This document shows, in pieces, positions 1 through 64,000 of a stretch of 64,000 nucleotides of DNA. The notes beneath the pieces are model-generated. The model did no database searches. It was not told the origin of the DNA and worked only from the letters and a program-made list of their open reading frames with translations. This DNA is from Parvibaculum sp. GTDB lineage: Bacteria > Pseudomonadota > Alphaproteobacteria > Parvibaculales > Parvibaculaceae. Both the position numbers and the translations under genes were made by a program. The stretch covers positions 620,001 through 684,000 of the forward strand of contig JAUSMV010000012.1 in NCBI GenBank assembly GCA_030645235.1, given 5' to 3'. How positions within the stretch are numbered: position 1 is the stretch's first letter; each line of letters starts with the position of its first letter.

Positions 1-563
1 GAGAGGATCGGGTCAATCGGCATCCAGCCTGTTTGCAGAATGATGATGGCCGCCGCAATCGCCGCCACAGACCCCAGCATATCGCCGAGCACATGGAGTG
101 CCGCGCCGCGCGTATTGAGGCTTTCGCCTGCGCCGTGAAGCAATACGTATGAGGCGACATTGATGCCGAGGCCGCAGATCGCGACGATGAGCATGGGCGT
201 GGCGAGAACATCCGTTGGCTGACTAATGCGCAAAGCGGCTTCAACGACAATCCAGATAGAAAGCGCGATCATGGTGGCGCCGTTGAGGAAGGCCGCTAGG
301 ATTTCGGCGCGGTGATAGCCGTATGAGTGCGCACCGTCGGCAGGGCGGCGGGCAAAGCGCACGGCGAGCCATGCCAGCGCCAGCGCGCCTGTATCTGTGA
401 GCATGTGACCTGCGTCAGCGATCAGCGCGAGTGAACCTGACCACCAGCCGCCGATGGCTTCTATAACCATGAACCCGCCGGTGATCCACATGGCCAGCGC
501 GACGCGGCGCTCCGATGTGGCGCCGTGGCTGTGGCCGTGATGATCGTGGGAATGAGCGCTCAT
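1..563 (-). CDS. Cation diffusion facilitator (zinc-type) exporter, C-terminus beyond window
   Basis: Inner-membrane proton-coupled exporter of divalent metal ions. The reverse strand reads [14 protein letters not shown], the His-rich cytosolic head of CzcD/ZitB-type proteins. Hydrophobic segments follow. Both metal-site motifs are HxxxD: HMLTD in TM2 and HVLGD in TM5. In the CDF family this pattern goes with Zn(II) selectivity. The ATG at 563 overlaps the stop of the upstream ArsR gene by 4 bp, so the two are translationally coupled and probably de-repressed together by metal. About 187 codons are present. The cytosolic C-terminal domain lies off the left edge. Family sure; the exact ion is inferred. 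Confidence 0.9.
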
Positions 564-937
564 GCTTCGGTCTCGTCGTGCTGGTCTTCGTTCACATGCG
601 CTACCATGTCGGCAAGGAGATGCGCGATATGCGCATCGTGGAGGCGGTAGAAGATGTGTTTGCCGCGCCGTTCAGGACTGACGAGGCGCGCGGCGCGGAG
701 CAGACGCAAATGGTGGCTGACGAGCGAGGGCGAGAGGCTGAGGCTTGTCGCGATGTCGCCGACGGCGCGCGGCGCGTTCAGTGTTTCGATCAGGATGCGC
801 AGGCGCGAGGGGTCGCCCAGCAGTTTGAACGTCTCGGCGAGGACATGGGCTTTGTCATCGGTGAGGGACGTGGCGGTTGGGAGGCTATGGAGCGCGGGTT
901 GGGGCATGGGGACAATTTCATATGAACAGGTGTTCAT
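560..937 (-). CDS. ArsR/SmtB-family metal-responsive repressor
   Basis: Small winged-helix repressor of 125 aa. The HTH lies around residues 55-80 ([20 protein letters not shown]) and the beta-wing follows ([13 protein letters not shown]). This is the usual ArsR/SmtB layout. The last helix carries several His and Asp residues ([15 protein letters not shown]), resembling the alpha-5 metal site of SmtB/CzrA zinc sensors. It is the first gene of a two-gene operon with the CDF exporter, so it most likely represses that operon until Zn or a similar ion binds. The start at 937 is the first in-frame start of the domain. Confidence 0.9.
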
Positions 938-1025
938 ACGTTATGAATGTGTGGGGGAGTAAGTCAATCAAATTTTTTCTTATTCCCGTCTTGTCAGTGC
1001 CCGCGAAGTGCCGCGAGGGGAGGGG

Positions 1026-1057
1026 AAATCCCAATCCCCACCCGGGGATTGGGATTT
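1026..1057. other. Perfect 14-bp inverted repeat between divergent genes
   Basis: The arms at 1026-1039 and 1044-1057 are exact reverse complements around a 4-nt loop (ACCC). The stem is AAATCCCAATCCCC. It lies between the divergent arsR and purT genes, so it does not terminate either. Possible roles are a bidirectional hairpin, a remnant of an intergenic repeat, or a binding site. No T-tract of useful length follows on either strand. Confidence 0.6.
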
Positions 1058-1087
1058 TCGGGACGCGCGACGAGGCTCGACGAACTG

Positions 1088-1150
1088 ACCTATGATCTCT
1101 ACATGGAAACCTCGAATCTCTTGCAAGAAATGCTATGAAATTCGAGCCTG
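1088..1150 (+). repeat. Dispersed repeat, copy 1 of 3 (core CATGGAAAC..ATCTCTTGCAAGAAA)
   Basis: This shares a core of about 40 bp with copies at 19134-19195 (reverse strand) and 56884-56932. The invariant parts are GATCTC, CATGGAAAC and ATCTCTTGCAAGAAA, which includes the palindrome CTTGCAAG. Read in one frame, all three give [YH]DLxMETx[ND]LLQE. This copy reads YDLYMETSNLLQEML and then stops. It sits about 80 bp upstream of purT. Confidence 0.65.
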
Positions 1151-1230
1151 TTTCGAGCCCGCCTTGTTCTTATCCTCCCCTTCAAGAGGCGCCTGTGCTA
1201 CATCGCGGGACCACATTCAGGGGATAAAAT

Positions 1231-2424
1231 ATGCGTATCGGTACGCCGCTTTCACCCAACGCCACCCGCGTCATGCTGCTCGGTTCAGGCGAGCTTGGCA
1301 AAGAAGTGGCGATTGAATTGCAGCGCTACGGCGCGGAAGTGATTGCGGTGGACCGCTATCCCAATGCACCGGCGCATCAGGTGGCGCATCGCTCTCACGT
1401 GATTGCGATGACGGACAGCGCAGCGCTCAGGGCGCTCATCGAGAAAGAGCGCCCGCATCTGATCGTGCCGGAGATTGAAGCGATTGCAACGGATGTGTTG
1501 GCGGCGATTGAAGCGGAAGGTCTGGCCGAAGTGATCCCGACCGCGCGCGCCGCGCAATTGACGATGAACCGCGAAGGCATTCGTCGTTTGGCGGCGGAAG
1601 AATTGAAGCTGCCGACATCGCCTTATGCCTTTGCCGCAAGCGGCGCGGAACTCGCCGCGGGCGCTCTGCGCGTTGGCTTTCCGTGCTTCGTAAAGCCCGT
1701 TATGTCGTCGTCTGGCAAGGGTCAATCCTATGTGGAGAGTGCGGCTGATGTGCAGGCGGCATGGGACTATGCGATGGCGGCGGGACGTGTCGAGCGTCAG
1801 TTGGTGATCGTCGAAGGCCGGATTGATTTCGATTATGAGATCACGTTGCTCACCGTGCGCGCGAAGGGTGCGAGCGGCGACGTTGAGACATCGTTCTGCG
1901 CCCCCGTTGGTCATCGTCAGGTGAAGGGCGACTATGTTGAGAGCTGGCAGCCGCAGGCGATGACTGCGCTGGCGCTTGAACGTTCGCGCGACATTGCGGC
2001 TAAGGTCACGGCGTCGCTTGGTGGTCGCGGGATTTTCGGTGTGGAGTTGTTTGTGAAGGGCGATGACGTGTGGTTCTCGGAAGTCAGTCCGCGTCCGCAT
2101 GATACGGGGCTGGTGACGCTTGCCAGCCAGACCCAAAGCGAGTTCGCGCTTCATGCCCGTGCGATTCTGGGGCTCCCGGTCTCCACCGCTTTATCCTCAC
2201 CCGCTGCCTCTGCGGTAATCTATGGCGGCATCGATTCCGTCGGCGTCACTTTCGAAGGACTCGAGTTGGCCCTGGCCGTACCCGAGAGCGATGTGCGCCT
2301 TTTCGGCAAGCCCGAGGCCTTCACAAAGCGGCGCATGGGCGTCGCGGTGACGCGGGGCAGGGATGTGGCCGAGGCGCGGGCGCGGGCGAGTGAGGCGGCT
2401 TCGCGGGTGAAAGTGATTGGCTGA
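1231..2424 (+). CDS. purT: Formate-dependent phosphoribosylglycinamide formyltransferase (GAR transformylase 2)
   Basis: ATP-grasp enzyme of purine synthesis. It makes formyl-GAR from GAR, formate and ATP without folate. The protein is 397 aa, close to the usual length of about 392. The N-terminal pre-ATP-grasp fold starts with [19 protein letters not shown]. The ATP-grasp core has the lysine and glycine-rich loop around [14 protein letters not shown] and metal ligands in [23 protein letters not shown] (shown here only as a landmark; residues about 270-293). The C-terminus [12 protein letters not shown] is characteristic of PurT. It appears monocistronic, preceded by 290 bp that hold a hairpin and a dispersed repeat. 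Confidence 0.96.
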
Positions 2425-2496
2425 GGGTTGCATATCCGCAGCATAATTTTCCTCATTGTGCATTTATTATAGGTTCGATCCCGAGTACCTTGGTTC

Positions 2497-2517
2497 GGCG
2501 CAAGGCTCTTTTGCGCC
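2497..2517 (+). promoter_or_regulatory. GGCGCAA/TTGCGCC hairpin before the LysR gene
   Basis: Seven-base arms at 2497-2503 and 2511-2517 flank a 7-nt loop, in the 109 bp between purT and the LysR gene. No T-run follows, so intrinsic termination is doubtful. It could be an autoregulatory site of the LysR protein or a simple mRNA hairpin. Confidence 0.3.
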
Positions 2518-2533
2518 AAATCGGGGTTCGGTG

Positions 2534-3493
2534 ATGAACTGGGATGATCTTCGTTTCTTTCTCGCTGTGGCGGGCGCTGGTTCCTTATCTGGGGCCGGTC
2601 AGCAGCTTGGCGTCAATACGACGACGGTGCTGCGCCGTGTTGCGTCTTTGGAAGATGATCTCGGCGCGCGGCTGTTTGAGCGCGAGCGGACGGGTTACCG
2701 GCTGACGGCGGCGGGCGAGAAGCTTGTCGAGGCTTTGGAGCCCGTGGATCGACGGCTTTCGGCCCTTCCGCGCGATTTTGCGGCCAATGGCGAGGGCAAT
2801 GACGGTACGGTATGCCTCGCCGCGAGCGATGTTTTGGCGTCGCATATCATTGCGCCGGGTCTGATGGCCTTTCGTGAGGCGCATCCAGGGCTGGAACTGG
2901 AACTCGTGAGCGAGCAGCGCAGCAGCGGCGTTGGCGGCGCGCCGCGGATCGGTAATCCGCTGAAAGATGTCGATGTGGCGCTCCGCGCCGCGCGGCCGAC
3001 TCAGGGCGATATGCTGATGCGCAAGGTGGGCGATATGGCCTACGGGCTTTATGCCTCTCCTGCCTATCTCGAGGCCAGGGGTACTCCGGCGCAGATGGCC
3101 GAGCTTGCGGGCCATGATGTGATCGGCTTTCCCCATGCGGAAATGCCTTTGGGGCCCGTTTGGTGGCTTTCACGTGCTGAAAAGCCCGCCCGCGTGGCGT
3201 TTCGTTCGTCCAGCGTCATGGCGCGGGCTGAGGCGGTGCGTCAAGGAATGGGACTGACGGCGCTTCCCTGTATCGTCGGCGATCAGGACGGGGGCATTAC
3301 CCGCGTTTTTGGGCCGGATCTTTTGGGTACTCTCGAACTCTGGCTTATGGCGCGCAATGACCTTGCCCAACTCGCCCATGTGAGGGCGGTTATGGAGTAC
3401 TTGGTCGAAGCGGTGAAGCGTCATCGGGGCAGACTTGAGGGGCGGGGATATGAAGTCACCGAACTTGCCGTCAAACCCTTGAAAAGCCGCTAG
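2534..3493 (+). CDS. LysR-family transcriptional regulator
   Basis: The DNA-binding winged helix is at residues 1-60 (MNWDDLRFFLAVAGAGSLSG at the start, then a recognition helix with TTTVLRRVASLEDDLGARLFER). A periplasmic-binding-like effector domain follows (about 90-300). The ATG at 2534 is chosen because MNWDDLRFFL is the conserved family start. A longer frame from 2456 would add an unlikely N-terminus. Unlike most LysR genes it has no divergent partner: purT lies upstream in the same direction and a non-coding gap then mreB lie downstream. Target and ligand are unknown. Confidence 0.9.
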   Translation: MNWDDLRFFLAVAGAGSLSGAGQQLGVNTTTVLRRVASLEDDLGARLFERERTGYRLTAAGEKLVEALEPVDRRLSALPRDFAANGEGNDGTVCLAASDVLASHIIAPGLMAFREAHPGLELELVSEQRSSGVGGAPRIGNPLKDVDVALRAARPTQGDMLMRKVGDMAYGLYASPAYLEARGTPAQMAELAGHDVIGFPHAEMPLGPVWWLSRAEKPARVAFRSSSVMARAEAVRQGMGLTALPCIVGDQDGGITRVFGPDLLGTLELWLMARNDLAQLAHVRAVMEYLVEAVKRHRGRLEGRGYEVTELAVKPLKSR

Positions 3494-4848
<1,355 letters not shown>

Positions 4849-4932
4849 GGCGGATAATTTAGGTTCTGGCTTTCAATAGTCAGGCCAGAGTGACGGCGTG
4901 GCGGGCGAAGGGGCAGTGGCTTAAAGTTGGCG

Positions 4933-6111
4933 ATGGATCCGAACCGTTCAGCAATGCCGATCCGCGAGATTTCGCACCGGATTTCGCTCGTCTTTATGTT
5001 GTCGCTTGCTGCTGCCCTGTTATTGCTCGGCCGTGCTGAAACCTATGTTTTCGACAATGCTCGCCAGGTCGTCACTGACCTTGCCGCGCCGCTTCTGGAA
5101 CTGGCCTCGCGGCCGGTGGCGGCTGCGCGTCGCGCGGTGGAGCGCACCGACGAATATGCCTATGTGTTTGACGAGAACGAGCGCCTGCGCGCTGAGAACC
5201 TGCGCCTGATGGCGTGGAAAGACACGGCGCTGAAGCTCGAAGCCAAAGTGGCGCGCTATGAGGCGCTGCTCAACGTGCAGGTCGATCCCAGCATCAACTA
5301 TGTTTCAGGCCGTGTTGTCAGTGACAATGGCGGGCCTTTCGTTGATACCGTGATCGTCAATATCGGGCGCGAGCAGGGTGCGAAAAGTGGCGATGCTGTG
5401 ATCGACACAGATGGCATGATCGGCCGCATTGTGGCAACGGGCGCGAAAGCTTCACGCGTGTTGCTTCTCACTGACCTTAACAGCCGCTTGCCGGTCGTCA
5501 TCGAACCCGGTCACTACAAGGCTGTGTTGTCAGGTGACAATACGGACTGGCCGAAGCTCGAATATCTGGTGGCGACGTCGAGTGTATCGCCCGGCGATCG
5601 TGTGGTGACATCCGGTGATGGCGGACTCATTCCGCCCGGTCTGCCGGTCGGTCTTGTGATTCAGACGAGCGACGGCAATCTGCGTGTGCAGAGCTTTGCC
5701 AATCATGAGCGGCTCGATTATGTCCGCGTATTGAAATATGAGTTCCCAACTGAGGTCGCACGCCAAGACCCGCCAGCATTGCTAACGGGACCACCTGTGA
5801 AGGCAAGTCCTGCGGCAGTGCCCGCTGCGGCCCCTGTAGCACCGGAGATTCCCGGAGCGCCGCAGACATCTGCGAGCGGTGCGACAACGAGGCCGCCCGC
5901 GACACCGCCTGCGTCCAGCGTTAAACCGAAACCGGCCGCTGTGAAGCCTGTGACGACGAAACCTGTTGTGCCAAAGCCAACAACTGCAACGACGGTCCCT
6001 GCCGCGGGCGCGGCGACCATGGCACCTGTGCCTGATCCTGCTGACGCCGACGAAGATGAAGTGCCGAGTCCGCCGACAGAAGTTGAACCTGTGAACGGGG
6101 CGACTGAATGA
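4933..6111 (+). CDS. mreC: Rod shape-determining protein MreC
   Basis: Bitopic inner-membrane protein that links MreB filaments to periplasmic wall enzymes (PBP2/RodA). One TM lies near residues 18-36. A coiled-coil (ENERLRAENLRLMAWKDTAL) is followed by the twin beta-barrel MreC core to about residue 265. The C-terminal ~120 residues are a Pro/Ala/Thr/Lys-rich tail ending in an acidic stretch, a common extension in alphaproteobacteria. ATG 4933 is preferred over an in-frame TTG 6 bp upstream. It overlaps mreD by 4 bp. Confidence 0.95.
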   Translation: MDPNRSAMPIREISHRISLVFMLSLAAALLLLGRAETYVFDNARQVVTDLAAPLLELASRPVAAARRAVERTDEYAYVFDENERLRAENLRLMAWKDTALKLEAKVARYEALLNVQVDPSINYVSGRVVSDNGGPFVDTVIVNIGREQGAKSGDAVIDTDGMIGRIVATGAKASRVLLLTDLNSRLPVVIEPGHYKAVLSGDNTDWPKLEYLVATSSVSPGDRVVTSGDGGLIPPGLPVGLVIQTSDGNLRVQSFANHERLDYVRVLKYEFPTEVARQDPPALLTGPPVKASPAAVPAAAPVAPEIPGAPQTSASGATTRPPATPPASSVKPKPAAVKPVTTKPVVPKPTTATTVPAAGAATMAPVPDPADADEDEVPSPPTEVEPVNGATE

Positions 6112-6644
6112 TGGCGCGGCTTGATCCTTATAATCCGACCCCGGCCTCTCGCGCCAGTCGCGTCGTCGTCATGCTGCTGCCATTTGTGATCGGGCTTGTC
6201 TGTGTGTTGCTGTCTTTCGTGCCGGTTGCGCGCATTATTGGCGCATCGACCATGCCTGCTTTCGCGCTGATGGCGATTTTTTATTGGGCGGTGGTGCGAC
6301 CTGAAATGTTTCCGGTCTATGCCGTGTTTGTCATGGGGCTGCTCACCGACTTGCTGTCGGCCGGTCCCATCGGGCTATGGGCCTTCACTTATACGGTCAT
6401 CTATGTGTTGGTGCTGACGCAGCGTTTTCTCATTATCAATGTACCGTTCTCCGTGTTCTGGTTTGCCTTTCTCGTCACGGGGCTCGTTGAAGGTGTAATT
6501 AGTTGGACTGTCGCTTCGGTGATTTATGGTGCGCTGCTGCCTGTGCGTCCGGTGCTTGCACATGTTATTGTGACGGCTGCAGTGTTTCCGTTGTTTGCAT
6601 TTCTCTTCGGGCGCATTGAGCGACGCATTCTTCCGGCGGGCTAG
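6108..6644 (+). CDS. mreD: Rod shape-determining protein MreD
   Basis: Polytopic inner-membrane partner of MreC, 178 aa, with about five hydrophobic helices (for example VVVMLLPFVIGLVCVLLSF and FALMAIFYWAVV). It includes the MreD signature region RPEMFPVYAVFVMGLLTDLL. The ATG overlaps the mreC stop (ATGA) and a second ATG follows at once. It acts with MreBC in the elongasome; its biochemical role is poorly known. Confidence 0.94.
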   Translation: MMARLDPYNPTPASRASRVVVMLLPFVIGLVCVLLSFVPVARIIGASTMPAFALMAIFYWAVVRPEMFPVYAVFVMGLLTDLLSAGPIGLWAFTYTVIYVLVLTQRFLIINVPFSVFWFAFLVTGLVEGVISWTVASVIYGALLPVRPVLAHVIVTAAVFPLFAFLFGRIERRILPAG

Positions 6645-6653
6645 GTACAGAGT

Positions 6654-8552
6654 ATGGCGATTGACCGCAGAGATACAGGCCGATATCAGGCTTTCACCCG
6701 CAGGGCGTTGATCTTAGGCGGAGGGCAAGCGTTGGCTTTTACGCTGCTCGGCTCGCGCATGTATTATCTGCAAATTTCCAAGACAGACGAATACACGATG
6801 TTGGCAGAAGAAAACCGCGTGAACATGCGCCTCATCGCGCCGTTGCGTGGCCGTGTCGTTGATCGCTACGGCACGGTGCTCGCTTCTAACCGTCAGAACT
6901 ATCGTGCGGTGATGATTTCGGAGCAGACGCCGAACCCGGAAGAGACGCTCGACAGGCTTGCCCGTATTGTTGAAATTACACCGGAAGTGCGCAAGCGCAT
7001 TATGCGCGACATCGCGAGGGCACCTCGCTTCATGCCCGTGACGGTTGCGGAAAACCTCACTTGGGAGCAATTCGCGCAGATCAATGTCAATCAACCGGAT
7101 CTTGCCGGATTGCAACCCGATGTCGGTGAGACGCGCTATTATCCATACTCCACCGAGCTTGCGCATGTGGTCGGCTATGTCACGCCGGTCTATCAGCGTG
7201 ATCTCGATAAAGATCCTGACGAGCCTTTGCTGAAATTACCGGGCTTTCGCGTCGGCAAAAGCGGTATTGAGCAGTACTATGACGACAAGCTGCGAGGTCA
7301 GGCGGGTGCGAGTCATGTTGAAGTTAATGCATATGGGCGCGTGATCCGTGAGCTATCGAAAAATACCGGCAAGCCTGGCAAAGAGATTGTGCTGACGCTC
7401 GACATGGAAGTGCAGAAATTTGCCTGCGAGCGTTTGAAAGATGAAAGCGCCAGTGCCGTCGTGATGGATATTCACACGGGCGAAGTTATTTCCTATGTTT
7501 CGACGCCGGCCTTTGATCCTAATCAGTTCAACACGGGTTATGGCGTTAAAGCGTATAAGGCCCTTTTGGACAATCCATATCTTCCGCTCACGAACAAAGC
7601 GATTGCGGGTCTTTATCCGCCCGGTTCAACGTTTAAAGGCATTACGTCGATTGCGGCGCTGAAAGCGGGCATTGACCCCAAGCAGACGGTGCGCTGTACC
7701 GGCAAGTATGCTTTTGGCAATCATGTTTTCCATTGCTGGAAAAAAGAAGGTCACGGCTCGGTGAATATGCATGAGGCGATCAAGCACTCCTGCGATATTT
7801 ATTTTTATGATTTGGCGCGTCGCGTCGGTATCGACAATATTGCCGCTGTTGCCAAGGATTTTGGTCTTGGTCAGACTTATGATTTTGAAGTGCAGGGCGA
7901 GAAGGAAGGTATCGTGCCGAGCCGTGCATGGAAAGAAGCGGCACGCGGTGAAGGCTGGCATCAGGGCGAAACGCTGATCTCCGGCATCGGGCAGGGTTTT
8001 CTGCTGACGTCACCGTTGCAGCTTGCTGTGATGACAGCGCGTATTGCCAATGGCGGCATGGCTGTGAAGCCGCGCCTCACGCGCGCTATCGGCGGCGAGA
8101 TGGTGCAGATGCCGCCTGCACCGATGATTGATGTTGATCCTGAATGGCTGAAGATTGTGCAAGACGGCATGAACGGTGTGTCGAATGAACCGGGTGGCAC
8201 GGCTTATCGCTCGCGCATCACTGAGCCCGGCTATGAACTTGCGGGCAAGACAGGTTCGGCGCAGGTGCGTCGCATTACGATGGCTGAACGCGACGGCGGC
8301 GTGCGCAAAAACGATACGCTGGAATGGCGCTTGCGCGACCATGCGTTGTTCATATGTTTTGCGCCTGTGGCTAAGCCTCAATATGCGCTGTCACTGGTGA
8401 TCGAGCATGGCGGTTCCGGCTCCGGTGCGGCGGCCCCTGCGGCGCGCGACATTATGCTGAAAGTGCTTCAGCGCAATGTGGTGCGCGAGCAGGCAGCAAA
8501 TGAACCGGCACATGATCATTCGGGGCACGACCATGAAGAAGGGCTGGGCTGA
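6654..8552 (+). CDS. mrdA: Penicillin-binding protein 2 (elongasome transpeptidase)
   Basis: Class B PBP that cross-links peptidoglycan during cell elongation. The protein is 632 aa. An N-terminal TM lies at about 20-40 and a PBP dimerisation domain follows. The transpeptidase motifs are STFK (in YPPGSTFKGITS), SCD (in IKHSCDIYFYDL) and KTG (in AGKTGSAQV). The C-terminus is unusual: it ends in a His/Asp/Glu-rich tail, EPAHDHSGHDHEEGLG, not needed for catalysis. It lies 9 bp after mreD and its stop overlaps the rodA start. Confidence 0.97.
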   Translation: MAIDRRDTGRYQAFTRRALILGGGQALAFTLLGSRMYYLQISKTDEYTMLAEENRVNMRLIAPLRGRVVDRYGTVLASNRQNYRAVMISEQTPNPEETLDRLARIVEITPEVRKRIMRDIARAPRFMPVTVAENLTWEQFAQINVNQPDLAGLQPDVGETRYYPYSTELAHVVGYVTPVYQRDLDKDPDEPLLKLPGFRVGKSGIEQYYDDKLRGQAGASHVEVNAYGRVIRELSKNTGKPGKEIVLTLDMEVQKFACERLKDESASAVVMDIHTGEVISYVSTPAFDPNQFNTGYGVKAYKALLDNPYLPLTNKAIAGLYPPGSTFKGITSIAALKAGIDPKQTVRCTGKYAFGNHVFHCWKKEGHGSVNMHEAIKHSCDIYFYDLARRVGIDNIAAVAKDFGLGQTYDFEVQGEKEGIVPSRAWKEAARGEGWHQGETLISGIGQGFLLTSPLQLAVMTARIANGGMAVKPRLTRAIGGEMVQMPPAPMIDVDPEWLKIVQDGMNGVSNEPGGTAYRSRITEPGYELAGKTGSAQVRRITMAERDGGVRKNDTLEWRLRDHALFICFAPVAKPQYALSLVIEHGGSGSGAAAPAARDIMLKVLQRNVVREQAANEPAHDHSGHDHEEGLG

Positions 8553-9700
8553 TGTTTGATCTGACGCGCTTTACCGGCCGCGACATGAAAATCAGCGAGA
8601 AGCTCGTTGAATTCAACTGGGGCTTTCTGCTGCTTATCACTGCCATCGCCAGTATCGGCTTTGCCATGCTTTATTCTGTCGCTGATGGATCGTTCTCGCC
8701 CTGGGCGTCGCGCCAGATGATCCGCTTTGCGGCGGGCGTCGGCATTATGATTTTTGTCGCCATGATCGACATCCGCTTTTGGATGAGCGTCGCCTATCCG
8801 CTTTATGGCATTGCGCTGGCGCTTGTGACCGCCGTCGATATTGTCGGCTTCAAAGGCATGGGCGCACAACGCTGGCTTGATCTTGGTTTCATTCAGTTGC
8901 AGCCGTCCGAAGTGATGAAGGTGGCGCTTCTGCTTGCCCTTGCACGCTATTTTCACGGACTGGCGCTGGAAGACGTGTCGCGCATCCGCAATCTCATTGT
9001 GCCATTGCTGATGGTGGTCGTCCCCGTGGGCCTTGTCGTCGAGCAGCCAGATTTAGGCACGGGAATTTTGCTTACGATTTCGGGCGGCACGATCTTTTTT
9101 GCAGCCGGCCTCGCATGGCGCTATTTCATCATCAGCGGGCTTGCGGTGCTGGGTGCCATTCCGATTATCTGGGAGCGCTTGCATGATTATCAGCGCAACC
9201 GCGTGTTCACGTTTCTCGATCCGGAGCGTGACCCGTTGGGTGCGGGTTATCATATTCTGCAATCGAAAATCGCGCTCGGCTCCGGTGGGTTGTTCGGCAA
9301 AGGTTTCATGGAGGGTACGCAGGCGCAGCTGAATTTTCTGCCGGAAAAGCAGACGGACTTTATCTTCACCATGCTTGGTGAAGAAATGGGCTTTGCCGGC
9401 GCAATGTTCCTTCTTTTCCTCTATGCGCTGACGCTGACCTTTGCGATCAATGTTTCGCTTCAATGCCGCAATCAGTTCGGGCGCTTGCTATCGCTCGGCA
9501 TTGCGGTGAGCTTCTTCTTCTATGTGTTCATCAACGCTGCGATGGTCATGGGCCTGCTGCCTGTCGTGGGCGTGCCCATGCCGCTTGTCTCTTATGGCGG
9601 TACGGCGATGTTGTCGCTGATGTTCGCCTTTGGCTTGCTGATGAGTTGCTATATCCACCGCAATGTCGAAGTGACGCGCGGGTCTTCTGCTTTTAGTTGA
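8552..9700 (+). CDS. rodA: Peptidoglycan polymerase RodA (SEDS family)
   Basis: Inner-membrane SEDS glycosyltransferase that polymerises lipid II with PBP2. It is 382 aa with about ten TM helices. SEDS landmarks are the RWLDLGFIQLQPSEVMKVAL loop, PDLGTG, LPEKQTDFIFTMLGEE and the final GVPMPLVSYGGTAM. The start overlaps the mrdA stop (TGATG), which fits stoichiometric synthesis of the PBP2-RodA pair. It is the last gene of the operon; no intrinsic terminator with a T-run was seen. Confidence 0.97.
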   Translation: MFDLTRFTGRDMKISEKLVEFNWGFLLLITAIASIGFAMLYSVADGSFSPWASRQMIRFAAGVGIMIFVAMIDIRFWMSVAYPLYGIALALVTAVDIVGFKGMGAQRWLDLGFIQLQPSEVMKVALLLALARYFHGLALEDVSRIRNLIVPLLMVVVPVGLVVEQPDLGTGILLTISGGTIFFAAGLAWRYFIISGLAVLGAIPIIWERLHDYQRNRVFTFLDPERDPLGAGYHILQSKIALGSGGLFGKGFMEGTQAQLNFLPEKQTDFIFTMLGEEMGFAGAMFLLFLYALTLTFAINVSLQCRNQFGRLLSLGIAVSFFFYVFINAAMVMGLLPVVGVPMPLVSYGGTAMLSLMFAFGLLMSCYIHRNVEVTRGSSAFS

Positions 9701-9969
9701 GACGGAGAATCGAACCCCCGGGATAAGGCTCGCGGGGATGGTCTCAAGGGGGCAAATTCCCGCGACAAATTGTGCTCAATCGAGTCTTTGCAGTGCCTGA
9801 ACGGGGCTTTTTAACACTGAATCGAAGCCTCTCCGACTTTGTGCGCCATATCGCTCCAAGGTCGCTGGACAGGCCCCCATTCCTTTGCTATTGAGCAGCC
9901 TCCCTGAAGGCCTTGGTCTCATGGGAATTGGTGGCAACCCACCGGCTTCCCTCAACGGTAAGCCTCGGC
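9697..9969. other. Structured intergenic region between rodA and tRNA-Lys, possible small RNA
   Basis: Two structures are visible. First, TTGAGAC (9697-9703) and GTCTCAA (9741-9747) form a 7-bp inverted repeat. On the minus strand it encloses GGGGGTTCGATTCTCC, which resembles a tRNA/tmRNA T-arm. Second, at about 9921-9955 GGGAA and GGTGG pair with CCACC and TTCCC around a CAAC loop. Flanking GGCCTT and AAGCC could extend this stem. No RNA family is assigned. 6S RNA and permuted tmRNA were considered, but neither could be matched end to end. Confidence 0.25.
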
Positions 9970-10045
<76 letters not shown>

Positions 10046-10227
10046 ATATTTATCGATGTCAGACATTTCAGAAATCGAGCCCGGTTTGCAGGCTTCGACG
10101 GGCTTCGACGTGTAGTGCACGTTCCGCGCGGCTATGGGCTTTCACCTAATTTTCTCGTTGCCGGTTCGTTTGGATTATAGTGGCGTCTGTCGCGGCAGGG
10201 TTGCAAGGCCCGACGTCAGAGAGATGA

Positions 10228-10782
10228 ATGAGCAAGGCTTTCACCAAAGAGACTGACAACGAGGACGATGACGAGCCTGAAGCGCTCGCGCCGCTGCCTG
10301 CGGGTACAAAAAATTATATGACGCCCAAGGGGTTCACGCGGCTGCGTGATGAGCTGTTGCAGTTGCGACGCGAGGAGCGTCCCAAGGTTGTTGAAGTTGT
10401 CTCATGGGCGGCGGGCAATGGTGATCGCTCAGAAAACGGCGATTACATTTACGGCAAGAAGCGGTTGCGTGAGATTGACCGACGTATTCGTTTCCTGACC
10501 AAACGGCTTGAGATTGCCGAGGTGGTGGACCCTGCGCAGCAGAAAAACCGGACCCGCGTTTTCTTCGGTGCGACGGTGACTTATGCCAATGTGGCGGGCA
10601 CAGAGCGGACGATCCGGATTTTGGGTGTGGATGAAGCTGACATTGATCGCGGCGAGGTGAGCTGGATCTCGCCTATCGCGCGGGCTTTGCTGAAGGCGGA
10701 AGTGGGCGACGAGGTGGAGATCAAAACGCCGAGCGGCCCGGAGGTGATTGAGGTCGTTGCGATTTCTTACAACGATGCCTGA
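10228..10782 (+). CDS. greB: Transcription elongation factor GreB
   Basis: Cytoplasmic factor that rescues backtracked RNA polymerase by stimulating transcript cleavage. The coiled-coil domain carries the GreB signature REERPKVVEVVSWAAGNGDR. The acidic tip is GDRSENGDY, and KKRLREIDRRIRFLTKRLE follows. The C-terminal FKBP-like domain includes SPIARALLKAEVGDEVE. An extra N-terminal segment of about 28 residues is rich in Asp/Glu (ETDNEDDDEPEAL) compared with classical GreB. It stands alone after tRNA-Lys. Confidence 0.94.
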   Translation: MSKAFTKETDNEDDDEPEALAPLPAGTKNYMTPKGFTRLRDELLQLRREERPKVVEVVSWAAGNGDRSENGDYIYGKKRLREIDRRIRFLTKRLEIAEVVDPAQQKNRTRVFFGATVTYANVAGTERTIRILGVDEADIDRGEVSWISPIARALLKAEVGDEVEIKTPSGPEVIEVVAISYNDA

Positions 10783-10790
10783 CGGGCGCG

Positions 10791-11651
10791 TCAGAGATAG
10801 CCGAGGGTCTTCATCAAGGGGCCGAACTCGCTTTCGATGCGGTCTTTCTGGCGGATGGACAGATATTTTTTGTAGTCGCCCGGCTTGCCACTGCGCAGGT
10901 GGCGCGAGATTTCGGTTTGGCCGGTTTGGGTATAGCGTTTATTTGCACGGTCAAAGCAGTGATAGGCGATAACTCTGTCTACCGCCTCGTCGGTGAGATT
11001 GAGATCAAGGTGATTGAGGATTGGTGTCAGTGTGTTTTTCGTGTTGTGCACGAGATCGACATAGCGCACGAAAGGGACGCCGCGATTGAGTGAGTGTTCG
11101 ACGAACTGGTCCCAGCGCTGATCCTCCCAGCGGACATACGGCTTGTTCTTTGTGACCATCATGTCGATCATCCGGTCAATTGAATCGGGTGTCGGTACGT
11201 TATCGGCACCAAAGAAAAACCCCGATCCCGATACAGCCACATCGCGCGGGTCGCGCACGACAAGTACAATGTCAGTCAGCGGAATGCCGCCCATGCGCAG
11301 CAGGGATACGGTGTGATGTGATTTGACGGTGACAAGGTCTCTGCGCATCTCGTGGCCTACCATGCCGCGTTCGCGCGGGAGCGTTTTGCGATGATCGGAC
11401 AGATAGGCCACCATCTCGCTTTCCGCAGCGTCGGCCAGCATCCGCGTGAGCCAGGTATTGCCAGATTTGGGGTAACCGCTGACGACAATGTTGCGCTTGA
11501 CGCCTTCGCGCCGGAGATTTCGTACATGTCGCCGGATTTTTTTGATCTGGCCGAAATTCTGATGCCATTTGGTCTGGGCAAAAGGTGATGCCATGCCGCG
11601 CGTACCCCCGATACCTGTAAATGCCCCGGCCTGATCAGGCTGCTCATGCAT
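10791..11651 (-). CDS. Sulfotransferase-domain protein
   Basis: PAPS-dependent sulfotransferase fold. The 5'-phosphosulfate loop is VVSGYPKSGNTWLTRM (about 54-69). The 3'-phosphate site is VLVVRDPRDVAVSGSGFFFG (about 130-150). The acceptor is unknown; related bacterial proteins act on lipids, glycans or small molecules. It is convergent with greB (8 bp apart) and has no obvious partner genes. The start is uncertain: ATG 11651 gives 286 aa, while an in-frame ATG at 11594 would give a 267-aa protein starting MASPFAQTK. Confidence 0.85.
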   Translation of the reverse strand: MHEQPDQAGAFTGIGGTRGMASPFAQTKWHQNFGQIKKIRRHVRNLRREGVKRNIVVSGYPKSGNTWLTRMLADAAESEMVAYLSDHRKTLPRERGMVGHEMRRDLVTVKSHHTVSLLRMGGIPLTDIVLVVRDPRDVAVSGSGFFFGADNVPTPDSIDRMIDMMVTKNKPYVRWEDQRWDQFVEHSLNRGVPFVRYVDLVHNTKNTLTPILNHLDLNLTDEAVDRVIAYHCFDRANKRYTQTGQTEISRHLRSGKPGDYKKYLSIRQKDRIESEFGPLMKTLGYL

Positions 11652-11877
11652 TTAAGTGATATAGAAGTTTTACGGTTAGATCAGATGATTCCGTCGGAAT
11701 AAAATTAAGTCATTTGCATACAGAACAAGGCAAGTATGAATCTATCTCATAGGTTCATTTTGCTTCTATCCGGCGCGGGACGTCCCCCCAGTCGATTGAT
11801 CCGGGGTGTGATGAGTTGTTTTGTTCCGATGTCGTCAGAGCTTGCGCGGGTTGGTTAAAGACGGCGTTATGCCAAAA

Positions 11878-11910
11878 AAAGTCCGGAGGGCGGGGTGCCA
11901 TCCGGACTTT
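11878..11910 (-). terminator. Intrinsic terminator downstream of the DEAD-box helicase gene
   Basis: The arms AAAGTCCGGA (11878-11887) and TCCGGACTTT (11901-11910) form a 10-bp stem with a GC-rich loop. On the minus strand it is followed by a T-run (complement of AAAAAAA at 11874-11880). It lies 26 bp past the rhlE stop and could also work on the plus strand (TTTTT at 11908-11912). Confidence 0.8.
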
Positions 11911-11935
11911 TTGGTTCGTCTAAGGAGCGTCGGGC

Positions 11936-13435
11936 TTACTCGCCGGCACCCAGAATGCGCTTGCGGGCGCGGCTGCCGGGACGGTTGCGGCTGATCGCGT
12001 CGGGGCGGCCACCTGTGTCACCACGGGCTTCGCCATGGATCGTCGGTTTGGGACCGTTTCCTGCGGCTTTCGGCGCATGATTGCGGTTGCCTTGCGGTTT
12101 CGCACTGTTGCGATTGCCGCCACCGGCGGCAGGGCGGTTGGCGCCGCTGCGCTGACCGGCGGGTTTGCCGCCGCGACCATTGCGGTTGCCATTGGCCGGG
12201 CGGCGTTCTTCGCGCGGCTCATTGGCAAATTCGGCTGAGGGTTGATCGCCGATGAGCGGCTTCACGTCGTACACTGTCAGTGTGCGGCGCGTCAGGCGTT
12301 CGATCTGCTTCAGGTACTGGCGTTCTGTGCCGTCGCAGAAGGAATAAGCGATGCCGCTGGCACCGGCGCGGGCTGTACGACCAATGCGGTGGACATAGCT
12401 TTCAGGCTCGTTCGGCAATTCGTAGTTGATGACATGGGTGATGCCGTCCACGTCGATGCCGCGTGCGGCAATGTCGGTGGCGACGAGCACACGGGCACCG
12501 CCGGAGCGGAAGGCTTCGAGCGCGCGCTGGCGTGCGCCTTGCGACTTGTTGCCATGAATGGCTTCAGACGGGATGCCGCCTTTTTCAAGCTGTTCGCTGA
12601 CGCGGTTGGCGCAATGCTTGGTGCGTGTGAAAATGATGACGCGTGAGAGGTCGGCATTTTCAAGAAGGCGGGCGAGCAATTCGCGCTTGCGCTTCTGTTC
12701 GACGAACATCACGTGCTGGTCGATGCGGTCAACCGTGATGACTTCCGGTGTTACTTCAACGCGCACGGGATCGACGAGGATGTCGGCGGCAAGGGCTTCA
12801 ATCGATGTCGGCATGGTGGCCGAGAACAGCAGCGACTGGCGGTTCTTGCGCGGCATGGCGGCGATGATCTTTTTCACGTCGCGCGAGAAGCCCATGTCGA
12901 GCATGCGGTCGGCTTCGTCGAGGACGAGCGTGAATGTGTCATTGAGGTGAATGAACTTCTGGTTCATCAGATCAAGCAGGCGGCCTGGCGTGGCGACGAG
13001 AATGTCAACGCCGTTGGCCATGGCTTTCACCTGACGACCCTGATTGACGCCACCGAAAATGACGGTGTGGCGCAGATGCAGATGCTTGCCGTAGGCGGCG
13101 AGGCTTTCGTCGATCTGGATGGCAAGTTCGCGCGTCGGCGCGAGGATCAGCGCCTTGGCAGTCTTGGGATTGCGGCGGCCTTCACCGGCGAGAAGTTTCT
13201 GCAGAATGGGCAGCGCGAAGGCGGCTGTCTTGCCGGTGCCGGTTTGGGCGAGGCCCAGCACGTCGCGGCCGTTGAGCAGCGCGGGAATCGTGCGTGCCTG
13301 AATGGGGGTGGGGTGTTCATAGCCCTCGGCGCTCAAAGCGCGGCACAAGGGTTCGACAATTCCGAGATCGGCAAAAGTCGGGTTCGTATTTTCTGTAGCG
13401 GTCGTCATAAGTTTTGTTGTCTTTCCAACAAGCAC
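11936..13435 (-). CDS. rhlE: DEAD-box ATP-dependent RNA helicase (RhlE group)
   Basis: RNA helicase of 499 aa with all core motifs. These are AQTGTGKTAAFALP (Walker A), PTRELA, VLDEADRMLDMGF (motif II DEAD), LFSATMP (SAT), ATDIAARGIDVDGI and HRIGRTARAG. After about residue 385 comes a basic, Gly/Asn/Arg/Pro-rich low-complexity tail of about 110 residues, typical of RhlE/DeaD-like proteins and likely RNA-binding. A role in RNA turnover, ribosome assembly or cold adaptation is inferred. It is monocistronic with its own terminator. Confidence 0.93.
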   Translation of the reverse strand: MLVGKTTKLMTTATENTNPTFADLGIVEPLCRALSAEGYEHPTPIQARTIPALLNGRDVLGLAQTGTGKTAAFALPILQKLLAGEGRRNPKTAKALILAPTRELAIQIDESLAAYGKHLHLRHTVIFGGVNQGRQVKAMANGVDILVATPGRLLDLMNQKFIHLNDTFTLVLDEADRMLDMGFSRDVKKIIAAMPRKNRQSLLFSATMPTSIEALAADILVDPVRVEVTPEVITVDRIDQHVMFVEQKRKRELLARLLENADLSRVIIFTRTKHCANRVSEQLEKGGIPSEAIHGNKSQGARQRALEAFRSGGARVLVATDIAARGIDVDGITHVINYELPNEPESYVHRIGRTARAGASGIAYSFCDGTERQYLKQIERLTRRTLTVYDVKPLIGDQPSAEFANEPREERRPANGNRNGRGGKPAGQRSGANRPAAGGGNRNSAKPQGNRNHAPKAAGNGPKPTIHGEARGDTGGRPDAISRNRPGSRARKRILGAGE

Positions 13436-13854
13436 GAGATACCGGACAGAATTCTGACCGGACTACACGCGGGGTTTACCGCGTCCAACGCGCTTGGATC
13501 GAGGGGGATCTGACTGGCTCGCGGGTTAGGCGGCGTCGCGCTTTAGAATCAGCGGACGGCGCTTAATGCGCGCTCACGAGATCAGTCGAAGCGGTTAATG
13601 CTCTATTGCAGTGCGAAAGTCAACCTGCATCGTCATTTCGGAGACGGTCGGGCCGATTTGACGCGGGCATGCGGGTCTTTTGAGCGGGTTGGTTCCCCTT
13701 TGCCTGAATGTTGCCATTTCCGGCCATTATCTTGAATTTTTCGGGCGTTTGCGCCTGCCTCACGGATTGTCCCCGTCGCACAATATGGGCATGATCCGCG
13801 CAAAGCAGGACCAGAGTCGGACTGCTCCGGTAAGCGTCCAAGACAGGAGATGAC
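13436..13854. other. Intergenic region between divergent rhlE and corA
   Basis: 419 bp carrying the 5' leaders of two divergent genes. A long 5' UTR would fit a cold-regulated helicase, but no named element is recognised. An antisense frame at 13620-13862 has no domain and atypical composition, so it is not called. CAGGAGATGAC just before 13855 is the corA ribosome binding site. Confidence 0.45.
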
Positions 13855-14826
13855 ATGATCACTGCCTATGTCAGATCGAACGGCACATTAAGTCCCGTGC
13901 CCGTAGAGCCGCATGGCGTGATCCCTGAGGAAGCCGTCTGGATTGATCTTGTCGAACCGACGCCGGAGGAAGAGCGCTTCGTCAACGGAACCCTGGGTCT
14001 CGAAGTTCCGTCCGAAGAAGAAATGCAGGAAATCGAAGTGTCGAGCCGCCTCTATCAGGAGGGCAACGCGCTTTATATGACGGCGACGCTGATCATCGGC
14101 GCGGACACGACTGCGCCGGGCCGCACGCCGGTCACGTTTGTTCTCGTCGGCCACCGTCTTCTCACATTGCGTTACGCGACGCCTTTGCCGTTCCGCGTAT
14201 TTGCCGCCAAAGCACGCCGTCATACAATCCCGTCAAGCACGGGCGAGGAAGTGCTGGCCGGATTGCTCGACGCCATTGTTGATCGTGTTGCTGACATTCT
14301 GGAGCGCGTGCAGGGTCAGCTCGACACGTTGTCGGGCGAAATTTTTGTGCGTGAGACGGAACCCGGCAAATTGGATTTCGATGAAGTGCTGCGCCGCGTT
14401 GGTCGCAACCACGCGCTGACGGCGCAGGCGCGCGAAAGCCTTGTCTCGATTGCGCGGCTTCTGAGCTTTATCGGTCGTCCGAGCGAAAACAGTAAGCAGG
14501 CGAAAAACTTTGGCCGCGGCTTCAAGACGATTTCGCGCGACGTCATGGCCTTGTCGGACCATGCGAGCTTTCTCGCCAGCAACATCAACTTCGTGCTCGA
14601 TGCGACGCTGGGCATGATCAACAGTGAGCAGAACGGCATCATCAAGATTTTCTCGGTGGCCGCCGTCGTGTTTCTGCCGCCGACGCTGATCGCCAGCATC
14701 TATGGCATGAACTTTGATGTGATGCCGGAATTGCACTGGGCGATTGGTTATCCGCTCGCGCTTGGTCTCATGGTTGTTTCGGCTGTGCTGCCCTATTGGT
14801 ACTTCAAACGGCGTGGCTGGCTCTGA
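13855..14826 (+). CDS. corA: CorA-family divalent metal transporter
   Basis: Pentameric inner-membrane channel for Mg2+ (or Co2+/Zn2+ in relatives). It is 323 aa. A large cytosolic alpha/beta and helical funnel domain fills residues 1-250. Two C-terminal TM helices follow, with the selectivity signature YGMNFDVMPE between them (GMN motif). A Lys/Arg-rich end follows (YFKRRGWL). It is the first gene of a probable run of same-strand genes with tight spacing (24 bp to the next, then 4-bp overlaps). Confidence 0.93.
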   Translation: MITAYVRSNGTLSPVPVEPHGVIPEEAVWIDLVEPTPEEERFVNGTLGLEVPSEEEMQEIEVSSRLYQEGNALYMTATLIIGADTTAPGRTPVTFVLVGHRLLTLRYATPLPFRVFAAKARRHTIPSSTGEEVLAGLLDAIVDRVADILERVQGQLDTLSGEIFVRETEPGKLDFDEVLRRVGRNHALTAQARESLVSIARLLSFIGRPSENSKQAKNFGRGFKTISRDVMALSDHASFLASNINFVLDATLGMINSEQNGIIKIFSVAAVVFLPPTLIASIYGMNFDVMPELHWAIGYPLALGLMVVSAVLPYWYFKRRGWL

Positions 14827-14850
14827 ACGCGGCCCAAAAGGATCAACACG

Positions 14851-15222
14851 ATGATGGCGCGTTCGCTTCCGCTTATCTTTACCGGCGTGTTCATCAATGC
14901 GGTGGCGCAGCTTTGCCTGAAACAGGGGATGCGTCAGATCGGGCATTTTGAGTTTACGCCCGAAGTTCTCTGGGACACGAGTTGGCGCATTGCGACGAAT
15001 CCTTACGTTATGTTCGGTCTTTTTTGCTATGTGGTCAGCGTCGCTGTCTGGCTGCTCGCTTTGTCGCGCGTCGATGTGGGTTTTGCTTATCCGATGTTGT
15101 CGGTCGGATATATCGTGACCGCCATTGCCGCTTTCTATTTGTTTGGCGAGGCGCTGACGCCGGTGCGTATCGCGGGCATCGCGGTCATCATGGTCGGCGT
15201 CTTTATGATTTCGCGCACATGA
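14851..15222 (+). CDS. Small four-TM transporter, ArnE/EamA-like
   Basis: A 123-aa protein with four TM helices, the size of SMR/ArnE-type members of the drug/metabolite superfamily. TM1 contains INAVAQLCLKQGM. This matches the VAxQLCxKQ pattern of the aminoarabinose-lipid flippase subunit ArnE more than EmrE, whose essential membrane Glu is absent here. The substrate may be a lipid-linked sugar, but this is inference. Its stop overlaps the ATG of the next gene. Confidence 0.75.
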   Translation: MMARSLPLIFTGVFINAVAQLCLKQGMRQIGHFEFTPEVLWDTSWRIATNPYVMFGLFCYVVSVAVWLLALSRVDVGFAYPMLSVGYIVTAIAAFYLFGEALTPVRIAGIAVIMVGVFMISRT

Positions 15223-15827
15223 GCGCGGCACCCCGCACCGATTGGATATGGATTCGCCATGCGCCGGTGCAGGGGCAGGAGGCGCGTTATTTCGGACGGC
15301 TTGATGTGAATGCAGAGCCGGTGCATCCAGGTGTTGCAGCGGGTATTGCGCGGCGTCTGCCAGCGGTTGCTGTCTGGCTCGGTAGCCCGCTGATGCGCGC
15401 GCGTATGATGGGGCTCGCTTTGCGTGATGGTGTTGATCCCATCGCCATTCCTGATTTTTCCGAACAAGATTACGGGCTGTGGCAGGGTCGCAGTCACAAT
15501 GATGTGTTCAACGCCAACCGCACATTGGACTGGACGAACCCTGCCGATATTCGTCCGCCGGAAGGTGAAAGTTTTGCTGACGTGTGCGTGCGTGTCGCCG
15601 CTGCGATTGACCGGCTCTCGGCGCATTATGCAGGACACTCCATCGTTGCGCTCGGCCACCAGACAACGATCCGTGCGGCCATCGGCCATGCACTCGGTCT
15701 TGCACCTGCCACGATGATGCGCATTGATGTCGCGCCCATGTCGCTGACGCGACTGACGCATCGCAATGTTAACGGCGAAGCGCAATGGAATGTCGGCGGG
15801 CTCAACGCGGAGTTTGGCCTGACATGA
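15219..15827 (+). CDS. Histidine phosphatase family protein (phosphoglycerate-mutase fold)
   Basis: A 202-aa protein. The catalytic motif is IRHAP, in place of the more usual RHG(E/Q), and the second His is in VALGHQTTIRAAIGHAL. The acidic catalytic region is around FSEQDYGLWQG. The start at 15219 gives the ATGA overlap with the upstream gene and starts MSAAPRTDWIWIRHA. A longer frame from 14982 is out of context. Substrates of this family vary (cobalamin pathway, sugar phosphates); none is assigned. Confidence 0.82.
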   Translation: MSAAPRTDWIWIRHAPVQGQEARYFGRLDVNAEPVHPGVAAGIARRLPAVAVWLGSPLMRARMMGLALRDGVDPIAIPDFSEQDYGLWQGRSHNDVFNANRTLDWTNPADIRPPEGESFADVCVRVAAAIDRLSAHYAGHSIVALGHQTTIRAAIGHALGLAPATMMRIDVAPMSLTRLTHRNVNGEAQWNVGGLNAEFGLT

Positions 15828-16792
15828 TCGCCGCACCCACGTCGGATGATGTGGTGTGCGCGGCAGAGCGCATTGCCGGTGTGGCTGTGCGCACACCGCT
15901 TCTCACCAATGCAAAGCTCGATGAGATCACAGGTGCACGGGTTTTTGTGAAGCCGGAAGTTTTGCAGCGCACGGGTTCTTTCAAATTTCGCGGCGCTTAT
16001 AATCGTCTGTCGCAGATTGCGGCGGTTGATCGCGCCGCCGGTGTTGTTGCGTGGTCATCGGGCAATCATGCGCAAGGCGTGGCGCTGGCGGCGACAATGC
16101 TCGGGATGCCATCGCGTATTGTCATGCCTGCTGATGCACCTGTAATCAAAGTGGAGCGCACGCGCGGCTATGGCGCAGAGATTGTTTTTTATGATCGTCT
16201 GACGGATGACCGCGAAGCGATTGGTCGGGCGCTGGCGGCAAAGCATGGCGCGGTGATCGTGCCGCCCTATGATGATCCGCATATCATTGCGGGGCAGGGC
16301 ACGGCGGGATTAGAAATTACACAAGATGCGGGTGTAACGCTCGACACGGTGCTTGTTCCGGCTGGCGGCGGCGGATTGGCTGCGGGCACGGCATTGGTTT
16401 TTGCTACTGTATCAACAGACGCTCAAATTTTCTGCGTTGAGCCGGATGGGTTCGACGACCATGGACGTTCGCTCATTTCCGGTGAGCGCGAAAAGAATGC
16501 ATCTGCTGACGGATCATTCTGCGATGCGCTGATGGCACCGATGCCGGGCGAGATCACCTTTGCGGTGAATAGGCGGCATCTCGCGGGCGGGCTTTCGGTG
16601 AGCGATGACGACGTTGCCGCTGCGATGCGTTTTGCCTATTCAGAATTGAAACTTGTGGTCGAGCCGGGCGGGGCCGTGGCGCTCGCGGCCCTTCTGTCAA
16701 ACAAGATTGATGTGCGCAGTCAGGCCGTCGCGATTATTCTCAGCGGCGGCAATGTCGATCCGGGGCTGTTTGCCCGTTTAGTTGTCGGATAG
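15824..16792 (+). CDS. Threonine/serine dehydratase-type PLP enzyme
   Basis: Fold-type II PLP lyase of 322 aa. The Schiff-base lysine is in TGSFKFRGAYNRL, the substrate loop is SSGNHAQGVALAA and the phosphate-binding loop is PAGGGGLAAGTA. The C-terminal SGGNVDP is also family-typical. There is no C-terminal ACT regulatory domain, so it resembles catabolic TdcB, serine racemase or hydroxyaspartate dehydratase rather than biosynthetic IlvA. The ATG overlaps the phosphatase stop. Its last 15 bp overlap the 3' end of the convergent CheZ-like gene. Confidence 0.87.
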   Translation: MIAAPTSDDVVCAAERIAGVAVRTPLLTNAKLDEITGARVFVKPEVLQRTGSFKFRGAYNRLSQIAAVDRAAGVVAWSSGNHAQGVALAATMLGMPSRIVMPADAPVIKVERTRGYGAEIVFYDRLTDDREAIGRALAAKHGAVIVPPYDDPHIIAGQGTAGLEITQDAGVTLDTVLVPAGGGGLAAGTALVFATVSTDAQIFCVEPDGFDDHGRSLISGEREKNASADGSFCDALMAPMPGEITFAVNRRHLAGGLSVSDDDVAAAMRFAYSELKLVVEPGGAVALAALLSNKIDVRSQAVAIILSGGNVDPGLFARLVVG

Positions 16793-17440
16793 ATCATCGA
16801 GTGACAAGATGCCGGCGATGCGGTTGTCGAGTGCTGTCAATGCCTTCACGAGCAGCGCGATGCGCTGGCCGGTCATGTCCTGATAGGCCGATGACATGAA
16901 GATGCCGCGTGCATGGGTCTCGATTTCGTCGCAGGCGTCGCCGTCTGTGCCGCTGGTGCGCAGAGTGTCGGCAATGTCCTGCAGGCGTTCAACGGCGGAA
17001 AGAATGTCGAGCGTCGCGCGTTCGGCGGATGCGGCAACTTCAGCGGCGTCGGCTTCGGCATTGGTGAAATGTTCGGTCTCGCGCGGCTTTATGGCCGCCA
17101 TATCTGCGCGCGCCGCGTTGATCTGCTGGCGCATGTCGGCGAGTGCGTGGCGGATCACGTCGAGATTGATATTGTGGCCGGAAGGGTCTTCGTCGATGAC
17201 CGGTGCGGCGACGGGTTCGGGTTCGGACGCTGGCGGGGCAACAGGCGCAGCAGGTTCGGCGCGTGTGCCGATTGCGGCTTTGTAAAGATGCTCAATCGCG
17301 CTGACCAAGAGGTCGGTGTCGGCGGAACGGTTGCGGCGGGCATACTCATTGAGGAACCAGCGGCCACGCGGGTTCTGCATGATCGCTTCTTCAATGGCCT
17401 CAAACTCGATGTCGCGGGCCGATTTTTCTTGTTCGCTCAT
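16778..17440 (-). CDS. CheZ-like protein (putative CheY-P phosphatase)
   Basis: A 220-aa acidic, mostly helical protein. Near the C-terminus is SSAYQDMTGQRIALLVKAL. It matches the CheZ catalytic helix pattern QDxTGQ, whose Gln inserts into the response-regulator active site. A Pro/Ala-rich linker lies at about 65-90. Alphaproteobacterial CheZ-like proteins dephosphorylate CheY-type regulators. No other chemotaxis gene is seen in the window, so the partner is unknown. Confidence 0.7.
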   Translation of the reverse strand: MSEQEKSARDIEFEAIEEAIMQNPRGRWFLNEYARRNRSADTDLLVSAIEHLYKAAIGTRAEPAAPVAPPASEPEPVAAPVIDEDPSGHNINLDVIRHALADMRQQINAARADMAAIKPRETEHFTNAEADAAEVAASAERATLDILSAVERLQDIADTLRTSGTDGDACDEIETHARGIFMSSAYQDMTGQRIALLVKALTALDNRIAGILSLDDLSDN

Positions 17441-17593
17441 TCGGACTATCCCAATGCCTGTATGCGCTCAGTATCTTAGGTATTGTTTACTTTTCTGTAT
17501 GTTTCCGAAAGCCTTGCGCTGCATTTTTGAACGTGGCACGGATGATCCGGAATAGCAGAGCCTGAAAAGGCCGTGGCAAGAAGGGCCAATCGT

Positions 17594-18439
17594 ATGAAAT
17601 TTGTTCGCTTCGGTGCTTTGGGATCGGAAAAGCCGGGTCTGGTGGATGCTTCGGGTCAGGTGCGTGACTTGTCGGGCCATATTGCTGATGTGACGGGCGC
17701 GACGATGCTGCCGGGGGAGCTCAGCCGCCTCGCTCAGATTGACCCTGCGTCGCTGCCGCTGGCGCCCAAGGGCGCGCGGCTTGGCACGCCTCTTACGGGC
17801 ATCGGCAAGATCATGTGCATCGGGCGGAACTATCGCGAGCATGCGGCTGAGATGGATAATGATCTGCCGACGGAACCGCTGCTCTTTATGAAGGCGAATA
17901 GCTCGATCAATGGCCCGTTTGACGATGTGCTGATCCCGCGCGGTTCGGTGCAGATGGACTATGAGGCGGAGCTTGCCATCGTGATCGGGCGGCCCGCGAA
18001 ATATGTGCGTGAGGAAGATGCGATGCGTCATGTCGCGGGTTACGCGATCATTAACGATGTGTCGGAGCGCGAGTTTCAGCGTGATCGCGGCGGGCAGATG
18101 ACCAAGGGCAAGAGCGGCGATACGTTTGCGCCGATTGGTCCGTGGCTTGTGACCGCCGATGAGATTGCGGATTGTCAGGCATTGAAAGTCGTCACGGAAG
18201 TTGACGGCGCGATCCGTCAGAACGGTACGACGGCGGGTATGGTTTTTCCGGTCGCGCATTTGATTTCATATCTCAGCCAATTTTTCACACTGCATTCCGG
18301 CGACATTATTGCGACGGGGACGCCTGCGGGTGTTGCCGGTGGCATGAAGCCGCCGGGTTGGATTAAGGCCGGTCAGACAATCACTATTCGTATTGATGGG
18401 CTTGGCGAGCAGCGTTCTGTTTATGTGGCAGACAAGTGA
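17594..18439 (+). CDS. Fumarylacetoacetate hydrolase family protein
   Basis: A 281-aa member of the FAH superfamily (C-C hydrolases, decarboxylases and isomerases in aromatic catabolism). Metal ligands lie in MDYEAELAIVIG (ExE) and the catalytic segment is NDVSEREFQRD with GKSGDTFAPIGPW. The C-terminal half has the mixed beta-roll (SGDIIATGTPAGV). ATG 17594 (MKFVRFG) is the family-typical start; a GTG 21 bp upstream is less likely. It overlaps the next gene by a single base. Confidence 0.9.
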   Translation: MKFVRFGALGSEKPGLVDASGQVRDLSGHIADVTGATMLPGELSRLAQIDPASLPLAPKGARLGTPLTGIGKIMCIGRNYREHAAEMDNDLPTEPLLFMKANSSINGPFDDVLIPRGSVQMDYEAELAIVIGRPAKYVREEDAMRHVAGYAIINDVSEREFQRDRGGQMTKGKSGDTFAPIGPWLVTADEIADCQALKVVTEVDGAIRQNGTTAGMVFPVAHLISYLSQFFTLHSGDIIATGTPAGVAGGMKPPGWIKAGQTITIRIDGLGEQRSVYVADK

Positions 18440-19056
18440 TGCGTAAACTGCCGATCGATATTGAAAGCATCAAAGGCTTCATGGATGCAGATGAAGGCTG
18501 GGCGCTGCATGATGCGGCGGCGGACGGCTCGAAGCTCGGGCCGTCGCTGGAGATCGGGTCTTATTGCGGCAAGTCCACCGTTTATATCGGCGTGGCGGTG
18601 CAGGCGAATGGCGGCGTGCTTTATGCGCTCGATCATCATCAGGGATCGGAAGAAAACCAAAAAGGCTGGGAGCATCACGACGGTACGCTTTATGATGCCG
18701 AGACCGATAAGCTCAATACGTTTCCGTTGTTTCGCCGCACGATGCGTCTCGCGGGATTGGAAGATACGGTGATCCCGATTGTTGCGCCGTCAAAAGTGGC
18801 GTCGAAACAATGGGCGGGTTCGTTTGGTTTTGTCTTCATTGATGGTGGTCACGGGATGGAACCGGCGATGGATGATTATCGCCATTGGGCGCCGCGCGTG
18901 ATGACGGGTGGCGTGCTCGCGATCCATGATGTGTTTCCCGATCCGAAGGATGGCGGGCGTCCGCCTTATGAGATTTACAAGCTTGCGATTGCGTCGGGAT
19001 TGTTTGTTGAGGAGCGCGTGGTGAAGAGTTTGCGCGTGCTGCGGCGGGTTAAGTAA
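18439..19056 (+). CDS. Class I SAM-dependent methyltransferase
   Basis: A 205-aa protein with a Rossmann-type SAM fold. Motif I is around EIGSYCGKSTVYIGVAV, the acidic residue for the SAM ribose is in YALDHHQGS, and motif IV is FVFIDGGHGMEPAMDDY. It resembles the Methyltransf_24 type often found near glycan and small-molecule pathways. It is coupled to the FAH gene (stop/start overlap, ATG 18439; a GTG at 18436 is possible). The substrate is unknown. Confidence 0.85.
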   Translation: MRKLPIDIESIKGFMDADEGWALHDAAADGSKLGPSLEIGSYCGKSTVYIGVAVQANGGVLYALDHHQGSEENQKGWEHHDGTLYDAETDKLNTFPLFRRTMRLAGLEDTVIPIVAPSKVASKQWAGSFGFVFIDGGHGMEPAMDDYRHWAPRVMTGGVLAIHDVFPDPKDGGRPPYEIYKLAIASGLFVEERVVKSLRVLRRVK

Positions 19057-19058
19057 GA

Positions 19059-19092
19059 CCCTCACCCAACCCTCTCCCGCAAGCGGGAGAGG
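19059..19092. repeat. Intergenic palindromic repeat, CTCTCCCGC/GCGGGAGAG family
   Basis: CCCTCACCCAACCCTCTCCC followed by GCAAGCGGGAGAGG. The hairpin CCTCTCCCGC/GCGGGAGAGG is preceded by CCCTCACCCAAC. Related copies are at 51317-51351, 52319-52362 and 62577-62610. It lies just after the methyltransferase stop and may double as a transcription end. Confidence 0.75.
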
Positions 19093-19133
19093 ACTTTAGA
19101 AAAGCGGGGATAGGCACTTTATCCATCAACATT

Positions 19134-19195
19134 CAGGCTCGGATTTCGTGTGTTTCTTGCAAGAGATCGAGTGTTTCCATGTCGAGATCGTAGGT
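19134..19195 (-). repeat. Dispersed repeat, copy 2 of 3
   Basis: Reverse-strand copy of the element at 1088-1150. The minus strand reads YDLDMETLDLLQETHEIRA in the conserved frame. It shares an extra stretch with copy 1 (GAAATxCGAGCCTG) that copy 3 lacks. It lies between two convergent genes, which argues against a simple promoter role. Confidence 0.65.
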
Positions 19196-19280
19196 TTTTT
19201 GTAGCTTGCTCTCGAGGATGCCCGGTTGAGAGAAATAATCAGGTGGGGATAGGGATTTATTTTCCGTTTTATGTTCCTCG

Positions 19281-19302
19281 CCTCTCCCATTGAGTGGAGA
19301 GG
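19281..19302. repeat. Short inverted repeat CCTCTCC/GGAGAGG
   Basis: Seven-base arms around an 8-nt loop (CATTGAGT), 6 bp downstream of the minus-strand alpha/alpha-barrel gene. It is a reduced relative of the CTCTCCC repeat family and possibly works as a terminator hairpin for that gene. No T-run is present. Confidence 0.5.
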
Positions 19303-19307
19303 AAAAC

Positions 19308-20390
19308 TTACTCCGCAGCTTCTGCGAGTGTGCGTTCGGCGAACAAGCGCGAGGCGGGTGTCGCGCCTGTGACGGCATCTGTTGCGAGGATCACGGCGGC
19401 GGCGGTCCATGCCGGTTTCTCAGCGGGCCAGGCGACATTTTCTTCGAACTGATGACCCATCCAATAGGCACCGGATTCGTCACGCCACTGATGTTGCCAG
19501 GCGAGCATGTCTTCGGCTTTTTTGCGTTCACCGGCGACGAGCAAGGCCATTGTGAGTTCGGCGCTTTCGGCGATTGTCACCCAAGGCTGATCGGAGACGC
19601 AGCGGCAGCCTTTGCCTTCGGCGACGAAGATGTCCCATTTGGCGTTGAGGCGGCGGCGGGCGGCTTCGCCGGTGATGACGCCTGCGAGGACCGGATAGTA
19701 CCAGTCCATCGAATAGCGGGCTTTGGATTCCCATGTGCGGTCGAAGCGGTGGGGCTTTTCGCGCAGAGCTTCGCCGAGACGAACGCGCGCGCCGGTCCAG
19801 TCATGCGATGAGACGCGGAGTTCGTTCGCTATATGGATCGCGCATTCGAGGCTTTTGTAGATCGAGGATGAGCCGGTGATGAGCGCATCATTTTCCGGCG
19901 TATGCGGATCATTTGCCGCCCAGCGGACATCGCCATGCGGGCTTTGATGGGCGACGACCCATTTGATGGCGGCTTCAACATTCGGCCAAATCTGTGCGAG
20001 CCACTTGCGGTCGCGCGTGATGAGGAAATGGTGCCATGCGCCTGTCGCAATATAGGCGGCAAAATTTGTGTCGCGGATTGGTTTGCCCGCGCCTTCGTCG
20101 CCGCCTTTGTAATGCGCTTCATCGTCGAAGGGGACGGCGGAACCGAGCTGGCCCCACCATGAGCCGTCTTCGAGCTGTGTTTCCTGCAGATATTGAAACG
20201 CTAAACGCGCGCGCGTGGTCTCGCCGATGACAGTGAGGCCCATCGCGGCTTCGGTGTGGTTCCACGGGTCGATGACGCCGCCGTCGTACCACGGGATCGC
20301 GCCGTTATCGCGTTGCAGATCGAGGATGCGCGCGCGGGCGCCGTCGAAATGGCCGTCAGGAATATCATCGCCATAGGTGAGAAACGTCAT
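19308..20390 (-). CDS. Alpha/alpha-barrel (six-hairpin, prenyltransferase-like) protein
   Basis: A 360-aa soluble protein with repeated helical hairpins and short motifs such as LQRDNGAIPWYDGG, QLEDGSWWGQLG, WVTIAESAELTMALL and YWMGHQFEENVAWP. These QxxDGSW-type turns resemble the squalene-cyclase/prenyltransferase repeat and six-hairpin glycosidase folds. No signal peptide is seen. It overlaps the upstream methyltransferase (ATGA) and forms an operon with it and a GT4 glycosyltransferase, so a role in making or trimming a glycan or glycolipid is inferred. The reaction is unknown. Confidence 0.65.
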   Translation of the reverse strand: MTFLTYGDDIPDGHFDGARARILDLQRDNGAIPWYDGGVIDPWNHTEAAMGLTVIGETTRARLAFQYLQETQLEDGSWWGQLGSAVPFDDEAHYKGGDEGAGKPIRDTNFAAYIATGAWHHFLITRDRKWLAQIWPNVEAAIKWVVAHQSPHGDVRWAANDPHTPENDALITGSSSIYKSLECAIHIANELRVSSHDWTGARVRLGEALREKPHRFDRTWESKARYSMDWYYPVLAGVITGEAARRRLNAKWDIFVAEGKGCRCVSDQPWVTIAESAELTMALLVAGERKKAEDMLAWQHQWRDESGAYWMGHQFEENVAWPAEKPAWTAAAVILATDAVTGATPASRLFAERTLAEAAE

Positions 20391-21103
20391 GCCGCTTCCT
20401 TTGTGAAATAGAAGACGACACTTTTTCCCATCAGGGGGCCAGCGATTTTCTCAAGCGTGCGCGTCAGCAGCGGCGCTTGCAGAATGTCCCATTCGAGAAA
20501 TTTCTTATACGCATTGACGATGCCCACATCTTCGCGCTTCACGCCGAAGAAACATTTGAGCCACCAATAGGGCGAGTGCAATCCGTGCGCCCAATGGCGA
20601 TAGAAGAAGGTGAGGCCTTTTTCTTCGACGGCGTCTTTCAAAACGCTTTCGCGGAAAATGCGGATGTGGCCGCCCGGCTCATTGTGATAATCGTCGGAGA
20701 GCTTCCAGCAGACCCATTCGGGAAAGAAGCGCGGCACGGAAATGGCGAGTGTGCCGCCGGGCTTCAGGATGCGCTCACATTCGGCAATGGCCTGTTTGTA
20801 GTCGGGAATGTGCTCCATCACTTCCGAGCAGACGATTTTATCAAATGTCGCATCGGGGAAGGGCAACGACAAAGCATTGCCGACCGAGAGCGAGAAGGCG
20901 CGCTGGGTGTCGGGGTCCATATCGGGGATCTGCTCAAAGCCTGTGCGCGTGCGCTTCACGTCTTCAAAGCCCAAGTCGATACCGACGACATGGCATTTGG
21001 CAGCGTAATACATCGCATGGACGTGACGCCCTGCGCCGCATCCCAGATCGAGGGCGCGTTGGCCGTCTTTAAGCCCGAGCGTGTTGAAGTCGATGGTCTG
21101 CAT
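20387..21103 (-). CDS. Class I SAM-dependent methyltransferase
   Basis: A 238-aa Methyltransf_11/25-type enzyme. Motif I is ALDLGCGAGRHVHAM, the acidic loop is VGIDLGFEDVKR and the later motif is FDKIVCSEVMEHIPD. LKPGGTLAISVPRFFPEW is the post-III strand. ATG 21103 is chosen; a TTG 3 bp upstream is also open. The gene starts 35 bp inside the 3' end of the glycosyltransferase gene and ends in an ATGA overlap with the barrel protein, indicating tight coupling. The likely acceptor is the product of the neighbouring GT4. Confidence 0.85.
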   Translation of the reverse strand: MQTIDFNTLGLKDGQRALDLGCGAGRHVHAMYYAAKCHVVGIDLGFEDVKRTRTGFEQIPDMDPDTQRAFSLSVGNALSLPFPDATFDKIVCSEVMEHIPDYKQAIAECERILKPGGTLAISVPRFFPEWVCWKLSDDYHNEPGGHIRIFRESVLKDAVEEKGLTFFYRHWAHGLHSPYWWLKCFFGVKREDVGIVNAYKKFLEWDILQAPLLTRTLEKIAGPLMGKSVVFYFTKEAA

Positions 21104-22439
21104 CAAGGATTGTCTGCCTGTAAATTTCGGTTACTTCGCGCGCTGCGCGTTCCCATTTGAATTTAGCGAGAATGCGCTCGCGTCCGGCATGGCCGAGGCG
21201 GTCGCGCAATTCTTTATTGTCGAGCAATTCGCCGATGGCTTTGGCGAGTGCGGGCGGATTGGAATGGGGCACGACGATGCCGGCATCGCCCACGACTTCG
21301 GGCAGCGAGCCGCCTGTTGTTGCGATGACGGGTGTGCCGCAGGACATGGCCTCGCCGCAGGGGAAGCCGAAGCCTTCGTAAACGGAGGGCGAAATGGCAA
21401 TCGTTGCTTCGGCGTAAATCTCGGTGATTTCTTCGTCCGTGATGCCGCCGACAAATTCGACCTTGTCCATGATGCCGAAGGCGCGGAGTTCGTCCGTTGT
21501 GTTGCCTTCGCGCAGACGGCCGATGACTTTGAGTTTCAGGTTCGGGCGCGTCTTGATGAGTTCAGCGTAAGCGCGGATGAGATAGATGAGACCTTTGAGC
21601 GGTACGTCGGCGCTGGCGCAGGCGACGATGAGATCGTCGCGGCGTTTGATGTGGGGCAGCGGGCGGAACTGAATGTGGTCGATGCCGTGAAGGACGAGGC
21701 GGGTGCGTTCGGCTTTGACGCCAAATTCGCGCACGACGTCGCGGCGCGTGCTTTCCGACACGACGATCAGCGGATCGAGCTGACGCGCGACCTTGATCTG
21801 CATGTTGAGGAAGGAATACCAACGGCGCTTGAGAAGTTTCAGCGAGAGGGTTTTGGCGTGCTCGATGTCGATGCGGCGGTCCATCGTGATCGGGTGATGG
21901 ATCGTGCCGACAATGGGCAGGCCCATGTCGCGGAGTTTCAGCAGACCCCAGCCGAGTGTCTGATTGTCGTGACAGATGTCATAGTCATCGACTGTGCCGC
22001 GCACATAGCGCGCCATGCGTTCGCAGAATGTATAGGGCTCGGAGAAGCCGCCGGTGTTGTGGCTCCACCATTCATAAAGATCAATCGGCGTCGCCAGCAT
22101 CCAGGGACGCAGCGCCTTGATCGGGTGCGGATTGGCATAGAGATCGAGCGAGGGAAGTTTGATGAGCTTCACGCGCGGATCGAGAATGGGATAGGGGGGC
22201 CCCGAGATCACATCGATCTGATGGCCCATATCGGCGAGCGCCTTGGCGATGTGGCGCATGTAAACGCCCTGACCGCCGGTCGTTGAATTGGAACGATAGC
22301 TCGGCAGGAGAATACGCAAAGGCCGGTCGCCCTTGGCCGCTTCGAGGCGCGTGCCGGTCAGCAGCGGACGGTTTACGGGGATCGGGGCCGCGATTGTCGC
22401 ATCCGCGTCCAAATCATCACGCTCAAGCACCTGCGACAT
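21069..22439 (-). CDS. GT4-family glycosyltransferase
   Basis: A 456-aa retaining glycosyltransferase of the GT-B fold. The N-terminal domain has the glycine loop TTGGQGVYMRHIAKALADMG. The C-terminal nucleotide-sugar domain has the EX7E motif in YEGFGFPCGEAMSCGTPVIA, with GGSLPEVVGDAG after it. It probably transfers a sugar from a nucleotide donor to a lipid or polysaccharide on the cytoplasmic face. It heads the three-gene minus-strand operon. Donor and acceptor cannot be read from the sequence. Confidence 0.9.
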   Translation of the reverse strand: MSQVLERDDLDADATIAAPIPVNRPLLTGTRLEAAKGDRPLRILLPSYRSNSTTGGQGVYMRHIAKALADMGHQIDVISGPPYPILDPRVKLIKLPSLDLYANPHPIKALRPWMLATPIDLYEWWSHNTGGFSEPYTFCERMARYVRGTVDDYDICHDNQTLGWGLLKLRDMGLPIVGTIHHPITMDRRIDIEHAKTLSLKLLKRRWYSFLNMQIKVARQLDPLIVVSESTRRDVVREFGVKAERTRLVLHGIDHIQFRPLPHIKRRDDLIVACASADVPLKGLIYLIRAYAELIKTRPNLKLKVIGRLREGNTTDELRAFGIMDKVEFVGGITDEEITEIYAEATIAISPSVYEGFGFPCGEAMSCGTPVIATTGGSLPEVVGDAGIVVPHSNPPALAKAIGELLDNKELRDRLGHAGRERILAKFKWERAAREVTEIYRQTILDADHRLQHARA

Positions 22440-22763
22440 GCGTGTCTATCCTTATCGTTTGTCTGGTATCGCCGGAGGCGAGCCACGGGGAGGGCTTATT
22501 GACGGTGCCCATGCTGCGCCGCGTTCAAACCGGCGGCGGATCATACCTAATGAGCGGCGATGCAACAAGCGGGCTTACAAGGGTGTAAGTGGGCTGACTA
22601 TTGTTCAAAAATGCACGTCATGGCGGGATCAAACGCGCGCAATCTTACCCAAATGTGCGGCGTCCGGCTTTGTCTTGCGCTCAATGGTCGCAAGGGCTGA
22701 CTTCGACGAGGCCGAAGCGGGGCCTATAGCCCAGAATCCATAGAAAAACTTCAACACAACAGT
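22440..22763. other. Intergenic region between the glycosyltransferase and the AT-rich island
   Basis: 324 bp with no supported gene. It marks the change from GC-rich backbone to the AT-rich gene at 22764-23792. The GT4 operon promoter must lie at its left end. No tRNA, integrase or obvious direct repeat was seen at the border. Confidence 0.4.
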
Positions 22764-23792
22764 TTAGAAGCGATAAGACCAACTCGTGGTGAGGTCTATC
22801 GGTTGGTCGATGAGCAAACTCAGAATATCTCTTATGACAGTTGAGCTTTCTCCGGATTGCTGTGGCGTGCATCGATTAGCTCCATGCACTAATTTATTTC
22901 GAGTTTTGCGCAATTGATCAATTCTCTGCTTCAAATAGGAGTCGAAGAGTCCCCCATTGTGCAGTGCCTCTAGACGTTTCCATGATTCCATTTTTGAGAA
23001 TTGCGCATCTGTGACGTGTTGTACCGTATGGGGCGTGTTGGCGAACGCCTTGGCGCCGCGGTTTCCTACAATGCCGTAGGAAAAGAAAACCTCGTTCACA
23101 AGGGATTCCATAACGGCGACATTTAGCGCGAGGCAGGCGTCAGCATGTTGCTGACTATGAAGAATGGAAGCTTGATAGTGCAAAGCGAGAGTTGAGATCA
23201 GATCAAGTTGTGTGAATTCGGTGTTTCGGACTAGCAGGTCGCCAAAGAAATCTATTGCGTGTGAAAGGTCGGCTATATCTATGCGGAAGTTGGTGTCCTT
23301 TTTTTCATGATAAGTATTTAGTTTATGAGTTAGGGCGCTGTTGAGTATCTCATTCGATTGCGACGATAGTGTTATTTTGCCTTCCTTTCGTGCGAATGAA
23401 ACGATGCTATCTGCACCACAATAATTTGCACCCGTTAGATTTGTGTTCCGAATGGTACTCAGGCGTCCAAATATTGCCGCCGCAACGAAATTGATATAGC
23501 GCATTCTATCGAATAGTAATGTTTTTACTCTGTCTCTATTTTCTATGAACTCAATCGGAACGAGTCCGCCTTCTGTTAACTCCAGCACCTCAATTGAGGC
23601 GAGTGGGCCATTATCATGAAATTCAAATGCAAAAACACCAAGCTCAGATATGTGAATCGTTGCGCAATTTTTATGTTCAAATGTTTTTACTATTCTGAGT
23701 AAATATTTGTCGTCATCCCGTGGCCCAAAAAAATATTTGAGGTTCGGTATCACTGCTATTTTATCCGTGAGCCGACGATTTGTGAATTCCAT
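22764..23792 (-). CDS. HEPN-like domain protein of unknown function (AT-rich, likely acquired)
   Basis: A 342-aa protein not recognised as a whole. The N-terminal half (1-150) looks mixed alpha/beta. The C-terminal half is helical and contains QLRKTRNKLVHGANRC at about 291-306. This fits the R-x4-H motif (RNKLVH) of HEPN domains, which in many toxins and abortive-infection proteins is an RNase active site. Base composition is clearly AT-richer than the neighbours and codon use differs, suggesting transfer. It is a single gene flanked by non-coding DNA with no visible antitoxin. A defence or stress role is inference. Confidence 0.6.
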   Translation of the reverse strand: MEFTNRRLTDKIAVIPNLKYFFGPRDDDKYLLRIVKTFEHKNCATIHISELGVFAFEFHDNGPLASIEVLELTEGGLVPIEFIENRDRVKTLLFDRMRYINFVAAAIFGRLSTIRNTNLTGANYCGADSIVSFARKEGKITLSSQSNEILNSALTHKLNTYHEKKDTNFRIDIADLSHAIDFFGDLLVRNTEFTQLDLISTLALHYQASILHSQQHADACLALNVAVMESLVNEVFFSYGIVGNRGAKAFANTPHTVQHVTDAQFSKMESWKRLEALHNGGLFDSYLKQRIDQLRKTRNKLVHGANRCTPQQSGESSTVIRDILSLLIDQPIDLTTSWSYRF

Positions 23793-23855
23793 GATACTTT
23801 CTCTGTGAGCGGACCTTCCATCCTGTACGAAAGTGACTCAAGTTTTCAAAAAATA

Positions 23856-23884
23856 AAAGGCCCTCACTTTTGATGAGGACCTTT
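23856..23884 (-). terminator. Intrinsic terminator
   Basis: AAAGGCCCTCA (23856-23866) pairs with TGAGGACCTTT (23874-23884) with one mismatch. On the minus strand it is followed by TTTTATTTTTT. It lies between the epoxide-hydrolase-like gene and the HEPN gene and should end transcription coming from 24-26.5 kb. This separates the island gene from the catabolic operon. Confidence 0.75.
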
Positions 23885-23917
23885 CATATTTTAACCGAAG
23901 CGATGCTTCAACTTATC

Positions 23918-24000
23918 CGTCATGGCCGGATCAAGTCCGGCCATCCACGTTTTTCTTCGTGGCAAAGACGTGGATACGCGGGTCAAGCCCGCGCATGACG
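23918..24000. repeat. Composite palindromic repeat (CATGGCCGG..CCGGCCATCCACG)
   Basis: Two palindromic cores, GGCCGGATCAAGTCCGGCC and GCGGGTCAAGCCCGC, are joined by an inverted CCACG/CGTGG pair. The whole is bounded by CGTCATG and CATGACG. It has a mosaic layout typical of alphaproteobacterial intergenic elements. A partial copy is at 52547-52580. Confidence 0.75.
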
Positions 24001-24021
24001 ATGAATTAAAGAAATTCGTCG

Positions 24022-24993
24022 TCAACCGAAGCGACGTTGCAGCCAATCGACCATCAGGGCGTTGAGCTCTGCGGGTTTTTCGGACTGGGTCCAGTGACCG
24101 CAATTCGGGATCACATGCTTTTCCAGATCAGGGCAGAAATTTTCCATACCATTGGCAAGCTCAGGGCGCAGCACGATGTCGTCGGCGGCGGAGATCATCA
24201 GGCAAGGTACGTTGACCTTCTCGACCTGACCGGCTGACTTTTCCCAGTTGCGTGTGAAATTGCGATACCAGCCGATGCCGCCTTCAAAGCCCGACTGCTC
24301 GAAACATTCGGTGTAATAGGCAAGCTCTTCAGGATTGAGCAAGGGCGTGCCCGGCCAGAGGTTTTCATCCGTCGCAAACCCTTTGGTGAAGGAGAGGTTT
24401 TTGTCGGCGGCGGGGAGTGCGTCGAAATCTTTGAGTGTCATGGCGGACTTGCGATACCAGAAGCGCAATGAGCGCGGCACATCGGCATCGAACATGGCTT
24501 CGGCGACGCCGTATTTCTGGAAGAAGACAATGTACATGTCTTCGCCATAGACCATCTTCATGCCCGCAATCGGATCAATGGGCGAGCGCGGCAGGAAGGG
24601 CGTGTTGACGCCGATGCAACCGGCCACGCGGTCGGGGTGGCGCAGCGGCATTTGCCACGAGACCATGCCGCCCCAATCGTGACCGACGAAAACGGCTTTC
24701 TCAATGTCGAGTGCGTCGAGCATGCCGACAAGATCGCTGGTCAGATGTTCCATGTCATAGAGCGGAACCGACGCTTCGCCTTTGGGTCCGCCGGTGCGGC
24801 CATAGCCGCGCTGGTCGGGCGCGATGGCGCGAAAGCCTGCACCTGCAAGGGCCGGCAACTGGTGACGCCATGAGTAACCGATTTCAGGAAAGCCATGGCA
24901 CATGACGACAGGCACGCCGCCTTTCGGGCCTTGTTCGTAAACGGCCATTTTAATGCCGTTGGTGTTGACGTAATGCGGCTGCGGAAATGTCAT
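24022..24993 (-). CDS. Alpha/beta hydrolase, epoxide hydrolase-like
   Basis: A 323-aa alpha/beta hydrolase. The HGFPEIGYSW oxyanion segment and the nucleophile elbow VGHDWGGMVSW (Asp nucleophile) are the two hallmarks of soluble epoxide hydrolases and haloalkane dehalogenases. A lid domain follows, with the catalytic His in NCGHWTQSEKP near the C-terminus. ATG 24993 is preceded by GGGGAG on the minus strand; a longer frame to 25206 is rejected. It follows the FAD oxidoreductase gene by 35 bp, so an epoxide made by that enzyme or the P450 is a plausible substrate. Confidence 0.9.
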   Translation of the reverse strand: MTFPQPHYVNTNGIKMAVYEQGPKGGVPVVMCHGFPEIGYSWRHQLPALAGAGFRAIAPDQRGYGRTGGPKGEASVPLYDMEHLTSDLVGMLDALDIEKAVFVGHDWGGMVSWQMPLRHPDRVAGCIGVNTPFLPRSPIDPIAGMKMVYGEDMYIVFFQKYGVAEAMFDADVPRSLRFWYRKSAMTLKDFDALPAADKNLSFTKGFATDENLWPGTPLLNPEELAYYTECFEQSGFEGGIGWYRNFTRNWEKSAGQVEKVNVPCLMISAADDIVLRPELANGMENFCPDLEKHVIPNCGHWTQSEKPAELNALMVDWLQRRFG

Positions 24994-25028
24994 TGTCTGG
25001 TAGCTCCCCGTTTTATTCTTTGTATTTT

Positions 25029-26537
25029 TTAAGCAGCAGCTTTCAGCCGCTCCATATCTGCGCTTGCCGAGATGCCGAGCGCGTTGAGCATGTCTTCGCG
25101 GTCGGGACCGAGTTTCGGCGGATAAAGGTCGGCGGCTTCTTTGGCCTTTTTGCTCTTCAACCAGAAGCGTAGCACCGTCGTTACGTTGTGCCAGTCTTTG
25201 ATCCACTTGCCCGGTTCGTCGATCATGTGGAAGCCGCGCATGAAGTCGCGCAGGACTTTGATGTCGGCACGCGCGGCGGGCATGATCGCATCATCGGCAA
25301 AGCTCTTGATGAGTTTTGCTTTGAGCGTCGGCTTGTAATCAGGATCGAGCGCATTGGCGGCGCGGCGGATGGCAGAGGCGTCCTGCTTCAACATGTCGTT
25401 GTAATAGGGGCGCAGTTCCTTTTCGACCTTGGCGTGAAAGCTCAAGGCGCGTGCGACGGGATCGGAGGTTTCGTCGAGCGCATCGGCCAGAACATGGGCC
25501 TGCACGGCGGCGAAAGAACAACCGCGACCATAAAGCGGATTGGTGCGGATCACCGCGTCGCCCATCGGGAAGAAGTTGAGCGCGACGGGCGCGCCGTCAT
25601 TCACCATTGAGCGCCAGCGGGCCCAAAGCTCGCCCATGCCGAAAACTTTGCTCTTGGGTGCAGAGGTTTCCGGCGCGACCCAAGGGGCCATGCCGGGGAT
25701 CTGCGCGCAGATGCCGTCGAAGATTTCCGGACGCACAACGGCGCGACGGATTTCCATTTCGACTTCCGGCACGGCGAGCGTCACAGAGAAGCAACCATTG
25801 TCGGCGGGGAAGATGCCGAATTTGATATAGCCGAGATCGCCTGCGCCGGGTGCTTTCGTGCGCTTGGGTTCTTCGACGCCGTCATGGAGACGGTAATGGC
25901 GTGTGAAATAGACGATGCCTGCGGGGGCGGAGGTTTCGCTGATCGTTGCGCCTGCTTCGCGCAGCCATTCGATGGCTTGCGAGTTTTTGCCCGCGGCATC
26001 GACGATGATGTCAGCGCGGAGTTCGCGTGCGCCGTCAGCGTTTTCGATATTGACGCCGAGCACTTTTTTCGCGGCACCCTGTTGTTCAAGGATGAGGCTG
26101 CGCACCAGTGTTGACGGCATGAAGGTGACGCCGGGCTGACGTGCCACATAGCGGCGCATCACGAGTTCGAGCGTTGTGCGGCGGCTGGTGAGAATGGTGA
26201 GGTCCGCGTCGCCGGGGACGGGCACATAGGCGGCCTGTTTTTCGACCGGCATGTTTTCGTAGAATTTGATTTCGCGGCAACCGGCGTCGAGCAGGTCTTT
26301 CAGCAATTCGGGATAGTTGTCGCGGATGATGTTGTGCAGGCGCGCGAGGAACGCATGGCTGTGGCGGACATGGCCGACGCCGCGCCGGTCCCAACTGTCA
26401 AATGCTTCGTCGGCGGATGTTTCCGGCGGCGGGGCGTCGCGGTCGATGACGATGACTTCACGGCCGGGGCGGTGAAGCGCCAGAGCTGCGTTAAGTCCGG
26501 CAATGCCGGCGCCCAAAATCAAAACCTTCTCAACCAT
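25029..26537 (-). CDS. FAD-dependent oxidoreductase (flavin monooxygenase-like)
   Basis: A 502-aa protein. The N-terminal FAD site is VLILGAGIAGLNAALAL with the ribose-binding acid in VIVIDRD. A second FAD motif lies around PMGDAVIRTNPLYGRGCSFA. The layout (GxGxxG, then DG/GD motifs) is that of group A flavin monooxygenases and squalene-epoxidase/halogenase-like proteins. No signal peptide. It is co-transcribed with the epoxide hydrolase gene. Directly upstream is a 32-bp nested palindrome, probably an operator. Confidence 0.82.
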   Translation of the reverse strand: MVEKVLILGAGIAGLNAALALHRPGREVIVIDRDAPPPETSADEAFDSWDRRGVGHVRHSHAFLARLHNIIRDNYPELLKDLLDAGCREIKFYENMPVEKQAAYVPVPGDADLTILTSRRTTLELVMRRYVARQPGVTFMPSTLVRSLILEQQGAAKKVLGVNIENADGARELRADIIVDAAGKNSQAIEWLREAGATISETSAPAGIVYFTRHYRLHDGVEEPKRTKAPGAGDLGYIKFGIFPADNGCFSVTLAVPEVEMEIRRAVVRPEIFDGICAQIPGMAPWVAPETSAPKSKVFGMGELWARWRSMVNDGAPVALNFFPMGDAVIRTNPLYGRGCSFAAVQAHVLADALDETSDPVARALSFHAKVEKELRPYYNDMLKQDASAIRRAANALDPDYKPTLKAKLIKSFADDAIMPAARADIKVLRDFMRGFHMIDEPGKWIKDWHNVTTVLRFWLKSKKAKEAADLYPPKLGPDREDMLNALGISASADMERLKAAA

Positions 26538-26577
26538 CAGAACCTTCTCCCTTGCATGCCTGCTTTTAGCATGCGGC

Positions 26578-26609
26578 TATACCGTGGTCTATAAATAGAC
26601 TCTGGTATA
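26578..26609. promoter_or_regulatory. 32-bp nested palindrome, candidate operator
   Basis: TATACC-N3-GTCTA-TAAA-TAGAC-N3-GGTATA. Both arm pairs are perfect reverse complements on a common centre (TATACC/GGTATA and GTCTA/TAGAC). It lies 41-72 bp upstream of the FAD oxidoreductase start, at promoter position, and after the DUF423 gene end. The form suits a dimeric TetR-type repressor. The window holds two TetR genes, but the regulator is not proven. Confidence 0.6.
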
Positions 26610-26626
26610 TTAAAAGTGAAGGGGCA

Positions 26627-26998
26627 TCAGGACGGAAATTTGAGGGCGCGGGCGAAGATGCATGCCCAGCCGATCATAAAAGCCACGCCGCCCAAGGGTG
26701 TCGCTAGGACAAGGGCGCGGCTGCCTGTGATGCCCAGCACGTAGAGCGAGCCGGAAAAAACGACAATCCCGACGACAAAGGCCCATCCGGCGGTCGAAAC
26801 GAGGGCGCTGTTGCCATAGGTGGCGAGCCAGGCGACCGCGAGGAGGGCGAGTGCATGATACATGTGATAGCGCGCGCCGATTTCAAAGGCGTTGAGTTCT
26901 TCCGGTGTGGCGCGGCTCGCCAGTCCATGTGCGCCGAAGGCTCCGAAGGCGACGGCGAGAAAACCGGACAAGGCGCCGAGCGTCAGCCAGAGTTTCAT
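26627..26998 (-). CDS. DUF423 small integral membrane protein (YgdD family)
   Basis: A 123-aa protein with four TM helices. The family signature is GFLAVAFGAFGAHGLASRATPEE, here residues about 13-35, followed by FEIGARYHMYHALALLAVAW. Inner membrane; function unknown in all organisms. It is divergent from the cupin gene 67 bp away. Confidence 0.9.
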   Translation of the reverse strand: MKLWLTLGALSGFLAVAFGAFGAHGLASRATPEELNAFEIGARYHMYHALALLAVAWLATYGNSALVSTAGWAFVVGIVVFSGSLYVLGITGSRALVLATPLGGVAFMIGWACIFARALKFPS

Positions 26999-27065
26999 TT
27001 TGATTTTCCTTTTCTATCCGCCGCCGCGCAGACATGCTGCATCTCAAATTTCATGGGGGGAAGTT

Positions 27066-27599
27066 ATGACTGATCTTAGACGCATCATCACGGGCCACAA
27101 TGCGGCGGGCAAGTCCATTGTGGTGATTGACGGTCCGCCATCGCGACAGGCGGGGTCGGACGCGGGCGGCTTGTTTGAAATCTGGAACACGGACGGCAAG
27201 CGCATCGACAGCTTTGACAAGGTGGATCGTGCCGATATTGATGTGGTGTTGTCGCCACCCAAAGGCGGCTCGAAATTCCGTTGGTTCCGCATTGCGCCGA
27301 CGCCGCCCGGCACGCCGCGCGATGTGCTGGAAGCGGCCTATGCGGCTGCGTTTGAGCAGATGGGCGCGGCGCATGAGCGGGTGGACACGACGCGCCATCC
27401 CGGCATGCATAAGACGAAGACGATTGATTACATCATTCTGCTGGAAGGTGACATCACGCTTTATCTTGATGAGGCGGAAGTGAAGCTGAAACCGCATGAT
27501 GTTGTCGTGCAGCGCGGCACCAATCACGCCTGGGTGAATACGGGCACGACGCCTGCGCTGCTGATTGCGGTGTTACAGGATGCGGATGTGGTCGTGTGA
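27066..27599 (+). CDS. Cupin-domain protein
   Basis: A 177-aa protein. The C-terminal cupin barrel has YIILLEGDITLYLD and KPHDVVVQRGTNHAWVN. The latter fits cupin motif 2, with the metal His in TNHAW. The first motif is weak (HPGMHKTKTIDYI). The N-terminal 90 residues resemble those of cupins found beside aromatic-degradation enzymes. ATG 27066 follows GGGGGGAAG. The stop overlaps the GTG of the acetyltransferase gene. The substrate is unknown. Confidence 0.8.
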   Translation: MTDLRRIITGHNAAGKSIVVIDGPPSRQAGSDAGGLFEIWNTDGKRIDSFDKVDRADIDVVLSPPKGGSKFRWFRIAPTPPGTPRDVLEAAYAAAFEQMGAAHERVDTTRHPGMHKTKTIDYIILLEGDITLYLDEAEVKLKPHDVVVQRGTNHAWVNTGTTPALLIAVLQDADVVV

Positions 27600-28102
27600 T
27601 TTCTGTTTCTGATTTTCAAACTGCGCGCCTCGTCGCCACGCCGCTCGACCTCAGCCATCTCGATGAGCTTTGTGTTTTGCACAAGGACGCCGAAGTGTCG
27701 AAATATCTCGGCGGTGTACGCGATGAGGCGGCGACGCGGGCCTATATCACCGACAATATCGCGCATTGGGATGAGTTTGGATTTGGTACGTGGGCCTTGC
27801 GCGACAAAGCGGGCGTGTTTGCGGGCCGTTGTGCGCTGAGGCACATCACGATCAATGATGTGGATGAGGTGGAGATCGGCTACACGTTCGCGCGTGAGTT
27901 TTGGGGGCAGGGGCTGGCGACAGAAGTGTCGCGCGCGGTGCTCGACATCGGGTTCGGGACGCTCAAATTGCCGAACATCATTGCCTTTGCTTATGCGGAG
28001 CACAGAGCCTCGCGGCATGTGATGGAGAAGCTCGGATTTCAGTTTGAGTATGAGGGCGAGATCATAGGCGCGTGGTGCGCGTTGTACCGGTTGGTGCGTT
28101 AG
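27596..28102 (+). CDS. GNAT-family N-acetyltransferase (RimJ/RimL-like)
   Basis: A 168-aa GNAT protein. The N-terminus TARLVATPLDLSHLDEL is typical of the RimJ/RimL branch. The acetyl-CoA loop lies in EFWGQGLATEVSRAVLD (Q/GxGxA-like) and the C-terminal strand in HVMEKLGFQFEYEG. It starts at GTG 27596, overlapping the cupin stop. Its end overlaps the stop of the convergent TetR gene by 4 bp. The substrate is unknown. Confidence 0.87.
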   Translation: MISVSDFQTARLVATPLDLSHLDELCVLHKDAEVSKYLGGVRDEAATRAYITDNIAHWDEFGFGTWALRDKAGVFAGRCALRHITINDVDEVEIGYTFAREFWGQGLATEVSRAVLDIGFGTLKLPNIIAFAYAEHRASRHVMEKLGFQFEYEGEIIGAWCALYRLVR

Positions 28103-28746
28103 ACGCCCAGGCTCCGGCGCAGCGTGTCCAGCGTTGTCTTGCGGACGCGCATTAAATCCGTGGTCGGATCAATCAGCCATTGGGTGCTGACGCCGAGGAT
28201 CAGGCTGCCGATCATCAGGGCGGCGGCGTCGGCGTCGATTTCTTTTGAGATCGAGCCGTTGGCCTGTCCTTCGATGATGTGGAAGGCGAAGCGCTCTTTG
28301 GCTTTCATATGGGAAGCCGCGAAAGCTGCGCGTTGGGGGGACAATGTGCCGACGGCACCCGCCATCGCCACGAAGTAGGAGCGGATCGCCTGTTCGGTCT
28401 CGAAGTTGCGCATATAGATGTCAACGGCGGCGAGGATCGCATCAAGCCCCGTCACATCGTCGAGGCCCTCGGCAAAGACGAGCTCTTCCGAGCGGTCATG
28501 CAGATAGTCGATCAGGGCTTCGATCAGCCCGTCTTTGGAGCCGAAACGCTGGCTGGCGAGGCCCCGGCTATAGCCTGCGCGGGCACCGACTTTTTCGAAG
28601 GTGGCGGCGTTGAAGCCTTCTTCGGCGATGAGTTCGGCCGCGGCCAGCAGCAAATTGCGGTCGGATTCGGCGCGACGGGATGCCTGCGTCCGCCGGAGGG
28701 GGGCAGATGAGAGGGGGAGGGCGTCAATTTCAGCAGGGTGGGACAT
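28099..28746 (-). CDS. TetR-family transcriptional regulator
   Basis: A 215-aa repressor. The HTH lies at about 28-72 (LLLAAAELIAEEGFNAATFE, then ARAGYSRGLASQRFGSKDGL). A ligand-binding helical domain follows. It is divergent from the P450 gene with a 103-bp gap that holds a TGTTG-N9-CAACA dyad, so it probably controls the P450-rubredoxin operon. The ligand is unknown. Confidence 0.9.
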   Translation of the reverse strand: MSHPAEIDALPLSSAPLRRTQASRRAESDRNLLLAAAELIAEEGFNAATFEKVGARAGYSRGLASQRFGSKDGLIEALIDYLHDRSEELVFAEGLDDVTGLDAILAAVDIYMRNFETEQAIRSYFVAMAGAVGTLSPQRAAFAASHMKAKERFAFHIIEGQANGSISKEIDADAAALMIGSLILGVSTQWLIDPTTDLMRVRKTTLDTLRRSLGV

Positions 28747-28764
28747 TTTTGCTGTTTACTTAGT

Positions 28765-28783
28765 TGTTGGACGTATAGCAACA
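28765..28783. promoter_or_regulatory. Candidate TetR operator (TGTTG-N9-CAACA)
   Basis: An inverted repeat with 5-bp arms at 28765-28769 and 28779-28783, in the gap between the divergent TetR and P450 genes and 19 bp from the TetR start codon. The arms are short, so the call rests mainly on position. Confidence 0.35.
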
Positions 28784-28849
28784 TGGTGACAAGAGATAAT
28801 CAAGCGCGGCATCACGAATGATCGCGCAAACCCTCAGGGAGAGCTTCAG

Positions 28850-30118
28850 ATGATTCCGCAGGACATTGCCAATACGATTGTCGATCCGCGCGCCTATGCG
28901 GCTGAAAAGCCGGTGGACGAGGCTTTCAAGTTCCTGCGTAAGGAAATGCCGCTGGAGCAGGCGCAGCCGGAAGGCTTTGCGCCGTTCTGGGCGGTGACGA
29001 AGCAGGCCGATATTCTGGACGTTGAAAAGCAGAACGAGCTTTTTCACAACGGCGATCTGGCCACCACGCTGGTGAATATCGATGTCGATAAAAAGGTGCG
29101 CCAGATGATGGGCGGCTCACCCCATATGGTGCGCTCGCTGGTGCAGATGGATAATCCCGATCACATCGCCTATCGCCGTCTGACGCAGGCCTGGTTCCTG
29201 CCGCAGAATCTGAAAAAACTCGATGGCCGGATCAAAGATATTTCCAAGGTCTTTGTCGATCGTATGGCTGACATGGGCGGCCAGTGCGACTTCGCCAAGG
29301 ATGTCGCTTTCCTTTATCCGCTGCATGTCATCATGGAAATTCTGGGCGTGCCGGAAGCTGATGAACCGCGCATGCTGAAGCTGACGCAGGAACTCTTCGG
29401 CAGTCAGGACCCGGACCTCAACCGCGCCGGTAAGGAAGTGAGTTTCGAAGAAGGCATGGCCGCCATGCAGCAGACGATCGGCGACTTCATCACCTATTTC
29501 AATGCGATCACCGAAGACCGCCGCGCCAATCCGACGGGTGATCTGTCCAGCGTCATCGCCAATGGTCAGATCAACGGCCAGCCGCTCGATCACTTTGCCG
29601 CCATGTCCTATTACATCATCGCGGCTTCCGCAGGCCATGACACCACGTCGAACACAACGGCGGCAGGCATGTGGGCGCTGGCCGAGCGTCCTGATCTCTT
29701 CAAGCGTCTGAAGGGCGACTTCTCGCTGTTGCCCGCCTTTATCGAAGAGACGATCCGCTGGGCGACGCCGGTGAAGCATTTCATGCGTTCGGCGACGGCG
29801 GATGCTGTGGTCGGCGGCAAGAAGATCGCCAAGGGCGACTGGATGATGCTGTGCTATCCGTCCGGCAATCGCGACGAAGAGGTTTATACCGATCCTTTCG
29901 AGTTCAACATTGACCGTCCGAACAACAAGCATGTGGCTTTCGGTTACGGCTCGCATGTCTGCATCGGTCAGCATCTGGCGCGTATGGAAATGCGCTCGTT
30001 CTGGGAAGAAATTCTCCGTCGCGTCGATACTATCGAACTGGCGGGCGAGCCGAAGAATTCTGTGTCGAACTTTGTCTGCGGTCCCAAGAGCGTGCCCGTG
30101 CGCTATAAGATGCAATAA
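28850..30118 (+). CDS. Cytochrome P450
   Basis: A 422-aa soluble bacterial P450. The I-helix oxygen-activation motif is ASAGHDTTSNT. ExxR is in EETIRW. The heme loop is FGYGSHVCIGQHLAR, with the cysteine ligand at about residue 371. There is no membrane anchor and no fused reductase, so it needs a separate ferredoxin or rubredoxin chain. It is followed 23 bp later by a rubredoxin gene. Neighbouring catabolic genes suggest hydroxylation of a hydrophobic, perhaps terpenoid, steroid or alkyl, compound. No CYP family number is assigned. Confidence 0.96.
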   Translation: MIPQDIANTIVDPRAYAAEKPVDEAFKFLRKEMPLEQAQPEGFAPFWAVTKQADILDVEKQNELFHNGDLATTLVNIDVDKKVRQMMGGSPHMVRSLVQMDNPDHIAYRRLTQAWFLPQNLKKLDGRIKDISKVFVDRMADMGGQCDFAKDVAFLYPLHVIMEILGVPEADEPRMLKLTQELFGSQDPDLNRAGKEVSFEEGMAAMQQTIGDFITYFNAITEDRRANPTGDLSSVIANGQINGQPLDHFAAMSYYIIAASAGHDTTSNTTAAGMWALAERPDLFKRLKGDFSLLPAFIEETIRWATPVKHFMRSATADAVVGGKKIAKGDWMMLCYPSGNRDEEVYTDPFEFNIDRPNNKHVAFGYGSHVCIGQHLARMEMRSFWEEILRRVDTIELAGEPKNSVSNFVCGPKSVPVRYKMQ

Positions 30119-30141
30119 GCATCTAATTGAGGGAGAGGCAG

Positions 30142-30321
30142 ATGGCACAGGTACCCAGAAAATGGCAATGCCAGGTTTGCGGTTTCATTTATGATGAAGC
30201 CGAAGGCCTGCCCGATGAAGGCATTGCGCCCGGCACACGCTGGGAGGACATTGACGAAGACTGGGCCTGCCCGGATTGCGGCAGCCTGAAAAGCGATTTC
30301 CAAATGGTTGAAATCGACTGA
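30142..30321 (+). CDS. Rubredoxin
   Basis: A 59-aa iron protein with two CxxCG-type knuckles, [15 protein letters not shown] and WACPDCGSL, that bind one Fe by four cysteines. [12 protein letters not shown] is the conserved middle. AGGGAGAGGCAG before the ATG at 30142 is a strong ribosome binding site. Rubredoxins usually serve AlkB-type alkane hydroxylases. Here the only oxygenase alongside is a P450, making it a candidate electron donor. Confidence 0.95.
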
Positions 30322-30346
30322 AGGATTAGGGCGCGCTTATAAAAGA

Positions 30347-30377
30347 GGGCCGATGCCGGTTGACCCCGCATCGGCCC
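30347..30377 (+). terminator. Hairpin after rubredoxin, probable terminator
   Basis: GGGCCGATGC (30347-30356) pairs perfectly with GCATCGGCCC (30368-30377). Only a weak T-rich stretch follows (CTTCATTCT). A second dyad, CCGGCC/GGCCGG, at 30407-30412 and 30428-30433 lies just before the ribosome binding site of the next gene and could affect its translation. Confidence 0.5.
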
Positions 30378-30450
30378 GCCTTCATTCTGCCCCCAACGAA
30401 AATAATCCGGCCCTTAAAAAATAATCAGGCCGGAACAGGGAGCGACATTC

Positions 30451-31563
30451 ATGCTGACCAAAGCAGACGATTATCCGATTCATCAGATGCCGGAGCCCAT
30501 CGCCTTTTCAGGCACGGACCGTAATTTCTATGACCGTTATTTTTTCAACGGTTACACGAAATCGGGCGATGTGTTTTTTGCTGCCGCGCTTGGCGTCTAT
30601 CCGCATATCAACATTATGGATGCGTCTTTCTGCGTTGTGCATAAAGGCGTCCAGCGCAACATCCATGCGTCACGTTATCTCGTGAATATGGAACGCATGG
30701 ACACGCAAGTCGGCCCGATCACAGTTGAAATTGTTGAGCCGCTTGTCGCGCTGCGCATCAAGGTTGAAGACAATGAGCAGGGCATTAAATGTGATGTTCT
30801 TTATCGCGCCCGCACCGAGCCGCTGAAAGAGCCGCGCTTCACGCGCCGCAACGGTCCGCGCACGCTGATGGACCTGACGCGCCTGACACAGAACGGCACT
30901 TATGAAGGCTGGATTGAAGTCGATGGTGAACGCATCATCGTGACGCCCGATAAATATTTCGGGACACGTGACCGCTCCTGGGGCGTGCGTCCCATCGGTG
31001 CGCCGGATGCGCAGCCTCAGGTGCCGCCCGTGCCGTTCCAGTTTTACTGGCTCTGGGCACCGCTGAACTTTGATGATCGCATCACATTGTTCCATGTGAA
31101 TGACGATGAGCACGGTGAGGCATGGAACATCAATGCCGTGATGTGCAAGACCGATGGCAGCGCGCCGGAAGAAATGAAATCCTGCCGCGCTGAAGTCGAT
31201 TTCGTGCCCGGTTCGCGACATGCACGCGCTGCGCGTTTGTTCTTTGAGCATCACAAAGGCGGCACGACGCGCATCGATCTGACGCCGCATTATAATTTCC
31301 AGATGATGGGCCTTGGCTACAGCCACCCGACATTCGGTCACGGCATGCATAATGGTGAGCTGGCCGTTGCCGGTGAGCGCTTTGCGTTGGCCGATATCAA
31401 AACCTATGCGCCGCCGCATCTGCATATTCAGGCTTTCGTCACCGCCAAGATGACGCTGCCTGATGGGTCGGTGCGTGAAGGTTCCGGCATTCTCGAACAG
31501 TTGATCGTCGGACCGCATGCGCCGTCCGGTTTCAAAGATGTTCTCGATCCGGCTAAAGGCTAA
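30451..31563 (+). CDS. Conserved protein of unknown function, lipocalin/CrtC-like beta-rich
   Basis: A 370-aa protein rich in beta strands and aromatic residues, with no signal peptide or TM. Features include NFYDRYFFNGYTKSGDVFFA near the N-terminus, FGTRDRSWGVRPIG in the middle and FGHGMHNGELAVAGERF late on. The RDxSWGxR motif and strand pattern recall double-lipocalin proteins such as hydroxyneurosporene-synthase/AttH-like folds, which bind hydrophobic ligands. It is followed 5 bp later by the phosphotransferase gene, so they are likely co-expressed. No function is assigned. Confidence 0.7.
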   Translation: MLTKADDYPIHQMPEPIAFSGTDRNFYDRYFFNGYTKSGDVFFAAALGVYPHINIMDASFCVVHKGVQRNIHASRYLVNMERMDTQVGPITVEIVEPLVALRIKVEDNEQGIKCDVLYRARTEPLKEPRFTRRNGPRTLMDLTRLTQNGTYEGWIEVDGERIIVTPDKYFGTRDRSWGVRPIGAPDAQPQVPPVPFQFYWLWAPLNFDDRITLFHVNDDEHGEAWNINAVMCKTDGSAPEEMKSCRAEVDFVPGSRHARAARLFFEHHKGGTTRIDLTPHYNFQMMGLGYSHPTFGHGMHNGELAVAGERFALADIKTYAPPHLHIQAFVTAKMTLPDGSVREGSGILEQLIVGPHAPSGFKDVLDPAKG

Positions 31564-31568
31564 ATCTT

Positions 31569-32609
31569 ATGAGTGATATTCCTTCGCGCTTTGCCGCTTA
31601 TCTGCAGCACAAGATGCCTCATGTGTCCGATGTTGTTGTCTCGGATCTCAGCCGCATCTATGGCGGTGCGAGCCGCGAAACCTATCGTCTCAACGCAACG
31701 TGGAATGAGGGCGGGGCTGCCAAAAGCCGCGCTCTCATTTTGCGCCGTGATCCGGTCGCGAGCCTTATCGAGACGGAACGCGACATTGAGTTCAATGCTT
31801 ACCGCGCGTTTCATCCGACCGGCTTGCCTGTGCCGGAGCCGTTGTTTCTTGAAACGGAACTGACATGGCTTGACCGGCCTTTCTTTGTGATGGAGCAGAT
31901 TCTCGACAGCGCGGCAGGCTCGGCTTTCAACGCGGACCCTTACGGCGAACACGCTGCGAAAATCGGCGAGCAGTTCTGGACGCAGCTTGGTCAGATTGCC
32001 AAAGCTGATGTGAAGGCCATAGGCTTTGATAAAAACCTTGATCCGATTGCGCCTGAAGATTGCTGGCATGTCGAACTCGACAAATGGGAAAAGGTCATTA
32101 ACGAGGACGAGCTGTGCCCGCAGCCGATCGCGCGCGCCGCGATCCGTTGGCTGCGCCGCAATCCGCCGACGCCTGCCGAGCGCATCTCTGTTGTGCATGG
32201 CGATTACCGCACCGGTAATTTTATGTTCAACAGCGAAGGCCGCATCACCGCGATCCTTGACTGGGAAATGTGCCATCTGGGTGATCCGCTGGAAGATGTG
32301 GCATGGGCGGCTGATCCGCTTTGGGCATTTCAGAACCCTGAACGTCCGGGCGGCATGATCCCGCGGGCCGAGGCTCTGGCGCTGTGGGAAAAGGCGAGCG
32401 GTCTCAAGGCGGACCCGAAGCGGTTGCAGTGGTGGGAGATTTTCAATTCGCTGAAAGGTCTCGCCATCTGGATTTCGGCGGGCAAGGAATATGAGACCGG
32501 CGCGAGCCGCGAACCGATCCTCGCTTTCTCAAGCTGGTATTGCACCGATGTTCACAACCGCGTGCTGGCCGAAAAACTGTCTATGCTCAATGCGGAGGGC
32601 CGCCAATGA
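31569..32609 (+). CDS. Phosphotransferase family protein (APH/ACAD10-11-like kinase)
   Basis: A 346-aa protein with an aminoglycoside-phosphotransferase/choline-kinase fold. The nucleotide region is SRIYGGASRETYRL, the catalytic loop VVHGDYRTGNFMF (HxDxxxxN) and the metal-binding strand ILDWEMCHLGDPLEDVAW. This subgroup sits beside acyl-CoA and lipid degradation genes rather than resistance genes and may phosphorylate hydroxyacyl substrates. It overlaps the next small gene by 4 bp (ATGA). Confidence 0.88.
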   Translation: MSDIPSRFAAYLQHKMPHVSDVVVSDLSRIYGGASRETYRLNATWNEGGAAKSRALILRRDPVASLIETERDIEFNAYRAFHPTGLPVPEPLFLETELTWLDRPFFVMEQILDSAAGSAFNADPYGEHAAKIGEQFWTQLGQIAKADVKAIGFDKNLDPIAPEDCWHVELDKWEKVINEDELCPQPIARAAIRWLRRNPPTPAERISVVHGDYRTGNFMFNSEGRITAILDWEMCHLGDPLEDVAWAADPLWAFQNPERPGGMIPRAEALALWEKASGLKADPKRLQWWEIFNSLKGLAIWISAGKEYETGASREPILAFSSWYCTDVHNRVLAEKLSMLNAEGRQ

Positions 32610-33055
32610 AACCCGAAGTCACAACCGTCATGCATGGCTATGTCGGCACGCTGTTCGGCTCGATCCTGCCCAATCTCAACAGTGAATATTCGATGGGCGA
32701 TACGGGCCTGATGGCCATGTCGTTTATGATGATGGCGCAGGAATTTGACCGCGCGGCGGAAATCCGGCTGCAAGAGAATGAGGACATGCGGGCGCTGTTT
32801 GCGCATGCGGCGGAAGAGATCGACAATGAGCCATTGGCCAAGCGGTTGCGGGAAGCGGCGTCGGGAGCTGATGCCTCGCTGCGCGTTTCGGCGCTGACGA
32901 AGGCGAACGATGAATTGAAGGCCTTGCTCATTGAGTTGCATGAATATGTTGAGGCGTCGTCGGCCAAATGGGCGCCGGAACTCGAAATGCGCATCTGGTC
33001 GGTGCTCTGTGCGGGTGTTGAACGGCGGAAGCTCGATTTCCCGAAGCTGTTTTGA
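32606..33055 (+). CDS. Small helical protein, DUF6285-like
   Basis: A 149-aa all-helical cytosolic protein without TM. It is translationally coupled to the phosphotransferase gene (ATGA overlap). A small helical protein of this kind (DUF6285) is a regular companion of this phosphotransferase subgroup, so a regulatory or subunit role is inferred. Methionine-rich helix GLMAMSFMMMAQEFDRAAEI at about 37-56. The family name is from memory of this gene pair, not from a search. Confidence 0.65.
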   Translation: MKPEVTTVMHGYVGTLFGSILPNLNSEYSMGDTGLMAMSFMMMAQEFDRAAEIRLQENEDMRALFAHAAEEIDNEPLAKRLREAASGADASLRVSALTKANDELKALLIELHEYVEASSAKWAPELEMRIWSVLCAGVERRKLDFPKLF

Positions 33056-33075
33056 GTTTCAAGTTTTAACGTAGT

Positions 33076-33178
33076 CGTCTTGGCCCGGCCCACCTTTGAT
33101 GTAAAGGAGGCGGGCCATCCATCTTTGCCGCAACCAGGGTTGAAGCTGGATGCCCCGATCAAGTCGGGGCAAGGCGAA
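33076..33178. repeat. Composite palindromic repeat (GGCCCGG..GCGGGCCATCCATC; GCCCCGATCAAGTCGGGGC)
   Basis: A mosaic element with an outer inverted pair CGTCTTGGCCC and GGGGCAAGGCG and inner palindromes including CCCCGATCAAGTCGGGG. It is related to 50532-50620 and 52429-52518. It fills most of the gap between the phosphotransferase operon and the MFS gene. Confidence 0.7.
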
Positions 33179-33279
33179 TAAGGAGAGAAGGCAGGGAGGC
33201 GTAAATCTTCAATGCCTCTTGCCAATCCCATGCCTTCAGCTATGAGTGTGGCGCATCCTCATTGAGCTTCGCGCGCGCC

Positions 33280-34506
33280 ATGTCGCTCTCCCTTCGCCTC
33301 TCGCTCTTTTATGCCTCGCTCTGCCTTTTCGGCGGGGTGCAGCTGCCATTCTTTCCGGTCTGGCTTGAGTCCAAGGGGCTCAGCGCGCAGCAGATTTCCG
33401 TCATCATCGCGGCGACGATGTTCCTGCGCATTGTGGCCGGACCTGTCTTTGCGCAGATCGCCGATCATCTGGGCGACCGCCGCCGTGTGGTGATTGCGCT
33501 CAATTGGGCGTCGCTGACCGCGGTTTGTCTCTTTCTTTTCGTTGATACGTTCTGGGCGATTTTTGCCGTTACGCTTTTGCTGATGGCGCTTTGGCCGTCG
33601 ATCTCGCCGCTGATCGAAACCATTGCGCTGGCCGCTGCGCGCGAGCAGGGCGTGGACTATGGCCGGGTGCGGCTCTGGTGTTCGGTGACGTTTATTGTCG
33701 GCAGTATGGGTACAGGCTGGCTTCTCGGTTTCAGCGCGCCGTCGATCATTGCGTTTTGCATGATCGCCGCCATCGCCATCAATCTTGTCGGGGCATATCT
33801 GTTGGCACCCGACATGCCGCGCGTGAATACCGGTGCAAAACGTCCCAATCCTTTGAAGGGTATGGTCGATATTCTGCGCAATCCGGTTTTCATGCTCGGC
33901 ATCACAACGGCGAGCATTATCCAATCGAGCCACGCGGTTTATTACGCGTTCGGCACGTTGAATTGGCAGGCGCAGGGCTATGATGACACAACCATCGGCA
34001 TGCTTTGGGGCGTCGGTATTGTCGCGGAAATCGCGCTGTTTGCCTTTTCCGGCTGGGTGGTGACGCGGGTGGGGTCCACACGGCTTTTGGCGATTGGTGC
34101 GATTGCCTGCATCATCCGTTGGGGGCTGACGGCGATAAATCCCCCGCTGTGGCTGCTTTTTCCCCTTCAGGCGCTTCATGCACTCACCTATTGCGCGGCG
34201 CATCTCGGCGCCATGCATTTTATCACTCATGCGACACCGCGCTCTCTCGCGGCGACCGCCCAGAGCCTTTACGCTGCGCTGTCAGCGGGTATCATCATGG
34301 GCGGCATGACGCTTGTGTCGGGTGTGCTCTATCAATCCTACGGCGCACATGCCTATTGGCTACCTGCCGCTGCGGGCGCGTTGGCGATCCTGGGATGCCT
34401 TGCGCTGTCGGGTCGCTGGACCGGCGGCGAGTTGGTGAGTGACGGAAACGAGGATGATAAAGATGGCGATAGAAGTCATTCCAACGGGAACGGCGCTGGG
34501 TGCTGA
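33280..34506 (+). CDS. MFS transporter (MFS_1-like, HcaT-type)
   Basis: A 408-aa twelve-TM major facilitator. The N-terminus LFYASLCLFGGVQLPFFPVW, the loop ADHLGDRRRVVIALN (between TM2 and TM3) and the VRLWCSVTFIVGSMG region match the phenylpropionate-permease-like group. The substrate is probably an organic acid, unproven. ATG 33280 is used; a TTG at 33262 is possible. Its last 44 bp overlap the dioxygenase gene, suggesting transport and oxidation of the same compound. Confidence 0.87.
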   Translation: MSLSLRLSLFYASLCLFGGVQLPFFPVWLESKGLSAQQISVIIAATMFLRIVAGPVFAQIADHLGDRRRVVIALNWASLTAVCLFLFVDTFWAIFAVTLLLMALWPSISPLIETIALAAAREQGVDYGRVRLWCSVTFIVGSMGTGWLLGFSAPSIIAFCMIAAIAINLVGAYLLAPDMPRVNTGAKRPNPLKGMVDILRNPVFMLGITTASIIQSSHAVYYAFGTLNWQAQGYDDTTIGMLWGVGIVAEIALFAFSGWVVTRVGSTRLLAIGAIACIIRWGLTAINPPLWLLFPLQALHALTYCAAHLGAMHFITHATPRSLAATAQSLYAALSAGIIMGGMTLVSGVLYQSYGAHAYWLPAAAGALAILGCLALSGRWTGGELVSDGNEDDKDGDRSHSNGNGAGC

Positions 34507-35320
34507 GGTTCGCGGGCTTGATCTCACTGCGCCGCTTGATGCCGAGACCTTCGATGCTATCCAGCAGGCCTGGTACGATCACTCTGTTTTGTTGTTTCGC
34601 GGTCAACGCCTGAGTGACGACGACCTCATTGCCTTTTCCAAAAATTTCGGTGCGCTCGACATTGCGCCTGCAAGTGCGACGGACATGGCCGGTGCGCAGG
34701 AAAAATCGCGTCCTGAAATCTGGATCATTTCCAACGTCGTTGAAAACGGCAAACCCATCGGTGCGTTGGGCGACAAGGAAGCCGAATGGCACACGGATAT
34801 GTCTTACGTCGCGGAACCGCCGATGGCGAGTGTGTTGCACTCTCTGGAAATTCCGCGCGTCGGCGGCAATACGAGCTTTGGCAATATGTACAAAGCCTAT
34901 GAGACTTTGCCCGACGACCTGCGCCGCGAGATTGAGAACCGTATCGCGAACCACGACAGCTCGATGACCAGCGTGGGTGAGTTGCGCGCCGGTGCGGGCG
35001 AGGTGCTCGACGTGCGCTCGGCACCGGGCGCGAAACATCCGATGGTGCGCGTTCATCCGGCAACGGGCGGCAAGGCGCTTTATCTCGGGCGTCGCATGAA
35101 CGGCTATGTGACCGGTCTCGATATTCCGGCGAGTGAAAAACTGCTTGATGCGCTTTGGGCCCATTGCACGAAACCGCAATTCACATGGACGCATCAGTGG
35201 CGCGTCGGCGATCTTTTGATCTGGGATAATCGCTGCACAATTCACCGTCGCGACGCGTTTAACGGTACAGAGCGCCGCGTTATGCATCGTACACAGATTA
35301 AAGGCGGCGTGCCGGTTTGA
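34463..35320 (+). CDS. TauD/TfdA-family Fe(II)/2-oxoglutarate dioxygenase
   Basis: A 285-aa enzyme. The iron ligands are HTD in EWHTDMSYV and the distal His in CTIHRRDAF. The 2-oxoglutarate Arg is in RRVMHRTQI. The N-terminal GAEVRGLDLTAPLD is the classic TauD/TfdA start region. It hydroxylates or cleaves a substrate such as a sulfonate, aryloxy acid or similar. ATG 34463 follows GAGG by 8 nt. An upstream GTG (34439) is open but has poor context. It overlaps the MFS gene. Confidence 0.92.
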   Translation: MAIEVIPTGTALGAEVRGLDLTAPLDAETFDAIQQAWYDHSVLLFRGQRLSDDDLIAFSKNFGALDIAPASATDMAGAQEKSRPEIWIISNVVENGKPIGALGDKEAEWHTDMSYVAEPPMASVLHSLEIPRVGGNTSFGNMYKAYETLPDDLRREIENRIANHDSSMTSVGELRAGAGEVLDVRSAPGAKHPMVRVHPATGGKALYLGRRMNGYVTGLDIPASEKLLDALWAHCTKPQFTWTHQWRVGDLLIWDNRCTIHRRDAFNGTERRVMHRTQIKGGVPV

Positions 35321-35330
35321 TTGCTTTTCC

Positions 35331-35349
35331 CTCTCCCGAGGAGGGAGAG
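35331..35349. terminator. CTCTCCC/GGGAGAG hairpin after the dioxygenase gene
   Basis: Seven-base arms at 35331-35337 and 35343-35349 around GAGGA, 10 bp past the stop and preceded by TTTTCC. It is a member or relative of the CTCTCCC intergenic repeats and possibly ends transcription here. There is no clear U-tract. Confidence 0.45.
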
Positions 35350-35450
35350 AAATTCACGTCGCCCCAACGTCAACTTCCCTGCATTTGACAATCGCCGCCA
35401 CCCGCGCAGTTATTACCCCAACGAAACTCAATAATCAGAGGAGACGCTTC

Positions 35451-36452
35451 ATGCGCGCATGGGAACTGCAGAACGCAGCCGGTTTTGAAAATCTGAAACT
35501 CGTCACACGTGATGTGCCCAAGGCAGGACCGGGCGAAGTCATCGTGCGGCTTAAAGCGGCAAGCCTCAATTATCGTGATCTGGCGACGGTCGCCTATATG
35601 GGCGGCAGGGTGCCTTTCGTGCCCCTGAGCTGTGGTGCGGGCGAAATAACCGAAGCCGGCGCGGGCGTCTCGCGTTTCAAAGCGGGCGACCGTGTGCTGT
35701 CGCCGTTCTTCCCGCATTGGGTTTCCGGTGCGCCGACGCCGGAACGGCTTGCCGCGCTGGGCGGACCTTATGATGGCTGCGCGTCGGACTATCTGAAAGT
35801 CGCCGCCGAGGGCGTCTCGTTTTCGCCCAAAAATCTCAGCGATGAAGAAGCCTCGACGCTGCCCTGTGCGGGTCTCACCGCATGGCGCGGCCTGATGGTC
35901 GAGGGTGGGTTGAAGGCGGGCGACACAGTGCTGGTGCAAGGCACAGGCGGCGTGTCGATCTTTGCGCTGCAATTTGCCAAAGCGGCAGGCGCGCGCGTGA
36001 TCGTGACATCATCGTCGGATGAAAAACTTGAACGTGCCCGTGCGCTCGGTGCTGATGCGTTTATCAATTATAAAAAGACGCCGGATTGGGCCACTGAAGC
36101 GCGCAAGCTGACGGGCGGTCGCGGTGTCGATCATGTCATCGAAGTCGGCGGCGCGGATACATTCATGCAGTCGATCATGGCTGTGCGTCTCGGCGGGCAT
36201 ATCGCCGTTATCGGGTTGCTGTCGGGCATGACCAAAGACCTGAACGTCGCGGCGATCTTCTCGCAGAATGTGAAAATCTCAGGCGTCACAGTCGGCAGCC
36301 GCGAAATGGTCGAGGATATGGTGCGCGCCATTGAGCAGAATGACATTCATCCGGTGGTCGATAAGCGTTTCTCGCTGGAAGAATTCCCCGAGGCGCTGAA
36401 ACTCATGCAGGGCGCATCGCATTTCGGCAAGATCGTTCTCAATATCGCTTGA
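35451..36452 (+). CDS. Zinc-free MDR-type NAD(P)-dependent oxidoreductase (quinone reductase-like)
   Basis: A 333-aa medium-chain dehydrogenase/reductase. It has a GroES-like N-terminal domain (KAASLNYRDLATVAYMGG; the catalytic-zinc Cys is absent). The Rossmann domain has GTGGVSIFALQFAKAAGARV. HVIEVGGADTF and GHIAVIGLLSG are further MDR landmarks. AGAGGAGACG precedes ATG 35451. It probably reduces an enone or quinone, or oxidises an alcohol, in the same catabolic context; not specific. Confidence 0.88.
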   Translation: MRAWELQNAAGFENLKLVTRDVPKAGPGEVIVRLKAASLNYRDLATVAYMGGRVPFVPLSCGAGEITEAGAGVSRFKAGDRVLSPFFPHWVSGAPTPERLAALGGPYDGCASDYLKVAAEGVSFSPKNLSDEEASTLPCAGLTAWRGLMVEGGLKAGDTVLVQGTGGVSIFALQFAKAAGARVIVTSSSDEKLERARALGADAFINYKKTPDWATEARKLTGGRGVDHVIEVGGADTFMQSIMAVRLGGHIAVIGLLSGMTKDLNVAAIFSQNVKISGVTVGSREMVEDMVRAIEQNDIHPVVDKRFSLEEFPEALKLMQGASHFGKIVLNIA

Positions 36453-36460
36453 GGAAGCCT

Positions 36461-37444
36461 TTATCCCCACAGCTCCGGTTCCGGCGGTGACATCATGCTG
36501 CCGTTGAACCGGATGCCGTGCTCGCGGTCTTTGGCCAGCAGCAGCGGTCCGTCGAGGTCGATAAATTCCGCATCCTGCGCAATCAGCATGGCCGGTGCCA
36601 TGGCGAGCGATGTCGCCACCATGCAGCCGACCATGATTTTGAGGTTGCGGCGTTTCGCACAGCGCATGACGCTCAGGGCTTCGGTCAGTCCGCCCGTCTT
36701 GTCGAGTTTGATGTTGATATATTGGTAAAGTCCGACAAGCCGCGTCATGCCTTCGAGACCATGTGCGCTTTCGTCGGCGCAAAAGGGGATGGGCGTTTCC
36801 AAGCCGCGCAGGGCTTCGTCATCTTTCACCGGCAGCGGTTGCTCGATCAGCGCCACGCCGAATTTTGCGAGTTCATGTGCCATCGGTAAAACGGTTTTCG
36901 CATTCCAGCCTTCATTGGCATCGACAATAAGCGTCGCATCGGGTGCGCCCTGGCGCACGGCGGCGACGCGGGCAATATCGTCGCCTGTGCCGCCGAGTTT
37001 CAGTTTCAGCAGCGGGCGATGGGCGTTGATGCGCGCGGCCTCGCGCATGATGTCGGGCGTGTCGAGGCTCAGGGTGTAGGCGGTTGCGCACGGTTGCGGC
37101 GCGCGCAGACCGGCGAGCTGCCATGCAGGTGTGCCGGTGATTTTGGCTTCGAGGTCCCAGAGAGCGCAGTCAATCGCGTTGCGGCCCGCGCCGCGCGCCA
37201 TGGCACGTTGCAGTTCCTCACGCGACAGGCCCTCGGCCAATTGCTTGCTCAGGCCTTTGATCGAGGCGGCCACGTCTTTCACCGTTTCGCCATAGCGGCC
37301 ATAGGGCACGCATTCGCCGCGACCGATATGTTCGCCGTCACGAATGGTGACGACAATCACTTCGGCCTCGGTCTTGGAGCCACGGGAGATCGTGAACGCA
37401 CCGGCGATTGGCCAGGTTTCCACATCGACTGAAATATCGCGCAT
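36461..37444 (-). CDS. Dipeptide epimerase (L-Ala-D/L-Glu epimerase type, enolase superfamily)
   Basis: A 327-aa enolase-superfamily enzyme of the muconate-lactonising subgroup. Catalytic landmarks are LLKLKLGG (KxK), IVDANEGW, LIEQPL and CADESAH (three metal acids), and the second-base lysine in NIKLDKTGG. This arrangement is that of L-Ala-D/L-Glu epimerases, which recycle murein tripeptide. ATG 37444 is preferred to a GTG at 37459. It is convergent with the MDR gene. Three tandem palindromes lie upstream. Confidence 0.87.
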   Translation of the reverse strand: MRDISVDVETWPIAGAFTISRGSKTEAEVIVVTIRDGEHIGRGECVPYGRYGETVKDVAASIKGLSKQLAEGLSREELQRAMARGAGRNAIDCALWDLEAKITGTPAWQLAGLRAPQPCATAYTLSLDTPDIMREAARINAHRPLLKLKLGGTGDDIARVAAVRQGAPDATLIVDANEGWNAKTVLPMAHELAKFGVALIEQPLPVKDDEALRGLETPIPFCADESAHGLEGMTRLVGLYQYINIKLDKTGGLTEALSVMRCAKRRNLKIMVGCMVATSLAMAPAMLIAQDAEFIDLDGPLLLAKDREHGIRFNGSMMSPPEPELWG

Positions 37445-37539
37445 GTTGGGGAGCCTCACATAACAATGGCGCGATGATGCCGTGTCACGAAGGCGAGGCC
37501 AAGTCCAAAGCGACGCTGTTACGGATCAGGGTTCGCTAT

Positions 37540-37617
37540 GCTGCATCAGATGCGACATGCCTTTTGAGGTCGCATTAAATGCGACATGTCTTTCTGAGAG
37601 GTCGCATTAGATGCGAC
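37540..37617. repeat. Three tandem palindromes, GTCGCAT-N3-ATGCGAC
   Basis: Units start at about 37540 (degenerate left arm, GCTGCAT-CAG-ATGCGAC), 37569 (perfect, spacer TAA) and 37601 (perfect, spacer TAG). The period is 29-32 bp. The units are separated by ACATG..TTTTGAG or ACATG..CTGAGAG stretches that also repeat. The last unit overlaps the final codons and stop of the cyclase gene. The array is 96 bp upstream of the epimerase start, so it may be a multi-site operator. Confidence 0.7.
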
Positions 37618-39868
37618 CGGCAAACCACGAGCCGTTCCAGTGGTCGCCCGGCGCGACTGTCTCATATTGGCTAATGCGCGCATCATAGAAATCATAAAGC
37701 GTGGGGATCGCCCCGTTGAGTTTGCGGCATTGCGCAATCGCGGCGCGGGCTTCGGTCCAGCGTTGCTGACGATAGGCCGAGAAGATCAGCGCATGGGCTT
37801 CCTGCAAGGCGCGGAATTTCGGATTGGCGCGCATGATCGGGTCGCCGAGCAAGGCATAGACGCGGCGGCCTTCGGGATGGCGCGGTGTCGAAATGAGATC
37901 GATTTCCAGCAGCGCATAGCGGTCGCCGATGACGCGCTGCGTGCCTTCGCCGACGATGATGGCGGGGCCATAGTTGCGCGCGTTGCGTTGCAGATAGGCG
38001 GCGGTGCTCACGGGCTCGCCCAGCACACCATAGTCAAAGCGCAGGATGGCGCCCATATTGCCGGTGATGGCCGTGCCGCTGTCGATACCGATAGAGAGGC
38101 TCAAAGGCACATGGCTCAGGTGCTGGCGCAGCGCGTCTGTTTCCAGAAATTCGTTCAGTGCCTCAAGGTTTTCCACCATGCGGAGCGCGGCGTCGCAGGC
38201 CTTTGAGGCGTGGTCAGACACATCATAAGGGGCGTTCCACACGGCATAGAGTGTGTCGCCCACGGTGCGGTCCACCATGCCGTTGCGGTCCTGCACGATT
38301 TTTGTCATCGGCGAGAAGAAGCGGTTGAGGATGTCGGCATAGGCCTTGGGATCTTCGAGATAGCGATCGGCGATGATGTTGAAGCCGCGCAGGCCGACGA
38401 CGAGCGACGAGACCGGACGCAACTGACCTTCGGCCTGAATGAGGTGCGGGCGCGCATGCATTTTAGCGAGGCCCGATGAGGACAGGCGGCGGGCAAACTG
38501 ACCGTCGATGAAGCGCGTGCGGTCTTCTGTGTGCAGGCGACGCATCAGCGCGCAGGTGAAGCTCGCGACGAGGAACGTGACCGCGATGAGCGAGGGATCA
38601 ATCAGCCAACGATGGGTGTCGAAGGACCACCATGAGGCATAGGCCGCTCCGCCGATCAGCGTCAGCGTGAAGATGATGCTCCAGCGGAAGCGATAGCGAC
38701 CGACAACGAGGATGACAAGCATGCCGCCGACAAAGAGATAAAGTTGTTCAGCGAGCGGGGCCCAGCCGGGTGTCACAAGATATGACCCTTGCAAAATCTG
38801 ATCGATGGCATTGGCGGCGATGGCGCCCGATGGCAGGCTTACACCGACGGGCGTGTCATAGAAACGCTCCGAGCCATTGGCCGAGACGCCGATGACAGCA
38901 ATTTTGCCATCAAGTGAGGGCACTGATGCTGCGCGGTTCAGCAGATCGACGGCGGAAATTTCCAGCCGTGTTTCGGGGCCGCCGAAATAGAGTTTCAGGC
39001 AACCGTCGGGGCGCGTGAGGACCGACAGGCCGGTGTCCTCGATGCTGATGCTATCAAGCCCGGGCACCTGATCCAGCGCAAAGCCGCTTTCCGGCTGGAC
39101 AACATTGGCGCTATAGCCCGTGCCATTGCGGTTGAGGCGCAAAGCTTCAAGCACGTTTGACGGATAAAGCTGACCATTGAGATTGACGACCAGGGGCAGA
39201 CCGCGCACGGCGGAACCCGCCACGCGATCATAGAGGGATGCCCCATTGCCCTGTGCGGCAGCTTCAACGCTGGCGAGATTGCCGCGCCAGTCTTTGAAGC
39301 TCTGTGTGTAATGGCGCGCGTCGCTGCCCGATGACGTGACTGATGATTTTGGCTGCGGTGTCACGGGCGTGCCGATGGCCTGTTTGCCGGGCACGAAAGA
39401 GATGACGGATTGGGTAGAGGTGAGCAGATCGGCAAAGTCGCGCTCATAGTCAGGCAATTCAGACAGGCCAAGCTGCAATCCGTAGGCAGACGGAATGTGA
39501 TCGAGCGAGCCCCAGAGTTTCAGCAACTCGGCTTGCGCGGTCTGATCGGTTTCAGCAATCGGCATATCAAGCAAAATGGTTGTCGCGCCTGCGTCTTTCA
39601 CCGCAGTGACAAGATCAATGAGGCGCTTGCGCGGCCAGGGCCATGCACCCAGTTGTTCGGCGCTCGCGGTGCCGATGTCGATATAGACCGTTGCGGGGCC
39701 GTTTTTGCCGACCTGGCGCGGTTCAATGCGCTGATAGAGATCGAAAACCTGATTTTTCAGAGCGGTGGCGAGGCCCTGATAGTCATAGATCGACATAGCA
39801 AGCCCCAACACGAGAACCAGTCCCGGAAGGATTGCCGACAATCTGCGAAATACGGGTGTCGTATTCAT
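37607..39868 (-). CDS. CHASE2-domain membrane receptor with degenerate adenylate/guanylate cyclase domain
   Basis: A 753-aa protein. An N-terminal TM is followed by a periplasmic CHASE2 sensor (to about 345). Three TMs follow (around LYLFVGGMLVILVVG to VAFLVAS) and then a class III cyclase fold from about residue 480. The fold is clear (VVGLRGFN, RTVGDTLYAVW, GNMGAILRFDYGVLGEP). However, the first metal Asp of the FADIRGF motif is Gly, the Asn and Arg of VNxAxRL are Ser and Tyr (VSTAAYL), and the purine-specifying Lys is Arg. Loss of activity or an altered role is inferred. GTG 39874 is an alternative start. Confidence 0.88.
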   Translation of the reverse strand: MNTTPVFRRLSAILPGLVLVLGLAMSIYDYQGLATALKNQVFDLYQRIEPRQVGKNGPATVYIDIGTASAEQLGAWPWPRKRLIDLVTAVKDAGATTILLDMPIAETDQTAQAELLKLWGSLDHIPSAYGLQLGLSELPDYERDFADLLTSTQSVISFVPGKQAIGTPVTPQPKSSVTSSGSDARHYTQSFKDWRGNLASVEAAAQGNGASLYDRVAGSAVRGLPLVVNLNGQLYPSNVLEALRLNRNGTGYSANVVQPESGFALDQVPGLDSISIEDTGLSVLTRPDGCLKLYFGGPETRLEISAVDLLNRAASVPSLDGKIAVIGVSANGSERFYDTPVGVSLPSGAIAANAIDQILQGSYLVTPGWAPLAEQLYLFVGGMLVILVVGRYRFRWSIIFTLTLIGGAAYASWWSFDTHRWLIDPSLIAVTFLVASFTCALMRRLHTEDRTRFIDGQFARRLSSSGLAKMHARPHLIQAEGQLRPVSSLVVGLRGFNIIADRYLEDPKAYADILNRFFSPMTKIVQDRNGMVDRTVGDTLYAVWNAPYDVSDHASKACDAALRMVENLEALNEFLETDALRQHLSHVPLSLSIGIDSGTAITGNMGAILRFDYGVLGEPVSTAAYLQRNARNYGPAIIVGEGTQRVIGDRYALLEIDLISTPRHPEGRRVYALLGDPIMRANPKFRALQEAHALIFSAYRQQRWTEARAAIAQCRKLNGAIPTLYDFYDARISQYETVAPGDHWNGSWFAGRI

Positions 39869-40138
39869 CTTCACTCGCCCAAGCCTGTCCGAAAACAGGC
39901 CATCAATGCCCCAAAATAAAACGTTGAACCTGCATTTGTCCGGTATCGGGACAATAGCAGAAGCTCTCAGAACTTATTTTGCAGGTTCCGTTCCACAATT
40001 ATGGAGAGGGGGGCGAGGGTGTTGGCCGATGAATGGCCATGAACAGTCAGTGCTGTCCCGTGTGCCCTTCAACATGAAAGGCGGGTCACAGGGCGGCAGT
40101 TCGGGTGAATTGAGGGCTGAAGTAAAAGCCTGTCAGCT

Positions 40139-40546
40139 TTACTTCTTATATCCGGTGGCGGCTTCCAGATAGGCCAGCAGGTCCTTGCGGTCCTCGGGCT
40201 TTTTCAGGCCGGGGAAGGACATGTTGGTTTTGGGCACCAGGGCTTTTGGCTTTTCGACATATTTGAAGAGGGTGGCCTCATCCCATTTCGCGCCGGTGGC
40301 GGCATATTCCTTCATACCGGCGGAATAGTTGTAGCCCGCTGCTGTGGCGATCCCACGGTTCATAAAGCCATAGAGGTTCGGTCCGACACGATTCGGTCCG
40401 CCTTCTTCAACCGTGTGACAGGCCTGGCATTTTTTGAAGACTTTTTCGCCCTTGGTTGCGTCGCCGACAAGGTCTTCGGCCAGAGCCGCGCCTGAAACTG
40501 AAAAAGTGAGAGCCAAAGCGGAGAGTAATTTGACGGTCGAAGCCAT
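40139..40546 (-). CDS. Class I c-type cytochrome, periplasmic
   Basis: A 135-aa protein. The signal peptide is residues 1-23 (LLSALALTFSVSGAALA, cleavage near ALA-ED). The heme site is CQACH at about 40-44. The axial Met is in KTNMSFPGLK. The RVGPNLYGFMNR segment is typical of cytochrome c550/c2. It is a small soluble electron carrier between the bc1 complex and oxidases, or for a dehydrogenase. Single gene, divergent from the mla operon. Confidence 0.95.
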   Translation of the reverse strand: MASTVKLLSALALTFSVSGAALAEDLVGDATKGEKVFKKCQACHTVEEGGPNRVGPNLYGFMNRGIATAAGYNYSAGMKEYAATGAKWDEATLFKYVEKPKALVPKTNMSFPGLKKPEDRKDLLAYLEAATGYKK

Positions 40547-40691
40547 TTTTATAGGGTCCTGTTTCCGTTAGGTCTGAGCCTAGCTTTCAAAGCAGATGCC
40601 AAGCTACACTACGATATCTGCGCGGGGCAGGGCGCGTGTCAAACTGGCGCGGGCCGGACTTTTTTCAGATTTCACGACAAAAGGGCATAAG

Positions 40692-41828
40692 TTGACCGAG
40701 GCTGTTTTCAGGCTTGAAGCGCAAGGCGCAATCCTGAGGCTCCGCGCGGAGGGCGATTGGTCAACATCGCAGGTGGCCGGTATCGACATGGCCTTGCGTG
40801 CCGTCGGGACCGATCCCAAGGGTGAGGCCCGTGACGTGGTGTTCGACCTTACCGGTGTTACGCGGCTCGATACATCGGGTGCCTTTGTGTTGCAGCGCAC
40901 ATCCGCTGCGCTCAAGGCGCAGGGGCTCAGAACGCGCTATGAAGGCCTGCAAACCGCGCATCGCCTGATGCTTGACAAAATAGCAGCGCTTGAAATTTTT
41001 TCCGCCCCCCGCACCAAACGCCGTCCGGCCTCCATCACGGTCGTTGAGCGCATTGGTGCGACCGTGGTTCTCTTTGGCCGTGAAGGCCTCATCGTGCTCT
41101 CCTTTCTTGGCGAAGTGGTCTCAGCGCTTGGCGAAGTTGTGCGGAACCCGCGTAAGCTGCGTGTCGTGCCGCTCATTCATCACATGGAGAAGGCGGGCTT
41201 TGATGCTTTGCCACTCATCTGCCTTCTGACATTCCTTATCGGTGCTGTTATCGCCCAGCAAGGCGCGACGCAGCTCAAGCAATTCGGCGCGGATGTCTAT
41301 ACGGTCAATCTCATCTCCATCATCTTCCTGCGCGAAGTCGGTGTGTTGCTTACCGCTATTATTGTCGCGGGTCGCTCGGGCAGCGCCTATACGGCTGAAA
41401 TCGGCTCGATGAAAATGCGCGAGGAAATCGACGCGATGCGCACGCTCGGTCTTGATCCGATGCAGATGCTCATTGTCCCGCGTGTGCTGGCGCTTGTTAT
41501 TGTGTTGCCGCTGCTCACCTTTGTTGCTGACATTATGGGTCTCATCGGCGGTGGCGTGGTGGCACTGACGCAGCTCGGTATGGCACCGGCCGTCTATATC
41601 GACCGTGTGCGCGACGCTGCGTGGTTCTGGACTTTCGGCGTCGGTATTTTGCGGGCCCCTTTTATGGCGCTCGCCATAGCGCTTGTCAGTTGCCGCGCGG
41701 GCCTTGACGTCACGGGCAGTGCTGAATCCGTCGGCTCACAGACGACGCGTTCTGTCGTTCTGTCGATCTTCCTCGTCATTGTGCTTGATGCGATGTTTGC
41801 CATGTTCTTCACTGCCGTGGGGTTATGA
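40692..41828 (+). CDS. mlaE: MlaE-type lipid ABC transporter permease with N-terminal STAS domain
   Basis: The permease of the Mla/TGD-type system that moves phospholipid across the envelope. A STAS domain (about 1-110; DVVFDLTGVTRLDTSGAFVL) is fused to the five-to-six-TM MlaE domain. EIGSMKMREEIDAMRTLGLD is the conserved coupling-loop motif. Bacterial mla operons often encode STAS as separate MlaB; fusion is common in alphaproteobacteria. The TTG at 40692 after AAGGG gives the family length. An ATG at 40596 would add 32 residues of doubtful coding character. First gene of a tight operon. Confidence 0.9.
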   Translation: MTEAVFRLEAQGAILRLRAEGDWSTSQVAGIDMALRAVGTDPKGEARDVVFDLTGVTRLDTSGAFVLQRTSAALKAQGLRTRYEGLQTAHRLMLDKIAALEIFSAPRTKRRPASITVVERIGATVVLFGREGLIVLSFLGEVVSALGEVVRNPRKLRVVPLIHHMEKAGFDALPLICLLTFLIGAVIAQQGATQLKQFGADVYTVNLISIIFLREVGVLLTAIIVAGRSGSAYTAEIGSMKMREEIDAMRTLGLDPMQMLIVPRVLALVIVLPLLTFVADIMGLIGGGVVALTQLGMAPAVYIDRVRDAAWFWTFGVGILRAPFMALAIALVSCRAGLDVTGSAESVGSQTTRSVVLSIFLVIVLDAMFAMFFTAVGL

Positions 41829-42604
41829 CCGTGAGTGATGAAGAAGACATCATCATTGACGTAAAGGGTCTGCACACGGCCTTCGGCGATCATGTGATCC
41901 ATGACAAGCTCGACCTGCAGGTGAAGCGCGGAGAAGTTCTCGGTATTGTCGGCGGTTCGGGCACAGGCAAGTCGGTGCTGTTGCGCACTATATTGGGTTT
42001 GAAAAAGCCCGAAGCCGGTCAGATCAAAGTTTTCGGCATTGATTTTGAAACGCTGTCGGCGGATGAACGTCGCCATCAGGAGCAACGCTGGGGCGTGCTT
42101 TTTCAGGAAGGTGCTCTTTTTTCAGCACTCACGGTTGCCGAAAATGTGCAGGTGCCTTACCGCGAGCATCTGCAGATGAATGACATGCTGATGGGTGAGC
42201 TTGCCGGCGTCAAAATCGCGATGGTGGGTCTGCGTGCCGAAGCGGCCAAGCTTTACCCCTCCGAACTGTCCGGCGGTATGAAGAAGCGGGCGGGGCTTGC
42301 GCGTGCTTTGGCGCAGGACCCTGAAATCCTGTTTCTTGACGAGCCGACAGCGGGGCTGGACCCCATTGGGGCGGCGGCCTTTGACGAATTGATCAATGAC
42401 CTTACCAAAACGCTTGGCCTTACTGTCTTTATGGTCACGCATGATCTCGACACGCTTTACGCTACATGCGACCGCATTGCGGTGCTGGCCGAGCAGCGTG
42501 TTATGCTTATCGGCACGATGAAAGATATGCTGGCAAGTAACCACCCCTGGATCAGATCTTATTTTCACGGACCGCGTGCCCGCGCGGCCGTCCCCACGGT
42601 TTAG
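41825..42604 (+). CDS. mlaF: MlaF-type ABC transporter ATP-binding protein
   Basis: A 259-aa cytosolic ATPase. Walker A is GGSGTGKSVLLR, the Q-loop WGVLFQEGALF, the signature LSGGMKKRAGLARAL, Walker B EILFLDEPTAGLD and the H-loop VTHDLD. The GMKKRA signature variant is that of MlaF/Ttg2A. The ATG overlaps the mlaE stop (ATGA). It drives lipid movement between the MCE protein and the inner membrane. Confidence 0.95.
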   Translation: MTVSDEEDIIIDVKGLHTAFGDHVIHDKLDLQVKRGEVLGIVGGSGTGKSVLLRTILGLKKPEAGQIKVFGIDFETLSADERRHQEQRWGVLFQEGALFSALTVAENVQVPYREHLQMNDMLMGELAGVKIAMVGLRAEAAKLYPSELSGGMKKRAGLARALAQDPEILFLDEPTAGLDPIGAAAFDELINDLTKTLGLTVFMVTHDLDTLYATCDRIAVLAEQRVMLIGTMKDMLASNHPWIRSYFHGPRARAAVPTV

Positions 42605-42613
42605 GCGAGCGAT

Positions 42614-43534
42614 ATGGAAATAAAATCCAACAACGCACTCATCGGCATCTCGACGATCATTGCTCTTGCGCTCATCCTCATCTTTTCGCTCTGGCTGTCG
42701 CGCATCCAGCTTGATCAGTCTTACGCCTATTACAAAATCATTTTTCAGGGTTCCGTGTCGGGCCTGAGCAAATCCGGTCAGGTCCAGTTCAACGGGTTGC
42801 CGGTCGGCAAGGTCATTGATCTGTCGCTTGCTGAGAATGATCCCAGTAAAGTCATCGCCATTATTCAGGTGGATGCCCGCACGCCCGTCAAAGAAGATTC
42901 CATTGCCCAGCTTGAAGCTTCAGGCATTACAGGTGTTGCCGTCGTCCAGCTCACGGGGGGCAATAAGGCGTCAAAGCTGCTGAGCGAAACGTCTGACCTC
43001 ACCTATCCCGTCATTCAGGGCGCGCCATCCACATTGCAGGAACTTGCCGAAGCCGCGCCGGAGACATTGCAAAATGCCAATCAGCTTATCAAAGACCTTA
43101 ATGCTGTTGTGAGTGCCAACCAGCAATCGATCAATAATACGCTCGTCAATCTCGACAAGCTGTCATCGGCTCTGGCAGATAGTTCGGGCGCAATGCAGGG
43201 CGCGATCCGCGATCTGTCCGAGGCCTCCAGACACATCAAGACGATGAGCGAGAGCGCCGACAGTCTCGTTAAAAACGATGCGCAACGCTTCATCAATGAT
43301 GCGCAGCAGACGTCGGAATCCTATCGCCGTCTCGCCAATGAACTCGATAGACTCGTTAAAACCAATGGTCCGGCCATCGACCGTCTTGCCAATGGGGGGC
43401 TCGACCAATTGCCTGACCTCGTGCGTGATATGCGCTCGCTCGTTGCTTCGCTTGATCGCATTGCCTCAAGCGCGCAAGACGATCCCGCCCGTTTCGTCAT
43501 CGGCAACCGCGTACCGGAAGTGGAAGCACCATGA
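42614..43534 (+). CDS. mlaD: MlaD-type MCE-family lipid-binding protein
   Basis: A 306-aa protein. One N-terminal TM (IGISTIIALALILIFSLWL) is followed by an MCE domain (about 38-115; VSGLSKSGQVQFNGLPVGKV). A long helical C-terminal region (130-285) with heptad-like Ser/Asn/Leu patterns probably forms a coiled-coil tunnel. Anchored in the inner membrane and periplasmic. It is 9 bp after mlaF and overlaps the lipoprotein gene. Confidence 0.94.
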   Translation: MEIKSNNALIGISTIIALALILIFSLWLSRIQLDQSYAYYKIIFQGSVSGLSKSGQVQFNGLPVGKVIDLSLAENDPSKVIAIIQVDARTPVKEDSIAQLEASGITGVAVVQLTGGNKASKLLSETSDLTYPVIQGAPSTLQELAEAAPETLQNANQLIKDLNAVVSANQQSINNTLVNLDKLSSALADSSGAMQGAIRDLSEASRHIKTMSESADSLVKNDAQRFINDAQQTSESYRRLANELDRLVKTNGPAIDRLANGGLDQLPDLVRDMRSLVASLDRIASSAQDDPARFVIGNRVPEVEAP

Positions 43535-44178
43535 AGTCTTTCCTGAATTTTGCATGTCTTGTGGCTCTCGGTGCGGCTTTAAGCGGTTGTGCGCTTGCCA
43601 ATGTCGCCAGCGAACCGGCACCGCAATTGTTCACGCTGACCGCCGCGCCGATGGCCGCTGTCGCTTTGCCTGCTGACAGCGCTTCAAAATCGGTCAGCAT
43701 TCTTGTTGACGAGTTTGCAGCGAGCGCCGCGCTCAATACAGCGCGTATTGCTTTTCAGCCCAATCCCAATGAGTTGAAATATTATGCCGGTGCGCGCTGG
43801 GCTGATCTTGCGCCTTTGATGATCCAGGCCCTGACGGTTGAGACACTGCAAAGTTCAGGTGCTTTTGCGTCGGTTGCCGCGCGCGGCACTGAAATCCGTG
43901 GTGATTTTATTTTGAAAGGCGATGTCCGCCAGTTCGCTGCCGAGACAGCAGGCGAGACAACCCAGGTGCGCGTCGCACTCTTCATCCGGATTGTCTCACG
44001 CACTGACCATAGTGTGTTGGCTTCAAAGAGTTTTGAAGCTGTCACCCCGCTTGAAGGCCGCGGCATGGAATCTGTTGTCGGGGCGGCCCAGAAATCTTTG
44101 TCGGCGGTTCTCACGGAGGTAACGCTCTGGAGCGTCGATGAAGTCTCCAAAAAATCTGCGGCTGTGACGGGGAGATAG
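43531..44178 (+). CDS. ABC-transport auxiliary lipoprotein (PqiC-like)
   Basis: A 215-aa protein with a type II signal peptide ending in a lipobox (AALSGC, Cys at about 21). The mature part has the PqiC/ABC_trans_aux pattern (ADLAPLMIQALTVETLQSSG, then GDFILKGDVRQF). It is predicted to be an outer- or inner-membrane-anchored periplasmic partner of the MCE system. It is coupled to mlaD by an ATGA overlap. Confidence 0.87.
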   Translation: MKSFLNFACLVALGAALSGCALANVASEPAPQLFTLTAAPMAAVALPADSASKSVSILVDEFAASAALNTARIAFQPNPNELKYYAGARWADLAPLMIQALTVETLQSSGAFASVAARGTEIRGDFILKGDVRQFAAETAGETTQVRVALFIRIVSRTDHSVLASKSFEAVTPLEGRGMESVVGAAQKSLSAVLTEVTLWSVDEVSKKSAAVTGR

Positions 44179-44181
44179 TCT

Positions 44182-44724
44182 ATGTCTGCCCGTGTTTTCG
44201 CCGTCGCACGTGATGGTGACCACAATTTCTCAAAACCGCTCTGCCGCGAGATCAAACTTCTCAAAGGTCTTGGCGTTGAAGGTGATGCGCATCACGGCAT
44301 CACGGTGAAACACCGCTCCCGCGTTGCGCGCGATCCGAGCCAACCCAATCTGCGTCAGGTTCATCTGATGCATGGCGAGTTTCACGACGAGTTGAACGCC
44401 ATGGGCTTTGCCGTTACGTCCGGTGATCTCGGTGAGAATATTACGACGCGCGGTATTGATCTGCTGGGTCTGCCGCGTGGTGCGCGCCTTCACATTGGTA
44501 CCAAAGCTATTGTCGAAGTGACGGGTCTGCGCAATCCGTGTGTGCAGATCGACCGCTTTCAGGAAGGCATGACCGCTGCCTGCCTTGGCCGCGATGAGAA
44601 GGGCGCGCTGATCCGCAAAGCCGGTGTGATGAGCATTGTCACTGAGGGCGGCGTGGTTCGCGCAGGCGATGAAATCCGCGTTGAATTGCCCACGGGTGAC
44701 GTGTTGCCGCTGGAAGTGGTTTAG
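44182..44724 (+). CDS. MOSC-domain protein
   Basis: A 180-aa protein with a MOSC fold (YiiM/MOCS C-terminal type). The motifs are FAVTSGDLGENITTRGIDLL and VTGLRNPCVQIDRF with the conserved Cys that binds sulfur or molybdenum cofactor. It may act in sulfur transfer or N-hydroxylated base detoxification. It follows the lipoprotein gene by 3 bp but is functionally unrelated to lipid transport, so co-transcription may be incidental. Its stop overlaps the end of the convergent coiled-coil gene. Confidence 0.88.
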   Translation: MSARVFAVARDGDHNFSKPLCREIKLLKGLGVEGDAHHGITVKHRSRVARDPSQPNLRQVHLMHGEFHDELNAMGFAVTSGDLGENITTRGIDLLGLPRGARLHIGTKAIVEVTGLRNPCVQIDRFQEGMTAACLGRDEKGALIRKAGVMSIVTEGGVVRAGDEIRVELPTGDVLPLEVV

Positions 44725-46928
44725 GCCAGTCGCCCGCTCGCCTGTGCCAGCATCAGATAGACTTTGCCCGTATCCGAGGTGAGATAAGTCTCGACCAGAA
44801 TATTATCGCGGTCGCGTGATGAGGCTGCGCCGATCAGTCGCTCAAACAGCTCAACGAAGCGGTCAACATGCTCGCGGAATTCCGCTTCCGCGCGATACTT
44901 CACGGCGATGCGGTCATAAAGCTGACGGCCTGAAATATTGTAAAGGCGGCGCGCAAAGACATTGCGCTCGCCCGCCTGATAGCGCTGCCACAGATCGGGT
45001 GACGGGCTTTGCTCCAGTGCGCGGTCGAGGTCAACGGCCAGCGCCTGCAATGTTTCGATCACCTGCAACGAGGTGCGCTGAAATTCGTTTTCACTTTCGA
45101 CAGGGCGCGTAGGGACGGCGGGTGTTGCCTCCTGTCCGCGTCCGGCGGCGGCGAGCAATTCGGGGATACCCCAGGCGCGCGGTGTGCCTTGTGGCGTCAT
45201 CGTTTGCCCGATGCCCGCAAAATCACCACGCGTTGCATGAGGCGGCGGTGCGGGCTGTGCAAATTGCGGTGTGGTGGTTGCGGGCGCGGGCAGTGGCGAG
45301 GAACGGTCAAGCACGCGGGCATGGCGCACCACAATGTCGGCGATGGCGGCGAGCGCTGCCACCTGATCCTGCAGCACCTGCGTCAGGGCCGCAGCGCCTT
45401 GAGCTGCCTCTTCCGGCAGCAGCGCCATGCGCGCTTCAAGGTCGGCGGCGGCGTGGTCGAGCGAATTGCCTACCTCGCGCGCTGTGCCGCCCAGGCGGAT
45501 CATCGCGGCGTTGAAGCGTTCGGCTGCCATGTCATTGTCGGCAAGCGATTGGTTCACCACATCGCGCAGGTCATGCGCGCGCGTTGAAATGTTTTCGGTG
45601 AGCGCCGCTGCAGCGCGCGTCACTTCCGATGTCATGGCGCTGGTGGCAATACGCAGATCGTCGGTCGTGGCCGCAATGGCCTCAGTTGCCGCGCGGTTGA
45701 GCTCTTCGGTGAGCGCTGTCGCGGCTTCGCGCATTTCTTCGATTGTGGCGCCGATAGCGCGTGTTGCGGCACCGGTTGTGCGGCTGATCGCGCCTGAGGC
45801 TTCTGTGACTTCGGCAACAGCAGCGGTGACTTCGCCCGAAATATCGGTGCGGATTTTCGCTGTGCGCTCGGCCACGGTGTCAAAGGCCGTGGTGATTTCA
45901 TTTGCCACGCCTTCCGCCGCGTCCGCGATTTCTTTGGTGCGGGCCGTCACCGTCTGGCCCGCTTGTGCCAGATGATCGCGATGGGCTTCAAACAGGGTCT
46001 CAAGCCGTGTGCCTTCGCCTGCCAGTGAATTCGCGGCATCAGCGAGAATTTGCCGCTGTGTTTCATAGCGTGCGGTCAGCTGGTCGGCTTTGCCGAGTGC
46101 TGTGTCTGCGACGACTTCCAGCCGCGAGGCCTGCCGGTCGAGTGTTGACGAGGTGGCGTCCGCGCCTGCGCGGGCGGCTTCGCTGACGCGGGCCAATGTT
46201 TCGGTTTCGGCGACAACGCGCGTGCCCGCATCGTTCAGTGCCTTTTCCGCCTGCCCGATAATGCCGCGCACGGCTTCCACCTGTCCGCGCAGCGAGCGCG
46301 AAACCGTGTCGCTCTCCTGGCCCATCATGCGGCCGAGTTCTGTCAGGCTGTCATGGTGGCGGGTGATGAGGTCTTCCATGCGCTGCGCGCGCATTTCGGC
46401 GCGTGTGCCGCCTTGCTCAATCGCTTCGAGATCATTGCCGATCAGTTCTTTCAATCGTGCGGATTCAGCAAGCGCTTCGGCAAGGCCAGCCTTGAGGCGG
46501 CGGATTTCGTTTTCAACGGCGTTGGCGATGGTGGCGATTTCGCCCGCTGCTGCGTCGGCAGGGTCGGTGAGGCGAATGGCGGTCTTGGCGAGCGCTTCCG
46601 CCATCAGATGCATTTGCTGTCCGCGCCAGATCGACCATCCGGTGATGGCGATCATAAGAATGGGGATCATGGCACCGATGGCCAGCACGGCCAATTCGTT
46701 CGGTGTCATGGTGCTGAGACCGACCGGCCCGTAAAGAGCGCCGACATAAGCCGCGACACAGCCGAGCCAGAAGAGGGTGGTGAGAAGGGCAATTGTCGGA
46801 ATGCGTTTGGAAGGGCGTCGGGCGATCAGGCGGTAAAGCGCGCCGCCTGTGGGCGTGTCTTCGTTCGCCGCTTTTACGGTTGGGTTTGCAGCCGTCGGGT
46901 TGTCCGACGCCAATTCAAGATTTGCCAT
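44721..46928 (-). CDS. Large two-TM coiled-coil protein, TipN-like layout
   Basis: A 735-aa protein. Two TM helices lie near 50-70 and 80-102 (FWLGCVAAYVGALYG; AVLAIGAMIPILMIAITGW). About 430 residues of Ala/Glu/Arg/Thr-rich coiled coil follow, resembling methyl-accepting or Golgin-like repeats. Then a Pro-rich linker and a conserved C-terminal domain (RYQAGERNVFARRLYNIS; VETYLTSDTGKVYLML). Size and order match the alphaproteobacterial polarity factor TipN; this rests on architecture and remembered C-terminal similarity. ATG 46928 is used; GTG 46937 is possible. Confidence 0.7.
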   Translation of the reverse strand: MANLELASDNPTAANPTVKAANEDTPTGGALYRLIARRPSKRIPTIALLTTLFWLGCVAAYVGALYGPVGLSTMTPNELAVLAIGAMIPILMIAITGWSIWRGQQMHLMAEALAKTAIRLTDPADAAAGEIATIANAVENEIRRLKAGLAEALAESARLKELIGNDLEAIEQGGTRAEMRAQRMEDLITRHHDSLTELGRMMGQESDTVSRSLRGQVEAVRGIIGQAEKALNDAGTRVVAETETLARVSEAARAGADATSSTLDRQASRLEVVADTALGKADQLTARYETQRQILADAANSLAGEGTRLETLFEAHRDHLAQAGQTVTARTKEIADAAEGVANEITTAFDTVAERTAKIRTDISGEVTAAVAEVTEASGAISRTTGAATRAIGATIEEMREAATALTEELNRAATEAIAATTDDLRIATSAMTSEVTRAAAALTENISTRAHDLRDVVNQSLADNDMAAERFNAAMIRLGGTAREVGNSLDHAAADLEARMALLPEEAAQGAAALTQVLQDQVAALAAIADIVVRHARVLDRSSPLPAPATTTPQFAQPAPPPHATRGDFAGIGQTMTPQGTPRAWGIPELLAAAGRGQEATPAVPTRPVESENEFQRTSLQVIETLQALAVDLDRALEQSPSPDLWQRYQAGERNVFARRLYNISGRQLYDRIAVKYRAEAEFREHVDRFVELFERLIGAASSRDRDNILVETYLTSDTGKVYLMLAQASGRLA

Positions 46929-47148
46929 ATAAATCACCCGCTTGCCGTATGGCCCCGCCCGTCGGCGGCCCCTGATTCAAAGTGCGGGATTGGGGGCGTG
47001 GCGTCAACCATGAGGCGAATATTTACCGATTGGTTAACGGGTTTATCGGCATAAACCGTGCGCAAAGCCTCCCTGTTTAACGGTTCGGTACGGATCGCAG
47101 GCATAAGATTTCCATGCAGGCACAGGAAGTCCGGCAGGAGCGAAAGAT

Positions 47149-47532
47149 ATGGCGATGACGAGTACCGCAAAAATCAGTGATGAAGGCGATGCCGGATACA
47201 GAGATGCCGCCCGTCCCCTTGATCTTGTTCACCTCGCCAAATACACGTTCGGCGACCGTGCTCTGGAAGCCGAATTGCTCGGTCTTTTTCGTTCTCAGGC
47301 CGGCATCTATGTGACGCGCCTCGATACAGCCGCCTCGGCCAAAGAATGGCGTGATGCCGCCCACAGCCTCAAAGGCTCATCGCGTGGTCTCGGCGCATGG
47401 GCGCTCGGTGATCTCGCCGAAGACATTGAACATCTGGACTTCGATGACGAAGCAGGCCGCGCCGATGCCGTCATTCGTCTGCGCGCCGCGATCCTCATTG
47501 TGAATGTCTATATTGACGAGTTGATGAGCTAA
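47149..47532 (+). CDS. HPt-domain (histidine phosphotransfer) protein
   Basis: A 127-aa single-domain HPt protein. The phosphoacceptor His lies in DAAHSLKGSSRGLGAWAL (AHxLKGxxxxxG). Helical throughout, no TM. It would relay phosphate between a hybrid kinase and a response regulator, but no kinase or regulator is nearby. It is divergent from the coiled-coil gene and convergent with the ClC gene (4-bp overlap of ends). The starts at 47149 or 47155 are both ATG. Confidence 0.88.
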   Translation: MAMTSTAKISDEGDAGYRDAARPLDLVHLAKYTFGDRALEAELLGLFRSQAGIYVTRLDTAASAKEWRDAAHSLKGSSRGLGAWALGDLAEDIEHLDFDDEAGRADAVIRLRAAILIVNVYIDELMS

Positions 47533-49346
47533 TTTCTTCCCGCTGATCCGGGTGCGTAAGGGCTCGATAGTCCCGTCTCGCTGCTGCGTTGCTTTTCCAA
47601 CTCCTGCGTATAGCGACGCAGCGCATAGGCCTCTGTCAGATAGCCGATGACTTTCATCTCATTGGTATCGTTGAGCACAGGCAGCACTTCCATTTCCACC
47701 GTCTCAAAGCGCGACAGCGCGACGCGCAGATTTTCCAACGGTTGCAAATAAATGCCAGCGCCGCGTGCGAGATCGCTCGCCACCAGCGTCGCCGCCGCAT
47801 CGGTGATATCGGGATCATGCACGGTTGCCATATTGACGATGCCGAGATAGCGCTGCGTGTCATCGACAATGAAAACGTGCTTTGGCCCGCCCAGCGGGGC
47901 TATTTCGCGGAGCTTCAGCAAAGGCACATGCGCTGACACGATCACGGGGTCGGAACGCATGGCGCGCAAAACGGTGAGGTCTGCAATCCAGCCGACATCA
48001 TGCGCGCCGGTGATGGGCAACCCGCGCAAATGGAAGCGCCATGTGGAGAAGGAATAGCCGAAGGTGAGCCGCATGATGGTGGAGGCAATGACAACCGCGA
48101 CCAGCACGCCCATGGTGACGGGAAAATTGCCGGTGCCTTCAAGGACCAGCAACACCATCGTGATCGGCGCACCGATGATGGCGGCACCGACAGCGCCCAT
48201 GCCGACCAGCATGAAGGCGATATGCATGTCGTAAAGACTCGGCGCGACAAGGCTCATGGCGGAGACGACAAGCCCGCCCAGCAAGACGCCGAGAAATAAA
48301 GCGGATGAAAACATGCCGCCGCGCAGGCCTGACCCGAGCGAGACGACGGAGGCGAGCAATTTGCCGACCAGCAAACAGGCGACGAAAATAAAGCTCCGGT
48401 CATTCTCCAACGCATATTGGATTGCGCCATGGCCTGATCCCAGAACCTGCGGCGAGCCGAGGGCGAGTACCGAGAGCGCCGCGCCGCCGATGGCCGGTCT
48501 GATCCAGATGGGAAAGCGTCTGAGCTTGCTCTCGGTCCATGTCACCGCCTTCATGGCGAGGATTGAAAAGCCCGCCGCCGCAACGCCGACAATGGCAAAG
48601 AGCAAATAATAAGCAGGCGTGATCGCGAAAGTTTCGGTGACGGCAAAGAGCGGTGCGTCGGTGCCCAGCACCTGAATGGTGAGCGCGCCCGCGAGTGCGG
48701 CAATGCCCACGGGGGCGAGCGCGCGGGGTGAGTAACTGCCGAGGATCAGTTCAAAACCGTAGAAGGCGCCTGCAAGCGGGGCGTTGAAGGCTGCGGCAAT
48801 GGCGGCTGCCGCGCCCGCTGTCACATAGATGCGCGCCTCGTCGCGGCGCAGGCGGAAGAATTGCGCGACATAGGAGAATATCGCCGAGCCGCTTTGTGTG
48901 TAGCCCGCTTCCATGCCGAGCGAGCCACCCGCCGCGTTGGAGAACATCGTGGCGAGTGTGAGGCGGATGGATTCACTCATCGACATGCGCCCGCCGAACA
49001 GCGCATTGGCCTCCACAGGGTCGGTGATTTCAGCAGACCGCGTGCGCCGGATGAGATAGGCGAGCAGGCCGAAGAAAAGGCAGACGGCGACGGGCACGAG
49101 GGCGATGCGCCATGTGTCAATATGCGTTTGCTCGCTGAGATAGCTGCCCGGTGCCAGGCCGAAGAAGAGAGTATGAAGCCCGTAAACGATTTCGCGCAGG
49201 ATATAGACGACAATGCCGACGACAATGCCGAGCGGTGCGCAGAGCATGATGATGCTGGCTTCGGACGAGCGGAGCGAGCGATAAAGCAGCGTCGCGCGCA
49301 ATATTGCAAAGCGTCTGATCGCTTCGATCCTTTGCGCAAAACTCAT
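47529..49346 (-). CDS. ClC-family chloride channel/antiporter with C-terminal CBS pair
   Basis: A 605-aa membrane protein with about ten or more ClC helices. AAGGSLGMEAGYTQSGS holds the gating Glu of the G(K/R)EGP-type motif. GLRGGMFSSALFLGVLLGG and GMGAVGAAIIGAPITMVLL are further ClC landmarks. Two CBS domains fill the last 150 residues (HVFIDDTQRYLGIV-like strands) and may sense adenine nucleotides. ATG 49346 (MSFAQRIEAIRRF) is preferred to the longer frame from 49412. Confidence 0.92.
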   Translation of the reverse strand: MSFAQRIEAIRRFAILRATLLYRSLRSSEASIIMLCAPLGIVVGIVVYILREIVYGLHTLFFGLAPGSYLSEQTHIDTWRIALVPVAVCLFFGLLAYLIRRTRSAEITDPVEANALFGGRMSMSESIRLTLATMFSNAAGGSLGMEAGYTQSGSAIFSYVAQFFRLRRDEARIYVTAGAAAAIAAAFNAPLAGAFYGFELILGSYSPRALAPVGIAALAGALTIQVLGTDAPLFAVTETFAITPAYYLLFAIVGVAAAGFSILAMKAVTWTESKLRRFPIWIRPAIGGAALSVLALGSPQVLGSGHGAIQYALENDRSFIFVACLLVGKLLASVVSLGSGLRGGMFSSALFLGVLLGGLVVSAMSLVAPSLYDMHIAFMLVGMGAVGAAIIGAPITMVLLVLEGTGNFPVTMGVLVAVVIASTIMRLTFGYSFSTWRFHLRGLPITGAHDVGWIADLTVLRAMRSDPVIVSAHVPLLKLREIAPLGGPKHVFIVDDTQRYLGIVNMATVHDPDITDAAATLVASDLARGAGIYLQPLENLRVALSRFETVEMEVLPVLNDTNEMKVIGYLTEAYALRRYTQELEKQRSSETGLSSPYAPGSAGRN

Positions 49347-49371
49347 CAGGCCACTTCCGGTTGCGTGTCGC

Positions 49372-50490
49372 TCAGTCCGATACCATCGTCGCCACAGTAT
49401 CAGCGATTGCAAGCGAAGATGTAAGACCCGGACTCTCTATGCCGAACAAATTGACGAGGCCGGTGAGCTTATGCGCCGCCTGTCCCGAAATCACAAAGTC
49501 CGCCGCCGCCTCATGGGCCCCGTGGATCTTCGGGCGCACACCGGCATAGGCGGGCGTCAGCGCCCCGTCTTTCAGCGCGGGCCAATAGCGCCGGATTGCG
49601 TCATAGAAAATCTCACCGCGCGCGGGCGTCACCGCATAGTCGATCGCATCGGCGCTTGCGGGCGTGATCCATTCGACATCGGGGCCGAAGCGCGCCTGTC
49701 CGCCCATGTCGAGTGTCAGATGCACGCCAAGCCCTGCTGCTTCCGGCACGGGATAGATGAGACGCGAGAAGGGCGCGCGGCCCGTCAGCGCAAAATAATT
49801 GCCTTTGGCGAAATATTCCTGCGGGATATGCGCCGCGTCCAATCCTTCAATGCACCGTGCAAGGGCTGGGGCATTGAGTCCCGCGCTGTTGATCAGCACA
49901 CGGCATTTCAGTTTCGTCTCACCCGCATGCAAAATGAAGCCATCAGGCAGGGCTTCAATGCGGGTGAGGGCCGCACCAAAGGCAATCGCGCCGCCATGGT
50001 CCTCCATGTCGCCGCGCAAGGCGAGCATATAGGCATGGGCATCGATGATGCCGGTGGAGGGTGAGACGAGCGCGGCATGGGCCCTGAGCGCCGGTTCCAG
50101 CGCCGTGGCCTCCGCGCCGCTTATCTCGCTGAGATCGGTGACGCCATTGGCACGGGCACGTGCCGCGATGCCTGCGAGTTCGCCGATCTGCGCCTCGCTT
50201 GTTGCGACAATCAGCTTGCCGCAAGGGCGATGCGGCACATGATGGGATTGCAGATACTCATAGAGGCGGATGCGCCCTTCGACGCAGAGCTTCGCACGCA
50301 CCGAGCCTGCGGGATAATAAATCCCCGCATGAATGACCTCGCTGTTGCGCGCGGAGACTTCCGTGCCGATGGCCCCGTGCCGCTCGAGCACCAGTACGTC
50401 ACGGCCGCGCAGGCTGAGCGCGCGTGCGCAGGCAAGTCCCACCGCGCCCGCGCCCACCACCACACAGTCAATTGAATCGATGTCGCTCAT
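49372..50490 (-). CDS. lhgO: L-2-hydroxyglutarate oxidase-like FAD enzyme
   Basis: A 372-aa DAO-type flavoprotein. The FAD site is [40 protein letters not shown] is the signature of the LhgO/L2HGDH group, followed by [12 protein letters not shown]. The C-terminal [16 protein letters not shown] is the second FAD motif. It oxidises L-2-hydroxyglutarate to 2-oxoglutarate and feeds electrons to the quinone pool (known for the family). Single gene, 25 bp upstream of the ClC gene on the same strand. Confidence 0.9.
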
Positions 50491-50531
50491 ACACCGATTA
50501 TGTCAGATGCGATGCATAACATAAACCAAAA

Positions 50532-50620
50532 CGCCTTGCCCCGGCTTGACCGGGGCATCCATCTAATACCGATTGTCGTGTCGAAGATGGATGGCCCGAT
50601 CAAGTCGGGCCAAGACGAAT
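50532..50620. repeat. Composite palindromic repeat (CCCCGGCTTGACCGGGG; GCCCGATCAAGTCGGGC)
   Basis: CGCCTTGCCCC-GGCTTGACC-GGGGCATCCATC is followed by GATGGATGGCCCGATCAAGT and CGGGCCAAGACG. Two palindromic cores are joined head to head by GCATCCATC/GATGGATGG. Same family as 33076-33178 and 52429-52518. Confidence 0.75.
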
Positions 50621-50641
50621 TGAGAAGGAATGATCAGCCGC

Positions 50642-51205
50642 CTACGGCACGGTCCATGTCCGGCTTTCGCCCGCCGTCAATATCACGTCTTCGGTTTTCA
50701 CCACCGTGCTGCCGCTTGTGGCGGTGAGGACATGCGGGCCTGATTTTGTCTGGGCGGTGCAAAAGAGGTTCATCAGCGTGTGGCACTGATACTGGCCGTC
50801 AATATAGAAGTCGAGCGCGCCGCTTGTGTTGTTTTGCAGCGAGGCCTGTGCGTCGCCTTGCGGAGCGAGGGCTGCGGCGTCAGCGCTGAATTGCTGCAGG
50901 CTGCTCTGCCAGGACATGATTTCATTATTATAATTGTCGAGACAGCCGCCGATGCACTGACCGGCATCGACTTCGCCCGCCAGTTGCCAGAGTTGCTGCT
51001 GCCGGCCTTGCAGCGTGGCGAAGCGCTGGGCAAAGCCCGCTTTCACATCGTCGGACGCTGACGACGAGGCCACCTGCGCCGCATATTGCTGGGCCTGCAC
51101 AAAAAGCGGATTGATTTCCTGAGCGGCTTTGGCAGCGGGAGAAAAGGCAACGCAGATGACCAACACAACAAGAGCAGACATGACTGACGATAATTTGCCG
51201 TGCAT
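50642..51205 (-). CDS. Secreted protein of unknown function
   Basis: A 187-aa protein. The signal peptide (residues 1-25, MSALVVLVICVAFSPAAKA) is followed by a Gln/Ala-rich helical part and a C-terminal beta part (SGALDFYIDGQYQCHTLMNL to SRTWTVP). Four cysteines (CIGGC, CHTLMNLFC) could form two disulfides. GGAGG stands 6 nt before ATG 51205; the longer frame to 51244 is rejected. It lies beside two other small secreted proteins on the same strand. Confidence 0.75.
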   Translation of the reverse strand: MHGKLSSVMSALVVLVICVAFSPAAKAAQEINPLFVQAQQYAAQVASSSASDDVKAGFAQRFATLQGRQQQLWQLAGEVDAGQCIGGCLDNYNNEIMSWQSSLQQFSADAAALAPQGDAQASLQNNTSGALDFYIDGQYQCHTLMNLFCTAQTKSGPHVLTATSGSTVVKTEDVILTAGESRTWTVP

Positions 51206-51316
51206 CTTGATCCTCCATCCGTGGAGGGCGCGGGCCATCCCCACATGGAAGGCGCGGGCCCGTGCTGACGGTAATCCTAAATCTCACCGCCGTCGCGGGC
51301 AATTTGGCATTCTTGT

Positions 51317-51351
51317 CCTCTCCCTCTATCTGGGAGAGGGTAGGGTGAGGG
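51317..51351. repeat. CTCTCCC-family palindromic repeat
   Basis: CCTCTCCCTCTATCTGGGAGAGG with the GGTAGGGTGAGGG tail; arms CCTCTCCC/GGGAGAGG. It lies between the two secreted-protein genes ending at 51366 and starting at 51205, possibly serving as the terminator hairpin of the former. Confidence 0.7.
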
Positions 51352-51365
51352 TCTTGCTTCCTTCC

Positions 51366-51791
51366 TCACCTTCCTTCGATGATCGTCATGGTCTGTTCGA
51401 CCTGCTTGTCGTCCTGATCGCTCACCATGACTTTCCATGTGTCGCCGATCTTGTCGCCCTGTAGAGGATCGCATTTTTCGATGTTGAGATTTTTGCCGCG
51501 ACCTTCTGTCTGCAACACGCAGAGCTTGTTGCCGTCGAGCCGCCATGTGCCGGAAAAATCGAAGGAGAGAAAACCGCCATGGGGCTTTGCCGTACCCGTG
51601 AAGGTTTTGTCGGCATTGAAGAGTAGTTTGATTTTCGTTTCGTCGGCCCGTAGGCCCTCAACGGTATTGGCAAAGCGCACATCCATATTGGCGGCGAAGG
51701 CCGGTGCGATGCCTGTGAGAGTGAGAGTGAGTGTCAGCGTGGCGGCGAGCGCCAGCGCGCGCGATGTGTGGCTCAGTGATTGTTTGGTCAT
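51366..51791 (-). CDS. Small secreted protein, paralog A of a tandem pair
   Basis: A 141-aa protein with a signal peptide (1-34; the hydrophobic part has a run of alternating Leu and Thr, LTLTLTLTG). The mature domain is about 105 aa: RFANTVEGLR, TFTGTAKPHGG, SGTWRLDGNKLCVLQ, CDPLQGDKIGDTW and final TMTIIEGR. It shares these positions with the neighbour at 51819-52229. The single-domain beta-rich form with GTWRxDGxxxC recalls small envelope proteins, but no named family is claimed. Two Cys probably make a disulfide. Confidence 0.75.
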   Translation of the reverse strand: MTKQSLSHTSRALALAATLTLTLTLTGIAPAFAANMDVRFANTVEGLRADETKIKLLFNADKTFTGTAKPHGGFLSFDFSGTWRLDGNKLCVLQTEGRGKNLNIEKCDPLQGDKIGDTWKVMVSDQDDKQVEQTMTIIEGR

Positions 51792-51818
51792 CTGTCGTCC
51801 TTCGATTGTTCTGTGGCC

Positions 51819-52229
51819 TCAGCGCCCTTTGATGATTTCAACTGTCTGCACAACGGATGTCCCGTCAATATCTTTGATCGTGGTTTCCCACTTGTCGCCC
51901 ACTTTGTCGCCTTTGAGGAGGGCGCAGCTTTCAGGGGCCTTTGTCTCATTTGTGGTGCCGGGCGGATTGTCGGGCTGCACGCAGATATTGTCGCCGTCCA
52001 CGCGCCATGTGCCCGATGTCTGAAAGGTCATCGGTGCGCCGGCCGGCTGAAACTCGCCGGTGAACGTGTGGTCTTTATTATACCAGAGCTTCATCACGGT
52101 CCCGCTCGGCCGCGTCGCCAGCATGGTGTTGCCAAACCGCGCTTCGATATTGCCCGCGAAGGCGGGCAGCGCGACGGCCGCACCTGCGGCGATGATCGCC
52201 GCGACCTGAACATATTTATGGATACGCAA
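51819..52229 (-). CDS. Small secreted protein, paralog B of a tandem pair
   Basis: A 136-aa protein with a signal peptide (VAAIIAAGAAVALPAFA). The mature part mirrors the downstream paralog: RFGNTMLATR, TFTGEFQPAGA, SGTWRVDGDNICVQ, CALLKGDKVGDKW and final VEIIKGR. TTG 52229 is chosen as start, because GGGGGAG lies 5 nt upstream of it; ATG 52265 would place that ribosome binding site inside the gene. Gap to paralog A is 27 bp, so they form an operon. Function unknown. Confidence 0.72.
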   Translation of the reverse strand: MRIHKYVQVAAIIAAGAAVALPAFAGNIEARFGNTMLATRPSGTVMKLWYNKDHTFTGEFQPAGAPMTFQTSGTWRVDGDNICVQPDNPPGTTNETKAPESCALLKGDKVGDKWETTIKDIDGTSVVQTVEIIKGR

Positions 52230-52318
52230 TTTTATCTCCCCCTGAACTGGCGGAGAGATTAGCACGGGCGGGAAGGAAGGATAGGGGGGAGGGTGTGGGA
52301 CGGTGGGGCTTCCTTAGT

Positions 52319-52362
52319 CCTCTCCCGCTTGCGGGGTCGCACTTGCGACGGTTGGGTGAGGG
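52319..52362. repeat. CTCTCCCGC-family repeat with an inserted GTCGC/GCGAC hairpin
   Basis: CCTCTCCCGCTTGCGGG is followed by GTCGCACTTGCGAC and then GGTTGGGTGAGGG. Compared with 62577-62610, the closing GAGAG arm is replaced by a second small palindrome. First member of a run of four different repeat families up to 52580. Confidence 0.65.
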
Positions 52363-52378
52363 TCTTTCTTCTTTTTCC

Positions 52379-52420
52379 GTCATTGCGAGGAGCGCAGCGA
52401 CGCGGCAATCCAGCTTGCAA
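52379..52420. repeat. CGTCATTGCGAGGAGCGCAG-type intergenic repeat
   Basis: CGTCATTGCGAGGAGCGCAG continues as CGACGCGGCAATCCAG, a sequence type very common between genes in alphaproteobacteria. The inner palindrome is TTGCGAG..GCGCAGCG-like, with TTGC and GCAA ends. Only copy seen in this window. Confidence 0.65.
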
Positions 52421-52428
52421 CAACAAAC

Positions 52429-52518
52429 CCGCCTTGCCCCGGCTTGACCGGGGCATCCATCTTATCACCACCCAACGCCGCAAAGCTGGGTCTCCCGATC
52501 AAGTCGGGCGAAGACGAA
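52429..52518. repeat. Composite palindromic repeat (CCCCGGCTTGACCGGGG; CCCGATCAAGTCGGGC)
   Basis: Third member of the 33076/50532 family. It has CCGCCTTGCCCCGGCTTGAC, CGGGGCATCCATC, a variable middle, then CTCCCGATCAAGTCGGGCGA and AGACG. The left half is identical to that of 50532-50620. Confidence 0.72.
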
Positions 52519-52546
52519 AATATTGTTTGAATTGGATTACCCAAAC

Positions 52547-52580
52547 CGTCATGGCCGGACTTGATCCGGCCATCCACGTG
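52547..52580. repeat. CATGGCCGGACTTGATCCGGCCATCCACG repeat (half element)
   Basis: It corresponds to the left half of the composite at 23918-24000, with the inner bases inverted (ACTTGAT versus ATCAAGT). It ends the repeat nest; the sequence to its right turns AT-rich and leads into the ParB-like gene. Confidence 0.72.
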
Positions 52581-52945
52581 TTCCTTTGATTGCGTGCTGC
52601 GGCACATCATGCGCTGCACGTGCGACACGGTGGAAAACCTCGTTCTGAGGGTGGCCGTGGGCCATCTTGAAGGATGAAGGCGTTTTGGTAGGAGGCTTAG
52701 GGTGAAGTGGCGGAGGAACTGACGATTGGTTCGCACCTTTGTTGGCTGAAGGGGGCTGCACTATTTGAACTTGAACTGTCTTTGTGTCTTATGCATTGCT
52801 TTTTAAACTACTGACTGAAACTATAATCTGGAGGCGGATTGAAAATTTCGTGCATTGTCTTCGAAACTTGATCGAATTTGGACTTTTATGAAATTCTATA
52901 GAGTTGCAATGGACGGTCGTTAGCGCAAACGACGGGGGAAATGAG
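52581..52945. other. Leader region of the AT-rich island
   Basis: 365 bp with no supported gene. Composition falls to AT-rich after about 52755. A TATAAT hexamer at 52822-52827 is a fair -10 candidate for the island operon, with no good -35 at 16-18 bp. GGGGGAA at 52934-52940 is the ribosome binding site for the TTG at 52946. A minus-strand frame at 52549-52761 is not coding-like. Confidence 0.4.
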
Positions 52946-54301
52946 TTGGCAGCAATTGAGCTCAACATAGATGACTTGCTTTTGGATACAGAGAACCCAC
53001 GGATAGGAAGTGCTTCGAACCAAAGGGATGCGCTTCAAAAGGTTCTTGATGATCAAGGGGATAAATTGCATGTGCTTGCCGAAAGTATTGTGCAAGAGGG
53101 TATGAATCCTCTCAAACGATTGCTTGTTATGAGAGAGAAGAAGCAATCGAAAAGATATATTTCGCTTGAAGGAAATAGGCGCGTCGCTGCACTTAAGATT
53201 CTCAGTAATCCAGCAATACTGACTAGCTTGAGTCTTAAAACGGCCCTTCAAAAACGACTTGAAGTTGCAGCAAGTGAATTTAATCCTGAATCGATTGAGC
53301 CAATTGCCTGTTTTGCAGTCGACGACAGGGAGTCGGCGAATTCATGGATAATGCTTGAGCATACGGGAGAGAATGAGGGGCGTGGTGTTGTAGGTTGGTC
53401 CGGATTGGCGGCTTCGCGATTTCGCGGTAACGATCCTGCACTTCAGGCTTTGGATTTTGTTCAGAAGTATGGTGATTTGTCGGCAGATGATTCTCATAAG
53501 TTGACGACAGAATTTCCGATTACCACGCTGGATCGGTTGCTTTCCTCGAAAGAAGTTCGTTCAAAAATCGGAGTGGATGTTAAAGACAGAAAGCTTGTAT
53601 CCGCTTTGCCGGCTGAGGAACTCTTGAAACCTCTTCGTAAGATGGTCCTTGATTTACTTCATCGAGAGAAAAATGTAAGTGATTTGAAAAATAAGTCTCA
53701 GCAAATTTCATATTTGGATTCTTGGGACGTGGTCGATAAGCCTGATTTGTCGAGAGCTGCAAAAAATAAGGTACGCGCTGTCGCTGCTGTTGCGAGCGGT
53801 GAGTTTAAGACTAAGGTTTCTACAACAAAAAAAAAGAAGGTAGACCTGTCGCAACGAAAGAGTGTGGTTCCTAGGTCTCTTGCGCTCAACGTTACGGATG
53901 CGCGAATTGGTGCAATTCTCAAGGAGCTTCGTACATTGAGGGTTGACGAAGCGCCAAATGCAATCGCGGTTTTACTCAGAGTTTTTTTGGAATTATCAGT
54001 GGATTCTTATCTCGCTCGTCACGGGATTAGTATTCGATTCAAGGATACTAAAAGTGGGCGAACAATTGATAAGGCGTTGAAGGCTAAGGTTGACGAAGCC
54101 GTAAACAAAATTGTTGAGACCACAGATTGTCATAGGAAAGATTTTTTTGGTATGTCGAGATCAATCTCAGATACAAAAAGTCCTTTGAGCATTGAGCTCT
54201 TGCATGGGTATGTCCACAATCGATTTGTGATCCCAAAGCCAAAGGAGTTGATTGGCGCTTGGGATGAGGCGCAGTATTTTTTTGAAAACATTTGGCCATG
54301 A
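52946..54301 (+). CDS. ParB/DUF262-like N-terminal domain protein of unknown function
   Basis: A 451-aa protein. The N-terminal 100 residues read as a ParB/sulfiredoxin-like domain: LDTENPRIGS, LAESIVQEGMNPLKRLLV and the EGNRRVAALKIL motif, equivalent to the GERRxxA/DGxxR box of ParB and GmrS/DUF262 nucleotide-binding proteins. The middle (190-300) is basic and helical. The C-terminal 130 residues are helical with LLHGYVHNRF, faintly HEPN-like. AT-rich with unlike codon use. It overlaps the methyltransferase gene by 4 bp, forming a two-gene module. The TTG start follows GGGGGAA. Confidence 0.65.
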   Translation: MAAIELNIDDLLLDTENPRIGSASNQRDALQKVLDDQGDKLHVLAESIVQEGMNPLKRLLVMREKKQSKRYISLEGNRRVAALKILSNPAILTSLSLKTALQKRLEVAASEFNPESIEPIACFAVDDRESANSWIMLEHTGENEGRGVVGWSGLAASRFRGNDPALQALDFVQKYGDLSADDSHKLTTEFPITTLDRLLSSKEVRSKIGVDVKDRKLVSALPAEELLKPLRKMVLDLLHREKNVSDLKNKSQQISYLDSWDVVDKPDLSRAAKNKVRAVAAVASGEFKTKVSTTKKKKVDLSQRKSVVPRSLALNVTDARIGAILKELRTLRVDEAPNAIAVLLRVFLELSVDSYLARHGISIRFKDTKSGRTIDKALKAKVDEAVNKIVETTDCHRKDFFGMSRSISDTKSPLSIELLHGYVHNRFVIPKPKELIGAWDEAQYFFENIWP

Positions 54302-55206
54302 AGTCGAGTGCATCAAATCCAAAGTTGACGCACTCTCGTTTAACGAGGTTTACGCCGCTTAGGTACCCGGGTGGGAAGGGAAAGCTAGCAACGTTTGTTA
54401 AGGATCTCTTGGAGGTTAATGATCTTGTCGACGGAGAATACGTTGAGCCTTATGCAGGTGGGGCGGCCGTTGCGCTTGAGTTGCTGTTTCACGGATATGT
54501 AAGCCACATTCACATCAATGATATCAGTCGTCCTGTGTATTCTTTCTGGAATGCCGTATTAAAAGATACCGAAAGATTTGTTCGAAAAGTTCGGAACGTT
54601 TCTTTGACTGTAAATAACTGGGATCGGCAAAAAAAGATTTTTTCAAATCCTGATGACTATGACGATCTTAAGTTGGGATTTGCCTTTTTCTTTTTAAATA
54701 GGACCAATCGATCTGGAATATTGAATGGTGGAATCATCGGAGGGCGTGATCAGAGCGGTCCTTGGAAGATCGATGCACGATTTAATACCCCTGATTTGAT
54801 TAAGCGGATTGAAAGTATTGCGTCTCTGAGTTCTCGAATATCTTTGACTTGTGATGATGCGAAGGAATTTTTACGTTTTTGTGTTCGTGAGCTTCCAGAG
54901 AATTCATTGATTTATCTTGATCCGCCTTACTATGCCAAAGGTAAGGATCTTTATTACGATTTTTATCAGCATAAAGATCATGTGGAGATCGCGAATTTTG
55001 TAAAAAATAGAATTAGGCGTCAAAAATGGATCGTCTCTTATGATAATGCGGAGGAAATTTGGGCGATGTATAATGGATGTAATAATATGACTTATCAACT
55101 TAACTATAGCGCTCGCGATGCGCGCACTGGCACTGAAGTTATGTTTTTCTGTGACGGTTTGGAAATTCCTCCTCCATCGGGGGCAATTCGAAAGCGTGTG
55201 GCTTGA
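54298..55206 (+). CDS. D12-class DNA adenine N6-methyltransferase (Dam-like)
   Basis: A 302-aa protein. The N-terminal SAM motif is LRYPGGKGKLATFV with EPYAGGAAVALELL. The catalytic motif IV is YLDPPYY (DPPY). FFLNRTNRSGILNGG is the helical insertion typical of D12 enzymes, and IVSYDNAEEIW comes late. It methylates adenine in DNA, recognition site unknown (GATC for Dam). The ATG overlaps the stop of the ParB-like gene. No restriction endonuclease is adjacent, so it is an orphan or a partner of the ParB-like protein. AT-rich, likely acquired. Confidence 0.9.
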   Translation: MKSSASNPKLTHSRLTRFTPLRYPGGKGKLATFVKDLLEVNDLVDGEYVEPYAGGAAVALELLFHGYVSHIHINDISRPVYSFWNAVLKDTERFVRKVRNVSLTVNNWDRQKKIFSNPDDYDDLKLGFAFFFLNRTNRSGILNGGIIGGRDQSGPWKIDARFNTPDLIKRIESIASLSSRISLTCDDAKEFLRFCVRELPENSLIYLDPPYYAKGKDLYYDFYQHKDHVEIANFVKNRIRRQKWIVSYDNAEEIWAMYNGCNNMTYQLNYSARDARTGTEVMFFCDGLEIPPPSGAIRKRVA

Positions 55207-55276
55207 GTGTAACGGATGCGTATTCGACGTTTATTGAATGCCCCAAATTTTCTTGTTGGGTAAAATTTTACCCCCC

Positions 55277-56815
55277 TCAATACCTCCCGCTCACCCGCTC
55301 CACCGGCCCGTTATCCGTCAGTGAGATATGCGTCAGCGTTTGCTCGTCATGGTTCATCCGCCATGAGAGCATTTTTTGCGTCATGGTCAGCAACACGCCC
55401 ATGCAGGCGGGATCGCCCGCGCGGTTGATGAATTCCTGCGGGTCGTTTTCCAGATCGAACAGAAGCGGCGGCAGTTTCGTAAAGTGGACGTATTTCCATT
55501 TTTCGCTGCGGATGATGTTCATCGTGCATTGGTGCAGCGTCAGGTCGAGCGCGCGCTCGTCTGCGTCGTCGGCGGGGTCGCGGAAGTCATATTCCCAATG
55601 CGCTTCTGTGCGCCAGTTTTTCGGGGCGGGTTTGCCCTCCATGAAGAGGCGCAGGCTCGCGCCGTCGCATTGGACGGGGATGGCGAGGCCGAGATAGTCG
55701 AGCATGGTCGGCATCACGTCGATATTTTCACTGAAACGGGTGACGGTGGTGCCGCGCGTGGCGTCGGCGCTCTTGCGCGGGTCGCGGATGATCAGCGGGA
55801 TGTGATAGGAGCCGTCGAAATAGCCGCATTTGCCGAGGAGCCAATGGTCGCCCATTTGCTCGCCGTGGTCGGACGTAAAGATGATCAGCGTCCGGTCCCA
55901 ACGGCCTGAGGCTTTGAGGTAGGCGACGAGGCGGCCCATTTCCATATCGACCAGCGACATGAGGCCGTAATAGACGGCTTTGAGGCGGCGGAGTTTCTTT
56001 TCGTTGGCGGGGGCGCGGTAGAGTTTCTTTGAGAGCTGATGGGCGAGCCAGGGATGCTGCGCGCCGTCTTCTGCCGGTGTGGCCTTTCGCGTGAAGCCCG
56101 GCACGTCTTCGGGGTCATACATGGCATTGTAGGGTTCGGGCGCGACGAAGGGCGGGTGGGGGCGTAAGAGCGACAGATGGGCGACGAAGGGTTTTGTGGC
56201 GCTGTCCATATAGTCGATCAGGCGGTTCACAAGGAATGATGTGTCATCATCCGCCTGCGGATAAATAAGCGGTTTGGGTTCTGCCGCGCCGTCTTCATAA
56301 TCCGGCCCGTCCTCGCGCATGCCATAGGCAAAGCGCACGTCGGCGGGGGTCTCGTAGCCCTTGGCTTTCAGGTCATCCACCCATTGCACGGGGTAGGAGC
56401 CGAACATGCAGACAGGGCGGATGCCGGGGAGCGGGCCTTCATAGGTCAGCAGCCACGGGTCGTCGGGGTCGGTCTCGCGCGGGTCTTGACTGGTGTCCGT
56501 ATAGCCGAAGAGCACGGGGTCATAGCCCGCCGCGCCGGTGACTTTGGCCCAATTGGTGTGGCGCGCGTCGAGCGGCGTGCCGTTGGTGCCGGAGCGGTGG
56601 TTTTGGAGGTACATGCCCGTATGGAGCGAGGCGCGGCTCGGCCCGCAGGGGACGGCATTGGCATAGTGGCGGGCGAAGTGGACGCCGTCTTTTGCCAGCG
56701 CGTCGAGATTGGGGGTCTTCACCATCGGGTGGCCCGTCCGCGACAAACAGTCGCCGCGCCACTGGTCGGCGGTGATAAAGATGATGTCGAGCGGTTCGGT
56801 CACGGGTCCGGTCAT
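55277..56815 (-). CDS. Sulfatase-family hydrolase (arylsulfatase/phosphonate monoester hydrolase type)
   Basis: A 512-aa alkaline-phosphatase-superfamily enzyme. The formylglycine motif is CGPSR in AVPCGPSRASLHTGM (Cys about residue 57), with the N-terminal metal region FITADQWRGDCLS. Later metal ligands are in IFTSDHGEQMGDHWLLGK. No signal peptide, so it is cytosolic like phosphonate monoester hydrolases and unlike secreted arylsulfatases. It needs a formylglycine-generating enzyme, not seen here. Single gene beside the AT-rich island. Confidence 0.9.
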   Translation of the reverse strand: MTGPVTEPLDIIFITADQWRGDCLSRTGHPMVKTPNLDALAKDGVHFARHYANAVPCGPSRASLHTGMYLQNHRSGTNGTPLDARHTNWAKVTGAAGYDPVLFGYTDTSQDPRETDPDDPWLLTYEGPLPGIRPVCMFGSYPVQWVDDLKAKGYETPADVRFAYGMREDGPDYEDGAAEPKPLIYPQADDDTSFLVNRLIDYMDSATKPFVAHLSLLRPHPPFVAPEPYNAMYDPEDVPGFTRKATPAEDGAQHPWLAHQLSKKLYRAPANEKKLRRLKAVYYGLMSLVDMEMGRLVAYLKASGRWDRTLIIFTSDHGEQMGDHWLLGKCGYFDGSYHIPLIIRDPRKSADATRGTTVTRFSENIDVMPTMLDYLGLAIPVQCDGASLRLFMEGKPAPKNWRTEAHWEYDFRDPADDADERALDLTLHQCTMNIIRSEKWKYVHFTKLPPLLFDLENDPQEFINRAGDPACMGVLLTMTQKMLSWRMNHDEQTLTHISLTDNGPVERVSGRY

Positions 56816-56883
56816 GCGCTATCCCCCCTGAGGATAAGTGGTTTTGACCAAACTATGGGGCGTCGGTGACGCTCTCGCAACCG

Positions 56884-56932
56884 ACACACGATCTCTGCAT
56901 GGAAACCTCGAATCTCTTGCAAGAAAAGCTCG
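56884..56932 (+). repeat. Dispersed repeat, copy 3 of 3
   Basis: It shares CACGATCTC, CATGGAAACC and ATCTCTTGCAAGAAA with copies at 1088-1150 and 19134-19195. The frame reads [20 protein letters not shown] and stays open further. It lies about 110 bp upstream of the ferredoxin gene, in the same orientation. Confidence 0.65.
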
Positions 56933-56938
56933 CTTTGA

Positions 56939-57364
<426 letters not shown>

Positions 57365-57367
57365 GCC

Positions 57368-58012
57368 TTATTTTCCTTTGTTTTCTTTGCGTTTCGGCGC
57401 GATCAGCTGCGCGGTCTGAGACGCCAGCTTTTCCAGCGTTTCGCGGCTCTCGCCCGCGCGTGCCCGCACGGCGAGACTATGCAATGTGGCGGCGGCCACT
57501 TTCGCCAGCGCGCTTGTGTCCGCGTCGGCGTCGATCTGACCGAGGCTTTGGGCGTGTCTCAGCCGCGCTTCCAGTCCCTCGTCAATTTCCTTCAGAATGA
57601 TCTCCAGCGCCGCCCTGATTTCCGCGTCATTGGCCGCTTCGGCGGTCGCGGTGCAAATGGCAAAGCAGCCGCGCGGGCCGTCCGGTCCGGTGAGATAGAA
57701 GTCGAGCGCGCCTGCGTAAAACTGTTCCAGTGCGGCAGCCATATCGTCCTTGGCATAGAGGTCGCGGCCGAGGGCTGCGCGCAGTTCAGCGCTGAAGCGG
57801 GTCAGCGTTTTCAGATAGAGCGCCTTCTTGTCGCCGAAAGCCGCATAGAGGCTTGGCCGGTTCATGCCGGTTGAAGCGGCCAGTTCATCGAGCGAGGTCG
57901 CCGCATAGCCACCGGCCCAGAATTGTTCCAACGCCGCCCATAGGGCGCGGTCGGGATCATAGGATTTCGGCCGCCCTCTGGTTTTTGCCGGAATTAGGGC
58001 TTTTTCTGCCAT
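57368..58012 (-). CDS. TetR-family transcriptional regulator
   Basis: A 214-aa repressor. The HTH is at 15-60: GYAATSLDELAASTGMNRPSL then YAAFGDKKALYLKTL. The C-terminal domain (TetR_C of the NemR/AcuR type: CFAICTATAEAANDAEI) binds an electrophile-like ligand in relatives. It is divergent from the GST gene (93 bp gap with an inverted repeat), so it probably controls gst-HD expression. Confidence 0.9.
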   Translation of the reverse strand: MAEKALIPAKTRGRPKSYDPDRALWAALEQFWAGGYAATSLDELAASTGMNRPSLYAAFGDKKALYLKTLTRFSAELRAALGRDLYAKDDMAAALEQFYAGALDFYLTGPDGPRGCFAICTATAEAANDAEIRAALEIILKEIDEGLEARLRHAQSLGQIDADADTSALAKVAAATLHSLAVRARAGESRETLEKLASQTAQLIAPKRKENKGK

Positions 58013-58080
58013 TTTGTACTGTTTCGCAAAAAATGATTGACGAGTCGCCTTTGGTCATTATTGTGCGGATTAGTACAAAA
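58012..58080. promoter_or_regulatory. Paired inverted sites TTTTGTACT..AGTACAAAA in the TetR/GST gap
   Basis: Perfect 9-bp arms at 58012-58020 and 58072-58080, 51 bp apart. One touches the TetR start codon and one lies 25 bp before the GST start. Each could be half of a site used on its own promoter, or the pair could bridge a looped repressor. Confidence 0.45.
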
Positions 58081-58105
58081 AACAATACAAGGCAGGAGAT
58101 ACTTC

Positions 58106-58738
58106 ATGGACCTCTATTTTGTGCCGCTTGCATGCTCGCTCGCCACGCGGATCGCGCTTTACGAAATCGGCGAGGGCGAGGCCACGCGCTTTCATCAGGT
58201 GAAGCTTTCGACCAAAAAACTGGCGGATGGTTCGGATTATTATGCGGTCAATCCCAAGGGGCAGGTGCCTGCTTTGCGGCTTGATGACGGGTCGCTGCTG
58301 ACCGAAGGATCCGCTGTGCTGCAATATGTGGCGGACCTGAACCCGTCAGTGCATATCGCGCCGCCCGCGGGCACATATGATCGCTACAGGCTTCAGTCGG
58401 CTTTGAACTTCATCGCCACCGAGTTGCACAAGCTGATCCTCGCGCAAATTCTTGACCCGACCACACCGCAAGAGGCCAAGCGCCATGCGCGTGACGTCTT
58501 CGCGCCAATCAGGTTGGCGCTGCTCGCGCGTGAACTCGAAGCCCGCGACTATGTGCTGGAGAGCGGCTATTCGGTGGCCGATGCCTATGTGTTTTTCGTG
58601 CTCACGCTTTGCCCCATTGCGCAGGTCGATCTCGCGCCATGGCCGGTGCTCAAAACCTATTACGAGCGGCTGATGACGCGGCCCGCTGTGGCGCGCGCCT
58701 TTGCTGAAGAGCTTGCTCTGGCGAGGGCGGGTGTATGA
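58106..58738 (+). CDS. Glutathione S-transferase
   Basis: A 210-aa cytosolic GST. Thioredoxin-like N-domain: MDLYFVPLACSLATRIAL (Ser/Cys near the beta-class active site), NPKGQVPAL (cis-Pro) and LTEGSAVLQYVADL. The helical C-domain includes SGYSVADAYVFFVLTL. It resembles beta-class bacterial GstA. GGCAGGAG precedes the ATG. It is the first gene of an operon with the HD-domain gene (ATGA overlap), under a divergent TetR. Confidence 0.93.
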   Translation: MDLYFVPLACSLATRIALYEIGEGEATRFHQVKLSTKKLADGSDYYAVNPKGQVPALRLDDGSLLTEGSAVLQYVADLNPSVHIAPPAGTYDRYRLQSALNFIATELHKLILAQILDPTTPQEAKRHARDVFAPIRLALLARELEARDYVLESGYSVADAYVFFVLTLCPIAQVDLAPWPVLKTYYERLMTRPAVARAFAEELALARAGV

Positions 58739-59460
58739 GCCGTCTCACTACAACCCGTACCAGGCCGCCGTCATGGCTTCTGGCCTCGCGCCTCATCAAA
58801 GTGCAATCGCAGGCGATGCTGCGCCGCATGGCCCGTTCATACGGAATGCGTCGCGTGGCGCATCTGAGCGAGGATGATCTGGCCATTCCCGATAGTGCAT
58901 TGGCGCGCAAGGCTGTTGCGCTGGTGGCTGAAACCTCGCCGGGTTTTCTGCTCAATCATGGTTTGCGTGCCTATGCCTTTGGCGCGGCACTGGGGCGGCG
59001 TGACCGGCTGAAATTTGACCGCGAGTTATTGTTTCTCGCCGCCGTCATGCATGACCTTGGCCTTGTCGAACAGTTCGACACGCCGGATGAACCCTTTGAA
59101 CTACAGGGTGCGAAAGCGGCTCGGGATTTTTTGCTGGGGCAGGGCGTGGATAATGAGCGCGCTGATCTCGTGCATGAGGCGATTGCGCTTCACGCTTCCA
59201 TCGGCGTTGCCTCGCGCGGTGCGCCGGAGGTGCAGCTTTGCCATTACGGCACCGGCGTCGATGTGGCGGGCTTCCGGCTTTATGATATGGAAATGCGGGA
59301 TGTGAAACGTGTGATCGAAGTCTGGCCGCGCCTCGGCTTCAAACAGGGCTTTGTGCCTTTGCTGAAAGATCAGGTGGCCCGCAAACCACATTGCAACATC
59401 GCGGGACTTGTCAGCTTCGGCTTCACCGACATGATCGAAGCCGCGCCTTATCGCGACTAG
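58735..59460 (+). CDS. HD-domain phosphohydrolase-like protein
   Basis: A 241-aa protein of the HD superfamily. The first His is in LLNHGLRAYAF, the HD pair in AVMHDLGLVEQF, and a later His/Asp set around LVHEAIALHASIG. The layout resembles cyanamide-hydratase-like/HDDC HD proteins. The substrate is unknown. It is coupled to the GST gene. Its TAG stop abuts the 41-bp repeat that duplicates the chorismate mutase 3' end. Before the 720-bp insertion this gene and the mutase gene would have been convergent with overlapping stops. Confidence 0.85.
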   Translation: MSRLTTTRTRPPSWLLASRLIKVQSQAMLRRMARSYGMRRVAHLSEDDLAIPDSALARKAVALVAETSPGFLLNHGLRAYAFGAALGRRDRLKFDRELLFLAAVMHDLGLVEQFDTPDEPFELQGAKAARDFLLGQGVDNERADLVHEAIALHASIGVASRGAPEVQLCHYGTGVDVAGFRLYDMEMRDVKRVIEVWPRLGFKQGFVPLLKDQVARKPHCNIAGLVSFGFTDMIEAAPYRD

Positions 59461-60180
59461 GCCGACTTCTTCGTCTTGTCGTCAAACACCGTGAATTCGT
59501 GCTAAAGCTGTGTTTAGTTTTCTTAGGGAGGACTACTTGCGCGCGGGCATTGTGATTGTCATCAGTATGATCGGAATCCTTGCTGGATCGCCAGCATTTG
59601 CAGATGCGGCTGCTGCGTCAGCCGCGCTCAATGTTGAAATTGAGCAAGCCTACAAGGCGCTTATTGAAAAACTTGATGCGCCGGATGCAACTGTCCTGAA
59701 AGCGGACCAAGCTGATTATATCGTCGGGCAAGCGGCGAAATGGCCGGATGGCAGAAATCGCTTTGTGCCAATTTCAGGAGAAAGGCTGATATTTCTCAAA
59801 TCGGTCAATACCAAGCCGCCAGCCGGTTATGCGGGACGCTGGGAAAACCTATATGGTTATTTCGAAATCGCCGAAAAAACGAGAGGACTTTTCTCTGTGA
59901 CGGCACTTGTTGCTAGTCCTTATAGCGGCGGATGGATTTGCGAATTCGAAGGTGATGGCAAAATAGAAAATGGCGAACTTGAAGCCGTTGAGAAGCGGAA
60001 TGATTCTTCTGACGGGCTGAGCGATCTTTTCCCCAAGTCCGTTAAACCTTCGGTGCTACATCTGACGCGACAAAGCGGACATCTCAACGTCTTTGCGAAG
60101 CCGGAGGAGCAGGCCACCTTGTGCGGGTGGAAGGGGTCAATCAACGGCAATTTTTTTGCGGTAAAGCAGTAACGCCTTAA
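59461..60180 (+). mobile_element. 720-bp mini integrative unit bounded by 41-bp direct repeats
   Basis: 59461-59501 and 60181-60221 are identical over 41 bp (start GCCGACTTCTTCGTCTTGTC, end GTGAATTCGTG), offset exactly 720 bp. Read on the minus strand, both copies encode the last residues of the chorismate mutase (HEFTVFDDKTKKSA) with a stop codon (TAG left, TAA right). The unit holds one secreted protein gene and nothing like a recombinase. It looks like insertion at a gene's 3' end that rebuilds the gene. Segmental duplication is the alternative. Confidence 0.6.
59537..60172 (+). CDS. Secreted protein of unknown function, passenger of the 720-bp unit
   Basis: A 211-aa protein. The signal peptide is VIVISMIGILAGSPAFA, cleavage near AFA-DA. 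The mature part has WPDGRNRFVPISGERLIFL, GRWENLYGYFEIAEKT, GGWICEFEGDGKIENGEL and a Cys near the end (ATLCGW). TTG 59537 is chosen because GGGAGG lies 6 nt upstream; GTG 59510 is the alternative. It ends 4 bp before the stop of the convergent chorismate mutase gene. No family recognised. Confidence 0.7.
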   Translation: MRAGIVIVISMIGILAGSPAFADAAAASAALNVEIEQAYKALIEKLDAPDATVLKADQADYIVGQAAKWPDGRNRFVPISGERLIFLKSVNTKPPAGYAGRWENLYGYFEIAEKTRGLFSVTALVASPYSGGWICEFEGDGKIENGELEAVEKRNDSSDGLSDLFPKSVKPSVLHLTRQSGHLNVFAKPEEQATLCGWKGSINGNFFAVKQ

Positions 60181-60473
60181 GCCGACTTCTTCGTCTTGTC
60201 GTCAAACACCGTGAATTCGTGTTCGATCGACTTTTCGATCAGGAGCCGCCATAGCGGTTCGGCGATGGAGCGGGGCAGGCCTTGCTTGCCGCCTTCGGCC
60301 ACGACCTTGGCCACCACATCTTCAATGCGGGCGTCGTCGCGTACGGCGGTGCGCTCGCCTTTGATATGTCCGGCCTGTTCGATATAGGTCAGGCGCTCGG
60401 CAAGGAGAGTGACCAGCGCGCGGTCGATCCGGTCAATTTCGCTGCGGACTTCCGCCATTGTCTGACATTTCAT
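60177..60473 (-). CDS. Chorismate mutase, AroQ class (stand-alone)
   Basis: A 98-aa all-helical enzyme converting chorismate to prephenate for Phe/Tyr. AroQ pattern: SEIDRIDRALVTLLAERLTY (Arg and Asp/Leu register), IEQAGHIKGERTAVRDDARI and LWRLLIEKSIEHE. ATG 60473 is used, with GGGAG upstream; longer frames to 60965 run through the reductase promoter. The last 13 codons are contained in the 41-bp direct repeat, so its 3' end may have been replaced by an element-borne copy. Confidence 0.87.
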   Translation of the reverse strand: MKCQTMAEVRSEIDRIDRALVTLLAERLTYIEQAGHIKGERTAVRDDARIEDVVAKVVAEGGKQGLPRSIAEPLWRLLIEKSIEHEFTVFDDKTKKSA

Positions 60474-60612
60474 CGTCTGGCACTCCCGACCGGTCTCAAT
60501 GCAGTTGCTGCATAGCAGTAAAATAAGCATGGTGACACGAAAGTCACCCGCAGAAATGCTGGGTGTGACCATCTGGCAGAGTAAATTACGCGGCGGATAT
60601 GCGAGTTTTCGC

Positions 60613-60641
60613 TTGGCGTTGCCGGAGCGGCGACCTATATA
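60613..60641 (+). promoter_or_regulatory. Candidate sigma-70 promoter of the ferredoxin reductase gene
   Basis: TTGGCG (60613-60618), a 17-bp spacer and TATATA (60636-60641), 70 bp before the ATG. The spacing is ideal and both hexamers are near consensus. The stretch after it is AT-rich. Confidence 0.45.
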
Positions 60642-60683
60642 AGCATCGTATTTTGTGAAATCAGATAAATAACATTTATTTGA

Positions 60684-61742
<1,059 letters not shown>

Positions 61743-61784
61743 GCTTTCCTCTGCGACTGAACCCCCATTCAGTGAGTTTTTGTG

Positions 61785-62108
61785 ATGAAAATAAATCTCA
61801 TCGGTGCCGACGGCACCGAGCAGCAGCTTGACGCCGTCGAAGGCTGGCGCGTCATGGAAATCATCCGTGACCACGGTTTCCCGATCATCGCCGAATGCGG
61901 CGGCGCGTGTGCCTGCGGCACCTGTCAGGTGGAAGTTGATCCGACGTGGCAGGCAAAATTGCACCAGCCACGCGAGGATGAACTCGACATGCTTGATCAG
62001 AATTACGCCAATGAATGGTCGCGCCTGTCCTGCCAACTGATTTTCACGCCGGAGCTTGATGGGTTGCGCCTTCGCATCTCGGAAGTTGCTTTGGCTGATG
62101 CAGCTTGA
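61785..62108 (+). CDS. [2Fe-2S] ferredoxin
   Basis: A 107-aa ferredoxin. Ligands are CGGACACGTC (Cx5Cx2C) and the last Cys in RLSCQL. EDELDMLDQNYANEWSRLSC is the adrenodoxin-like helix. It is about one-third identical by eye to the ferredoxin at 57044. ATG 61785 is used; GTG 61782 directly precedes it. It sits behind the FNR gene, so the two form a natural redox pair. Confidence 0.93.
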   Translation: MKINLIGADGTEQQLDAVEGWRVMEIIRDHGFPIIAECGGACACGTCQVEVDPTWQAKLHQPREDELDMLDQNYANEWSRLSCQLIFTPELDGLRLRISEVALADAA

Positions 62109-62124
62109 AATGGTCGCTTGCTGA

Positions 62125-62138
62125 CCGCTTGCAAGCGG
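62125..62138. terminator. 14-bp perfect palindrome after the ferredoxin gene
   Basis: CCGCTTGCAAGCGG is self-complementary, 16 bp past the stop. No T-run follows, so termination is only possible, not shown. The CTTGCAAG centre also occurs in the dispersed repeat family. Confidence 0.3.
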
Positions 62139-62181
62139 GGAAATCTTTGCGCACTCTGACGCGATGACACGCGGAGGCAGC

Positions 62182-62565
62182 ATGCGTCGGGGATATTTTG
62201 CGCTACTTTTTATTTTTATAAATTTTGTCCCCGCTTATGCGGACAGCGCGGCTGTGCAAACCGTTTTGTATTTCGGTCTGTCGCGCCCGGACGGGGGACA
62301 AGTCGAAGAAGCGCAATGGAAAGATTTCCTAGCACGCGATGTGACGCCGCGTTTTCCCGATGGGCTCACTGTCATCGACGGCTTGGGCCAGTGGCGTGAT
62401 GCGCGCGTGCAGCCGATTACGGAGCGCACCAAACTCGTCATCATCGTGCATCCGGCAAGCGAAGACGCCGCGCGATCTTTGCGTGAAATCAAAGCGATCT
62501 ACGTGAAGCGCTTTAATCAGATTTCCGTTTTGCAGACGGATCAGGATGTGCGCGTGGTGGAATAG
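62182..62565 (+). CDS. Secreted DUF3574-like protein
   Basis: A 127-aa protein. The signal peptide is YFALLFIFINFVPAYA. The mature domain has TVLYFGLSRPDGGQVEEAQW, FLARDVTPRFPDGLTVIDGL and GQWRDARVQPITERTKLVII. This strand-and-motif order (LyFG..W..Fl..vtprFPdGlTv.dg.GqWr) is that of DUF3574. Function unknown. GGAGG stands 5 nt before ATG 62182; an ATG at 62164 is less likely. Confidence 0.78.
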   Translation: MRRGYFALLFIFINFVPAYADSAAVQTVLYFGLSRPDGGQVEEAQWKDFLARDVTPRFPDGLTVIDGLGQWRDARVQPITERTKLVIIVHPASEDAARSLREIKAIYVKRFNQISVLQTDQDVRVVE

Positions 62566-62576
62566 TCTTCCTTAGT

Positions 62577-62610
62577 CCTCTCCCGCGAGCGGGAGAGGGT
62601 TGGGTGAGGG
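62577..62610. repeat. CTCTCCCGC/GCGGGAGAG palindromic repeat
   Basis: CCTCTCCCGCGAGCGGGAGAG followed by GGTTGGGTGAGGG. It is the inverted-orientation match of 19059-19092 and lies in the 52 bp between two convergent genes, a good position for a bidirectional transcription end. Confidence 0.75.
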
Positions 62611-62617
62611 GCTTCCG

Positions 62618-63046
62618 TCAATGCGCGTAAGACGCAATGCCGATGCGGTTCCAGGCATTGATATGCGCCACCACCATCGTCAGTTCCGCAATTTCTTCCT
62701 TGCTGAAATGAGCCCCCAACTCAGCATGGAGCGCAATGATTTCATCCTGCGATCCGGCGCGTGTCAGCACTTCGGCCCAGGCGAAGGCTGCTTTTTCCCG
62801 CGCGGTAAAGAGGGGTGAGGCCTGCCAATGATTGACCGCTTCGACGCGTTCGGGCTTCTCGCCGCCGTCCAGTGCTTCCTTGGTGTGCATGTTGAGGCAG
62901 AAATGGCAGTCGTTCATCCGCGACACGCGGATATCAACAAGGTGACGTAAGCCCAGATCGAAACTCGCGGTGAGGGTTTCGTTGAGGCCGATGAGCTTTG
63001 TGAAGGCCGCATTGGCGTCCTGATAGGCATTGATGCGCTGTTTCAT
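62618..63046 (-). CDS. Carboxymuconolactone decarboxylase/AhpD-like protein
   Basis: A 142-aa helical protein with the AhpD-type CxxC motif in NDCHFCLNMHTKEAL (about 50-64). HWQASPLFTAREKAAFAWAE and HINAWNRIGIA are the family-typical flanking parts. Such proteins act as small alkyl-hydroperoxidases or gamma-carboxymuconolactone decarboxylases; the CxxC with nearby His favours a peroxidase-type role. ATG 63046 is the start; a longer upstream frame is not coding-like. Confidence 0.9.
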   Translation of the reverse strand: MKQRINAYQDANAAFTKLIGLNETLTASFDLGLRHLVDIRVSRMNDCHFCLNMHTKEALDGGEKPERVEAVNHWQASPLFTAREKAAFAWAEVLTRAGSQDEIIALHAELGAHFSKEEIAELTMVVAHINAWNRIGIASYAH

Positions 63047-63155
63047 GGGGGAATCCTTATGGTTTGGTTGCATTGCCAATAAGACGCGTCGGCCCGTGAT
63101 TTTGTGACGGGCATCATCACTGGACAATCGCCGTGTCAGTTGAGACAAAAGAGCC

Positions 63156-64000
63156 ATGCTGACGCTTGATTCATATGCCGATAAATCCTTCGAACTCTGG
63201 CCGGGAAAGCTGCGCTTTGCCGCGTCCGGTCCCGATTCCCATGCGGCCATTGAAGCGGGGCTCGATGCTGTGCGCGTCATCGCCGAGAGTCTGATGTCGG
63301 ACGCCGATCTTTTGTCGCGCGGGTCGTTCGATATTCTTCCGCGAGGGGGTGCCGCCCGTCATGCGCTTGATGCCGCCCGCGTGTTCACGCAGGCATCGGG
63401 TGCGCAAGTTTCGCCGCCGCTTCTCGTCGCGCTTCCGGGTGCCGTATGTGACGAGGTGCTGCGTGCCATGCGTCACGCGGGTAAATTGTCCTTCGCCGTT
63501 GCCGCACTCGGCGACGCGCTTGCCTTCCATGTCGCGGGTGTTGTGCTCCCGTCTGATCTCGTGTCATTGCCACTCCTCACCGGCGAATTTGTGCAGGCGC
63601 TCGGTGCGCGGATCGGTGAGGGCGGTGTGGCGCTGTCTGGTGCGAACCGGCATTTCCCCACCTCCGGCGTTGCAGATTTGGTCGCCGTGCAAAGTGACAG
63701 CGCCGCGCAGGCGGCCCTTGTCGCCGCCGCGCTTTCTGACGCGATGACATGGGCACCTGCCAAAAAATCCACCCGCCGCATCGCCGATCCGCTTGTCGCC
63801 CGTGCCTATGAAGGCCATGTGCGCGCCGATGCGACAGGTCTGATGCCGCCTGAGGATATCTGGGAGACGCTCTCCAAAGGCGTCAAATGTGCGACTGTCT
63901 TGCGCGAAAAACGTCAGCTTCACGCCTGCGCCTTCGGTCTCAAAGGCCGCGGTCGCATTGTCGGCCCGCTCGCCGGTGACCGTCTGCTGCGCTTCGGCGT
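63156..64000 (+). CDS. Protein of unknown function, possibly ApbE/UPF0280-like; C-terminus off window
   Basis: At least 281 residues, open to the right edge. It starts MLTLDSYADKSFELWPGKLR, is divergent from the CMD gene (109 bp apart) and has no signal peptide. It is Ala/Val-rich alpha/beta. TSGVADLVAVQSDSAAQAAL and the following alanine-rich helix loosely resemble the SxxIADaVTV region of UPF0280/ApbE-like flavin-transfer folds. This is a weak, by-eye likeness. No catalytic residues can be assigned. Confidence 0.6.
   Translation, partial: MLTLDSYADKSFELWPGKLRFAASGPDSHAAIEAGLDAVRVIAESLMSDADLLSRGSFDILPRGGAARHALDAARVFTQASGAQVSPPLLVALPGAVCDEVLRAMRHAGKLSFAVAALGDALAFHVAGVVLPSDLVSLPLLTGEFVQALGARIGEGGVALSGANRHFPTSGVADLVAVQSDSAAQAALVAAALSDAMTWAPAKKSTRRIADPLVARAYEGHVRADATGLMPPEDIWETLSKGVKCATVLREKRQLHACAFGLKGRGRIVGPLAGDRLLRFG

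Follow-up and report, generated by a model that had tools for sequence, protein, structure and literature searches.

Foreign genes can enter a genome together with a long direct repeat of the host target, a process described as insertion with long target duplication for the restriction-modification genes of Helicobacter pylori (Nobusato et al. 2000, as cited in PMC3031569, PMC1643837, PMC4978471 and PMC3874152; the study also appears in the reference list of PMC11708052). As the citing passages portray them, the H. pylori cases combine a foreign gene with a direct repeat of host target, were seen by comparison with a related genome and were tied to no known mobile element; the locus reported here resembles them in each of these respects. 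It differs from them in that its cargo encodes a secreted LprI-like protein instead of a restriction-modification enzyme, and its repeat measures 41–44 bp, whereas long target duplications are of the order of 100 bp in the relevant passage of PMC3874152. Such insertions call for a relative whose unoccupied allele bears the repeat once; here this allele is seen in two genomes (G003 and G018), the comparison being one between species.

Integrative elements use the 3′ ends of genes, and cis-mobilisable relatives without a recombinase of their own exist. Our locus is like them in having direct repeats at a gene 3′ end with the gene end restored; unlike them, its insert holds no recombinase, repeated use of the site was not seen, and the unit is the size of a single gene. 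Homology-facilitated illegitimate recombination, in the portions of PMC3240628 and PMC5361080 that treat it, can also set a new gene beside the leftover of an old one, but it is generally coupled to a deletion, which is absent here, and the donor arrangement was not seen. Finally, the transposed genes of Arabidopsis, as outlined in part of PMC2869330, are likewise single genes between direct repeats that are mostly genic and target-like, although that case is eukaryotic and a circle from tandem duplicates is proposed there.

The repeat pair and the empty site

The window is the whole stretch of Parvibaculum DNA analysed here (64,000 nucleotides). Towards its end, two 41-bp copies bracket one secreted-protein gene (hereafter the cargo) beside the 3′ end of a chorismate mutase gene (CM), with an HD-domain protein gene (HD) on the other side. 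The features are as follows.

58735 to 59460, plus strand: HD-domain protein gene (Pfam HD, E 1e-05, 26.2 bits against a cut-off of 22), which adjoins CM likewise in G003 and G018
59461 to 59501, no strand assigned: left 41-bp copy, apparent remnant of the CM 3′ end (minus strand) from the place where HD and CM ancestrally met, aligning with the single CM tail of G003
59502 to 60180, no strand assigned: inserted DNA, 679 bp, 49.9% GC, absent from the empty sites of G003 and G018
59537 to 60172, plus strand: cargo gene for a secreted, diverged LprI/DUF1311-like protein of 211 aa counted from TTG (kinship via relatives; tblastn 2e-11 to Shinella plasmids)
60177 to 60473, minus strand: chorismate mutase type II gene, intact (Pfam CM_2, 8.9e-19), with its TAA stop at the right junction
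60181 to 60221, no strand assigned: right 41-bp copy, working CM 3′ end

The two 41-bp copies are identical and lie 720 bp apart, a unit made up of 679 bp of new DNA plus one copy. If a single mismatch (TAG versus TAA) is allowed, the match stretches over 44 bp, and the flanks of the two copies are unlike each other. With up to 3 mismatches allowed, the number of such pairs expected by chance in 64 kb is 0.00 (100 shuffles), and the 41-mer has two occurrences in this genome (G000), whereas a search of 27 other genomes gave none. On the minus strand, the left copy runs out in GCC TAG and overlaps the TAG stop of HD in CTAG at 59457–59460; the right copy runs out in GCT TAA, where the intact CM gene ends. 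The long direct repeat is built of target sequence, namely 41 bp of the CM 3′ end, and we infer that these bases came from the target and not along with the insert.

An artefact in which the cargo was misjoined through the repeat is extremely improbable. The assembly is a draft of 86 contigs with a contamination value of 3.31, but both junctions lie inside an 863-kb contig, and by our reasoning a misjoin would need reads in which the cargo has a CM tail at each end.

CM was present in 38 of 60 relatives, of which 29 were fetched with ~1.5 kb on each side. HD adjoins CM in two of these 29, G003 and G018, which are other species and not sister strains; in both, HD and CM are directly convergent, with a single CM tail, no cargo and 7 and 3 bases, respectively, between the two stops. 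Across the 29 relatives (L004–L032), the neighbour beyond the CM stop is HD in 2, GST in 9, a ferredoxin-like gene in 11 and some other frame in 7. Some relatives have CM and its 3′ neighbour with overlapping stops. These comparisons give good support to a derived insertion at a junction where HD and CM were originally convergent, and one event in the G000 line is all that is needed. The CM DNA of G003 is 85% identical; because the two 41-bp copies are identical although 3 substitutions and a 3-nt indel separate G003 from them, the duplication probably postdates the G000/G003 split, unless conversion kept the copies alike. An earlier note on this DNA had reported the identical copies, their reading as the CM C-terminus plus a stop and the overlapping stops at the left copy, and had proposed an original convergent junction that should survive as an empty site in related genomes; our analysis bears out each of these points, the last in both of the fetched relatives that have the HD-CM pair.

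By comparison with G003 and G018, HD and CM are both intact and no deletion is coupled to the insertion. This bears on the main rival explanation, which is illegitimate recombination with a conspecific donor. A closely related donor would already have had the cargo convergent with CM; homologous exchange would have taken place within CM, and the far end would have been joined one-sidedly, 41 bp inside the recipient CM, the old tail being left as a relic. Since the products of such recombination generally bear a deletion of similar size (PMC3240628, in the part concerned with them), the intact HD and CM speak against it. The order at the right junction (cargo stop, CGCC, CM stop), in turn, resembles a natural tight convergent junction, as this explanation would have it. 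In PMC5361080, a process akin to this one is put forward for Vibrio orphan immunity genes and hypothesised for the orphaned 3′ regions of Rhs loci. The genome encodes a ComEC-type Competence domain, but so do 10 of 14 control genomes. Against this explanation, the tail is identical at 41 of 41 positions, which would call for a conspecific or very close donor, and no genome with the cargo adjoining CM was found among 60 other genomes or among 384 in a second search. We consider this explanation unlikely, although it deserves to be taken seriously.

The inserted DNA and its cargo gene

Around the cargo, non-coding DNA amounts to no more than 35 bp upstream and 8 bp downstream. By reading, the TTG at 59537, which lies behind AGGGAGG, fits better as a start than the GTG at 59510, so that the protein probably begins at this TTG; its N-terminus resembles a signal peptide by eye. 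The reading of frames found no other gene-like frame in the insert and no recombinase, and the Pfam results agree with the earlier note that the insert carries one cargo gene only. As HD precedes the cargo by 76 bp and has the same orientation, the cargo is probably transcribed by read-through from the GST-HD operon. One sigma-70-like site was found in 2 kb and shuffles give 1.1, hence no promoter argument is made.

The earlier note had suggested examining the codon use of the cargo, and its composition is atypical, though not extreme. The comparison set consisted of 322 ORFs of at least 200 aa, taken mechanically from 464 kb; GC3 was lower than in the cargo in 11 of them, and the codon-use index in 21. 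When length-matched fragments were used, 11 of 303 did not exceed the cargo in GC3 and 19 of 303 in the codon-use index.

No clear terminal inverted repeats were found in the insert, 5 of the first 7 bases matching, and neither a transposase nor IS ends were detected in it. That short inverted match is what could speak for a non-autonomous element moved by some transposase that makes very long target duplications. The match is weak, however, and the genome holds a single copy of the insert at E 0.001. To our knowledge, a repeat of 41 bp exceeds the target duplication of any transposon, which also counts against transposition, and we hold this explanation to be very improbable.

Relatives of the cargo protein

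The putative kinship between the cargo and LprI is indirect, because the cargo alone misses the cut-off of the Pfam LprI family PF07007 (E 0.12, 13.2 bits versus 22), whereas 5 of 6 aligned cargo relatives pass it. By eye, the cargo lacks the N-terminal Cys motif found in these relatives, so that lysozyme inhibition by the cargo protein would be a guess, and any role assigned to the protein is likewise a presumed one. When compared with NCBIfam, PHROGs and PDB, the protein gave no match up to E 5.

Among the 60 other genomes, none gave a direct match to the cargo at E 0.001 (of the 61 genomes searched, 17 fall short of 90% completeness or exceed 5% contamination), and a search of 384 other genomes of the class returned four weak partial matches (E 0.002–0.006). 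With a single-protein query, no close relatives were found in genome contigs or viral contigs. Relatives of the cargo do occur on eight plasmid records, from Shinella, Rhizobium and Ketogulonicigenium; phage records yielded none, and the search with alignment A1 revealed three in genome contigs (L078–L080). The contig of L078 bears the label Bacillus subtilis SK6B4, which may be wrong, as the cargo relative in it most resembles proteobacterial proteins among those compared here.

Profile A1 (four sequences) detected LprI-like stretches, the majority of them from the N-terminal half, and did so in 50 of 385 genomes, including G000. Because G010, of the same genus, matches this profile (E 1.8e-12, in a different and longer frame), the LprI-like family is, by this measure, not foreign to the genus, though the cargo itself is unmatched there.

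Tests for a mobile unit

The earlier note had inferred a small mobile unit that brought its own copy of the gene end, as integrative elements do. The CM 3′ end would then be an attachment site at which a recombinase acting in trans inserted a gene-end-restoring unit, of which the present locus may be a relic. Such a unit would explain that the repeat stops almost exactly at the gene end and that the inner copy then provides the working stop. The comparisons went the other way. No second CM tail was present at the CM loci of the 29 relatives (16 of which were also taken as 12–14 kb stretches, giving 45 loci); elsewhere at these 45 loci, the best match to the CM tail had 15–20 mismatches of 41, and shuffled tails had 15–22. 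At 10 loci (7 relatives, 3 of them twice), an inspection confined to the printed starts of the frames adjoining CM revealed no integrase; in the other 22 relatives this position is occupied by HD, GST or a ferredoxin-like gene.

The 41-bp block shows no paired (core-type inverted) symmetry, 265 of 500 shuffles being as good, and the viral contigs yielded neither the CM tail (exact 22-mer) nor a close CM relative (single-protein query, which reaches close relatives only). The scant non-coding DNA around the cargo also argues against a mini-element. No second unit of the cargo type was found. The earlier note had further suggested looking for the cargo beside other CM 3′ ends or within similar repeats; besides the absence of the cargo next to CM in the genomes searched, 23 of 25 loci of cargo relatives lack a direct repeat of at least 16 bp bracketing the relative. 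At the two loci that have one, the repeat is, by reading, the 3′ relic of a paralogue (L038) or measures 17 bp (L092). We therefore regard site-specific insertion of a mini-element as quite improbable.

Proposed event

The reading that we prefer, with a probability of roughly 0.55, is that a foreign fragment of 679 bp was captured at the HD/CM junction and that a long stretch of the target was duplicated in the process. Foreign DNA with one secreted-protein gene would have entered the convergent junction, and 41 bp of target at the CM 3′ end (or 44, with one later change) would have been duplicated. A staggered break or a template switch would be a simple route; in the latter, synthesis would leave CM, pass onto the foreign fragment and re-enter CM at a distance of 41 bp from its end. 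Both neighbouring genes would stay whole, a resident recombinase would be unnecessary, and the old CM tail would become non-coding leader DNA. A target duplication accounts for the repeat without the cargo having carried it; as a single event, it also explains the empty sites and why both neighbours are intact. The genome yielded no Ku (in a search that gives a match in 1 of 14 control genomes), which makes end joining of the classical bacterial kind unlikely and a replication-type switch likelier.

Several observations count against this capture. The repeat ends no more than one codon from the CM stop and a stop then follows at once, which would be an unlikely coincidence for a random target; this position fits an attachment site, and it also fits selection for products that spare CM. 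A further one is the match of 5 of the first 7 terminal bases, which allows a weak transposon reading. The moderate degree to which the composition of the cargo is atypical also weighs against the capture, as does the origin of the empty sites from other species. Overall, the locus looks like a rare gene capture without a dedicated jumping enzyme and not like a new mobile element. It would represent a clean, fairly recent capture of one foreign gene that left both target genes whole, and would extend a pattern known from restriction-modification genes to a plain secreted-protein gene. Its defined junction may serve as a starting point for studying transposase-free insertion of single genes in bacteria.

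Other repeats in the contig

We surveyed the whole contig (C55, 863,476 bp) for exact direct repeats of at least 18 bp lying 150–5000 bp apart, and obtained 30. A filter dropped those whose central 18-mer has more than two copies, whose flanks are alike or which have a parallel diagonal; four remained, namely the 41-bp pair, a 33-bp palindromic repeat, a 24-bp pair and a 19-bp pair. The diagonal rule had removed a further pair, of 44 bp, at C55:762834. In a survey of 464 kb with distances of 100–20,000 bp, 35 repeats of at least 18 bp were found, versus 3 and 1 in two Markov controls.

The 24-bp direct repeat is unique (L116:9109–9132 and 10272–10295; C55:329109–330295) and surrounds one short-chain dehydrogenase gene. 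It adjoins a low-GC restriction-modification pair, consisting of a BsaWI-type endonuclease with an HTH (just above the cut-off) and an N4/N6 methylase. The small following gene is, in G003, the direct neighbour of a tRNA-Met with an identical anticodon, without the dehydrogenase and restriction-modification genes (synteny by eye). With up to 2 mismatches, the 24-mer is found in 1 of 41 genomes, G000 itself. As no clean empty site was found for the dehydrogenase gene alone, this case is only a lead towards a second capture in the same contig. One may speculate that a unit the size of a gene, lacking a recombinase, moves from one gene 3′ end to another and either brings the target tail along or copies it, and that the 41-bp and 24-bp cases are two products of one target-sparing capture pathway, a conjecture in which we place little confidence.

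The 33-bp repeat (window positions 50532–50564 and 52430–52462, 1898 bp apart), with two frames of ~200 aa between its copies, looks like an intergenic palindromic repeat. The 19-bp direct repeat has two copies with unlike flanks, one at C55:287185 and the second 3194 bp further. GC-rich palindromic repeat families, of the CCTCCCC...GGGGAGG and CCCTCACCCAACCCTCTCCC types, occur in several copies at C55:762731–781613 and at other sites.
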